In this document: positions 1 to 45,336 of the stretch, one piece after another
How positions within the stretch are numbered: the first letter of the stretch is position 1
How the letters are laid out: each line of letters begins with the position of its first letter
NCBI GenBank assembly: GCA_009930495.1
Contig: RZYB01000004.1
Span: 1 to 45,336, forward strand
Direction: 5' to 3'
DNA length: 45,336 nt
Source of the DNA: Deltaproteobacteria bacterium
GTDB lineage: Bacteria; Desulfobacterota; Desulfovibrionia; Desulfovibrionales; Desulfomicrobiaceae
Translations under genes and position numbers: made by a program
Notes under the pieces: model-generated
Database searches by the model: none
Seen by the model: only the letters and a program-made list of their open reading frames with translations
What the model was told of the DNA's origin: nothing

Positions 1-923
1 GTGGCGAAATCGAAGCTTTTGCGCAGGCCGCGCAGGGTGGTGTTCGTGGTGGCGTCCGTGCCCAGCTCCAAGGCTTTGAGTCCGGCCCGTCGGCACAGAT
101 GCAGTTCCTCGCGGGTGAGTCCTTCCGGTTGGAAGAAGCCGCTCCAGGGGATGGTCAGATTTTGGCGCACCATGGCCTCGGCCAGGCGCAGCCAGTGCCC
201 TTCGCGATCATTGAACACGGAATCGGTGAAGAATATCTCGTGGATGTCGTGGCTGGCCGTGATGCGCAGGATGTCCTCGATGACGGCCTCGGGCTCCCTG
301 GCCCGGATCCGTCCGCCTTCCAGGCTCGGGTAGGTGCAGTAGATGCAGGCGTGCGGACAGCCGCGTTTGGTCTGCAGGTTGAGAATGCCGCTCTGGCCCA
401 GGTAGTAGTCGAGGATGTCCGCATCGGCCCTCGCGCCGTGAATCTCGTTGCCATGCAGGCGGCGTGACCCGTGGAGCAGACGGGGCGGGGTCTGGCCCGC
501 GATCAGCATGTCCAGAAATCGGGAGCAGGCTTCCTCGCCTTCGCCGACAATGCCGTGGTCGGCGCCGGTGTGCTCGAGGATCTGCTCGGGCATGAGGGAA
601 AAGCCCGGGCCGCCCATGAAGATCGGCGCGTTCGTGGCGCGGCGCAGCACGTCGACCGTGGCGCGGACTCCGTCCAGGGCCCAGTGCTCGGCCGAGGTGA
701 GGGAATCGACGTTGTCCAGGTTGCGGACCGAGATGCCCACGGCTTCGGGCGCGAATTCCCGGCACACGGCACCGATTCGTTCGGGGGTGCCGCCGGCCAG
801 GGCGTCGAGTTGGCGAACCTCGTGTCCGGCTTGTTCCAGGGCGCGGGCGATAACGGCCATGCCGAGGGGAAAGACGGGATACGGTTCGGTTTCCGTGTTC
901 GTGGCGATGAGCAGGACGCGCAT
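1..923 (-). CDS. B12-binding domain radical SAM protein (3' end beyond window)
   Basis: The reading frame stays open from the ATG at 923 to the left edge, giving about 307 residues with no stop. Residues 1-140 look like a cobalamin-binding Rossmann fold (start MRVLLIATNTE, then PVFPLGMAVIARALEQAGHE, later GEGEEA). The radical SAM cluster motif C-x3-C-x2-C follows at C189, C193 and C196 (GCPHACIYC). This is the architecture of class B radical SAM enzymes, which do methyl transfers and other radical chemistry. The start lies 2 bases after the thioesterase stop, so it belongs to the lipid cluster, and I infer that it modifies the acyl product. Substrate unknown. The C-terminus is missing from the window. 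Confidence 0.85.
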   Translation of the reverse strand, partial: MRVLLIATNTETEPYPVFPLGMAVIARALEQAGHEVRQLDALAGGTPERIGAVCREFAPEAVGISVRNLDNVDSLTSAEHWALDGVRATVDVLRRATNAPIFMGGPGFSLMPEQILEHTGADHGIVGEGEEACSRFLDMLIAGQTPPRLLHGSRRLHGNEIHGARADADILDYYLGQSGILNLQTKRGCPHACIYCTYPSLEGGRIRAREPEAVIEDILRITASHDIHEIFFTDSVFNDREGHWLRLAEAMVRQNLTIPWSGFFQPEGLTREELHLCRRAGLKALELGTDATTNTTLRGLRKSFDFA

Positions 924-925
924 GT

Positions 926-1384
926 CTAGATGGTCCCGGATTTCCAGCGGTCCAGAAAGGCGAGATAGAAGTCGGGCGGGTACATGAGCGGGGCGCCGGA
1001 TTCCTCGACAAAAAGCTGGATCGAGTATCCCGTCGTGGTCATTTCGCCGGCGTCATCGCGGATCTGGAATTCGTAGTTGACGCGGGCGGCGTCGCTCCAG
1101 TGCAACAGGGCCGTGATCGTGCACGACTGGCCGAAGCGCAGCGGTTGCATGTAATCGACATGCATCTGCTTGATGGGCGTAAGCATCCGTTCGCGATGGA
1201 AATCGAGATAACCGATGCCGTAGCGGTTGCCGTGGGCCACGCGGGCGTCCTCGAAGTAGCTCGGATAGCGGCCGTGCCAGACGATGCCGAGAGGGTCGAC
1301 CTCCTCGAAGCGCACGGCCCGCTCGACCGTGTGCGCCAGTGGGGCCGGATGGTGGGGCGCGGCCTTGAAATACGCTTTTTTCAT
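926..1384 (-). CDS. Acyl-CoA/acyl-ACP thioesterase, YbgC/4HBT hotdog family
   Basis: A 152-residue single hotdog-fold protein. The segment FEEVDPLGIVWHGRYPSYFE is the typical 4HBT active-site region, with the conserved Asp before P-L-G-I-V and an aromatic-rich helix after it. Family members hydrolyse thioesters of acyl-CoA or acyl-ACP in the cytoplasm. In aryl-polyene loci the equivalent gene is apeK, so release or transfer of the finished acyl chain is the likely role. Its ATG overlaps the stop of the FabZ-like gene by 4 bases (ATGA), pointing to translational coupling. The usual Asn of H-x-N-Y in YbgC proteins is Arg here (HGRY). Specificity cannot be read from sequence. Confidence 0.85.
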   Translation of the reverse strand: MKKAYFKAAPHHPAPLAHTVERAVRFEEVDPLGIVWHGRYPSYFEDARVAHGNRYGIGYLDFHRERMLTPIKQMHVDYMQPLRFGQSCTITALLHWSDAARVNYEFQIRDDAGEMTTTGYSIQLFVEESGAPLMYPPDFYLAFLDRWKSGTI

Positions 1385-1758
1385 TGTCCGCCTCCGGTCG
1401 GAATCAGCTCCAGGGTCAGCGAGGCGGCGATGTCGTCATGGACCGCGATCTGGACGATTGCCTGGACGTGGCCGTTTTTGGTCGAGGTCGAGGCCGTGAC
1501 CCGGATCGGTTCCAGCGGCATGATGATGCGCGAGAATTTGGCGCGGCCGACCTTGAGCAGGGTCAGGGGATGGCCGTTTTCGGCCGTGACGATGCCGGCC
1601 ATGATCTGGACCATGCCCGGAAGAATGGCCTGGCTCGGAAAGTGCCCTTGAAAACCGAGAAAGGACGGTGGGAAAATGAATTCCATCGTCCGTGAGTCGT
1701 TGTCCGTGATGGCCTGGCCGACGGCGCAGGCCCGTATTTCCTGAAGCAGTGCGCTCAT
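1381..1758 (-). CDS. FabZ/ApeI-like hotdog dehydratase, catalytic Glu replaced
   Basis: A 125-residue hotdog protein related to 3-hydroxyacyl-ACP dehydratases. It carries the family signature GHFPSQAILPG at residues 38-48, including the catalytic His (H39). At the position where FabZ has its catalytic Glu (14 residues after the His), this protein has Met53 (VQIMAGIV where FabZ has VEAMAQ-like sequence). Alone it may therefore be inactive. In FabZ-type dimers the His and the acidic residue of one site come from different subunits, so it may pair with the second hotdog protein encoded at 5382-5822, which has the Glu. Four-base ATGA overlaps at both ends couple it to the DUF3261-like lipoprotein and the thioesterase genes. 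Confidence 0.8.
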   Translation of the reverse strand: MSALLQEIRACAVGQAITDNDSRTMEFIFPPSFLGFQGHFPSQAILPGMVQIMAGIVTAENGHPLTLLKVGRAKFSRIIMPLEPIRVTASTSTKNGHVQAIVQIAVHDDIAASLTLELIPTGGGQ

Positions 1759-2390
1759 TGCGGTATGGTCCGGATGTCGAGTCGGTAGCGGCCGTCGCCG
1801 TCGGTGAAGACGATGCGGCCGGGTTCATGGGTGGTTGGGTCGTGGTCGCGAAATTCGACGCGCCAGTATTCCTTTGGGCCGTGGGCCGTGGTGGCGATTC
1901 GTTCGCCTCCGGTCACTTCGTGTTCCAGCAGGACGCCGCGACGGGTGTCGTACAGGTGGACCCGGCCATCGCGGTTTTGCGCCGGGTCGTTTTCCGCGGG
2001 CCGGAAGTCCAGCCAGATGCGGCGGATGCAGAAGGCGATGCGTTCGGCCATGCCGGGAACGCGGGCCAGGGCCGGATGGAGCAGATGCGTCTCGACCGTG
2101 TCCGGTGTGACGGTCAGATCGAACACCTTCAGGCCAAAGCCGCCGAGGGCCACCGCCCGCGCCGTCCGCCGTCGTGCATCAAAACCCAGCATGCCGTCAA
2201 AGGCCTGGGGAGCCTGGCCCCGGATTTCCAGGCGCGCGGCGTGACGGAGCACGCGCGGCGTTTCCGGGATGGCCGGTACGACAACGCCCATGGATTTGGC
2301 CGTCGGCTGAGTCCAGAGGGATGGATCGGGTCGCTGGTGGACGCAGCCGCCCAGGCCGATCACGAGCAGGATGACCAGGAAACGGATCAT
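1755..2390 (-). CDS. Outer-membrane lipoprotein, DUF3261/ApeN-like
   Basis: 211 residues from the ATG at 2390, chosen because it starts a clean lipoprotein signal peptide (MIRFLVILLVIGLGGC, lipobox LGGC, acylated Cys at residue 16) and because this ATG overlaps the exporter stop as ATGA. An upstream in-frame ATG at 2423 would add 11 residues inside the exporter gene and spoil the signal peptide. The mature part is beta-rich with no recognisable catalytic motif. Aryl-polyene loci carry a DUF3261 lipoprotein at the same place next to the MMPL exporter and LolA-like protein, and the assignment rests mainly on that context. Likely role: accepting or anchoring exported lipid at the outer membrane (inference). 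Confidence 0.65.
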   Translation of the reverse strand: MIRFLVILLVIGLGGCVHQRPDPSLWTQPTAKSMGVVVPAIPETPRVLRHAARLEIRGQAPQAFDGMLGFDARRRTARAVALGGFGLKVFDLTVTPDTVETHLLHPALARVPGMAERIAFCIRRIWLDFRPAENDPAQNRDGRVHLYDTRRGVLLEHEVTGGERIATTAHGPKEYWRVEFRDHDPTTHEPGRIVFTDGDGRYRLDIRTIPQ

Positions 2391-4756
2391 GCAGTCCGCC
2401 GTTGCAGCAGGGGGATGCCCCATCGGGCCGTGAGCATGGCCGTGCCAATGCCCGTCAGGACCGTCATCCCCAGGGAATGCAGGGCCGGATGCCGCGCCAG
2501 GACCAGCGCGCCGAAGCCGACCAGGGTGGTCAGGCCGGACAGGAGCACGGAGTGGATCGTGCTCGCGCGTGGCCGGCCCATGCCGCTGGTCATGAAAATG
2601 CCGTAATCCGCGCTTAACCCCATGATCAGGGGAAAGGACACGACATGGAACAGATTCACGTCCTGACCGGTCAGGGCCATGGCGGTCAGCACCGCGACAA
2701 GGCCCGCGCCCACGGGCAGCAGGGCCAGCATGGAGCGCGTCGGGTCGCGGTGGAGCAGGAAAACGAGACCAACCACCGCACCGAGGGCCAGGCCGCAGAA
2801 GCGGGAGACGTCCCGCGTCATGGCTTGGCCGAGCAGATCCCGGAAACGGCCGCCGGAGACCAGGCGCGCCTTGGGGTTCAATCGGGCGATGTCATCGGAG
2901 AGTCCGTTCAGGTCGGCGGTGTCGGGAAGGAGGGTCATGACGCGGGTTTGTCCAGCATCTTGCACCGTGAGCATGGCGACGAGGTCGCGCAGACCCAGGG
3001 CATCGATGGTCTCGGCGGTGATGGGAGCGGGATCACGGCGCAAGGCCTCCGCGAAGGGGGTGAAGGATACGCTCGAATAGCCGAGTTTGTGCTTTTCCGC
3101 GGCCAAGATCCGCAGGGTGTCCGGGCCGTGTTCGGTCCAGAATTGCTTCCAGGCCACCATGGCGGCCTGCTGTTTGGTCGGGCCCGGCCAGGCCGGCGCC
3201 AGGCTCATGACGTTCTGCCCGCGCCCCGCGGTCCGCAGGTAGTCCCAGACCGCGTCATTGCCGTCGCGAGCGTGGTCCGAGTCCGTCCCCGAGGTCACGA
3301 TCATGGCCATGTCGCGCATGCCGCCCCATATGGCGCGGGTGGCCGTTTCGTCGTCGCGCAGGCTGACCGGAACATGGCTCAGGGCGCGTGGGTCGCCGTT
3401 GATGCGCAGATGCGTGCCGGCTCCCCAGCCGCAGGCCAGGATCACGACCCAGACGGCGGTCAGGGTGACGCGGCGAATGGTGTGCGCCGGAGATCGTCGG
3501 GGCGCGGCGGGCTGCGTGGCGGCCGTGGTCGGGCCGCGCGGCGTGATTCCATGGGGCAGCACGACCAGGGACAGCAGCAGGGACGCGCCGAGGCCGATCA
3601 TGGAAAAGGCGGCCAGTTGTCGGATGCCGGGGATATCGGACACGAGCAGGGCGGCAAGGGCGGCGAACGAGGTCAGAGCGCCGAAGGTCACGGGGCGGGC
3701 CACGTCTTGAAGTACCGTGGCGGCCGTGCGGCCTTCGTATTCGTGCCCTGCCCGCAGGGCCAGGAAGACGTGCAGGGCGTAATCCACGGAAATGCCGAGC
3801 AATACGGCTCCGAAGCCAAGCACGATGCCGGAGATGTCGCCGTGAATGGCGGCGGTGCCGACTCCGGCCACGCTCATGACCGAGATCGGGACCAGAAAGA
3901 CGAGGATGCTTTGCGGGGAGCGCAGGAATAACAGGAAGATAACGGCCAGGGCGAGCAGGGACGCGGGCAGGATGCGTTCCAGGTCGGCCTTGATGGCCTC
4001 GGCATTGGCCAGGGTATGGCGGTGACCGCCGAGCAACATGACCCGCGCGCCTTCGGGCAGGGCGGATTTGGCCCGGTCCAGGGCGGCCATGAGGGTCGCC
4101 GCGCCGCGCGAGTCGGTCATGGGGATGTCCGTGTCGGCCAGGATCAGGGCGTGCATGCCGTCCTGGCTGACGAACTGGCCGTTTTCGATTCTGACCTGGG
4201 CGAAACGGGCCAGCGGGGTCAGCTTCGCCAGAACCAGGTCGCGGATGCCAAGGGGGTCCCGGTTGACGGCGTCCTTGAGAGCCAGTCCGCCGGGGCCGAG
4301 CAGCGTGTTCCGGTTTCGCTCCAGGGCGGCATGGATGGACCGGGTGTCGAGCCGGTTTTCCAGCTCCCGCAGATCCGTGGCGTCGAGCAGGGCTGGCGCC
4401 AGATCCGGGACACGGGCCAAAAAGCCGACGTCCATGCGCCCGCTCGGGCCGGTCATGACGTGGGTGAATTCCGGTTGTCGCCGCAGGGACTCGGCCAGCA
4501 GTCGCGCCGCCGTCGCCGCGTTGCCTCCGGGATGCGAGACGGTGACGGTTAGGCGCCGGGCAAAGGGGGCCTGGCGCAGTAGCGCGAAATCTTCGGCGAT
4601 GGCGCCGCTTTCCGGGAGCATGGTCTGGATGTCTTCGCGAACCACGAGGCGTGTCAGCCATACGGTGCAGACCGCGATCAGGACCGCGGTCGAGGCGAAC
4701 AGGGCGCGCCGGCGCGGCGCCAGTCGGGAGTACAGCGGGCCGAGACCGTGGCGCAT
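2387..4756 (-). CDS. MMPL/RND-superfamily lipid exporter
   Basis: 789 residues from the ATG at 4756; upstream in-frame starts lie inside the LolA-like gene and give non-membrane sequence. One N-terminal membrane helix (residues about 17-37) is followed by a large periplasmic domain, then a bundle of helices (for example LLALAVIFLLFLRS). A second copy of the same helix-loop-bundle pattern follows. This duplicated layout with about 12 segments is typical of MMPL/RND transporters such as hopanoid HpnN and ApeM. Acidic residues in the helix bundles (GISVDYALHVFLAL; GLSADYGIFMTSG) are placed as in proton-driven RND pumps. It probably moves the cluster product across the inner membrane. It starts 2 bases after the LolA-like stop and overlaps the next gene as ATGA. 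Confidence 0.88.
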   Translation of the reverse strand: MRHGLGPLYSRLAPRRRALFASTAVLIAVCTVWLTRLVVREDIQTMLPESGAIAEDFALLRQAPFARRLTVTVSHPGGNAATAARLLAESLRRQPEFTHVMTGPSGRMDVGFLARVPDLAPALLDATDLRELENRLDTRSIHAALERNRNTLLGPGGLALKDAVNRDPLGIRDLVLAKLTPLARFAQVRIENGQFVSQDGMHALILADTDIPMTDSRGAATLMAALDRAKSALPEGARVMLLGGHRHTLANAEAIKADLERILPASLLALAVIFLLFLRSPQSILVFLVPISVMSVAGVGTAAIHGDISGIVLGFGAVLLGISVDYALHVFLALRAGHEYEGRTAATVLQDVARPVTFGALTSFAALAALLVSDIPGIRQLAAFSMIGLGASLLLSLVVLPHGITPRGPTTAATQPAAPRRSPAHTIRRVTLTAVWVVILACGWGAGTHLRINGDPRALSHVPVSLRDDETATRAIWGGMRDMAMIVTSGTDSDHARDGNDAVWDYLRTAGRGQNVMSLAPAWPGPTKQQAAMVAWKQFWTEHGPDTLRILAAEKHKLGYSSVSFTPFAEALRRDPAPITAETIDALGLRDLVAMLTVQDAGQTRVMTLLPDTADLNGLSDDIARLNPKARLVSGGRFRDLLGQAMTRDVSRFCGLALGAVVGLVFLLHRDPTRSMLALLPVGAGLVAVLTAMALTGQDVNLFHVVSFPLIMGLSADYGIFMTSGMGRPRASTIHSVLLSGLTTLVGFGALVLARHPALHSLGMTVLTGIGTAMLTARWGIPLLQRRTA

Positions 4757-4758
4757 GG

Positions 4759-5385
4759 TCAGCGGAACAACCCGGCGTCGAGGGGTTGGTTGATCACGGT
4801 GCCGGAAAAGGTGATTCGGGTGAAGTCCTCGCCCTGTTCCCGCAGTTCGACCCTGGCGACCGTTTCCCCCGACGGTGAGAATTCGATCAACAGGCATTGC
4901 AGGATGCGCCGGGCCTCGTCGCCGCGCGGCGTGAGGCGCAGAACGACGGGCGAGGCGCCATCAAGGGCGATGTCGTATTCCTGTCGCAGTCGGTCCAGGT
5001 CAAAGGTGGCCCAGGCCAGGAGTTGGCCGGCGACAATGTGCATGACCGGATCCTGGCGCAGGACGAATTGTCGTCGGTTTTCGACCGAGTCCGTCCAGCG
5101 CGTTCCTTTATCGCCGCTGATGGCGAACCCCTCGATGAGCGGGTCGATGTATTCCCAGCGCAACTTGTCCGGTCTGTCGAAGTAAAATCGACCCGTGGAC
5201 ACGAGCACGGAATCGAACATGGACAGCCGTTTTTCCTGCTTGAAGTCGCTGACGATGGTCGCGACTCCAGCGGCCTTGGACCGCAGGCTGTTCAGAATTT
5301 CCGTCGGCTCGGCGGCCGGGGCGGTGGCGGGTAGGGTCGCCAAGGCCAGCACAAGTCCGAATAGCAGGCCGAGATGCCGATTCAT
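4759..5385 (-). CDS. LolA-like periplasmic lipid carrier
   Basis: 208 residues from the ATG at 5385, which overlaps the stop of the upstream hotdog gene (ATGA). A signal peptide of about 27 residues ends near APAAEP. The mature protein has LolA-family features: an early FKQEK segment, then STGRFYFDRPDKLRWEY with the conserved Arg-Trp-Glu strand, and later a beta-rich barrel half. LolA proteins shield lipoprotein acyl chains while crossing the periplasm. In aryl-polyene loci a LolA-like protein (ApeL) accompanies the MMPL exporter. I infer that it carries the cluster product rather than general lipoproteins. A housekeeping lolA would not normally sit among ketosynthase genes. Confidence 0.85.
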   Translation of the reverse strand: MNRHLGLLFGLVLALATLPATAPAAEPTEILNSLRSKAAGVATIVSDFKQEKRLSMFDSVLVSTGRFYFDRPDKLRWEYIDPLIEGFAISGDKGTRWTDSVENRRQFVLRQDPVMHIVAGQLLAWATFDLDRLRQEYDIALDGASPVVLRLTPRGDEARRILQCLLIEFSPSGETVARVELREQGEDFTRITFSGTVINQPLDAGLFR

Positions 5386-5822
5386 GCCGGATTTCCCGCG
5401 TTCGGAACGTAGAGTTTGATCTTGCCCTGGGCCAGGATGTCGCTGTCCCGGGTGATGGTCGCCCGGACAACGCCGAAGCCCTCGAAGGTGCCCAGGGACA
5501 CGGTTTCGATGCATAGACGGTCGCCCATCCGGGCGTCGGCCAGACATTCGAAACCTTGCGCGCCAACCAGGAAGCCGATGGGAAAGGGCTGGCCTTGGCG
5601 AACGAATTCCCAGCCCTTGAGCGCGGCGAAGCTCTGAGCTGCCAGTTCGATGAAGGCGCAGCGGTCCATGCGGCCCTGGCTGTCGAGCAACATGTGTCCC
5701 GGTGTCAGGCGGGTTTCGCACAGCCCTCGGTCTTGGTCGGCTTCCAGCAGACGGTCGATGTAGACCATGGGCGGCTCGTGGGGCAGGAGGGTCGCGGCCG
5801 GGGCGGGGAGTTGGTTGTGCAT
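5382..5822 (-). CDS. ApeP-like hotdog dehydratase subunit
   Basis: 146 residues from the ATG at 5822; no convincing Shine-Dalgarno is visible and no better start lies between it and the upstream lipoprotein stop. LPHEPPMVYIDRLLEAD (residues 13-29) matches the opening strand-helix of FabZ/ApeP dehydratases. FIELAAQSFAALKG (residues 57-70) matches the FabZ helix with catalytic Glu (E59). A His occurs at residue 43 (PGHMLL), 16 rather than 14 residues before the Glu and without the normal GHFP context. It probably supplies the Glu side of a mixed dehydratase with the 1381-1758 product, as recalled for ApeI/ApeP. Its last codon overlaps the LolA-like start (ATGA). Confidence 0.72.
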   Translation of the reverse strand: MHNQLPAPAATLLPHEPPMVYIDRLLEADQDRGLCETRLTPGHMLLDSQGRMDRCAFIELAAQSFAALKGWEFVRQGQPFPIGFLVGAQGFECLADARMGDRLCIETVSLGTFEGFGVVRATITRDSDILAQGKIKLYVPNAGNPA

Positions 5823-5889
5823 GGCGTGTCGGAGTCGGGGATGAACCGGAATGGCGGCGGCGCGGCTGGCCGCGTCGCCGGAGATGCCT

Positions 5890-6312
5890 TTATTTGAGTG
5901 CGTTGAGTTCGATCTGGATCTCGTGTTCGAGGTTCTTGATCCACCCGTTGTAATTTTTGTGGATTTGGTTCTTGGCGGCGTCATAGTGCAGGTTGGCGCT
6001 GTCCTTGTAGGCGATGTTGAAGGTGCTGGCCGTATGGGTGATGTCGACCACGGCCTGGTGCGCGCGCAGGTTGAGGGTGCCGAGGATATGCCCGTCCGCC
6101 TTGGTCTGCATGATCCAGCCCAGCTTGTTGCCAGCGCGCAGGATGGCGTCCCGGACGGCGTCCGTGTCGAGGCGCTGGTTGGCATTGGTGGCGACCGGCG
6201 CGTTCGTGACATTGTAGACGGCGGCGTTGCGGATGCAGCCGGTCATGACGAACAAGGCGGCGGCAAGGGTGACGGCAACGAGGAAACGCGGAAATCGGAA
6301 TGTCGGGTGCAT
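5890..6312 (-). CDS. Small lipoprotein of the lipid cluster
   Basis: 140 residues with a lipoprotein signal peptide ending at a clear lipobox (FVMTGC, Cys26). The start ATG is preceded by the Shine-Dalgarno CAGGAGAAGAG. The mature protein is mixed alpha/beta and ends with an amphipathic helix (NLEHEIQIELNALK). The segment NYNGWIKNLEHEI resembles small lipoproteins I have seen in other envelope loci, but I cannot name a family. It lies between the acyltransferase and the ApeP-like genes, so a part in product transport or anchoring is likely by context only. Lys/Arg after the Cys give no clear inner-membrane retention signal; outer-membrane placement is probable. Confidence 0.75.
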   Translation of the reverse strand: MHPTFRFPRFLVAVTLAAALFVMTGCIRNAAVYNVTNAPVATNANQRLDTDAVRDAILRAGNKLGWIMQTKADGHILGTLNLRAHQAVVDITHTASTFNIAYKDSANLHYDAAKNQIHKNYNGWIKNLEHEIQIELNALK

Positions 6313-6343
6313 GCTCTTCTCCTGGGTTTGTGAATGGTGACGG

Positions 6344-7114
6344 TCACTCGGCCGGTTCTCGCAGAGCTGTCGCCAACAGAGCCTTGACGTGCTTGCGCAT
6401 GGCCAGGTGCGCGCCGGGACCGGCTGCCTTGAAATCGGCTGGAAAGACAGGTGCCATTTTTTTGATTGTTATGGAAGCCTTGCGCAGCCACACGCCCCCC
6501 CTGGGCAGAAAGTCGCCCATCCCGCGCAGGCAGATGGGGATCACCGGCACTCCGGTTTGCAGGGACAGTTTGAACGCCCCGGAATAGAAGCGGCCGAGTT
6601 GCCCGTCCGGGCTGCGCGTTCCCTCGGGAAAAATGATGACCGAAATGCCGTTGTTCAGGCGTTGGACGGCCTGATCCAGAAATTCGTCGCAGCTCAGGTG
6701 TTCGCTGTTCAGGTATTCCCCGCGCCGCATGTACGGGCCGTAGAACGGGATGCGGAAGGGCCAGGACCGCACGACGAAGACCAGATCGTAAATGGGCAGG
6801 GCCCCCATGCAGAAGGCGTCGAAAAAGGACTGGTGGTTGGCGACGATGATGCACGGCGCGGGATAGTCCGCCGCGTCGCCCGTGCCGATCCGGACCGGGA
6901 CCACGAGCCGGAGCAGCCATGTCCATGCCCGTCCGTAAACCCAGATGATGCGGCGCACGGCCTGGCCGGAAGTCGCCCCGCCAAGGCGGCGCAGGATGAT
7001 GTACAACGGCGGGGAAAGAACGATGGTGATCAGGGTCAGAAGTGTCAGGCCGCCGTAATGGACAAGGTTGCGTACCCCATCGGCACAAGTAGGGGGCTGG
7101 TGCGCGGCGGCCAT
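6344..7114 (-). CDS. PlsC-family lysophospholipid-type acyltransferase
   Basis: 256 residues with the hallmark LPLAT motifs: NHQSFFD (H94-x4-D99), the catalytic dyad, and FPEGTRS (162-168), the glycerophosphate-binding motif. A hydrophobic N-terminal segment (about 21-41) probably anchors it to the inner membrane. Relatives transfer acyl groups from ACP or CoA to lysophosphatidate. Here the gene follows the cluster ACP by 6 bases, so the donor may be that ACP and the acceptor a cluster lipid. A general PlsC function is not excluded, though the dedicated PlsY gene is at 12415-12996. Aryl-polyene loci contain a similar acyltransferase. Confidence 0.88.
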   Translation of the reverse strand: MAAAHQPPTCADGVRNLVHYGGLTLLTLITIVLSPPLYIILRRLGGATSGQAVRRIIWVYGRAWTWLLRLVVPVRIGTGDAADYPAPCIIVANHQSFFDAFCMGALPIYDLVFVVRSWPFRIPFYGPYMRRGEYLNSEHLSCDEFLDQAVQRLNNGISVIIFPEGTRSPDGQLGRFYSGAFKLSLQTGVPVIPICLRGMGDFLPRGGVWLRKASITIKKMAPVFPADFKAAGPGAHLAMRKHVKALLATALREPAE

Positions 7115-7120
7115 GCCTGA

Positions 7121-7378
7121 TCAGGATTCGAGGGCGCGTTTTTTGTCGATGACGAAGGCGTGCAGGTCCGCCAGGGTTTTGATGGTCGCGATCCGTGGAT
7201 CCTTGCCGATTTTGATGCCGAATTCCTGTTCGAGCACGATGACCATGTCCACGGCATCGAGGCTGTCCAGTCCCAGGTCGTCCTTGAAGGAGGCCTCGGG
7301 CGTCATGTCGGCCGCGTCCAGTTCGAATTCTTCCGCGATGGCGGCGTTGGTTCTGTCGATGATGTCCTCATCCGTCAT
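7121..7378 (-). CDS. Acyl carrier protein
   Basis: An 85-residue acidic protein with the phosphopantetheine attachment motif GLDSLDAVDM; Ser39 is the carrier serine. Size, acidity and four-helix pattern (IIDRTNAAIAEEF; LDAVDMVIVLEQEF) are typical of type II ACPs. It holds growing acyl chains as thioesters for the ketosynthases, ketoreductase and dehydratase of the cluster. Its start overlaps the end of the FabF-like gene by 11 bases. It is probably not the housekeeping AcpP, whose gene normally sits between fabG and fabF with fabH/fabD nearby. Only one ACP is visible, whereas APE loci usually have two. Confidence 0.93.
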   Translation of the reverse strand: MTDEDIIDRTNAAIAEEFELDAADMTPEASFKDDLGLDSLDAVDMVIVLEQEFGIKIGKDPRIATIKTLADLHAFVIDKKRALES

Positions 7379-8606
7379 GCGAGAATCTCCTTAAAACAAT
7401 GGAACAGTTCACACCGCCGAGGGCGAAGTTGTTTTTGACGAGGTTGACCACGGGTTGGCGGGTAACCTCCCGAAGCAGGTGGGCTTTTGAGCATTCAGGG
7501 GCTGGGTTGTCAAGATTGCGAGTTGGAACGAGGGTCTCATTGCAGAGCATTTTCACGCATGCCGCAAGTTCAATCGCGCCGCTGGCGGCCATGGTGTGCC
7601 CCAGGTGTCCCTTCAGACTTGATACGGGTACTTCCGGACCGAACAGATCGGCGATGGCCGCGCTTTCCGAAATGTCGCCCTGCATGGTGCCCGTGGCGTG
7701 GGCGTTGATATAATCAATGTCCGTTGCAGTCAGCCCCGAGTCGCGCACCGCGAGTTCCATGCACCGACGCATTGGGGCTGAGCTCGGGTTGGCGATATTG
7801 GTGGGGTCGGATGTTGAAGCAAAGCCAGCCACCTCGGCGAGGATATCGACGCCGCGTTCCAGAGCTGAGTCTAATGATTCCAATAAGATGATGCCAGCGC
7901 CTTCGGAGCAGACCATGCCATCCCGGTCGCGATCAAAAGGGCGAGGGGTTTGCCGTGGGGCGTCGTTAAAAGCCGTGGATGCGGCCTGCATGATATCGAA
8001 CGTCGCCGTTGTCAGCGGGTGGAATTCGTCGGCTCCACCGCAAAGCATAAGATCCTGGCGACCGAGGAGGATAGCTTCATAGCCAAGCCCAATGGCTTGA
8101 CAGCCAGTGGAGCAGGCCGCCGACGGAGCCACCGTGCGCCCGTTGACGCCCAGGGCTTGGGCCACGTTGGCCGCGCAGGAATGGCCCATGATGCGAAAAA
8201 ACAGCATGGATTTGATCTGCTCCACGCTTTTGGTGGCGAGATATTGAGAGAAGAATTCCTCCATGGTGTCGACACTGCCGACGGTGGAGCCCAGGACCAC
8301 GCCGAGGCGTCCACCGCTGCGCAGCGGTTCGTCGACGCCTCCCTGGTGCAGGGCTTCCTGTGCGGCCAGGAGCGCGTAAACGGACATGGACGACATGGAA
8401 CGGCGCACTTTGCGCGGGATATCACTGATATCAATGCTCCGGACAAGGCCAGCGACCCGTGGTCTCAATCCTTGCACTCGCTCCAACTCCGGATGCTGGC
8501 GGATAGCGCTTTTGCCCGTGAGGAGGGCATCGAACAGCCGGTTCACGCCAGGTCCGAAGGGTGTGACCGCGCCCATCCCGGTAATGACGACACGTTTTAA
8601 TGGCAT
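7368..8606 (-). CDS. Beta-ketoacyl-ACP synthase, FabF-like (KAS II type)
   Basis: 412 residues, full length for a FabF-type condensing enzyme. The catalytic triad is intact: Cys165 (AACSTGCQ), His303 (NAHATGTM) and His337 with Lys332 (LKGHLGHTMAASG). The Gly-rich C-terminal strand NNFALGGVN is present. It catalyses decarboxylative Claisen condensation of malonyl-ACP with an acyl primer. Because the Cys is present it is not a chain-length factor. The start overlaps the flavoprotein stop by 10 bases and the end overlaps the ACP start. Base composition here is visibly less GC-rich than in most of the window (one line near 7.86 kb is about 49% G+C). Confidence 0.92.
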   Translation of the reverse strand: MPLKRVVITGMGAVTPFGPGVNRLFDALLTGKSAIRQHPELERVQGLRPRVAGLVRSIDISDIPRKVRRSMSSMSVYALLAAQEALHQGGVDEPLRSGGRLGVVLGSTVGSVDTMEEFFSQYLATKSVEQIKSMLFFRIMGHSCAANVAQALGVNGRTVAPSAACSTGCQAIGLGYEAILLGRQDLMLCGGADEFHPLTTATFDIMQAASTAFNDAPRQTPRPFDRDRDGMVCSEGAGIILLESLDSALERGVDILAEVAGFASTSDPTNIANPSSAPMRRCMELAVRDSGLTATDIDYINAHATGTMQGDISESAAIADLFGPEVPVSSLKGHLGHTMAASGAIELAACVKMLCNETLVPTRNLDNPAPECSKAHLLREVTRQPVVNLVKNNFALGGVNCSIVLRRFSHDG

Positions 8607-10081
8607 GCGCGAAGCTCCTTGCGGATGATATCGTGCCCCACGAGGAATCCGCAGGTCAGGACGGCGGAGATGATCGCTCCCAGCAGACCGGGAGCGACGA
8701 TGGACTGGCCGGCGAGCATGAGGCCGGGGATCCGGGTTACGGGCATGGGGTTGAGCTGATGAATGGAATGACGAGCGCCATAGAGGCTGCCCGTGGGCGT
8801 GCGCATGTAGTCACGCAGGGTCAGCGGCGTGGCGCCGTCGATAAACCGGACGCTGGAGAGTTCTGGTGCCGAGTCCAAGAGACGGTCGCGCATGGCCTTG
8901 AGACGTTCGGATTTGTGCTGGTGATACGAGTTTGGACGTCTGCCGGTGTGGGTTTCTTTCCAAGCATCAACCATGCTGGCGTGCCCTGGCGCGATGGCGA
9001 TGATGGCTCGGGATGTGGCGTTTCCTGGTTGCTCCGTGGATGCGATATAGAACGGGCCGCTCTCTGGATGACGGCCTGGCCGGAAGAAGGACGGGACATC
9101 CGTGTCTGGACAGACGAACAGATTGCTTCGGTCCAGAAGGTCGAGGGGCGCATCGGAAATGCCGAAGAGCATATACGCCGAGGGCGTGTCCTCAAGGCTT
9201 TGCATGTGGCGACGAAAGGCCGGGCGCATGGCCTCGGCGGGTAGTAAATGGGCCAGTACGGAAGGATGTGTCGTGCAAACGATTTGTGTTGATTTCAAGA
9301 TTTCGCCGTTTTTCAGTTCCACGCCACGAATGTCGCCTGTAGTATCGAGCACGATCCCATGAGCGGCCTGCCCAAAAAAGGTTTGTACTCCGACGGTGTT
9401 GAGGGCCTGTTCGAAAGCGTGGACCACGCCCCGTCCGCCTCCGTTCACGCCGTGCACCGATTGGTAGTAGGATCCAACAATACGAGCGTGATTGGAAAAG
9501 GGACATTCATCGGGGGACACGCCATAAAGAAGGCTGTGCATGGACAGGATGGATTTGAGTCGATCGTCGGAGAAATGCGTCTGTAGGTAGTCGGTCAGAG
9601 ACTGTTCCCGAAGCATGACGTCGAGATCGTTCCGGGAAAAATCACGCTCGGGATTCAAAAAAGGCGACGATTCAAAAGCGGTCCGGACATCGTCGAGATA
9701 GGTGATGATGCCCAATCGTTGGTCAGGAAAGGCGTCCAGAAGCGTGGCCTGGATCTGTTCGCGGCCGATCGGAAAGGAAAACTCCATGCCATCGGATGAA
9801 AAGCGAAAGCGGTCAAAGCACATTGGATTGTATGGCACGGGTGTCACGTCCCGCAGATCCAGCCAATGGAGATAGCGATCGAGGATTTCACCCGGAGCGA
9901 GCCCGCCCGTGTAGTGAAGTCCGGTATCGAAGTAGATGCCGCCGCGGTGAAAACCGCGTAGCGTTGGCGCGGCTTGGGGGAAGGCTTCGACGAGGCTCAC
10001 GTGGTGTCCGTGACGGGCCAGGATGAGTGCCGTGGTCATGCCCGCGACGCCGGCGCCGATAACGATTGTTCGAGGGGCCAT
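8597..10081 (-). CDS. Phytoene desaturase (CrtI)-like FAD-dependent oxidoreductase
   Basis: 494 residues from the ATG at 10081, 5 bases after the upstream ketosynthase stop; the longer frame to 10141 adds sequence without homology. The N-terminus is an FAD-binding Rossmann motif (IVIGAGVAGMTTALI, Gly9, Gly11, Gly14) followed by HHVSLVEA. The C-terminus PGLMLAGQSIVAPGLLGAI is the second FAD contact of CrtI/retinol-saturase-like flavoenzymes. These introduce, isomerise or saturate double bonds in polyenes. No terpene genes (crtB, crtE) are nearby, so an acyl substrate bound to ACP or phospholipid is the better guess. Similar flavoproteins are prominent among ladderane candidate genes. The gene is markedly lower in G+C than its neighbours. 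Confidence 0.87.
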   Translation of the reverse strand: MAPRTIVIGAGVAGMTTALILARHGHHVSLVEAFPQAAPTLRGFHRGGIYFDTGLHYTGGLAPGEILDRYLHWLDLRDVTPVPYNPMCFDRFRFSSDGMEFSFPIGREQIQATLLDAFPDQRLGIITYLDDVRTAFESSPFLNPERDFSRNDLDVMLREQSLTDYLQTHFSDDRLKSILSMHSLLYGVSPDECPFSNHARIVGSYYQSVHGVNGGGRGVVHAFEQALNTVGVQTFFGQAAHGIVLDTTGDIRGVELKNGEILKSTQIVCTTHPSVLAHLLPAEAMRPAFRRHMQSLEDTPSAYMLFGISDAPLDLLDRSNLFVCPDTDVPSFFRPGRHPESGPFYIASTEQPGNATSRAIIAIAPGHASMVDAWKETHTGRRPNSYHQHKSERLKAMRDRLLDSAPELSSVRFIDGATPLTLRDYMRTPTGSLYGARHSIHQLNPMPVTRIPGLMLAGQSIVAPGLLGAIISAVLTCGFLVGHDIIRKELRACH

Positions 10082-10086
10082 GTATT

Positions 10087-11301
10087 TTAGAACCGAAGTA
10101 TGAGACAGGAGTTGGTGCCGCCGAAGCCCGCCGCGTTGCACATGGCCGTGCGCGGAGCGCGTTCGATGGTCTCCGGCGTGATGGCCAGGCCGGCCGTGTC
10201 GTCGTCGGGCTGGTCGAAGTTGATGCTTGGGGCGATGAAGCCGTCACGGGCCATGAGGGTCGTGTAGACGACCTGGGACGCGCCGGACATCCACAATTCA
10301 TGGCCGGTCATGGATTTGGTCGATGAGATGGTTGGCGTCGTGGCCCCGAACACGTCGCGGATATTCCAGGCTTCCACGCCGTCGCCGGCGGGAGTGGCCG
10401 TGGCGTGGGCGCAAATGTAGTCGATGTCCGCTGTCGTGAGATTGGCGTTGTTGAGCGCCGCGCGCATGGCTCGGGCCAGGCCGCCGCGGCTGGGCACGGA
10501 GAGGTTTTCGCCATCCGAGGAAAAACCGTGGGCGAGAACTTCGCCAAGGATGCGCGCGCCGCGCGCCTTGGCCATATCCATGTTTTCAAGCAGGATGACC
10601 GCCGCGCCTCCACTGGGCACCAGACCATCCCGATTGCGGTCAAAGGGACGGCTGGCCCTGGCGGGATCGTCCGCGCGCGTCGAGAAGGCTCCAAGCCCAT
10701 CGAAGCTGCAGATGGACTGCCAGTTGATTTCCTGGACGCCACCGCAGATGACCCGGTCTTGCCGGCCAAGGGCGATCAGATCCGCGGCCTGTCCGACGGC
10801 CTGTCCTCCACTGGCGCAGGCCGAGCTGAGAGTCCAACAGGCGCCCTTGGTCCCGAACAAGGTGTTCAGATTCATGGTTACGCATGAGGTCATGGCGCGA
10901 AAAACGAGTCCGCTGCCAATGAGGCTGGTTTGGCCACGCTTTTGGAGAAGCTCGACCTGTTCGATGGCCGCGATGCTGCTGGAATCCGAACCAAAAATCA
11001 GGCCGGTGCGGTCGTTCTTGAGCTCGTGCGGATCCAGTCCGGACATGGTCAGGGCTTCCATGGCCGCGGCGAAGGCCCAGACGGCGAAATCGGGCATGGT
11101 TTTGCGCTGTTTACGGCCGAGAGCGGGTACGGGGGCAAAATCGCGGATCGCGCCGGTCAGGGGCGAGGAGAAGCCGAGAGCCTGTCGCTCGGGATCGACG
11201 GTGATGCCGGATTTACCCGTGTACAGGGCCTTGGACACGGTGTCCGTGTCGTTGCCGAGGGTCGAGACGATGCCGATGCCGGTGATTGCTATGCGGTTCA
11301 T
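10087..11301 (-). CDS. Beta-ketoacyl-ACP synthase, FabB-like (KAS I type)
   Basis: 404 residues with a complete condensing-enzyme triad: Cys162 (LSSACASGGQAVG), His299 (ICAHATATPAGD) and His334 with Lys329 (STKSMTGHELWMSGAS). The KSMTGH form and the C-terminal NAAGFGGTN resemble FabB rather than FabF. It may do initiation or unsaturated-chain elongation while the FabF-like enzyme does the rest, or the two may form a heterodimer as in APE synthases. Unlike an APE chain-length factor it keeps the nucleophilic Cys. The gene starts 33 bases after the ketoreductase stop, with AAGGA just upstream of the ATG. Confidence 0.9.
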   Translation of the reverse strand: MNRIAITGIGIVSTLGNDTDTVSKALYTGKSGITVDPERQALGFSSPLTGAIRDFAPVPALGRKQRKTMPDFAVWAFAAAMEALTMSGLDPHELKNDRTGLIFGSDSSSIAAIEQVELLQKRGQTSLIGSGLVFRAMTSCVTMNLNTLFGTKGACWTLSSACASGGQAVGQAADLIALGRQDRVICGGVQEINWQSICSFDGLGAFSTRADDPARASRPFDRNRDGLVPSGGAAVILLENMDMAKARGARILGEVLAHGFSSDGENLSVPSRGGLARAMRAALNNANLTTADIDYICAHATATPAGDGVEAWNIRDVFGATTPTISSTKSMTGHELWMSGASQVVYTTLMARDGFIAPSINFDQPDDDTAGLAITPETIERAPRTAMCNAAGFGGTNSCLILRF

Positions 11302-11334
11302 GAATCCTTGCGCGGTTGAGAAACGTCTGGCTGG

Positions 11335-12060
11335 TCAGGTCAGGATGCCGCCGTTGACGGAAATGACCTGACCCGTGATGTAGGATGCTCCTGGGGAACA
11401 GAGAAAGGCCACGACATCGGCCACTTCCTTCGGGGTGCCGACGCGCCCCAAGGGAATTCGCGCGCGGATTTCGCCCACGGGCAAATCCTTGAGCATCTCG
11501 GTATCGATGAATCCTGGGGCCACGGCGTTGACGAGGACATTGCGCTTGGCGATCTCCGTGGCCAGGGAACGGGTCGCTCCGATGAGTCCGGCTTTGGCTG
11601 TGGAATAGTTGACTTGACCAGCAACGCCGGTTTCTCCGGACGTCGAGGCGATGTTGATGATCCGGCCCCGGCGTTTGCGCAGCATGGTGGGCAAAACGGC
11701 CCTGGTCACGTTGAAAAAACCACGCAGATGGACGTCGAGCACATCGGTCCAGTCCTTTTCCTGCATCCAAATCATCAGTCCGTCACGCGTGAAACCGGCG
11801 TTGTTGATCACCGCGAATGGCGTTTGCCGTTCCAAAAGAGGCGCCAGGGCAGCGGTACAGCCGGATGCGTCAGCGACATCAAAGGCCAGGAGCGTGCAGG
11901 ACCGGCCCAACGTTTCAATGCTGTTTTTGACGTTTGTCGCGCCGTCGTGGTCACTGCGGTAGTTGAGCCAGATGTCAAATCCGTCTTTGGCCAATTTCAG
12001 GGCGATGGCCGCGCCGATCCCTTTACTGGCCCCAGTAACGAGTGAAATGGGATGTGTCAT
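11335..12060 (-). CDS. 3-oxoacyl-ACP reductase, FabG-like SDR
   Basis: 241 residues, the usual FabG length. NADP(H)-binding GASKGIG (10-16), NNAG (86-89) and the catalytic Ser139, Tyr152 and Lys156 (YSTAK) are visible. The Asn of the SDR tetrad, normally in an N-L context, is His111 here (DVHLRGFF), a substitution seen in some ketoreductases. It reduces 3-ketoacyl-ACP to 3-hydroxyacyl-ACP in the first reductive step of each cycle. No enoyl reductase is seen in the cluster, consistent with a product that keeps double bonds. It is the first enzyme gene of the run, 96 bases after the small lipoprotein gene. Confidence 0.92.
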
Positions 12061-12104
12061 GGATTCCGCGAACGACCGTTAGGGCCGTGCCTGTCTGTGT
12101 GTAT

Positions 12105-12129
12105 GGCGACCAGGGCCAGCCTGGCCGCC
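12105..12129 (-). other. Stem-loop in the leader of the FabG-like gene
   Basis: The arms GGCGACCAGG and CCTGGCCGCC form a 10-bp stem (one G-U on the transcript) with a 5-base loop. It lies between the small lipoprotein gene and fabG-like gene and has no T tract, so it is unlikely to be a simple intrinsic terminator. It may stabilise or process the message. The rest of the 96-base gap shows only a weak ribosome site (GGA at -7). Confidence 0.4.
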
Positions 12130-12156
12130 GTGTTGCGTCGCGGGAAATGAATCGAC

Positions 12157-12333
12157 CTATTGGTTGGTTTTCGTTTTTTCCCTGGTGTAGCCTTTTTCGT
12201 AGCCGTCCTGGACGGCATCTATCTTGCGCTCGATCTTGGCCTGGGCCTTACCGGCTGTCGAACCAACCCAGTGACACCCTGTCGCGCCAAGAAAACAAAT
12301 CAAAACCAAGCTTATCGCTGCTCTCCGAGACAT
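12157..12333 (-). CDS. 58-residue lipoprotein at the head of the lipid cluster
   Basis: A short gene on the minus strand: ATG at 12333, TAG at 12157-12159. The protein starts MSRRAAISLVLICFLGATGC, a complete lipoprotein signal with the acylated Cys at position 20. A 38-residue, strongly charged and probably helical tail follows (KAQAKIERKIDAVQDGYEKG). AAGGA lies 5 bases before the ATG, a good ribosome site. It is the first gene of the co-directional run leading into the FabG-like gene. Size and layout resemble entericidin-type or Lpp-like small lipoproteins, but I recognise no family. Its link to the lipid cluster rests on position only. Confidence 0.7.
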   Translation of the reverse strand: MSRRAAISLVLICFLGATGCHWVGSTAGKAQAKIERKIDAVQDGYEKGYTREKTKTNQ

Positions 12334-12414
12334 ATCGATCCTTGTAGGGGTGTCGTTGTCGGCCGCTGTTCACGACCGGAATGTCATTCCTTCGGCGACA
12401 AGAAGGACGCTGGA
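12334..12414. other. Short intergenic gap upstream of the lipid cluster
   Basis: 81 bases between plsY and the small lipoprotein gene. It contains a short perfect inverted repeat (GGAATG-A-CATTCC) and no clear terminator or promoter boxes. Whether the cluster has its own promoter or is read through from plsY cannot be decided by eye. Confidence 0.4.
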
Positions 12415-12996
12415 TTATTTTTTCCAGGGGTTTTCCTCGCCGTTCATGAGGCGCTGGATGTTTTCGGAATGCTTCCAGAAGATCAGGCCGGCCAGGACCA
12501 GGGCCAGGGGGATGGCGCCCCAGATGCCTTGGAAGAGGAGCACGATGGGCATCAGCGCGACCATGACCATGGAGGCCAGGGACACGTAGTTGTACAGATA
12601 GAGCGCGGCCAGGAAGCCCAGCCCGCACAGGATAGTGCCGGAAAAGGAAATGGCCGCGAAGGCGCCGACCCAGGTGGCCACGCCCTTGCCGCCCTTGCCG
12701 TTCAGGAAAACGGAGTACATGTGCCCGCAAATGGTGGCCGTGGCGACCAGGGTCAGGAAAAAGGCGGAATCCGAGAACGACGAGGCCAGGACCACGGGGA
12801 TGAAACCCTTGGCCATGTCCAGGATCAGGGTCAGGGCTCCGTATTTTTTTCCGCACAGCCGGCCGACGTTGGTCGCGCCGATGTTGCCGCTGCCCTGTTC
12901 GCGGGGATCGATGTTGCAGCAGGTCCGGGAAACAAGAAGGCCAAAGGGCATGGCGCCCAGCAGGTAGCTGATGCACAGCCAGAATATTGTCACCAT
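12415..12996 (-). CDS. plsY: Acyl-phosphate:glycerol-3-phosphate acyltransferase
   Basis: 193 residues, typical PlsY length, with about five membrane segments. The three family motifs are present: GSGNIGATNVGR near residue 36, NGKGGKGVAT near residue 98, and a C-terminal region ending in a charged WKHSENIQRLMNGEEN tail. PlsY transfers an acyl group from acyl-phosphate to glycerol-3-phosphate at the inner membrane, the first step of phospholipid synthesis. AAGGAG precedes the ATG at a good distance. It lies 79 bases after the exoribonuclease gene and just upstream of the lipid cluster, which may be a functional neighbourhood or chance. Confidence 0.95.
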   Translation of the reverse strand: MVTIFWLCISYLLGAMPFGLLVSRTCCNIDPREQGSGNIGATNVGRLCGKKYGALTLILDMAKGFIPVVLASSFSDSAFFLTLVATATICGHMYSVFLNGKGGKGVATWVGAFAAISFSGTILCGLGFLAALYLYNYVSLASMVMVALMPIVLLFQGIWGAIPLALVLAGLIFWKHSENIQRLMNGEENPWKK

Positions 12997-13075
12997 TGTG
13001 CGAACTCCTTGGTCTGACGGAATGTGGTTGGCATGGAACGGGTCACTTTACGGAAAAAAAGCGTCGTGAACAAGA

Positions 13076-15118
13076 TCATTCCTCTTCCCAGGCCTCGACG
13101 ATCTTGATTTCGTTGTTCAGGGGATCGACCTTGCCAATGCGGATGGCAAAGCGTTGGCCCAGGCGGATTTTGTCGCCAAAGATTTTGCGCGGCGCCTTGA
13201 GGAAGAGCTGCATGTCCGGCAGGGAGATGGTCACCAGGACCGGGCCGGCATCGACGATGATCCCGGACCAGCGTGTTTTTTTGTGATTTTGCCGGAAGTA
13301 TTCGCATTTCCAGTAGCGTGGGCGCATGCGCTGGACCTGTCCGGTCATTTCCGCCCGGCTGGACAGGATGGGCAGCAGGCGTTCCAGTTCGTCCTTGGTC
13401 AGCAGTCGTCCCTGGCCGGTCAGTTTGGCCAGGATCTGGGCCATGTTGAGAAAGTCCGAGTAGCGGCGCAGGGGCGAGGTCACCGGCGCGTAGGCCTTGG
13501 CGCCGATGGTGGCGTGGCGCTTGGGCTCGCACTCCAGAATGGACGGGCCCATGTTGTTGATGATCCGGTAGATGTCCGTGGGCTCGCTCCAGACGCCGGC
13601 GCTTTCGGCCGGCAGGGTGATGTTCTGGGTCCGGAAGAGCAGGGGCACGTCGTTGTCCAGGGCCCAGGCGGCCATGGCCTTGTTGGCCAGGATCATGAAT
13701 TCGGACACGATCATCTGGGCCTCGGGCGTGGACACGGACTGGCGCACCTCGACGGTGGGGTTGGCCGGGTCCCCGGACAGGACCAGACGCGGGTCGGGCT
13801 GGTCCATGATCACGGCGTGGTCGTGGATGCGCTGGGCGCGGAGCAGGGCGGCCAGATCGCGGGCCGAGGCCAGCATGGCCGTCGTGCCGGCGGCGATGTC
13901 CGCCTCCACTCCGGCATAGGTCAGGTTGGCGTCCACGTGGATCCAGGCGATGGCCGGCTCGAAGGACCGGAGGGCGCCGTTTTCATCCAGATCAAAGGTG
14001 ATGACCAGGGCCGGACGCTCCTGGCCCGCGTTCAGGCTGAAAAAGGCCGTGCCCAGCGCCTCGGGCAGCATGTGGCTGGTGCCCTCGGGCAGGTACAGGG
14101 ACGTGAACCGGTGCAGCACGGCCCGATCCAGGCTTGATCCGAACTCCCAGCCCAGGGGCGGGCAGGCCAGGGCCTGGCGCAGGGTGAAGCCGGACGCGGT
14201 TCGCTCCAGGCTGAAGCCGTCGTCGATGTCCTGGGTGCTGGCCGAGTCGATGGTCACGATGCTGGTCACGGGCGCGGTCCGGCCGGCCAGGACGCGGCGT
14301 GCGATGTCCTCCACGGCTTGGGCGTGTTCCCCTGCCCAATCCGGCGTCCAGTCGTACTGGGCCCGGGCCAGATGAAAATTGAAATGCGGCGGCACGATGC
14401 CCCAGGCCTGGGCCAGATACAGGGGCAGGAACGGGTCCTCGGGCAGCCCCTGACTCATGGTCTTCCACAACGCCTCGGAGTCCCGGTCGTCGGGATTGGC
14501 GATGCGGGTCATGAGCAGGTCGTGGATGCGCTGGGTCTGTTCCGCGTCGGGCTGGGGCGGGGTGGCCTTGCGCTTGGTGAAGGCGTCCCACAAGCCGCGC
14601 AGAAAGACCTGCCCGAAACCGACCAGACGTTCCCGTTCCTGGGCCTTGCGCATTTCCTCCTGGCGGCGTTCGACCGTCTCGCGGGGGTAGATTTCGAACT
14701 TGGGCGGGGAAAATTTGAAATGGGTCTTGGTCTGGAGCAGCTTGCGGCCCAGTGCGGCCAGCTGATCGGGGTTGGGCGTGTCAAAGACCAGACTGGCGAA
14801 CCAGTCGATTTCCGCCTCGTCCAGCTCGCCCTGGGCCAGATCCCAGAGCTCCAGGGCATCGACGGCCTCGGCCAGACGCTCGCGGCGGCCGTGGTGGGTG
14901 CGCAGCAGATCGAGCATCTCCTGTCGGCTGGCGCCGGCGCTACACTGCGGACCGGTCCAGGGCAGGGCGCGGGACAGGGGGAGCTTCAGCTCGCGCTGGC
15001 CCGACGTGAAGACCCGCAACCGCGCCCCCTGGACATCCAGAACCCAGGCCGTGACCGGCTGGTTGTCCTGCAGAAATTCCATGATGCAGCCTGGCAAAAG
15101 GGGAGGAAAGATGGACAT
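13076..15118 (-). CDS. RNB-domain exoribonuclease (RNase II/R family)
   Basis: 680 residues from the ATG at 15118, preferred because AAGGT lies just upstream and because related proteins begin with a similar PGCIxEF segment; the ATG at 15082 is the alternative. The RNB catalytic motif is TIDSASTQDIDDGFS, with the magnesium-binding acidic residues D291, D297, D299 and D300. A second family motif, APVTSPLRRYSDFLNM, holds the catalytic Arg region. A C-terminal S1-like strand set follows (WSGIIVDAGPVLVTISL). It degrades single-stranded RNA 3'-to-5' in the cytoplasm. The N-terminal about 280 residues differ from E. coli RNase II cold-shock domains and seem lineage-specific. Confidence 0.9.
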   Translation of the reverse strand: MSIFPPLLPGCIMEFLQDNQPVTAWVLDVQGARLRVFTSGQRELKLPLSRALPWTGPQCSAGASRQEMLDLLRTHHGRRERLAEAVDALELWDLAQGELDEAEIDWFASLVFDTPNPDQLAALGRKLLQTKTHFKFSPPKFEIYPRETVERRQEEMRKAQERERLVGFGQVFLRGLWDAFTKRKATPPQPDAEQTQRIHDLLMTRIANPDDRDSEALWKTMSQGLPEDPFLPLYLAQAWGIVPPHFNFHLARAQYDWTPDWAGEHAQAVEDIARRVLAGRTAPVTSIVTIDSASTQDIDDGFSLERTASGFTLRQALACPPLGWEFGSSLDRAVLHRFTSLYLPEGTSHMLPEALGTAFFSLNAGQERPALVITFDLDENGALRSFEPAIAWIHVDANLTYAGVEADIAAGTTAMLASARDLAALLRAQRIHDHAVIMDQPDPRLVLSGDPANPTVEVRQSVSTPEAQMIVSEFMILANKAMAAWALDNDVPLLFRTQNITLPAESAGVWSEPTDIYRIINNMGPSILECEPKRHATIGAKAYAPVTSPLRRYSDFLNMAQILAKLTGQGRLLTKDELERLLPILSSRAEMTGQVQRMRPRYWKCEYFRQNHKKTRWSGIIVDAGPVLVTISLPDMQLFLKAPRKIFGDKIRLGQRFAIRIGKVDPLNNEIKIVEAWEEE

Positions 15119-15289
15119 ACAAGACCTTATGCGCGTCGCGCGCTCCGCTTCTGGCGGCATTGCGTCGCCCGGGGGCTCCGGGCGGCGGTGAAACGTTTGA
15201 TGACGGGGACGAGGGGACTGTGCCCCGCGTGCCGCCGAACGCCCGCCCCAAGGTCCGGTTGCGGGCCGAGGGGCGGGATTGGACCGTGA
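15119..15289. other. GC-rich intergenic region with two stem-loops
   Basis: 171 bases between the AICAR transformylase and exoribonuclease genes. Two inverted repeats are visible: CGCCCGG at 15166-15172 with CCGGGCG at 15178-15184 (5-base loop), and CCCGCCCC at 15242-15249 with GGGGCGGG at 15270-15277 (20-base loop). Neither has a T tract on either strand. They could stabilise the 3' end of the AICAR transformylase message, whose stop is at 15290. Confidence 0.5.
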
Positions 15290-16564
15290 TCAATGCTTGA
15301 ACGAGCGCTGCCCTGTAAAGACCATGGCCACCTGGGGAGCGGCCTCGTTGACGGCCTGGATGACTTCGAGGTCGCGGATGGAGCCGCCGGGCTGGGCGAT
15401 GGCCGTCACGCCCTGGGCAATGGCCAGATCGACGCCGTCGCGGAAGGGGAAGAAGCCGTCCGAAACCAAAACCGTGCCGGGCAGGCCGCCCTTGTCCCGT
15501 TCCGTCCGGGCCAGGATTTCGGTCAGGGAGGAATTCAGGTCGGCGTCGTCCCTGGCCTTGAGCTTGAGTTCGTACAGGGACAGGCCATGCCGTTCAAAGG
15601 CCAGCTTGTCGGCGTATTTGGTGTGAGCCTTCTGGATGGTCAGCTCGACACAACCGACGCGATCCTGCTCGCCGGTGCCGATGGACACGGTGGCCCCGTC
15701 GCGGGCGAAAATGATGGAATTGGAGGTCACGCCGGCTTCCACGGCCCAGGCGAAGAGCAGGTCATCGGCTTCCTTGGGGGTGGGTTTACGGGCCAGGACG
15801 GTCTGGCCGTCCTTGGTGGCCGCGGCCGGCAGGAAATCATCCACGCCGAGGATGCGGTTGCGGAAGGACGCCTGGATGATCAGGCCTCCGTCCACCAGGG
15901 ACTTGATGTCCAGGAACGGGGTGCCGACCATGTCTTCGAGCTTGCCCAGGGCCGGGATACGGATGATGCGCAGATTTTTCTTGGTGGTCAGCACGTCCAG
16001 GGCGCCGGGCTCGAATTCCGGAGCCGCGACAACCTCGAAATAGCTGGAATTGATAAATTCCGCGCAGGCCTTGTCCAGGGGACGGTTGACCACGATGGTG
16101 CCGCCGAAGGCGGCGATGCGATCGGCCCCAAAGGCCTTGGTCAGGGCCGCGTGCAGTCCGTCATCGGACCAGGCCGCGCCGCAGGGGTTGTTGTGCTTCA
16201 AGATGATGGCCGCGGGCTTGGCCGCGAGGTACTGGAGCATGTTGATGCCGTTGTCGACGTCGGTCAGGTTGATCTTGCCCGGATGCTTGCCGGACTGGAT
16301 CAGGTTGTCCTCGGTCAGGCTGGAAACCAGCTTGTGCTGGCCGTGCTGGAAGGCGACACCGTCCATGGAAAAGGAGCTGTCGGCCACCTCGTACAGGGCC
16401 GCGGGTTGATCCGGATTTTCGCCGTAGCGCAGGCCCTTTTGTTCGCCGCCGATGTTCCAGGTTTTCTTGGTGAACCGTATGGTCTGGTCGCCAATGGTCA
16501 GGGTGAGGTCGGCCGGGAAGGAATCCCGGTTCAGGGTATGATACATCTTCTTGAGATCACTCAT
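15290..16564 (-). CDS. Stand-alone AICAR transformylase (PurH C-terminal domain only)
   Basis: 424 residues covering only the AICAR formyltransferase half of PurH. The motif LKHNNPCGAA contains the catalytic Lys-His pair of the family. Family positions such as AFGGTIVVNRPLDK and the C-terminal QPGGSIRDLEVI and FTGQRSFKH are intact. The IMP cyclohydrolase (MGS-like) domain that normally precedes it, about 200 residues, is absent: only about 30 residues precede the first transformylase strand. It formylates AICAR with 10-formyl-THF in purine synthesis; cyclisation to IMP must come from another protein, for example PurO-like or a separate cyclohydrolase. GGAG precedes the ATG. Confidence 0.9.
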   Translation of the reverse strand: MSDLKKMYHTLNRDSFPADLTLTIGDQTIRFTKKTWNIGGEQKGLRYGENPDQPAALYEVADSSFSMDGVAFQHGQHKLVSSLTEDNLIQSGKHPGKINLTDVDNGINMLQYLAAKPAAIILKHNNPCGAAWSDDGLHAALTKAFGADRIAAFGGTIVVNRPLDKACAEFINSSYFEVVAAPEFEPGALDVLTTKKNLRIIRIPALGKLEDMVGTPFLDIKSLVDGGLIIQASFRNRILGVDDFLPAAATKDGQTVLARKPTPKEADDLLFAWAVEAGVTSNSIIFARDGATVSIGTGEQDRVGCVELTIQKAHTKYADKLAFERHGLSLYELKLKARDDADLNSSLTEILARTERDKGGLPGTVLVSDGFFPFRDGVDLAIAQGVTAIAQPGGSIRDLEVIQAVNEAAPQVAMVFTGQRSFKH

Positions 16565-16688
16565 GTCTTCTCCAGAAAAGGGGGGTTGGCGTGGGGATGG
16601 CGCGGACGTGGGCCGCGTGGGTCACGGCTCCCTAGCACAGGCGGGGCGCGTGGGCAAATCCTGTGCCAGGGCGGCGGCGGGCGATGGG

Positions 16689-16715
16689 GCGCCACCACAT
16701 GGGGATTTGTGGCGC
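16689..16715. other. Stem-loop downstream of the IOR terminator
   Basis: GCGCCAC (16689-16695) and GTGGCGC (16709-16715) form a 7-bp stem with a 13-base loop in the 218-base gap between the IOR and AICAR transformylase genes. It sits just beyond the IOR terminator, within the leader or promoter region of the AICAR transformylase gene. A weak TTGCCC-17-TAGGGA pair lies further along; I do not call it a promoter. Confidence 0.35.
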
Positions 16716-16717
16716 AT

Positions 16718-16743
16718 AAAAAAAGCGGGCCGTAAGCCCGCTT
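16718..16743 (-). terminator. Rho-independent terminator of the IOR gene
   Basis: On the minus strand, AAGCGGGC, a 5-base loop and GCCCGCTT are followed by an uninterrupted T run. The 8-bp perfect stem lies about 40 bases after the IOR stop codon at 16783. It separates the IOR gene from the AICAR transformylase gene. Confidence 0.9.
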
Positions 16744-16782
16744 GATGATGTGCGTGGTTTGGGGATCTGCCCCCTGGCCGTG

Positions 16783-19281
16783 CTATTGTCCGCCCAGTTT
16801 CCGGCCGGCCAGGAAGGCGGCGTGGTTGGTCCGCCAGATGGCCGGCTTGGGGCTGACGTTTTTCAAGGCCTGGAGCCAGTATTCGGAGGGGAAGGAGTTA
16901 AACGGGGCGACCGTGCTCAAAACGCCGATCATGACCACGTTGGCGCAGCGGCCGGTCGGGTCGCCCAGGCCCAGGGCCGTGTTCAGGACGTCCACGTCAA
17001 TGACGTTGTACCCGTCCAGAGCCTGGCGCACGGCGTCCACGGTCGGGTATTTGGCCGGATCGAAGGCCGGGGGCATGATGGCCGTGTCGGCCAGGATGAC
17101 CGTGCCGCCGGGCCGGAGCATGTCCAGGAAACCCGGTCGGAAGACCTCGCTGCGTTCCATGCTGACCAGGCACTGGCAGGTGCCGGGCATGAGCACCGGC
17201 GAATGAACCGCGCCACAGGCAAAGGTGCTGATGACCGGGCCACCCATCTGGGCCATGCCGTGGGTCTCGCCCTTGAGGATGTTCTGTTGGTCGTAGCCCA
17301 GCAGATACGCCAGCTGGGTCAGGACCCGGCCGAAGAAGAGGTTGCCCTGACCGCCCACGCCGCGCACGGCCACGGACAAAAATGGTGGCAGTTTTCCGGC
17401 ATCGGGCAGGGCGATGGATTCGGGCGGAGTGGGCAACTCCGGGCAGGAGGCCAGGCCGCACACGCTTTGATCCTTGGCCGGCGCGATGGCCCCCACCGGG
17501 CACATCTGGGCGCAGGCGGGATTCTGACCCACGCACCCTGTGCAGATGTTGTTGAAGCGGGGCAGACCCTCGCTGTCGGCCTCGATGCCCGGACAGATTT
17601 GGCACAGGCCGCATCTCTTGCACAGATCCGCGTCCACGGCCATCTTCACGCCGTAGGCCTCCTTGGGCATCTTGCGGATGCAGGTGCCGGTGACGACCAG
17701 GGTGGTGAAGGTTCCGTTTTCAGCCAGGGCCAGACTGTCCTTGAGGGCTTTTTCCAGGCCTTTTTTGTCGTAGCCGCTGGCTTCGACGACGTTCGCGCCG
17801 TGGGCCTCGAGGCTGGCGTTCAAATCGAACACGTTGGGGTCGCCGGCCAGATTGGCGGGAGATGTCGGCGAGGGCTGGCCGCCGGTCATGGCCGTCCACT
17901 CATTGTTGAGGATGACCTTCACGCCGGGGATGTTGCGGAAAATGGTGTTGCGGGTGGCGTCCATGCCGCTGTGGCATTCGGTGCCGTCGCCGAGCACGGC
18001 CAGGCATTTACTGGCGGCCTCGGGCCGGGACAGGACATAGCCCAGGCGCTTGGCCTCGCTCGCGCCCATGGCCAGGGCCGTGTCCATGGCATTTAGGAAA
18101 TGGAGCAGGGTGTTGCAGCCGATATCTCCGAACACGGCCTCCAACGTGCCTTTTTTGCGCATCTTGCCGACAATTTGGCCGAAAAGACGATACGGACAGC
18201 CCGCGCAGATCATGGGCGGCCGGGGCAGGCTGGCCACCTCGGACGCACGCGTTTCCAGCTTCAGGCCGAGTCGGGCCGCGATCAGGGCCGGAGTCCACTC
18301 CGTGACCGTTTCGTCCTCGCCCTTGCCCTGGACCATGAGCCCGGCGGCCAGCAGACTGTCCTGGATGAAGCGGTGTCCGTCCTCGATGACAAAAACTGGG
18401 CCGTCGATGCTCTCGCAAAAACGGCGGGCGAGCTGCATGGGCAGGGGATAGGTGAAGCCCAGGGACAGGACGTCGATGTCTTGGCCGGAAGTCGCGCGGA
18501 CCTCGTCCACGAACAGGCCATTCACGCCGTGGGTGATGACACCGATCTTGCCCGCGCCCTTGGTCCAGATGTTGAGAGGGCTTTGTTCGACTATTTCGCG
18601 CAGGGCCGGAATGCGGGTCGTGCGGACCTGGTCGTGGAACATGCGCGCCCGATTGGGCAGGGTGATGAAGTCGCTCATGCGTTCCGGCAGAGGCGCTTTT
18701 TCGCGCATGCGCGGTTCCATCAGACGGACCAGGCCTTCGCTGTGACAGAGCACGCCGGAGGCGATGACGGCCACGGGGGTGTGGAAACGGCGCCCCAGAT
18801 CGGCGGCGATCCGCGCGGCCTCATGCATTTCCTGGTGGTTGCGCGGCTCGAAGACCGGAATGCAGCAGCTTTTGAGCATATGGCGCGGGTCCACCAGATG
18901 CTGGGTGGAGCTGGGCGTGTAGTCGCTGGCGATATAATAGACGAGGCTGCCGCGCTGGCCGGTGTAAAAGGCCGAGCTGGTGATGACGTCGGCGGCCTGG
19001 AAAAGGCCCGGAATTTTCATGGTCACGACACAGTCGCTGCCGGCCAGGGTGTGGCCGAAGCCCACGCCCGCGGCCACGGCCTCGTTCACGGACCAGCCCA
19101 CGGTGATCAGATCCTGGACCTGGGACAGGCCCTTGTCGATGACCTCGGTGCTCGGCGTGCCCGGATACCCGTCGGCGGCGTGGAAGCCCGCCCGCACACA
19201 GCCCACGGCAAAGGCCATGTTGCCCTGAATGACCACTCCCTTGCCTGTTTCCCCGGCGCATAGCGCCTTCACTGCACTCAT
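16783..19281 (-). CDS. iorAB: Indolepyruvate:ferredoxin oxidoreductase, fused alpha and beta subunits
   Basis: 832 residues combining IorA and IorB in one chain. The first about 360 residues are the pyrimidine/transketolase-like core (start GETGKGVVIQGNMAFAVGCV; DGYPGTPSTEVID). The TPP-binding half follows (GDGTECHSGMDATRN ... LNNEWTAMTGGQ). Next come two Cys-rich clusters (CKRCGLCQICPG; CTGCVGQNPACAQMCP). The last about 190 residues are the IorB gamma-type domain (VAVRGVGGQGNLFFGRVL). It oxidises aryl-pyruvates to aryl-acetyl-CoA with ferredoxin in anaerobes. Most organisms encode the two chains separately. Cys spacing (x2-x2-x2 and x2-x6-x3) departs from the usual ferredoxin form. AGGAGG precedes the ATG. 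Confidence 0.92.
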   Translation of the reverse strand: MSAVKALCAGETGKGVVIQGNMAFAVGCVRAGFHAADGYPGTPSTEVIDKGLSQVQDLITVGWSVNEAVAAGVGFGHTLAGSDCVVTMKIPGLFQAADVITSSAFYTGQRGSLVYYIASDYTPSSTQHLVDPRHMLKSCCIPVFEPRNHQEMHEAARIAADLGRRFHTPVAVIASGVLCHSEGLVRLMEPRMREKAPLPERMSDFITLPNRARMFHDQVRTTRIPALREIVEQSPLNIWTKGAGKIGVITHGVNGLFVDEVRATSGQDIDVLSLGFTYPLPMQLARRFCESIDGPVFVIEDGHRFIQDSLLAAGLMVQGKGEDETVTEWTPALIAARLGLKLETRASEVASLPRPPMICAGCPYRLFGQIVGKMRKKGTLEAVFGDIGCNTLLHFLNAMDTALAMGASEAKRLGYVLSRPEAASKCLAVLGDGTECHSGMDATRNTIFRNIPGVKVILNNEWTAMTGGQPSPTSPANLAGDPNVFDLNASLEAHGANVVEASGYDKKGLEKALKDSLALAENGTFTTLVVTGTCIRKMPKEAYGVKMAVDADLCKRCGLCQICPGIEADSEGLPRFNNICTGCVGQNPACAQMCPVGAIAPAKDQSVCGLASCPELPTPPESIALPDAGKLPPFLSVAVRGVGGQGNLFFGRVLTQLAYLLGYDQQNILKGETHGMAQMGGPVISTFACGAVHSPVLMPGTCQCLVSMERSEVFRPGFLDMLRPGGTVILADTAIMPPAFDPAKYPTVDAVRQALDGYNVIDVDVLNTALGLGDPTGRCANVVMIGVLSTVAPFNSFPSEYWLQALKNVSPKPAIWRTNHAAFLAGRKLGGQ

Positions 19282-19501
19282 GGTTCCTCCTGATATGTTG
19301 GACCAGCCCGTCCGGTCGCGGCGGGCTCCTGTTCACGTTCGACAGTCATGGAAAAGGCCCGGAAATGGTCCCGGGCCAATACCGCGAGGGGTACGCGAAG
19401 CCATGATCTTTCTCAAGCCCCACCATGCCGGCCGGAGAATGCGTCCCGGGTGCTCTTCCAGGCTTGCAAGTTGGCCTGGATTCTGTTTGAAGAACCCACA
19501 T
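19282..19501. other. Divergent intergenic region
   Basis: 220 bases between the IOR start (minus) and the unknown gene (plus). It must hold the IOR promoter and probably that of the unknown gene; I see no convincing sigma-70 or sigma-54 boxes. GGCCCGG (19356-19362) and CCGGGCC (19371-19377) form a hairpin followed on the minus strand by TTTT, a possible weak terminator for transcripts arriving antisense from the 20085-21443 gene. Confidence 0.4.
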
Positions 19502-20083
19502 ATGGGAACGACATACGCCAATATTACACTTAAAGGGCCGAAGGCACGGGACATTCTTCATGAACTTGGCAACCAGGGACGCTGCGCCTTTGTTTCGCCG
19601 ACCGAGGATGGCCTGACCACCGTGTATGAAATGGACAGCGACGAGGGAGAAATCCGCATCCTGACCGACTTGGCCGAGGACCTTTCCGGGTACTTCGGCT
19701 GCTCGGCGCTGGCGGTCCAAGCCGTGGACGAGGAGCTTTTTCGCTACTGGCTGTATGCCGACGGCGAACTGCTGGACACCTACAGGTCGCCGGCGCCGTC
19801 CCTGGACGGCGAGGGCAGGAGCCGGCCCCGGGCCCAGGGGGGCAAGGCGGAATTGCTGTCCCAGTATTTCAACTCCGACGCCTCGTCCGAGGAAATCAAC
19901 GAAATCCTCCATTGCCCGGATCATGACTGTGGCTTCACCCTGGCCGTGGACCGTCATCTGAGTCTGGTCGAGCTGCTGGGGTTGCCCATGTGCTCGGTGG
20001 GCTATGGATTCTGCGATCTGGATTCCGGCGAATTTCCCGAGGATCTCGACGAGGAAGACCTGTTGCACGTCGAGTCCGACTAG
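19502..20083 (+). CDS. Conserved-looking hypothetical protein, function unknown
   Basis: 193 residues from the ATG at 19502; the frame is open further upstream but that part reads like non-coding translation. The ribosome site is weak (GAAGAA). The protein starts MGTTYANITLKGPKARDILH, is soluble and acidic, and ends in a very acidic tail (FPEDLDEEDLLHVESD). A mid-section (ELFRYWLYADGELLDTYRS) and the later HLSLVELLGLPMCSVGYG resemble a widespread bacterial hypothetical family whose members I remember in Gram-positives as well, but I cannot give a function. It is the only plus-strand gene in the left 37 kb and converges on the radical SAM gene, with 1 base between the two stops. Confidence 0.75.
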   Translation: MGTTYANITLKGPKARDILHELGNQGRCAFVSPTEDGLTTVYEMDSDEGEIRILTDLAEDLSGYFGCSALAVQAVDEELFRYWLYADGELLDTYRSPAPSLDGEGRSRPRAQGGKAELLSQYFNSDASSEEINEILHCPDHDCGFTLAVDRHLSLVELLGLPMCSVGYGFCDLDSGEFPEDLDEEDLLHVESD

Positions 20084-20084
20084 A

Positions 20085-21443
20085 CTACCCGCCGACCACT
20101 TTTCGCCAATACATGGCCGCGTCCCAGGAAAATCCGCCCGGCACGCACGGCCAGATGGAATTGTTTTGGCACAGTGGTTCCGTGTCCACGGGAAACATCG
20201 ACACCTCCCGGGCCCGCTCGAAAAGCGGGCTGGTTGGAATCGGTGTGAAAAAGGCCAGATCCGGCTTGATGCCGCTTGCCCGGACCAGACGGATGGTCCG
20301 CTCCACTTCTCCCATGTCCTGATCGGGCAGCCCAAACAAAATATAGGCGCCGACACGGTCCGGCCCAAAGCCCGCGCCGCGCAGGGCGGCCAGTCCCGCT
20401 TCCCATTGCTCCCGCGACAGCTTGGCGTCCAGCCGGTGGGCGAAATCGACGGTTTCCAGGCCGAGGCGGATGGTCGAAAATCCGGCCCGCTTCAGCCGCG
20501 CGCATACTTCCGGGGTCAGATAGCGGATGTGCATGGCGTTGGGCGTGTGCAGGCGGGCGTTTTTGCCCGTGAACCACTCCAGGAGCGGCCAAAGCCAGGT
20601 TCCCGGCTGGACCAGCAGCGCGTCGTCGTAAAAGGCGAAGTCCCGCACGCCACGCGCGTACTCGCGCCTGATGCCGGCCAAAAGCTCCGGGGCCGGGGCT
20701 TGGCGGAAGGTGGGATGCAGGCTGTGGCTGGCGCAATACGGGCATCGGAACGGACAGCCGCGCGAACCAAGGACGATTGAAAACGCCGGGTCGGCGTATA
20801 GGTCCAGGGCCAGATGCATCCCGGCGTTGGCGGGCACGGCCGGCGTGGTCTGGCCAAGGAGTTTCCAGAGGCGCGACCAGTTGGCGGGGTCCTCGAATTT
20901 TCCTCCCAGCACCAGATCCGCCTCCAATCCGGCGGCATGGTCCGGACAGAGGGAGGCGTAAATTCCGCCAAGGACCACGGGTGTTTTTGGCCAGATGTCG
21001 CGCGCCATGGCGATGGCCTCGCGGGCGCCCGGATACCAATAGGTCATGATGCTGGTGATCAGGATCAGGTCCGGCGGCGGGTTCAGGGCCGCCAGCGCCA
21101 CCCGGACCAATTCCGGGTCTTGGCCGTAACGGCTGAAGCGGCGTGGGACATCACGCAGAACGGATGGCTTGGCGGCCAGATGCTTGGGGTAATGTCCCTT
21201 GCCCGTGGCGTGGGGCCTGGGCCAGGGCGCGTCGGACCAGGTTTGGTCCAGACAATCCAGCAGGGCGACATGGGTTCCCGCCGCGCGCAGCATGTCCAGA
21301 ACGGCCAACAACCCGGCCGGTCTGGACCACAGGTTGAAGGCCGCGAAATCGAAAATCCAGGGATTTATCCCGAGAACGCGAGGGGCGTCCTCGGAGGTGT
21401 CATTGGAGGATGCCCAGGTAATCCTGGGCCACTTTGGCATCAT
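20085..21443 (-). CDS. B12-binding domain radical SAM protein
   Basis: 452 residues. Residues about 20-200 form a cobalamin-binding type Rossmann domain (GINPWIFDFAAFNLW, then PPDLILITSIMTYWYPGA and VLGGIYASLCPDHAAGL). The radical SAM motif follows at C230, C234 and C237 (GCPFRCPYCAS). TIM-barrel features include GFSTIRLGLETVD and GAYILFGLPDQDMGEVERTI. The substrate is not evident. The start at 21443 lies 44 bases inside the TPR lipoprotein gene; no later ATG is in a better place. It is the last gene of the pyrB-to-hisG series. It is not obviously linked to the lipid cluster 8 kb away. Confidence 0.85.
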   Translation of the reverse strand: MMPKWPRITWASSNDTSEDAPRVLGINPWIFDFAAFNLWSRPAGLLAVLDMLRAAGTHVALLDCLDQTWSDAPWPRPHATGKGHYPKHLAAKPSVLRDVPRRFSRYGQDPELVRVALAALNPPPDLILITSIMTYWYPGAREAIAMARDIWPKTPVVLGGIYASLCPDHAAGLEADLVLGGKFEDPANWSRLWKLLGQTTPAVPANAGMHLALDLYADPAFSIVLGSRGCPFRCPYCASHSLHPTFRQAPAPELLAGIRREYARGVRDFAFYDDALLVQPGTWLWPLLEWFTGKNARLHTPNAMHIRYLTPEVCARLKRAGFSTIRLGLETVDFAHRLDAKLSREQWEAGLAALRGAGFGPDRVGAYILFGLPDQDMGEVERTIRLVRASGIKPDLAFFTPIPTSPLFERAREVSMFPVDTEPLCQNNSIWPCVPGGFSWDAAMYWRKVVGG

Positions 21444-22164
21444 TGGATTTTGGGTTCAGGGTGACGATGCGTTCGAACAGTTCCCGGGCCTCGTGCTGTT
21501 TGCCGGTGCGCATGTGGAGTTCGGCCAGGGCCAGTGTCAGGTAGGTGCTTTCCAGGTCCGCTTCCATGCCATCCCGGAGCACGGTTTCGGCTTCATCGAC
21601 GCGGTTTTGGGCGATCAATGCCTCGCCGAGGAGCTTGTAGCCCGGAAGATAGCGCCAGTTTTTGGCCAGGGCCTTGCGCGCGGCGGCCTCGGCATCCTTG
21701 GCCCGCCCCTGGCCAAGGTACATGGCGCCAAGGTTGTAGGCTGGAAATTCCGGAGTGAGATAGGTCAGAATGGAGATGGACTTGGTGTAGGCGGCCTCGG
21801 CCTCCTGGATCTTGCCCAAGGCCTCCAGGACCTTGCCCAGGTTGTTCCAGGCCTCGCCGAAGTCGTCGTCGATTTGCGTGGCCCGGGCAAAGCCCTCCCG
21901 TGATTTTTCCAATTCGTTCAGACCAAGGTAGACCATGCCCGCGTCGAAATGAAACCGGGACAGGTGGCCGGCCTGGTCCTCGACCTTGAGCAGCTCTTGC
22001 AAGGCCCGTTGGGGCTGGTCGTTTTTGACATGGGATTCGACCAGATCCAGGCGCAGCTGGACCTCGCGGCTGCCCATGTCCGAGGACAAGCCGCCGGAAC
22101 CGGAGCGCGCTCCGCATCCGGCCAGAAATACACAAACGAAAAGCACCAGGAGGGATGTTTTCAT
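21400..22164 (-). CDS. TPR-repeat lipoprotein (PilF/PilW-like)
   Basis: 254 residues with a lipoprotein signal (MKTSLLVLFVCVFLAGC, Cys17). The rest is about six tetratricopeptide repeats, for example FHFDAGMVYLGLNELEKSRE, AWNNLGKVLEALGKIQEAEA and YKLLGEALIAQNRVDEAET. The arrangement matches PilF/PilW-type outer-membrane lipoproteins that help assemble type IV pilus secretins, but many unrelated TPR lipoproteins look the same. AAGGAAG precedes the ATG. It follows hisG by 45 bases. No pilus genes are in the window other than a possible regulator at 26011-27384, so the pilus link is weak. Confidence 0.85.
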   Translation of the reverse strand: MKTSLLVLFVCVFLAGCGARSGSGGLSSDMGSREVQLRLDLVESHVKNDQPQRALQELLKVEDQAGHLSRFHFDAGMVYLGLNELEKSREGFARATQIDDDFGEAWNNLGKVLEALGKIQEAEAAYTKSISILTYLTPEFPAYNLGAMYLGQGRAKDAEAAARKALAKNWRYLPGYKLLGEALIAQNRVDEAETVLRDGMEADLESTYLTLALAELHMRTGKQHEARELFERIVTLNPKSNDAKVAQDYLGILQ

Positions 22165-22209
22165 ACGTTTCTTCCTTGGCCCTTGGCGGGGCCGCTCGCG
22201 GTGATCGGA

Positions 22210-23091
22210 TCAGATGACCTTGTTCAGGGAGTATTCGATGATGGCTTCCGCGCCCACGGACAACAACCGGGGAACCAGATCGCGCACCAGGGTGGCCTCG
22301 ACCACGGTTTCGATGGACAGCCAGTCCGAATTGTGCAGATGGGCCACGGTCGGCGAGTTCATGCTCGGCAGCAGCGACATGACCTTGTCCACGGCCTCGG
22401 CCGGCGCGTTCATCTTTAGGGCGACGAGCTTGTCGGCCCGCAGGGCGCCCTGAAGCAGGATGTTCATGTTTTCGATCTTGGCCCGCTTCCAGGGATCGTT
22501 CCAGGAATTTTTGTTGGCGATGAGCTGGGTGTTGGTCTGGAGCAGCTCGGCGATGATGCGCAGGCCATGGGCCTTGATCGTCGTGCCGGTCTCGGTGATT
22601 TCGACGATGCCGTCCACCAGCCCTTCGACAACCTTGGCCTCGGTGGCGCCCCAGGAGTATTCGACCTCGACCGGGATGCCGGCGGATTCGAAATAACGGC
22701 GGGTGAAGCCCACGAATTCCGTGGCGATTTTTTTGCCGGCCAGATCCTCGGGGCGCTTGTACGGGGCGTCGCCAGCCACGGCCAGAACCCATTTGGCCGG
22801 ACGGTTGCTGGCCTTGGAGTAGATCAGGTCGTCAACCACGACCACGTCGGACTGGTTTTCCAGAATCCAGTCCCGGCCGGTCAGGCCGGCGTCGAGCAGG
22901 CCGCTTTCCACGTAGCGGGCCATTTCCTGGGCCCGGCACAGGGAGCAGGTCAATTCCGGGTCGTTGATTTCCGGGAAATAGTTGCGATGGTGGGAGGTAA
23001 TTTTCCATCCCGCCTTGGCGAAAAGCTTGATCGTGGCTTCCTCCAGGGAACCCTTGGGAATGCCGATACGCATTTGTTTTCCGTCAGCCAT
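22210..23091 (-). CDS. hisG: ATP phosphoribosyltransferase, long form
   Basis: 293 residues from the ATG at 23091, which shares a base with the hisI stop (TAATG). RIGIPKGSLEEATIKLF opens the catalytic domain; DAGLTGRDWI, EFVGFTRRYF and the PRPP-loop region EITETGTTIKAHG are intact. The about 75-residue C-terminal regulatory domain (MNAPAEAVDKVMSLLPSM ... HNSDWLSIETVV) marks the long form, which is inhibited by histidine and needs no HisZ. It performs the first step of histidine synthesis. Coupled to hisI, it is one of only two his genes here, so the pathway is scattered. Confidence 0.96.
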   Translation of the reverse strand: MADGKQMRIGIPKGSLEEATIKLFAKAGWKITSHHRNYFPEINDPELTCSLCRAQEMARYVESGLLDAGLTGRDWILENQSDVVVVDDLIYSKASNRPAKWVLAVAGDAPYKRPEDLAGKKIATEFVGFTRRYFESAGIPVEVEYSWGATEAKVVEGLVDGIVEITETGTTIKAHGLRIIAELLQTNTQLIANKNSWNDPWKRAKIENMNILLQGALRADKLVALKMNAPAEAVDKVMSLLPSMNSPTVAHLHNSDWLSIETVVEATLVRDLVPRLLSVGAEAIIEYSLNKVI

Positions 23092-23468
23092 TATTTGTAA
23101 ACCTCCTTGGGATCGAACACCATGGGGGAGCAGTCCGACCACTGCCCCCGAGCGTCGCGTTGACGATAAAAGCAGCTTCTGCGGCCGGTGTGGCAGGCCG
23201 CGCCGCCGATTTGTTCCACCTTGACCAGGACCGTGTCCTGGTCGCAGTCCAGGGCGATGGACACCACCTTCTGCACGTGCCCGGACGTGCCGCCCTTGTG
23301 CCACAGGCAATCCCGGCTGCGGCTGTAGTAGTGCACCTCGCCGGTTTCGAGGGTTGTGTTCCAGGCCTCTTCGTTCATGTAGGCGAGCATCAGCACCTCG
23401 CCGCTGGCCGCGTCCTGGGCAATGGCCGGAATGAGACCGCCGCCCTTGGCAAAATTGGGTTTGTCCAC
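23091..23468 (-). CDS. hisI: Phosphoribosyl-AMP cyclohydrolase
   Basis: 125 residues from a GTG at 23468, preferred over the ATG at 23510 because AAGGA lies 6 bases before the GTG and the ATG lies inside rlmN. The protein then begins with the normal family N-terminus ([17 protein letters not shown]). The zinc and magnesium motifs are present: [13 protein letters not shown] and the Cys residues of [15 protein letters not shown], plus WHKGGTSGH. It opens the pyrimidine-like ring of PR-AMP, the third step of histidine synthesis. There is no HisE domain. It starts 13 bases after the rlmN stop and overlaps hisG by 1 base. Confidence 0.95.
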
Positions 23469-23481
23469 GCTGTATCCTTGC

Positions 23482-24537
23482 TTACTGGGTGATCGTTTGC
23501 GCGTGGCCATCGACTTCGGTCTTGAGCTGACCGCAGGCCGCCGCGATGTCCTGTCCCTTGCTCTTGCGCAGGGTCACGGTGAACCCCTTGGCGCGCAACA
23601 GCTCCTCGAACGCCAACACATCGGCCGGGTCCGGCGCCTCGTAGGCGATGCCCGGACCGGGATTGTAGGCGATCAGATTGATCTTGCACTTGAGGTGCGA
23701 CAAAAGGCGCACCAACTGGCGGGCGTGCTCCAGCCTGTCGTTGACGTTTCGGATCAGGATGTACTCAATGGTCACCCGTTCCCGGGGGCGGAGCGTGAAT
23801 TCTTGCAGGGTCTTGATCAGGTCGTCGATGTGCCAGGCGGCGGCGCCGGGCATGAGCTTTTCCCGAATGTCCTGGGTCGGGGCGTGCAGGGAAATGGCGG
23901 GCAGCGCCAGACCCTCGGCCTCGAAGCAGCGCAGCCGCCCCTTGACGGCGCAGGTGGATAGGGTGATCCGCCGCCGGGAAAATTCCAGCCCCTCGGCATG
24001 GGACACGATATGCAGGCTTTTGCGGACCTCGTCCCAGTTCAAAAGCGGCTCTCCCATGCCCATATAGACGAGATTCTTGATTTCCTCGGCCAGACCGTGG
24101 GCCCGCAGGTACTCCCGCGCCACCAGGATCTGGGCCGCGATTTCCCCGCCGGTCATGTTCCGGACAAAGCCCATGAGCCCCGTGCTGCAGAAGGTGCAGC
24201 CCATGGGGCAACCGATTTGGCAGGACAGGCATTGCGTGTAGCGCCCCTTGTCCGGGATGAGCACGCTTTCCACCGTGGCGCCATCGGCCAGCTCCAGCAG
24301 GAATTTGATGGTTCCGTCGGAACTGACCCGTGTTTCCGAGGTCGCCGGCCAGGCCACCGCCCATTCCCGTTGCAACTGCTCCCGAAAGTTCTTGGCGATA
24401 TTGGTCATCTGGGCGAAATCCCGCGCGCCGCGCCGCCACAGCCATTGCCAGAGCTGTCGGGCCCGAAAGGCCTGATGCCCCATGGCCAGGATGGCGGATT
24501 CCAGCTCGGGATAGGTCAATTCAAGAATGTTGCGCAT
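23482..24537 (-). CDS. rlmN: 23S rRNA (A2503-C2)/tRNA A37 methyltransferase
   Basis: 351 residues from the ATG at 24537 (AGG 5 bases upstream), giving the usual RlmN start [12 protein letters not shown]. The radical SAM motif is CPMGCTFC. The SAM-binding [12 protein letters not shown], the methyl-carrying Cys in the C-terminal [15 protein letters not shown], and the resolving Cys region STCAVKG are all present. RlmN methylates C2 of A2503 in 23S rRNA and A37 in some tRNAs by a ping-pong radical mechanism. It is not a Cfr-type resistance enzyme as far as I can tell by length and motifs. Confidence 0.95.
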
Positions 24538-24555
24538 TACCTGTCCGGAATCGCA

Positions 24556-24594
24556 AAGGCACAAGGATCGCGGCCAGGGCGGTCCTCGTGCCTT
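24556..24594. other. 12-bp stem-loop between HD-domain gene and rlmN
   Basis: AAGGCACAAGGA (24556-24567) and TCCTCGTGCCTT (24583-24594) form a 12-bp stem (one G-U on the minus transcript) with a 15-base loop. There is no T tract, only TTTG after it on the minus strand. It sits in the 90-base gap that separates the two genes, so it may partly terminate or protect the upstream message. Confidence 0.5.
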
Positions 24595-24627
24595 CGGCGA
24601 GGGAAGAAAACAAATGAATAAAAGCTA

Positions 24628-25950
24628 TTAGAGCTGGTTTTTTTCCTTGTAGGCCAGGACAAAACGCTCGGCCTCTTCCTGGTTGTTGACGTCGCCCGCG
24701 ATCTGGGCCTGGAGCAGGCTGTCCCGGATCAAGCCCACGGTCGGACCTGGCTTGATGGCGGCGATGTCCATGATTTGCTTGCCGTTCAGCAGCGGTTCGA
24801 GCAGCTCCTCGCGGATGTCGGCCCGTTCCAGCATCTTCATGTTATGATTGAATTCCGTGTAGTTGCCGCCCGTGGCCTTGATATCCGCCCGGGCCATTTC
24901 GATCAGGCGCGGGTAATCGTCCAGGGCCTTGAAGCGGCGGATGCCCTTGTCCGTGAGCATGAAATGGAAACGCATGTGGTTGCGAACCAGATTGACGACC
25001 AGATCCACTTCCTCGGTGTTGAGGCGCAGACGCTTCAGAATCTTGCGCGTGACCTTGGCTCCGATGCGGTGGTGCTGGTAGAAGGTGGTCTTTTTGCCGT
25101 ACTGTTCGCCGGCGTAGAGCTTGCCGCAGTCATGGAACAGACAGGCCAGGGTGCCGTACCAGTCGTAGGGGAGTTCCTCGGGATAGCGGCGCATGACGTC
25201 CAGGGTATGCTGCCAGACGGATTGGGAGCCTCCCTCGTCGTTTGTGGCCTGGAAAATACGGCTCAGGGCGGCCAGTTCCGGCAGCAGGCCATGCAGGATC
25301 ATGGAGTCGAACAGCAATTCGGCGAAGCGCCACATGTTTTCGGCCTCGACCTTGCGCCACTCGTCCATGATGTCCGCCACCGAGACATAGTCCAGAACCC
25401 GGCGCGAGGCGCGGATAATCGACATCCAGGAGTTTTCCTCGATGGGCAGGTGGTAGTTGGCGGAGAAGCGCAGGGCGCGGATGGCCCGGAGATAGTCGTG
25501 CTTGAGGGTTTCGTCCGGGATGCCCGCGAATTTGATCTGCCCGGCGGCGATGTTTTCGAATCCGTCGTAGGCGTCCTGGGAGCGAGGGACATACGGACAG
25601 GCCAGGTGCATGGGGAAATCGCCGTCCTGTTCCAGCTTGCGCAGCATGTTCGGCGTGATCTGGGTCACGCAGACCTCGGGGTGGGAGGCGTCGGCGTTGT
25701 CGGCGGCGTGGAAAAGAATGGTCGTGGTATTCTGGATCAAGCGGGCCATGATTCCCGCGGTGCCGGATTCGATCTCGGGGAAAAGCACCTTGAGGCCGTC
25801 CAGATCGATGTCCGTGCAAATTTCCACCTCGGAATCCTGGGAGTGGGCGAGGACCCGGCGTTGCAGCGCGGCGCTGATGACGTAGGCATCGTAGCCGTTG
25901 CGCATGATGGTTTTGCAGATCGAGATGGCTTCTTTTATCGGCTGAGGCAT
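24628..25950 (-). CDS. CCA-adding-enzyme-like HD phosphohydrolase with degenerate nucleotidyltransferase head
   Basis: 440 residues. The order follows tRNA nucleotidyltransferase/poly(A) polymerase proteins: head, neck (LKHDYLRAIRALRFSANY, residues 149-166; the family form is R-A-x-R-F) and a C-terminal HD domain (WQHTLDV, then CLFHDCGK with H273-D274). In the head, the normal GG-x-VRD and D-x-D catalytic residues are not there: residues 20-46 read GYDAYVISAALQRR, then SEVEICT, so the D-x-D position is E-x-E. Nucleotide transfer is doubtful. The HD metal site looks intact, so a 2',3'-cyclic phosphatase or phosphodiesterase role is possible. AAGGAG precedes the ATG. Confidence 0.8.
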   Translation of the reverse strand: MPQPIKEAISICKTIMRNGYDAYVISAALQRRVLAHSQDSEVEICTDIDLDGLKVLFPEIESGTAGIMARLIQNTTTILFHAADNADASHPEVCVTQITPNMLRKLEQDGDFPMHLACPYVPRSQDAYDGFENIAAGQIKFAGIPDETLKHDYLRAIRALRFSANYHLPIEENSWMSIIRASRRVLDYVSVADIMDEWRKVEAENMWRFAELLFDSMILHGLLPELAALSRIFQATNDEGGSQSVWQHTLDVMRRYPEELPYDWYGTLACLFHDCGKLYAGEQYGKKTTFYQHHRIGAKVTRKILKRLRLNTEEVDLVVNLVRNHMRFHFMLTDKGIRRFKALDDYPRLIEMARADIKATGGNYTEFNHNMKMLERADIREELLEPLLNGKQIMDIAAIKPGPTVGLIRDSLLQAQIAGDVNNQEEAERFVLAYKEKNQL

Positions 25951-26010
25951 CCATGTCTCCTTGAATGATCGGGTGCGGTAGGCGAAAGGTCTGTAACAAG
26001 CGGGTAAAGA

Positions 26011-27384
26011 TCAGATATCTTCATCTTTTTCCCCCACCTTGGTCAAGCGGTAGCGGAACTGCCGGAAATTGAGCCCGACCATCTCGGCGGCCCGGCCCTT
26101 GTGTCCGCCGCAACGGCGCATGGCCTCCTGAAGAACCCTGTGTTCGTGCGTGGCCAGATATTCATCCAGGGTCAGCTGCCCGGACAGGACTTTCTGGAGG
26201 CCGCATTCGAGTTCGCCGGCGGGGATTTTTTCGTAGATGACCAGGGCTTCCGAGGTCACGGTGTCGCCGGGCTCCAGGGCCACGGCCCGTTCGACGATGT
26301 TTTCCAGTTCCCGCACATTGCCGGGATAATGGTAGCGGAGCAGCTTGCTCCGGGCGTCCCCGGTGAAGCCCTTGAGGGCGCGTTTTTGGGTCTGGCAGGC
26401 TTTTTTCAAAAAATGGTCGGCCAGGGTCTGGATATCCTGACCGCGTTCGCGCAGCGGCGGCAGGTGCACCTTGACCCCGCTGAGGCGGTAATACAGATCC
26501 TCGCGGAAGGTGCCCTCGGCCACGCACTGCTCGATGTTGCGGTTGGTGGCCGTGATGATGCGCACATCGGCGTGCAATTCCTCGGTGCCGCCCAGGGGGA
26601 TGAAGCAGCGCTCCTGGACAAAGCGCAGCAGCTTGACCTGGGTCGGCGCGGCCAGCTCGCCAACCTCGTCCAAAAAGATGGTGCCGCCCTCGGCCATTTC
26701 CAGAAGCCCCTTCTTGGAGCGGTCGGCGCTGGTGAAAGCCCCCTTGCGGAATCCGAAGAGCTCGCTTTCGACCAGGTTTTCAGGCAGGCCGCCACAGTTG
26801 ATGGCCAGGAACGGATGGGTGGCCCTGGGGCTTTGCTGGTGAATGGCCCGGGCGAAAAGCTCCTTGCCCGTGCCCGATTCGCCGGTGACGAGGACGTTGA
26901 TGGTCGTCGGCGCGATGCGCCGCACCAAGTCGAAAACTGCCTGCATTTGGGGGCTTTGGCCAATGATATCGCCGTATTGTCGATTGATTTGGCCCTTGAG
27001 CCAGGCGTTTTCCTCCTTGAGACGGGCCGTTTCCAGGGTCCGTTCGACGGTGAAGAGCAGGTCGTCCAGCTCGAAGGGTTTGGTGATGTAGTCCTTGGCG
27101 CCATGCTTGATGGCCGTGATGGCGCTTTTGGCGTCGGCGTAGGCCGTGACCATGAGCACCGGGACCTCGGTCCAGGTTTCGCGGATACGCGCCAAGAGGT
27201 CGATGCCGCTTTCCCTGCCCAGGCGCAGATCCAGCAGAATCAAGGCGATGGCCTCCCGTTGCAGCACGTCCAGGGCCGTGGCCGAATCCGGAGCGGTCCA
27301 CACGGCGTGGCCCTTTTTGGAAAGGGCGATTTCCAGGACTTCGCGCAGGCTCAGGTCGTCGTCGACGATAAGGATTTTGGCCAT
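26011..27384 (-). CDS. Sigma-54-dependent response regulator (NtrC family)
   Basis: 457 residues in three domains. The receiver (1-115) has the phosphoacceptor D52, acidic D8-D10 and K102. The AAA+ activator domain has Walker A GESGTGKE (168-175), Walker B GGTIFLDEVGEL, and ATNRNIEQ and REDLYYRL signatures. The C-terminal Fis-type helix-turn-helix is GGHKGRAAEMVGLNFRQFRYRL. The sigma-54-contacting loop reads GAFTSA (215-220) instead of GAFTGA, preceded by ELFGF rather than ELFGH. No histidine kinase is adjacent in the window. The domain layout fits PilR/NtrC relatives. It lies between pyrC and the HD gene, but its target is unknown. Confidence 0.93.
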   Translation of the reverse strand: MAKILIVDDDLSLREVLEIALSKKGHAVWTAPDSATALDVLQREAIALILLDLRLGRESGIDLLARIRETWTEVPVLMVTAYADAKSAITAIKHGAKDYITKPFELDDLLFTVERTLETARLKEENAWLKGQINRQYGDIIGQSPQMQAVFDLVRRIAPTTINVLVTGESGTGKELFARAIHQQSPRATHPFLAINCGGLPENLVESELFGFRKGAFTSADRSKKGLLEMAEGGTIFLDEVGELAAPTQVKLLRFVQERCFIPLGGTEELHADVRIITATNRNIEQCVAEGTFREDLYYRLSGVKVHLPPLRERGQDIQTLADHFLKKACQTQKRALKGFTGDARSKLLRYHYPGNVRELENIVERAVALEPGDTVTSEALVIYEKIPAGELECGLQKVLSGQLTLDEYLATHEHRVLQEAMRRCGGHKGRAAEMVGLNFRQFRYRLTKVGEKDEDI

Positions 27385-27420
27385 GATTCAGCTTTGTCGT
27401 ATCCGTTTTGGTTGAAGGGC

Positions 27421-28713
27421 CTAGATCAGGGACGCCTTGTCGCGCGCGAAGATTTCCCGTCCGCCCAGGAAGTGGGCCATGACCCGTCCCGGGAGTTCCT
27501 TGCCCAGACAGGGTGTGTTCTTGCCCTTGGAGCACAGGGCTTCGGCCGTGACCATCCAGGCCTGGTCCGGGTCGAAGAGGACGAAGTCGGCCGGGTCGCC
27601 GGGCTGGAAGGTGTTGCGCGGCAGGTTGAAAATCGTGGCCGTGTTCCAGCACCACAGTCGGGCGATGTCGCCAAGTTCCAGCTCGCCGCCACGAACCAGT
27701 TCATAGGTCAGGGACAGGGCCGTATCCAGGCCGGAAATGCCGTTGGGTGCCTCGTCGAAGGGCGTTTCCTTTTCATGGGCCGCGTGCGGGGCGTGATCCG
27801 TGACCAGGATGTCGATGACGCCGTCGCGCACGGCTTGGCGCATGGCCAGGACGTCGTCACGGGTGCGCAGGGGCGGATTGACCTTGGCGCTGGTGTCGTA
27901 GCCCTCGACCCAGGTTTCGTCCCAGAGCAGATAATGCGGACAGGTTTCGGCCGTGACCGGCACGCCCTTGGCCTTGGCCATGGCGATGAGTTCGATGGAC
28001 TCCCGGCAGCTGATGTGGGCCAGATGGACGGGAATGTTCAGATACGCGGCCAGGAGAATGTCCCGGGCAACCTGCATGGCTTCGGACACGGACGGGATCC
28101 CTTTAAGCCCCAGACGCCCCGAGACCAACCCCTCGTTCATGACTCCGCCCGCTCCAAGCCAGGGGTCCTCGCAGTGGTCGATGACCCGCAGGCCGAAGTC
28201 CGCCCCGTACTCCATGCCGCGTCGAAAAAGTTCGCTGTTTTCCACTGGCCGGCCATCGTTGGACAGGGCCACGCAACCGGCCCCGGCCAGCTCGCCGGCC
28301 GGAGCCAGTTCCTTGCCCAGGAGGCCGACGGTCAGGGCGCCCACGGGCCGCGCCCACGGGCCGTGCGGGTAGGCCAGGGCCGCCTTGTGCAGCATGAATT
28401 CGGTCACGGAGGCCCGATCGTTGACCGGGTTGGTGTTGGCCATGGCCATGACCTGGCCAAAGCCGCCCCGCAGGGCGGCGGTCAGGCCGGAGGCGATGTC
28501 TTCCTTGTATTCCTGGCCGGGCTCGCGCAGATGGACGTGGGCGTCGATCAGGCTGGGCAGCAGATGCAGGCCCTGGGCGTCATGGGTTGGGACGGATTCG
28601 GGAACCACGACGCCGGCCTCGGCCAGTTCCACGATCCGGCCTTGGAACAGGACAAGGTCGCGCGCCCGGTCCTGCCACAGGACATCGCGGATGATCAGAT
28701 CACAAGTCGCCAT
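27421..28713 (-). CDS. pyrC: Dihydroorotase
   Basis: 430 residues, the class I dihydroorotase length. DAHVHLREPGQEYKEDIASG holds the metal-binding H-x-H and the carbamylated-Lys region. LAHISCRESI and ETCPHYLLWDE supply further ligands, and ILVTDHAPHAAHEKE has the catalytic Asp. NGISGLDTALSLTYELV is also typical. It closes carbamoyl aspartate to dihydroorotate in pyrimidine synthesis. AGGAGG lies 5 bases before the ATG, 9 bases after the pyrB stop, so pyrB-pyrC is one unit. An inactive DHO-type partner of PyrB is less likely since all metal residues are present. Confidence 0.95.
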   Translation of the reverse strand: MATCDLIIRDVLWQDRARDLVLFQGRIVELAEAGVVVPESVPTHDAQGLHLLPSLIDAHVHLREPGQEYKEDIASGLTAALRGGFGQVMAMANTNPVNDRASVTEFMLHKAALAYPHGPWARPVGALTVGLLGKELAPAGELAGAGCVALSNDGRPVENSELFRRGMEYGADFGLRVIDHCEDPWLGAGGVMNEGLVSGRLGLKGIPSVSEAMQVARDILLAAYLNIPVHLAHISCRESIELIAMAKAKGVPVTAETCPHYLLWDETWVEGYDTSAKVNPPLRTRDDVLAMRQAVRDGVIDILVTDHAPHAAHEKETPFDEAPNGISGLDTALSLTYELVRGGELELGDIARLWCWNTATIFNLPRNTFQPGDPADFVLFDPDQAWMVTAEALCSKGKNTPCLGKELPGRVMAHFLGGREIFARDKASLI

Positions 28714-28722
28714 GGGAACCTC

Positions 28723-29655
28723 CTATGCCGCGATGCGGGACCGGGTCAGAAAAAGATGGAGAAGGGTCATGCGCACGGCCACGCCGGCACTGACCTGGTC
28801 GAGCACCAGACTCGCGCCCGAGTCGGCGAGGTCGGAAGCGATTTCCAGCCCCCGGTTCATGGGTCCGGGATGCATGATCTTGACGTTTGGCGCCGCGTTT
28901 TTCAGGTGCCGGCCGGTCAGGCCATAGGTGCACGCGTACTCGCGCAGGTCCGGCAGCAGGCCGGCCTGTTGCCGTTCAAGCTGCAGGCGCAGACAAATGA
29001 CCGCGTCCACGCCCGCGCAGGCCGTGGCCACGTCGGTAAAGGTTTCCACGGGCCAGGATCCGACGCCGGCGGGCAGGAGCGTGCGCGGCGCGCACAGTCG
29101 CACCCGGGCGCCGAGCAGGGTCAGGAGCTGGACATCGGAGCGGGCCACCCGGCTGTGGGCGATGTCGCCCAGGATGCACACGGTCCTGCCCTTAAAAGTG
29201 TCCCAGACCCGGCTCAGGGTGAAGCCATCGAGCAGGGCCTGGGTGGGGTGCGCGTGCCAGCCGTCGCCGGCGTTGATGATGGAGCAATCCAGTCTTTCGG
29301 CCAGGAAGGCGGCGGCGCCGCTCTGCCAATGCCGGATGACGATGGCGTCGGGGTGCATGGCCTGCAGGGTCAGGGCCGTGTCCTTGAGGCTTTCGCCTTT
29401 TTGCAGGGAGCTGCCGGATTTGGCCAGACTGAAGGTGTCGGCCGAAAGTCGCTTGCCAGCCATGTCGAAAGAGGTCTTGGTCCGGGTCGAGGCCTCGGCG
29501 AAAAAGAGGACCACGCTCTTGCCCTTGAGGATGGGCACTTTTTTGATGGGCCGCTGGTTCACTTCGGCGAATCTGGCCGCCGTCTCGAAGACGTGCCCGA
29601 CCTCGTCCCGGTCAAGCTGCGAAATGTCGAGTAAATCCTTGTGCCGCCAATTCAT
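28723..29655 (-). CDS. pyrB: Aspartate carbamoyltransferase, catalytic chain
   Basis: 310 residues with the carbamoyl-phosphate motif STRTKTSFD (family S-T-R-T-R), [10 protein letters not shown] and [31 protein letters not shown] contains the Ser-Lys loop that reaches into the neighbouring subunit. It condenses carbamoyl phosphate with aspartate in the first committed step of pyrimidine synthesis. No pyrI follows. It heads the long minus-strand series, with GAGGAG before the ATG. Its promoter must lie in the about 180-base gap after gyrA, downstream of the gyrA terminator. Confidence 0.96.
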
Positions 29656-29696
29656 GCGCCTGTCTCCTCGGACTCCGGCCGGGTTTTCGTGTCGCG

Positions 29697-29731
29697 AAAA
29701 AAAAGGGACCCGGCGTGACGCCCGTCCCTTT
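29697..29731 (-). terminator. Rho-independent terminator of the dnaA-gyrA operon
   Basis: Minus strand: AAAGGGAC, a 14-base inner loop that itself contains a short GGCGT/ACGCC-like pairing, then GTCCCTTT continuing into an eight-base T run. It lies about 105 bases after the gyrA stop and before pyrB. Confidence 0.9.
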
Positions 29732-29810
29732 GTACTTCAGCATATGCTGTCCGTCGATCAGATTTCATGGCCAGCTCCCCTACACGACCACGCGCGAAAC
29801 GTCCAGTCGC

Positions 29811-29833
29811 ACGCCGGGCCGCTGGCCCGGCGT
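29811..29833. other. Perfect 10-bp hairpin right after gyrA
   Basis: ACGCCGGGCC, a 3-base loop (GCT), then GGCCCGGCGT, only 3 bases beyond the gyrA stop codon. It lacks a T tract. With the terminator at 29697-29731 it makes a tandem 3' structure, probably protecting the message end. Confidence 0.6.
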
Positions 29834-29836
29834 GGA

Positions 29837-32350
29837 TCAGTCGTCCGTGTCCTCTGTCGTTGGCTCGTCGTCCGGGATTTCGGTGTCGTCCAATTCCAGA
29901 TCGGCCGCGACGGTTTCGGCGACCGGGCCGTCCTCGGCGTTTTCGGCCGGAACGTGGTCAAAACAAATCACGGTCTGGTCATCCTCCAGCCGGACCAGGC
30001 GCACGCCCTGGGCCGCCCGGCCAACCAGGCTGATGCTGGAGATGCCGATGCGGATGATCTTGCTGCCCGAGGTCAAAAGGATCAGCTCGTCCGTGGGCAG
30101 GACCATCATGGCCCCGACCACCTTGCCGGTCTTGGGGGTGATGCGCATGTTGATGATGCCCTTGCCGCCGCGTGACTGGGCCCGGAAGTGCTCGACCTGG
30201 GTCCGCTTGCCATAGCCGTTTTCGGCCACGGTCAGGAGTTCCTGCGTGGAGCCCTTGGTGATGACCACGCCGGCCACGACCCGGTCTCCCTTGCGCAGGG
30301 CGATGCCCTTCACGCCGGTGGCCTGACGGCCCATGGCCCGCACGTCGGAGCAGGCAAAGCGGATGGAATAGCCGTCCACGGTGACCAGGACCATCTCATC
30401 GCCTTCCTCCACCTCGCTCACGCCAATGAGTTCGTCGTCCTCGCGCATGCCCAGGGCAATGAGTCCGGCGGCGCGGATGTTGCGATAGAGCTCGATGGAG
30501 CTGCGTTTGACCACGCCCTGGCGGGTATAGAAGAAATAGTATTTTTCCTGGTCCAGGTCGCGACAGCTCATGGCCGCGGCGATGTACTCGTTGCTGTCCA
30601 GGGGCAGCAGGTTGGCCACGTGCTTGCCCCTGGCCGTGCGTCCGCCCTCGGGAATCTGATGGACCTTGATCTGGTACATCCTGCCCTTGTTGGTGAACAG
30701 GTTCAGGTACTGGTGATTGGACGTGGTCAGGATGGAGGTGATGAAGTCCTCGTCGGCGACATGCACGCCGGTGATGCCCGTGCCTCCCCGGCGCTGTTGG
30801 CGGTAGCTGTCCAGGCTGGTGCGTTTGAGATAGCCGTTGCGGGACAGGGTGATGACCACGGAATCGTCCGGAATGATGTCCTCGATGTCGATGGAATCCG
30901 GGTCGTGCGTCAGAAGTTGGGATTTACGCGGCGTGGCGAAGGTGTCGCGCAATTCTTCGAGCTCCTGTCGGATGACGCCTTTGAGCACCTCGGGATTCTC
31001 GATGACGCTGGTCAGGTATTCGATCTGCTTCAGGAGCTCGGCGTATTCCTCCAGCAGTTTTTCGCGCTCCAGGTTGGTCAGGCGCTGCAGGCGCATGTCC
31101 AAAATGGCCTGGGCCTGGATTTCGGACAGGCCGAAGCGTTCGCGCAGTCGTTCCTTGGCTTCCTGGGGGGTCTTGGAGGCGCGGATCAGGCTGACCACTT
31201 CGTCGATGAAATCCAGGGCGATGCGCAGACCTTCCAGGATATGCGCCCGGTGTTGGGCCTTTCTGAGGTCGAAGCGGGAGCGCCGGATGACGACCTCGCG
31301 CCGGTAGTCCAGAAAGTATTCCAGGACCTGCTTCAGATTCAGCAGCTGGGGCCGGTTGTTGACCACGGCCATCATGTTGATGCCGAAGCTCGTTTCCAGG
31401 GATGTGTATTTGAAGAGCTGGTTGATGATGACATCCGAGAACACGCCTTTTTTCAGGTCCATGACGATGCGGATGCCCTTCATGTCCGACTCGTCGCGCA
31501 GGTCCGAAATGCCCTCGATTTTGCGTTCGTTGACCAGAATCGCGATTTTTTCGACCAGGGTGGATTTGTTCAGGGCATAGGGGATTTCCTTGACCACGAT
31601 GGATTCCAGGTCGCCCTTGCGTTTCTCGATCTCGATCCTGGACCGGATGCGCACCGAGCCTCGGCCGGTGTGGTAGGCCTCGCGGATGCCGGACTTGCCG
31701 TAAAGCAGGGCGCCTGTCGGGAAATCAGGCGCCTTGATGTCCTGCATCAGGTCGTTGATGGATATGCGCGGGTCGTCCAGCAGGCGCAGGGTGCCGGCGA
31801 CCACCTCGCCCAGGTTGTGGGGCGGGATGTTCGTGGCCATGCCCACGGCGATGCCCGAGGAGCCATTGACGAGCAGGTTGGGCACCTTGGTCGGCAGAAC
31901 GGATGGTTCCTGCAGGGAGTTGTCGTAGTTGGGCCTAAATTCCACCGTGTCCTTTTCGATGTCGGCCAGAAAGGAGCCGGCCAAACGGGACATGCGCACT
32001 TCGGTGTATCGCATGGCCGCCGCGGCGTCGCCGTCGATGGACCCGAAATTGCCCTGACCGTCCACCAGGGGGTCGCGCATGTTGAAGTTCTGGGCCATGC
32101 GCACCAGGGCGTCGTACACGGCCGAGTCGCCATGGGGGTGGAATTTACCGATGACATCACCAACGACGCGGGCCGATTTTTTGTAGGCCCGGTTGTAGGT
32201 GTTGCCCAGCTCGTGCATGGCGAACAGGATGCGCCGGTGCACGGGTTTGAGCCCGTCGCGCACGTCCGGGATGGCCCGGCCAATGATGACGCTCAGGGAG
32301 TATTCCAAATAGGATTTCTGGAGTTCCTTCTCGATGCTGATGTTGGACAC
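29837..32350 (-). CDS. gyrA: DNA gyrase subunit A
   Basis: 837 residues from a GTG start with GAGG upstream. The catalytic Tyr is in AAMRYTE; the quinolone-resistance region reads [15 protein letters not shown], with Ser and Asp at the E. coli 83 and 87 positions, the susceptible-type residues. The GyrA box QRRGGTG needed for DNA wrapping is present ([11 protein letters not shown]). A six-bladed C-terminal domain and a short acidic tail ([14 protein letters not shown]) follow. It cuts and rejoins DNA to introduce negative supercoils with GyrB. It starts 34 bases after the gyrB stop. Confidence 0.98.
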
Positions 32351-32384
32351 ATCTACCTCAATTCAATGTAAAAATCTGTATGGA

Positions 32385-34835
<2,451 letters not shown>

Positions 34836-35990
34836 CTAGATTTCTTCTTCACTGTAGTAGGTGTCCTCGGTGATTTCCACGGGCATGGTCAGAACCATGT
34901 AGTTGGGATCGTTCTTGCCGGTGATTTTGCAGGGTTCGAGGGCTCCGACAAAGGAAAAGGTCAGGGAATCGGAATTGAAGTGGCTGACGATGTCCAGCAG
35001 GATCTTGGTCTGCATGGCGATCTTGGACAGCTCGCCGGAATAGGCGCAGCCGATCTGCTCCGTGCCCTCGCCGATGTCCTGGCCCTGGCAGGACAGGGCC
35101 AGTTCCTCGGGACCGAAGTTGAAGAATGTGGCCTTGTTGGCGTCGGTATTGAAAATGAAGATCCGATCCAGGGAGTCGGTTAGTTCGTGTTTGTCCACGA
35201 TCAGGGTCGAGGCGAAGCGGTTCGTGTATTGATTGATGAAGTTGCGGTAGTCCGCGAAAACATAGGTCTTGAGCGGCAGGCTGAAGGTTTCTTTTTTGTT
35301 TTCGGTGCGCAGGAAAAGGCGCTTGTCCGACAGGCTGATCTCGATTTCGTCGTTGGTCAGCCATTTGCGGATTTCGAGCAGGTATTTTTTGGACACCAGG
35401 AACCCATCCTGGCCAAGGGCCGCGTGGATGTCGGCGTTGGTGAACCGCAACAGGCCGAATTGGTGTCCGTTCAGACCGCAAATCTCGACGTCGTCGCCTT
35501 CCACGGGCGAGAATTTGATGCAGTTCATGCTGGTCAGATCTTCGTCGTCGGAGATGCAGAAGGCGATGCGGTCGATGATTTCCTTGAGGAAGTCGCCCGA
35601 CCAAAGGACCGCGTTTTCCTCGGGAAAAGGATTGAAGTCCTGAAACCAGGACGATTCGTTGGCCGGAAGTTTGTATTTGCGGCGGCCCTGTTCAATGTGC
35701 AGGTGTTTGCCCGAGGCGTCGAGCTTGAGCAGGATTTCACCTGGAGGCATCTTGCGCATCAGGTCGCAGAATTTTTTTCCGGATACCCCGACCAGGCCGC
35801 CGTCACTGATGACGGCCGGGTAGGTGCCCACGAATTCGATGCTGGAATCCGTGGCCAGGATGGACAGGGCGTCGTCCTCGGCCCGTAGCCAGACAGTCCG
35901 CAGATAGGCCGCCCCGGTCTTGGTCGGGATGATGTTCGCGGCCTTGAGCAATCCGTCAATGATATCTTCCTTGCGTACCTTCAAAAACAT
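34836..35990 (-). CDS. dnaN: DNA polymerase III beta sliding clamp
   Basis: 384 residues, slightly longer than E. coli DnaN (366). The three-domain clamp pattern is recognisable, with the N-terminal MFLKVRKEDIIDGLLKAANI and DSSIEFVGTYPAVI strand, and the C-terminal MVLTMPVEI motif close to the family P-M-R-L-type end. It tethers the replicase to DNA. GGAG sits 6 bases before the ATG, and the gene starts 12 bases after the dnaA stop, so dnaA-dnaN are co-transcribed. Confidence 0.96.
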   Translation of the reverse strand: MFLKVRKEDIIDGLLKAANIIPTKTGAAYLRTVWLRAEDDALSILATDSSIEFVGTYPAVISDGGLVGVSGKKFCDLMRKMPPGEILLKLDASGKHLHIEQGRRKYKLPANESSWFQDFNPFPEENAVLWSGDFLKEIIDRIAFCISDDEDLTSMNCIKFSPVEGDDVEICGLNGHQFGLLRFTNADIHAALGQDGFLVSKKYLLEIRKWLTNDEIEISLSDKRLFLRTENKKETFSLPLKTYVFADYRNFINQYTNRFASTLIVDKHELTDSLDRIFIFNTDANKATFFNFGPEELALSCQGQDIGEGTEQIGCAYSGELSKIAMQTKILLDIVSHFNSDSLTFSFVGALEPCKITGKNDPNYMVLTMPVEITEDTYYSEEEI

Positions 35991-36002
35991 CGTGGGCTCC
36001 TT

Positions 36003-37289
36003 TTATCCGGGAAATATGGTCGACCCCGTGTCGTCCATGGCCATGCATTGTTCGGACAGGGCGTGTATCATCGTTTTTACGTTTTTATCATCACGCTGTA
36101 ATTGTTCGATTTTTCGACAGCTGTAGAGCACGGTGGAATGGTCCCGGCCGCCGAAGGCCCGGCCCAGTTCCGGAAAGGACAGGCCCAGGTGCTTGCGGCA
36201 CAGAAACATGGCCGCTTGGCGGGCAAAGACTAGATTCTGCTTGCGGCCGGCGGACAGGATTTCGTCCCTGGTCAGGGAGAAATGGGTGCAAACCGTACCC
36301 AGAATTTGGTCCACGGTCATGGTCGTCACGGAGCGATCATCAAGATAATTCAGTATGTTGTCGAAATCTTCATCGGAAATTTGGTCGTGGATCAGTTCCC
36401 GGTAGGCCCAGAGTTTCAGGATGCAGCCCTCAAGATTGCGCAGGTCCGAAAAACGTTGGGCCAGGAGGAGCAACCGCTCCTTGGGCAGGTCGATGCGTCG
36501 CTCCCGGCAACGGGCCACGGCGTACTGGGTCCGGATGTCCAGATCCGGAGCCTTCAGGGTGACGATGAGGCCCCATTCCAGACGGGATTTGAGCTTGGGC
36601 GCCAAAAACGTGTATCCGGACACCTTGCCGGCGCAGGCGAAGACCATCTGTTTGCGCCTGGTGTGGAAGTGATCGAACAGCGCGATCAGTTCGCCTTGCA
36701 GATATTGATGCCTGGCAATGTCCTGCAGGTCGTCGATGCCGAGAAAATTCATGGTGGTCAAAAATTTTCGGGCATCGCCGCGCGAGGTATAAAGTTCGTG
36801 CAGATCCTCGATGCCAGCCACGAAAATCCCGGTCCCGTCCTGCTCGCTCCTGGCGTTGGCGATGGCTCGCAGCAAAAAGGATTTGCCGGCGCCGCTTTCC
36901 CCGCACAGCACGAAAGGGTTGTATTGGACCTCGCGGCTTTGGGCCACTTCCTGGGCCGAGGCCAAGGGAAAATAGTTTTTGTTGTTGACCAGGAAGTTGT
37001 CGAAAAGAAACTCATTGCCAAAGGGCCGCGTTGAACTCGGCGGTTTGCGTTCGCGGACGACAACATCCCGGTCGCCGACCTGGAACTGGTAGACAATGGC
37101 CAGTCCGGTTCCAGCCAGGGCCTGTTCGAAGCGGGCGCGGAGCTGGGTCTCGAACCACTCCGCGAAAAATTTATGTGGAAAGCGGACCGTCAGCACGTTT
37201 TCATCGACACTCATGCCCAGCGACGAGCTCCAACGGCCCAGTTCCTCGGCGGGAAAGGCCTGTTGCAGCCCCTGATAGACACGATCCAT
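36003..37289 (-). CDS. dnaA: Chromosomal replication initiator DnaA
   Basis: 428 residues from the ATG at 37289; a GTG at 37313 is the alternative. The domain IV signature is clear: FARQAAMFLCRKH ... LGRAFGGRDHSTVLYSCRKI. The AAA+ core has Walker A CGESGAGKS (129-137) and Walker B FLGIDDLQD. Usual DnaA has GGVGLGKT and LLIDDIQF, so the core is unusual. The arginine-finger region is kept (LKSRLEWGLIV). Domain I is short. It opens the origin and is first in dnaA-dnaN-gyrB-gyrA. GGGAG lies about 10 bases upstream of the ATG. Confidence 0.9.
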   Translation of the reverse strand: MDRVYQGLQQAFPAEELGRWSSSLGMSVDENVLTVRFPHKFFAEWFETQLRARFEQALAGTGLAIVYQFQVGDRDVVVRERKPPSSTRPFGNEFLFDNFLVNNKNYFPLASAQEVAQSREVQYNPFVLCGESGAGKSFLLRAIANARSEQDGTGIFVAGIEDLHELYTSRGDARKFLTTMNFLGIDDLQDIARHQYLQGELIALFDHFHTRRKQMVFACAGKVSGYTFLAPKLKSRLEWGLIVTLKAPDLDIRTQYAVARCRERRIDLPKERLLLLAQRFSDLRNLEGCILKLWAYRELIHDQISDEDFDNILNYLDDRSVTTMTVDQILGTVCTHFSLTRDEILSAGRKQNLVFARQAAMFLCRKHLGLSFPELGRAFGGRDHSTVLYSCRKIEQLQRDDKNVKTMIHALSEQCMAMDDTGSTIFPG

Positions 37290-37399
37290 GATGCAGTACT
37301 CCCAGGACGACACGAAGTCCGGTTTACTCCGACGGGCAAATCAGACATAGTCCGCTCCCGCGGACCGGGAGTGGTCCGATATCTCACGGGAGGACATGT
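37290..37399. other. Divergent dnaA/HcyBio intergenic region
   Basis: 110 bases without any DnaA box (TTATCCACA-like) or AT-rich element, so it is not a standard oriC. It holds inverted repeats: CTCCCG (37355-37360) can pair with CGGGAG at 37366-37371 or with CGGGAG at 37387-37392, which includes the ribosome site of the HcyBio gene. CGGACC (37361-37366) can pair with GGTCCG (37373-37378). A weak TTTACT-17-CATAGT promoter candidate (37323-37351, plus) would start transcription inside this structure, so both cannot be right as drawn. Confidence 0.45.
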
Positions 37400-38572
37400 A
37401 TGAGTGCCACGTTCGAAGTCCACAGGACCATCGCCGAAATCAACGAAAAAATCCGGCAGGGAAAAGCGGTCGTCCTCAACGCCAGCGAAATGACCAGTTT
37501 AGTTCGCAAGGAAGGCAAGGTCAAGGCCGCCCGCCAAGTCGATGTCGTCACCACCGGAACATTTTCGCCCATGTGTTCCTCGGGGATGTTGTTCAACATC
37601 GGGCAGCAGCCGCCGACCATCAAAACTTCCAAGGTATGGCTGAACGGCGTTCCGTGTCACGCCGGCCTGGCCGCCGTGGACTCCTACCTTGGCGCCACCG
37701 AGCCCTCGGAAGACGATCCCCTGAACAAGGTGTACCCGGGCCAGTTTAAATACGGAGGCGGGCACGTCATCGAGGACCTTTTGAAAGGCAAGCGGGTCCA
37801 TCTCAAGGCCGAGGCCTACGGCACGGACTGCTATCCCAGAAAGGCCATCGAAAAGAACGTGTCGCTGGCCGAGTTGCGGAACGCCATCCTGCTCAACCCG
37901 CGGAATTGCTACCAGAACTACAACTGCGCCATCAATTGCACGCCCAAGCTCAAGTACACCTACATGGGACCACTCAAGTCGAACATGGGCAACGCCAACT
38001 ACGCCACGGCCGGTGAGTTGAGCCCGCTCCTGAACGATCCCTATTTCAGGACCATTGGCCTGGGCACGCGTATTTTTCTGGGCGGTGGCATTGGGTACGT
38101 CATCGGCGAGGGCACCCAGCACGTGCCCGATCCCAAGCGCACCGAGCGCGGCGTGCCCCTGACGCCCTCGGGCACGATCATGGTCAAGGGCGACTTGAAG
38201 GGGATGAGCCCCCGCTATGTGCGCGGGGTGAGCATCGTCGGCTACGGGTGCTCCCTGGCCGTGGGCCTGGGCATTCCCATTCCCATCCTGAACGAGGACA
38301 TGGCCTGGTACACGGGCGTGGCCGACGAGGATATCCTGGTGCCCGTGGTCGACTACGGCGAGGACTATCCCAATGGCTATCCGTCCCGATATGGTCACGT
38401 GACCTTTGCCCAGCTCAAGCAGGGCTCGATCACCGTGGATGGCAAGGAGGTGCCGACCACGCCCGTGACCAGCTATACCCTGTCCCTGGAGGTGGCCGAG
38501 GAGCTCAAACGCTGGATTCTGGACGGCAGATTCTTGCTGACGGAAGCCCAGGAGCCCATTCCCGCGCGGTGA
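37400..38572 (+). CDS. Homocysteine biosynthesis protein, HcyBio/DUF39 family
   Basis: 390 residues, full length for the family without the C-terminal CBS or NIL additions. Conserved-looking Cys residues are C59 (SPMCSSGML), C86 (GVPCHAG) and C144 (GTDCYPRK), with a C-terminal GYGCSLAVGLGIPIPIL segment. In methanogens and Desulfovibrio, members are needed to make homocysteine from sulfide and aspartate semialdehyde (established for the family; I have not tested the match). In a sulfate reducer with abundant sulfide this would replace the MetY/MetB routes. GGGAGG precedes the ATG. The downstream Fe-S protein gene follows by 3 bases. Confidence 0.9.
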   Translation: MSATFEVHRTIAEINEKIRQGKAVVLNASEMTSLVRKEGKVKAARQVDVVTTGTFSPMCSSGMLFNIGQQPPTIKTSKVWLNGVPCHAGLAAVDSYLGATEPSEDDPLNKVYPGQFKYGGGHVIEDLLKGKRVHLKAEAYGTDCYPRKAIEKNVSLAELRNAILLNPRNCYQNYNCAINCTPKLKYTYMGPLKSNMGNANYATAGELSPLLNDPYFRTIGLGTRIFLGGGIGYVIGEGTQHVPDPKRTERGVPLTPSGTIMVKGDLKGMSPRYVRGVSIVGYGCSLAVGLGIPIPILNEDMAWYTGVADEDILVPVVDYGEDYPNGYPSRYGHVTFAQLKQGSITVDGKEVPTTPVTSYTLSLEVAEELKRWILDGRFLLTEAQEPIPAR

Positions 38573-38575
38573 GCC

Positions 38576-39685
38576 ATGGCCGAAGCTGTTTATTTCTGGA
38601 ACCTGCGCGCGTCCCGCAAGGCACCGTTCGAGGCCAAGGTCAAGCGCCTGCTCAAGCTGGCCGGGCTGGGCGCCGAGGTGCGCTCCGGGGATTTGGTCGC
38701 GGTCAAGCTCCATTTTGGCGAGGGTGGCGGAACGGGCCATGTCCGGCCCCTGCAACTCGTGCCGCTTTTGGCCTTTTTGCGTAAATGCGGGGCCAAGCCT
38801 TTTCTCACCGACACGAACACGCTGTATGTCGGCCAGCGTGGCGAATCCGTGTCCCATGCCCTGCAGGCCGCCCGGCATGGCTATGATCCCAACGTGCTGG
38901 GCGCGCCGGTCATTTTGGCCGACGGTTTGAAAAGCGGCAACGAGCGGGCCGTGCCCTGTCCGGGCCGTCATTTCGAGCAGGCCTTTCTGGCCGGGGATAT
39001 CGTTGACGCGGACATGCTGGTCACGGTCAGCCATTTCAAGGGCCACGATCTGGCTGGTTTTGGCGGCGCCATCAAGAACGTCGGCATGGGCTGCGCCACG
39101 CGGCGGGGCAAGATGCGGCAGCATTGCGGGTTGGGCCCGGCCGTCCATCCCGAGCACTGCACGGGCTGCGGGCAGTGTGTCGAGGTTTGCGCCCATGGCG
39201 CGCTCTCCTTGGGGGCGGATCGCAAAATCCGGATTGACCGGGACAAGTGCGCCGGCTGCGCGGCTTGTTTTTTGGCCTGCAAGACCGGCGGGTTGGAAGT
39301 GGATTGGCGGGTGGACGTGAATACCTTTCTGGAACGCATGGCCGAATACGCGGCCGCGGCTCTCCTGGGCCGGTCCCGGCGGACATTGCATCTGAACTTC
39401 GTGCAGCAGGTCAGTCCGGGGTGTGACTGCACGGGTTTTTCCGACGCGCCCATCTGCCCGGACCTGGGCCTTTTGGCCGCCTGGGACCCGGTGGCCCTGG
39501 ATCAGGCCTGTCTGGATTTGGTCAATCAGGCGCCGCCTTTGTATCCCAGCGCCCTGCCCGAGGGCATCGCTTCCGGTCAGGATAAGTTTGAAGCCATCCA
39601 CGGGCATGTCCAGGGCTGCTATCTTTTGGAATATGCCCAACAGTTGGGCCTTGGGCGCCGGGACTACACCGTGGTGCCCGTGTGA
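38576..39685 (+). CDS. DUF362-type protein with two [4Fe-4S] ferredoxin motifs
   Basis: 369 residues. The N-terminal and C-terminal parts match DUF362 (VKLHFGEGGGTGHVRP; SHFKGHDLAGFGGAIKNVGMG; WDPVALDQACLDLV). Inserted is a two-cluster ferredoxin (CTGCGQCVEVCAHG and CAGCAACFLACKTG, each C-x2-C-x2-C-x3-C, close to the regular form). No signal peptide. It starts 3 bases after the HcyBio stop, so the two are translated together. In archaea the HcyBio partner is a NIL-type ferredoxin; this protein may supply electrons in its place (inference). Confidence 0.88.
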   Translation: MAEAVYFWNLRASRKAPFEAKVKRLLKLAGLGAEVRSGDLVAVKLHFGEGGGTGHVRPLQLVPLLAFLRKCGAKPFLTDTNTLYVGQRGESVSHALQAARHGYDPNVLGAPVILADGLKSGNERAVPCPGRHFEQAFLAGDIVDADMLVTVSHFKGHDLAGFGGAIKNVGMGCATRRGKMRQHCGLGPAVHPEHCTGCGQCVEVCAHGALSLGADRKIRIDRDKCAGCAACFLACKTGGLEVDWRVDVNTFLERMAEYAAAALLGRSRRTLHLNFVQQVSPGCDCTGFSDAPICPDLGLLAAWDPVALDQACLDLVNQAPPLYPSALPEGIASGQDKFEAIHGHVQGCYLLEYAQQLGLGRRDYTVVPV

Positions 39686-39713
39686 GTTCCGGGAATTTGG
39701 CGCGCGGTCAGGC

Positions 39714-39742
39714 TGGACAAAAGGGTGATCCCTATTATATGA
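39714..39742 (+). promoter_or_regulatory. Candidate promoter of the small basic protein gene
   Basis: TGGACA (39714-39719) and TATATG (39737-39742) with a 17-base spacer, 50 bases upstream of the ATG at 39792. TATTAT at 39733-39738 is an alternative -10 but with only 13 bases spacing. The region is the AT-rich part of a 106-base gap. Confidence 0.4.
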
Positions 39743-39791
39743 GCCCAGTCTTCCATTCAGTCGACATATCATACCCCTGGAGGAGAACATA

Positions 39792-39902
39792 ATGGCTCAG
39801 AAGAAAACCGAACGGAAAAAAGAATTGGACCGCCGTCGCAAACGTCGCGAGGAGCGCCTGAAAGAGCGCATCCGCGAAGCCAAGGCGGCCGCCAAGAAAT
39901 AG
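39792..39902 (+). CDS. 36-residue highly basic protein, unknown
   Basis: ATG at 39792, TAG at 39900-39902. The Shine-Dalgarno GGAGGAG lies 6 bases upstream, one of the strongest in the window. Of 36 residues, 18 are Lys or Arg and 7 are Glu or Asp; it begins MAQKKTERKKELDRRRKRRE and ends in an Ala-Lys tail. It should form one long charged helix. Such peptides are typical of ribosome or nucleic-acid binding proteins, but I recognise no family. It is followed after 17 bases by the FmdB gene, and they share a terminator. Confidence 0.75.
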   Translation: MAQKKTERKKELDRRRKRREERLKERIREAKAAAKK

Positions 39903-39919
39903 TTTTTGCGGAGGTCATC

Positions 39920-40171
39920 ATGCCGATTTATGAGTATTGCTGCGAGGATTGCCATCAGATTTTCGAGGAATGGCAGAAGGATTTCCAGGATCGGGACAAA
40001 GTCTGTCCCGTCTGCGGCGGAGCTGCCCAACGGGTCATCTCCAACACCTCCTTTGTCCTGAAGGGCGGGGGCTGGTATGCTTCCGGATACTGCAAAGCAT
40101 CCGGCGGCAACGGCAGCAAGGAGTCATCCTCACCGTCCTCTTCGGATACGGCAACCACGACGTCCTCATGA
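39920..40171 (+). CDS. FmdB-family zinc ribbon protein
   Basis: 83 residues. MPIYEYCCEDC and CPVCGGAA supply a C4 zinc ribbon (C-x2-C, then C-x2-C) typical of FmdB regulatory proteins. The remainder is a Ser/Thr-rich low-complexity tail (SSSPSSSDTATTTSS). FmdB was first named in a formamidase operon as a putative regulator; the real function of most members is not known. GGAGG precedes the ATG, and a strong terminator starts 3 bases after the stop. Confidence 0.92.
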   Translation: MPIYEYCCEDCHQIFEEWQKDFQDRDKVCPVCGGAAQRVISNTSFVLKGGGWYASGYCKASGGNGSKESSSPSSSDTATTTSS

Positions 40172-40173
40172 CG

Positions 40174-40200
40174 AAGGCAGCTTCGGCTGCCTTTTTCTTT
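40174..40200 (+). terminator. Rho-independent terminator after fmdB-like gene
   Basis: AAGGCAGC, a UUCG tetraloop, then GCTGCCTT followed by a T-rich tract (TTTTTCTTT). Perfect 8-bp stem, textbook form. It separates the small basic protein/FmdB unit from purB. Confidence 0.95.
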
Positions 40201-40240
40201 CCCTTTATCCGCAAGACCGTGCGCCGAACCTCCATTTTCA

Positions 40241-40280
40241 AGGAGGAATGCACCCCACGGCTCCACACAGACACGTATGA
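40241..40280 (+). promoter_or_regulatory. purB leader with short overlapping ORF
   Basis: AGGAGG (40241-40246) is only one base from an ATG at 40248 that opens a 10-codon frame (MHPTAPHRHV) ending TGA at 40278-40280. This stop overlaps the purB ATG (ATGA). No other ribosome site is seen close to the purB ATG. Translation may reach purB by coupling to the leader, although the leader's own spacing is too short to be efficient. Confidence 0.35.
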
Positions 40281-41569
40281 TTGAACGCTACACACGCAAG
40301 GAAATGGGCGAGATCTGGACCCTGGAACAAAAATTCCGGGCCTGGCTCGAAGTGGAATTGGCCGTTTGCGAGGGCTGGCACGCCATGGGCGTCATCCCCG
40401 CCGAGGACATGGCCACGATCCGGGACAAGGCCGATTTCGAGCTGGACCGCATCCTGGAACTGGAAGAAATCACCAAGCACGATGTTATCGCCTTTTTGAC
40501 CGCCGTGGAGGAAAAGGTCGGCCCGTCCTCGCGGTTCATCCATCTGGGATGCACGTCCTCGGACATCGTGGACACGGCCAACGCTCTGTTGTTGACCCGT
40601 GCCGGCAAGATTATCCTCAAGGATCTGGACCAACTTCTGGCCACCCTGGAATCCATGGCCAAAACCCATGCCGGCCGCCTGTGCATGGGGCGCACCCACG
40701 GCATCCACGCCGAGCCGACCAGCTTTGGCCTGAAGATGGCCGTGTTCCACGCCGAATTTCAGCGCCATCGCGAGCGTTGGGCGGCGGCCCTGGAGAACAT
40801 CCGCGTTGGCAAGATTTCCGGCGCGGTTGGGACCTACGCCCAGCTGGAACCCGAACTGGAAAAACGTGCCCTGGATATTTTGGGCCTCGGGGTTGATCCC
40901 ATCTCCACCCAGGTCATCCAGCGCGACCGCTATGCCCAGTATTTCACGGCGTTGGCCCTTATCGCCGGCGGTGTCGAACGCCTTTGCGTCGAACTGCGGC
41001 ACTTGCAACGCACCGAGGTGCTCGAGGTGGAGGAAGGTTTTGGCAAGGGCCAGAAAGGCTCCTCGGCCATGCCCCACAAGAAGAATCCCATCTCGGCCGA
41101 GAACCTGACCGGTCTGTCCCGCCTGGTGCGGAGCAACGCGCTGGCCGCCATGGAAAACATGGCCCTCTGGCATGAACGGGACATCAGTCATTCCTCGGTG
41201 GAACGCGTCATCATGCCGGATTCGACCATCATGGTGAACTACATGCTTAATCGGCTCAATGGCGTGCTCGAAAACCTGCGCATCATCCCCGAGAACATGG
41301 AACGCAATCTGATGGGTTCGTATGGCCTGTTTTTTTCCCAGCGCGTTCTTCTGGCCCTGGTCGAAACCGGGCTGGAGCGGCAAAAGGCCTACGAGATGGT
41401 CCAGGCCGTGGCCATGCGCTGCTGGCAGGACCGGACCCCCTTCGAGGCGGCCGTGCGCGCCGACGCGGCCATCACCGGTCGCTTGGATGCCGCCCGGTTG
41501 GATCAGGCCTTTGATCTGAAGTATTATCTGCGGCATGAACACACGATTTTTGGCCGCGTGTTCAAATAA
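40277..41569 (+). CDS. purB: Adenylosuccinate lyase
   Basis: 430 residues, bacterial short-form PurB. It begins MIERYTRKEMGEIWTLEQKF, a standard start for this group. The fumarase/lyase-superfamily signature SSAMPHKKNPI is present, as are the catalytic His region GRTHGIHAEPTSFG and LGCTSSDIVDTAN. It cleaves adenylosuccinate and SAICAR, releasing fumarate, in purine synthesis. It works just before AICAR transformylase (15290-16564) in the pathway, but the two are not linked here. It is followed after 9 bases by pyrE. Confidence 0.97.
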   Translation: MIERYTRKEMGEIWTLEQKFRAWLEVELAVCEGWHAMGVIPAEDMATIRDKADFELDRILELEEITKHDVIAFLTAVEEKVGPSSRFIHLGCTSSDIVDTANALLLTRAGKIILKDLDQLLATLESMAKTHAGRLCMGRTHGIHAEPTSFGLKMAVFHAEFQRHRERWAAALENIRVGKISGAVGTYAQLEPELEKRALDILGLGVDPISTQVIQRDRYAQYFTALALIAGGVERLCVELRHLQRTEVLEVEEGFGKGQKGSSAMPHKKNPISAENLTGLSRLVRSNALAAMENMALWHERDISHSSVERVIMPDSTIMVNYMLNRLNGVLENLRIIPENMERNLMGSYGLFFSQRVLLALVETGLERQKAYEMVQAVAMRCWQDRTPFEAAVRADAAITGRLDAARLDQAFDLKYYLRHEHTIFGRVFK

Positions 41570-41578
41570 GAGGATTGC

Positions 41579-42145
41579 ATGACGACCGACCTGAAGAAAC
41601 GACTGGCCCAACTGCTCCTCGAGAAATCCTATCTCGAAGGTGATTTCACCCTGACCTCGGGCCAGAAAAGCGATTACTATTTCGACTGCAAACACACGGC
41701 CCTGCATCCCGAGGGCTCCTGGCTCATCGGCAAGTTCTTCCTGGACATGATCCGCGCCCACGGCGGCATCCAGGGCGTGGGCGGGATGACGCTCGGCGCC
41801 GACCCGCTGGTGTCCAGCGTGACCGTGGTTTCACACCTGGAAGGCTATCCTCTCCCCGGTTTCATCATCCGCAAGCAGCCCAAGGGCCATGGCACCAACC
41901 AGTATCTGGAAGGCTTGAACAACTTCAAGGCGGGCATGAACGTCTGCCTGCTGGAGGATGTCATCACAACCGGTGGCACGCTCCTCAAGGCCGTGGACCG
42001 CGTGCGCGAGCAGGGTCTGAACATCGTGGCCATCATGGGCGTGTTGGACCGCGAGCAGGGTGGCCGCGAGAATATCGCCAAGGCCGGATTCGAGCTGCGG
42101 ACCATCTTCACCCGCAAGGAACTGGTTGAAACGGCCCGGAGCTGA
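41579..42145 (+). CDS. pyrE: Orotate phosphoribosyltransferase
   Basis: 188 residues with the PRPP-binding motif VCLLEDVITTGGT and the family segment FTLTSGQKSDYYFDCK. FIIRKQPKGHGTNQYLEG contains the flexible catalytic loop Lys residues. It joins orotate to PRPP to give OMP, the fifth step of pyrimidine synthesis. AGAGGA is placed well before the ATG. It is co-transcribed with purB, distant from pyrB and pyrC at 27.4-29.7 kb. Confidence 0.97.
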   Translation: MTTDLKKRLAQLLLEKSYLEGDFTLTSGQKSDYYFDCKHTALHPEGSWLIGKFFLDMIRAHGGIQGVGGMTLGADPLVSSVTVVSHLEGYPLPGFIIRKQPKGHGTNQYLEGLNNFKAGMNVCLLEDVITTGGTLLKAVDRVREQGLNIVAIMGVLDREQGGRENIAKAGFELRTIFTRKELVETARS

Positions 42146-42155
42146 TCGTCCATCC

Positions 42156-43391
42156 ATGCAACTGTGGTTTGCTCTTGTCTTGGCCTTGCAGTTCGCCGCG
42201 CCCACGTTGGTGGACGCGGCGAACTGGCGTCCGACCCTGACTCCCCGTCCCAACATGCCCCCGCTGTTCATGGCCGTGGACAAAAGCCGGCAACGCGCGT
42301 TCTTGGTCCGGTCATCGGGAAACGCGACCCGGCTGGACAAATTCAAGAAACTGATTTGTACCACGGGGCAGCGCGACGGCGACAAGCAGGTCGAGGGCGA
42401 TTTGAAAACCCCCGAGGGGGTTTATTTCGTTACCGGCAAAATCACTTCCGGCCTGGATTTTCTCCTTTATGGCAACACCGCCTTTCCGCTGAATTATCCC
42501 AATCCCGTGGACCGTATCCGGAGCAAAACCGGGTATGGAATCTGGATTCACGGCCGGGGCGAGCCCATCACGCCCAGGCAGACCAAGGGTTGCGTGTCCA
42601 TGAACAACGCCGACGTGGATCATCTGGATGACCATGTTGCCCGGCACGGCACACCGGTGATCATCGGACAGGACATCGCATGGGGCAACGCGACCAGGGC
42701 CGGAGCGCCCCAGGGCGTCGTCCAGGGCACGTGGGCCTGGAGCGCGACCCGCGAACGGCGGGATGAACGTTTTTTTGGACTTTACGATTCCAAGCTCTAT
42801 GCCCAGTCCTCGGGTAAATCTTTTGAACGATTCCAGACGGCGATTCGGGCCGAATTCACGGCCAGGCCCTGGATCGACGTGCGCATGGGGAAAATTCAAA
42901 TTTTGGAAGGACCGGGTTACGTGGTCAGCTTTTTTCCCGAACAGACCGTGGCCCACGATTCCATCCAGGAAGGTTGGCGGCGGTTGTATTGGATGCGGCA
43001 GGGCGATGCGTGGAAAATCGTGGGCGAGGAGTGGGCCCCACAGCGCCTGAAAACCACGCCGCCGTATGTCGTGACCATGGAAAAGGAAATTCAAACCATG
43101 CTTCGGCGGGGCGAAGACGCTTGGTCCAGACGCAGTCTGGGTGACGTGGTGAAAATGTACGCCAAGGACGCTACGCGCGGTTTGGATCAGGGCAATCTGG
43201 CCATCGCGCGGCGTTTGCGGGCCGAGCTTGAAACCGGTGTCGACAATCCGTTTCGCGGCGAGCCCCGGATTGCCCTGACCGATCAGGGCGTGGTCGTATT
43301 GCTCAGCCAGGCCGGAAGCGGGCGACGGTTTGTCTTCCGGCCCGCCAAATTCGACACCTGGGCCATCACGGTCGAGGACACCCTGCACTGA
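42156..43391 (+). CDS. Periplasmic L,D-transpeptidase (YkuD domain) with NTF2-like C-terminal region
   Basis: 411 residues from the ATG at 42156, which begins a signal peptide (MQLWFALVLALQFAAPTLVDA). The YkuD catalytic motif is IHGRGEPITPRQTKGCVSMN, with His132 and the nucleophile Cys146. The region after residue 200 looks like NTF2-type or Cds6-like repeats (SIQEGWRRLYWMRQGDAWKI; later RRSLGDVVKMYAKDA). It probably cross-links peptidoglycan at meso-DAP or anchors lipoproteins to it, in the periplasm. It follows pyrE by 10 bases; the pairing with nucleotide genes seems incidental. No clear Shine-Dalgarno. Confidence 0.88.
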   Translation: MQLWFALVLALQFAAPTLVDAANWRPTLTPRPNMPPLFMAVDKSRQRAFLVRSSGNATRLDKFKKLICTTGQRDGDKQVEGDLKTPEGVYFVTGKITSGLDFLLYGNTAFPLNYPNPVDRIRSKTGYGIWIHGRGEPITPRQTKGCVSMNNADVDHLDDHVARHGTPVIIGQDIAWGNATRAGAPQGVVQGTWAWSATRERRDERFFGLYDSKLYAQSSGKSFERFQTAIRAEFTARPWIDVRMGKIQILEGPGYVVSFFPEQTVAHDSIQEGWRRLYWMRQGDAWKIVGEEWAPQRLKTTPPYVVTMEKEIQTMLRRGEDAWSRRSLGDVVKMYAKDATRGLDQGNLAIARRLRAELETGVDNPFRGEPRIALTDQGVVVLLSQAGSGRRFVFRPAKFDTWAITVEDTLH

Positions 43392-43392
43392 C

Positions 43393-44169
43393 ATGCATTT
43401 CGTCAATCTGCCCCTGCGTTATATCGAGGAGCATCCCCGCTACCTGGACCTTTTTTTAAGACATGGCCTGAATCCTGAACTGGGTCTGGATGTTTGGGCC
43501 CTGGATAGCCTGTCTCCGGACTGGCACGCGCGGACCGCGGCCATGCTGCGCGACGCCGGGCTGGTCTGCGCCGTGCATCTGCCTTTTTTCGATCTGCATC
43601 CGGGCAGCCTGGACGCGCTCATTCACCATGCCACCCAAAGCCGCTTACTCCAGGCCGTGGGCGTGGCCGCCGTGTATCGTCCGGTCCATTTTATCGCCCA
43701 TCTCGGTTATGACCCTCTGACCTACGCCAATTTTCAGGATCTTTGGCTGGAACGTTCCGTGACCACCTGGAACGCGGTCCTCAATCGCGCCGGCGCTGCC
43801 CCGCTGTTCCTGGAAAACGTCTTTGAGGAAACGCCCGCGCATCATCTGGCCGTGCTCGACGCCCTGGACGGTCGGGCCCGGGCCTGCCTGGATCTGGGGC
43901 ACTGGCACTGCTTCGCCCGTGGTCATGAGCGCCGGAATCTGAACGAATGGCTGACCGCCCTGGACGGCCATATCGGCCACCTGCATCTGCACGATAACGA
44001 TGGCGGCGCGGACCAGCATCGCGGTCTGGGTCTGGGTTCCATCCCATGGGAGGAGCTTTGGAGCTGGCTCGCGAAGCACCCGTCCGTCAGCGCGACGTGC
44101 GAGCCGCATACCGAGGCTGATTTTTTGGCCTCCCAGTCCTACCTGGCCGCGCGCGGCATCCAGTTTTAA
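43393..44169 (+). CDS. Sugar-phosphate isomerase/epimerase-like TIM barrel (AP endonuclease 2 family)
   Basis: 258 residues from the ATG at 43393, one base after the upstream stop. The metal-site pattern of xylose-isomerase-like barrels is visible: AVHLPFFDLHPGS, FIAHLGYDPLTY, LENVFEE, CLDLGHWHCF, HLHLHDNDGGADQHRGLGLG and a final TCEPHTEAD. The His, Glu and Asp residues needed for divalent metal are all there. The substrate is unknown; relatives act on sugars or on abasic DNA. It is the last gene of the purB run and overlaps the converging glycosyltransferase gene by 4 bases. Confidence 0.82.
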   Translation: MHFVNLPLRYIEEHPRYLDLFLRHGLNPELGLDVWALDSLSPDWHARTAAMLRDAGLVCAVHLPFFDLHPGSLDALIHHATQSRLLQAVGVAAVYRPVHFIAHLGYDPLTYANFQDLWLERSVTTWNAVLNRAGAAPLFLENVFEETPAHHLAVLDALDGRARACLDLGHWHCFARGHERRNLNEWLTALDGHIGHLHLHDNDGGADQHRGLGLGSIPWEELWSWLAKHPSVSATCEPHTEADFLASQSYLAARGIQF

Positions 44170-45336
44170 AAAATCGACCCTTCCTGTGGTGGCCAGCCGC
44201 CCTGAAAGCCCCGGCAGGCGAACAGGGTGAAGGTCTGACCCGCGCGACCCTGATGGGTTGTCGTCACCACCAAGGGCGGATCAACAATTTCGAAAAGCCG
44301 GGCCACGCGATCCGGAACACCCGCCTTTTCGCCCTTGACCACGTAGACCGCGCTTTCGAATTCCGGCCCGGGCCCGGGCCAGAGATCGTATTGGTTCATT
44401 TTTCGCCCACCGGCCACGCAATAGGCCCGGATTTGCCCTGGCACGTAGAACGACAGCTGGGCGGTCAGGCCGTATTCATCACTGCAAAGAAAAACCGTTT
44501 CCGGCCCGCCCAGGTCAAGGCGCAACTGATCGACCCGCGTGCCCAGATCCTGCCAGCCCAGCAGGCGATGAACCGGATTTTTGGGGCTGTCGATCGGGAT
44601 AAATCCCTGGAGATGGAGGAGGGCGAAAACCAGAACTCCCAGGGCCGGCCAGACAAACCGACGTCTGGGGCGCGGCTCGCGGTGCATGAAGCGTTCAAAG
44701 GCCATCGCGGCCAAAATGAATCCGGCCGGATAGGCCGTGGCCGCCCAATTGAGCTCGACCTTGGTGTGCAGGCTCCAGAGCAGGAAAAAAATCCAGACCG
44801 GCCAGAAAAATACAACCAGAAGGATGACGTGGTGGCGGGGCAGGTCGAAAGGACTTGGCTGCTCCTGCCGGGACAGAAGCCAGCGCGTGCATGCCCAGGC
44901 TCCGATCAGCAGGAAAACAAACCACCACGGCGTAAGCACTCCGACCTGACCGCCCAGATATTCGGGAAATTTTTCCAGCCGAAACAGGGTGCCGGCCTTT
45001 TCTCCGGCCATGGCGCCCCGGTACAGGACGTGTTTGAACCCAACCCAGCCGTTGCCCGCGTTCCAAAGCAGGATGGGCAGGAATCCAGCCACGCCGCCCG
45101 CGCCCAGGGCCTTGCCCAGGCGCGGCCAAAACCTTTCGCCCAGGGCGTGGGTCCGACCGATCCACAGGCTGGCGACAAGGGCCAGGGGGATAAAGACGAG
45201 CATGGTGTATTTGGCCATGACTCCCAGGGCCACGCTCGCGCCCAGGATGATGAAATACGCCAGCCTGTCGCGTTCCACGGCCAGACTCAGGCAAATCATG
45301 CCCACGACCCAGCACAGAAGCAGGGGATTGTCCGTG
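44166..45336 (-). CDS. GT39-type membrane glycosyltransferase (5' end beyond window)
   Basis: 390 residues are visible and the frame is still open at the right edge. The first visible residues, TDNPLLLCWVVGMICL, match the T-D-x-P-L-L-x-x-W segment after the first luminal loop of GT39/ArnT-like enzymes, so about 100-130 N-terminal residues with the catalytic Asp pair are missing. About seven membrane helices follow (for example PLALVASLWIG; HHVILLVVFFWPVWIFFLLW), then a soluble C-terminal domain from about residue 280. These enzymes use polyprenyl-phosphate sugars. A role in lipid A, protein or glycan modification cannot be chosen. Confidence 0.85.
   Translation of the reverse strand, partial: TDNPLLLCWVVGMICLSLAVERDRLAYFIILGASVALGVMAKYTMLVFIPLALVASLWIGRTHALGERFWPRLGKALGAGGVAGFLPILLWNAGNGWVGFKHVLYRGAMAGEKAGTLFRLEKFPEYLGGQVGVLTPWWFVFLLIGAWACTRWLLSRQEQPSPFDLPRHHVILLVVFFWPVWIFFLLWSLHTKVELNWAATAYPAGFILAAMAFERFMHREPRPRRRFVWPALGVLVFALLHLQGFIPIDSPKNPVHRLLGWQDLGTRVDQLRLDLGGPETVFLCSDEYGLTAQLSFYVPGQIRAYCVAGGRKMNQYDLWPGPGPEFESAVYVVKGEKAGVPDRVARLFEIVDPPLVVTTTHQGRAGQTFTLFACRGFQGGWPPQEGSIF

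Follow-up and report, generated by a model that had tools for sequence, protein, structure and literature searches.

The two hotdog proteins encoded at 1381..1758 and 5382..5822 are very probably the two chains of one type II PKS dehydratase of the ApeI:ApeP kind, with a single live site formed by His39 and Glu59 at their interface and a dead second site. The window (the whole stretch of DNA analysed, 45,336 nucleotides) is an entire contig, C4, and both genes are located on its minus strand, at exactly the positions given in the initial annotation, which had left out the strand. That annotation had read the pair as two halves of one active site, akin to ApeI and ApeP. Each residue that it named was confirmed at codon level on the minus strand: in the 125-aa ApeI-type subunit, His39 within GHFP (CAC, 1642..1644) and Met53 (ATG, 1600..1602), at the position of the FabZ Glu and the FabA Asp, and in the 146-aa ApeP-type subunit, Glu59 within FIELAAQ (GAA, 5646..5648). 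The idea of two halves is borne out by the alignments described below, and the kinship by profile searches, comparison of the folds, co-occurrence and the literature, lines of evidence that also support 1:1 pairing, with one of the two sites live and the other dead. The mechanism that it put forward is right but already known in kind, a point that it missed, since an ApeI:P heterocomplex has been solved (6QSR, 'The Dehydratase Heterocomplex ApeI:P from Xenorhabdus doucetiae') and ApeI/ApeP has been described as a heterodimer with a single active site (PMC8041823).

The pair is found within a gene cluster on the minus strand. The operon starts with a FabG-type ketoreductase (KR, 11335..12060, ApeQ/FlxB-like), followed by a ketosynthase, KSb (10087..11301), a CrtI/CrtD-like FAD oxidoreductase (8597..10141), a second ketosynthase, KSa (7368..8606), an acyl carrier protein (ACP, 7121..7378), a PlsC-type acyltransferase (6344..7114, ApeD-like), a small lipoprotein (5890..6312), the ApeP-type subunit, a LolA-like periplasmic carrier (4759..5385, ApeL-like), an MMPL/RND lipid exporter (2387..4756, ApeM-like), a DUF3261 lipoprotein (1755..2423, ApeN-like, 24.3 bits over a cut-off of 22.3), the ApeI-type subunit, a 4HBT thioesterase (926..1384, ApeK-like) and a B12-binding radical SAM protein (1..923), cut by the left end of the contig. 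Stop and start codons overlap as ATGA at three junctions in the window (DUF3261/ApeI, ApeI/thioesterase and ApeP/LolA). The small lipoprotein has no Pfam family, is conserved in these clusters and keeps its position in most of them. Both ketosynthases have a full Cys-His-His triad (AACSTG, NAHATGT and GHLGHT in KSa; SACASG, CAHATAT and MTGHE in KSb), and thus neither of them is a chain length factor of the classical type. When compared with E. coli CFT073, the export and core genes for aryl polyenes are all present: LolA, MMPL, DUF3261, thioesterase, acyltransferase, ACP, KS, KR, ApeI and ApeP. Because this gene set is APE-like and has an export branch, the likeliest product would be a membrane-anchored or exported polyene lipid. 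Another contig of the same genome, C177 (locus L139), appears to carry the continuation of the cluster, with the C-terminus of the radical SAM protein, a GT2, an LpxL-like acyltransferase, an ACP and a third KS, which is 66% identical to the KS of a sister cluster. An aromatic starter, as in aryl polyenes, would call for a dedicated ligase (ApeH) together with an ApeC-type short CLF or an ammonia lyase. In one genome (G055) an AMP-ligase lies beyond the cluster; the source genome has no close counterpart of it (28% identity at best), and the window stops at the contig end.

We have compared 37 ApeI-type and 41 ApeP-type proteins from genomes of the order. In the ApeI-type proteins the residue aligned with His39 was His in 37/37 cases. 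The position 14 residues further on, Met53 in the window and Glu in FabZ, was Leu in 18, Met in 12, Cys and Gly in 2 each and Ser, Ile and Ala in one each, with no Asp or Glu in any of the 37. Besides, no invariant Asp or Glu that might substitute for it was found among 29 aligned sequences. Gln51, Pro47, Lys74 and Pro81 were invariant (n=37); Gln51 (codon 1606-1608) is also found in the aligned classical ApeI proteins and is absent from FabZ. As to family, PF22818 (ApeI) matched the window protein with 17.3 bits, under the gathering cut-off of 28.5, and is nevertheless its sole Pfam family match, and the FabZ model TIGR01750 gave 20.6 bits for a cut-off of 155. The profile of the family had as top matches 3esi (1.9e-12) and 6qsr_A (1.3e-11), ahead of FabZ, and hhalign against E. 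coli ApeI gave 4.6e-11. The predicted structure (pLDDT 91.9) is a hotdog that, as modelled, is as close to FabZ (Z 16.2) as to chain A of 6QSR (Z 14.7), which, like the PF22818 score under the cut-off, counts against the ApeI:ApeP reading.

The ApeP-type protein presents the reverse situation, with Glu59 retained and the catalytic His replaced. Glu59, in the E-x-x-A-Q helix, and Gln63 were both found in 41/41 proteins. PF22817 (ApeP) gave 42.6 bits, above its gathering cut-off of 27, and the family profile matched 6qsr_B with 8.6e-22, ahead of the closest FabZ (5e-9) by about 12 orders of magnitude. The predicted model (pLDDT 94.2) also had 6qsr_B as its best match (Z 21.4, rmsd 2.4 over 142 residues). 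The ApeP of the source genome has a GH at 42-43, near the position of the FabZ GHFP, and it could be argued that ApeP works as a homodimer, with this His43, or else His15, in the catalytic role and with ApeI as an accessory. We consider this extremely improbable, as His43 is 16 and not 14 residues ahead of Glu59 and is His in 8/41 proteins only, while His15 is the His of LPH(R), which is present in FabZ as well, beside the catalytic one. No His was conserved at the catalytic position in the 41 aligned ApeP-type proteins. The initial annotation had said that an acidic or His residue aligning in the missing half-site would speak against two complementary halves; none is conserved there in either alignment.

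If the two proteins form the proposed heterodimer, each chain would be a single hotdog, and the ApeI-type and ApeP-type chains would sit side by side in the manner of FabZ or FabA monomers. The working site at the interface would be made up of His39 from the first and Glu59 from the second, and in the symmetry-related site Met53 would face a loop lacking His, leaving that site dead. Each time the KS, KR and ACP of the cluster extend the polyene, the enzyme would dehydrate the beta-hydroxyacyl-ACP intermediate. We infer in this way the 1:1 dimerisation, which of the sites is live and the ACP-bound polyene substrate.

The complementarity is found well beyond the window. A scan for distant relatives, with an 11-row ApeP alignment as the query, recovered the same His/Glu split in loci of Geobacterales (Geobacteraceae), Desulfuromonadales, Myxococcota, Lentisphaerota and Hydrogenedentes, wherever the contig has the genes. 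Since the pattern holds across the order and in these distant loci, it is conserved as a feature of the pair and is not a quirk of the window, and as judged from the alignments it is far beyond chance. Clusters of the same type appear in MAGs from distant phyla, namely L096 (Lentisphaerae), L106 (Hydrogenedentes) and L100 (Neptunomonas), which suggests either transfer or MAG contamination.

The two genes also travel together. Of the 199 genomes surveyed in the order, 45 had an ApeI (E below 1e-20) and 44 an ApeP, and each of these 44 was among the 45. The association has a Fisher p of 1.5e-43, or 4e-11 when counted by genus, both of which overstate the evidence on account of shared ancestry; the co-occurrence is in part the common descent of one operon. 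There was no case of ApeP without ApeI in the 199 genomes: four that seemed to be so (G048, G034, G077 and G012) had their ApeI elsewhere in the genome. Only one genome (G035) had ApeI without ApeP, in a lone DUF3261-ApeI-thioesterase remnant with a short radical SAM gene and devoid of ApeP and the exporter (contig C46, L108:9129-11514). In most genomes the order is ApeP-LolA-MMPL-(DUF3261)-ApeI-thioesterase, and ApeP is usually separated from ApeI by about 4 kb. At one locus (L091) the two genes are directly adjoining, with the ATG of ApeI at the end of ApeP. Two genomes of the same genus, G048 and G034, had the cluster broken across two distant places of the genome with both halves retained (in G048 at C1:1072593 and C1:1541994, loci L033 and L074; similarly in G034), and in these split clusters a CRISPR-associated-looking stretch comes after the ApeP-LolA-MMPL half. 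In some relatives ApeP is immediately preceded by a gene of the radical SAM-SPASM type, which the window lacks (L034:10377-11417, L036:8904-9959 and L038:8803-10347). In L038 its reading frame stays open into that of ApeP, as it does by ORF length in L084 and L087, a possible fusion of the SPASM radical SAM enzyme with the dehydratase subunit.

A hotdog protein that keeps the His is not necessarily a dehydratase. AmcE, from a type II PKS-like system, keeps it and is a decarboxylase (PMC10698177). By analogy, the ApeI-type protein might on its own run some other reaction that needs the His only, such as an ACP-bound decarboxylation, and ApeP would have a separate role; the loss of the acid from every ApeI of the clade would fit. 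We regard this as very unlikely, given that the complementary Glu is invariant in ApeP, that the pair strictly co-occurs, that the profiles relate the two proteins to both chains of a solved dehydratase complex and that no further dehydratase gene was found in the cluster, on contig C4 and its apparent continuation on C177 as read. The genome does carry an ordinary FabZ (contig C10), which we used as a control and which has both the His and the Glu with a spacing of 14, GHFPAYPVMPGVLILEA (TIGR01750, 191.3 bits). This housekeeping enzyme could in principle perform the dehydration of the pathway, with ApeI/ApeP merely binding or shielding the intermediates. We find that even harder to credit, because the aligned pair sequences have diverged to a mean column identity of 38% and still strictly retain the His and the Glu, which would not be expected of a mere binding protein.

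The proposed heterodimeric dehydratase can be set against known systems. The ApeI:ApeP complexes (6QSR from Xenorhabdus doucetiae; ApeH-I/ApeP of A. baumannii) resemble the window pair in having two hotdog chains, with the His on one side and the Glu on the other, in the single active site that is proposed here, and in their operon partners, LolA, MMPL, DUF3261, thioesterase, KR, KS, ACP and acyltransferase. The window cluster differs from the classical APE clusters in its gene order and in the addition of the radical SAM and CrtD-like FAD genes. In FabZ and FabA the Glu-His and Asp-His dyads are also divided between subunits (PMC2698920) of the hotdog fold; however, these enzymes are homodimers with two identical sites, whereas in the window pair the His and the acid are encoded by separate genes. 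The mycobacterial HadAB and HadBC are hotdog heterodimer dehydratases, with a single active site in HadAB, but they are hydratase-2-like, and HadB holds both the His and the Asp while HadA only binds the chain, unlike the split dyad described here. Regarding the type II PKS of flexirubin/xanthomonadin type, the KR and LolA of the window were nearest to the FlxB and LolA2_flexi models, both under the cut-off, and in a Lysobacter cluster of this kind two FabA/FabZ-like dehydratase genes have been reported.

The acid position separates the window pair from the classical ones. We have examined nine classical ApeI proteins, from plasmid-borne clusters and E. coli CFT073, representing Escherichia, Cedecea, Moellerella, Pseudoalteromonas, Cupriavidus, Caballeronia and Burkholderia. 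The acid position was Asp (QxD) in all of them (9/9) and is also Asp in the aligned 6qsr_A, and the ApeP partners of those sampled had the Glu and lacked the His. The classical signature is a His with an Asp 14 residues on (GHF...QxD), in contrast to the clade of the window, which has kept the His throughout and has Met, Leu or another non-acid in place of the Asp. When 65 sequences were placed in a tree, 55 acid-free ApeI proteins, mostly of delta-type anaerobes, were set apart from the Asp-bearing ones and FabZ by one branch (support 98/96), although the sequences compared are short and there are long branches around the FabZ outgroup. This topology is consistent with the acid having been lost in one change. 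Since the acid of the ApeI-type chain is wholly lost, neither chain alone can carry the FabZ/FabA dyad, and going by their sequences the half-sites of the acid-free clade are strictly complementary, with no spare dyad in either chain. Classical ApeI, whose His and Asp make up a FabA-like pair, might in principle be able to dimerise with itself as FabA does. We think it probable that it decayed to a strict split that arose once, at the base of the clade of delta-type anaerobes and their relatives, giving a heterodimer that would be obligate and have one site, as neither gene product alone would have the dyad.

The data extend the polyene lipid clusters of the ApeI:ApeP type to Desulfovibrionales and other delta-type anaerobes. 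At the level of titles and abstracts, we found nothing specific on aryl polyenes in Desulfovibrio or Deltaproteobacteria, and in the literature searched no report on the product of these clusters in Desulfovibrionales or delta-type anaerobes. The heterodimer principle has already been published for aryl polyenes and what is new is the acid-free ApeI. Because the His and the acid are on separate genes and there is no spare acid, each mutant would isolate one half of one site, and the pair is a clean natural system in which to test how the half-sites of hotdog dehydratases function. If the split is indeed obligate, these bacteria would hold a natural, evolutionarily fixed half-site complementation experiment.
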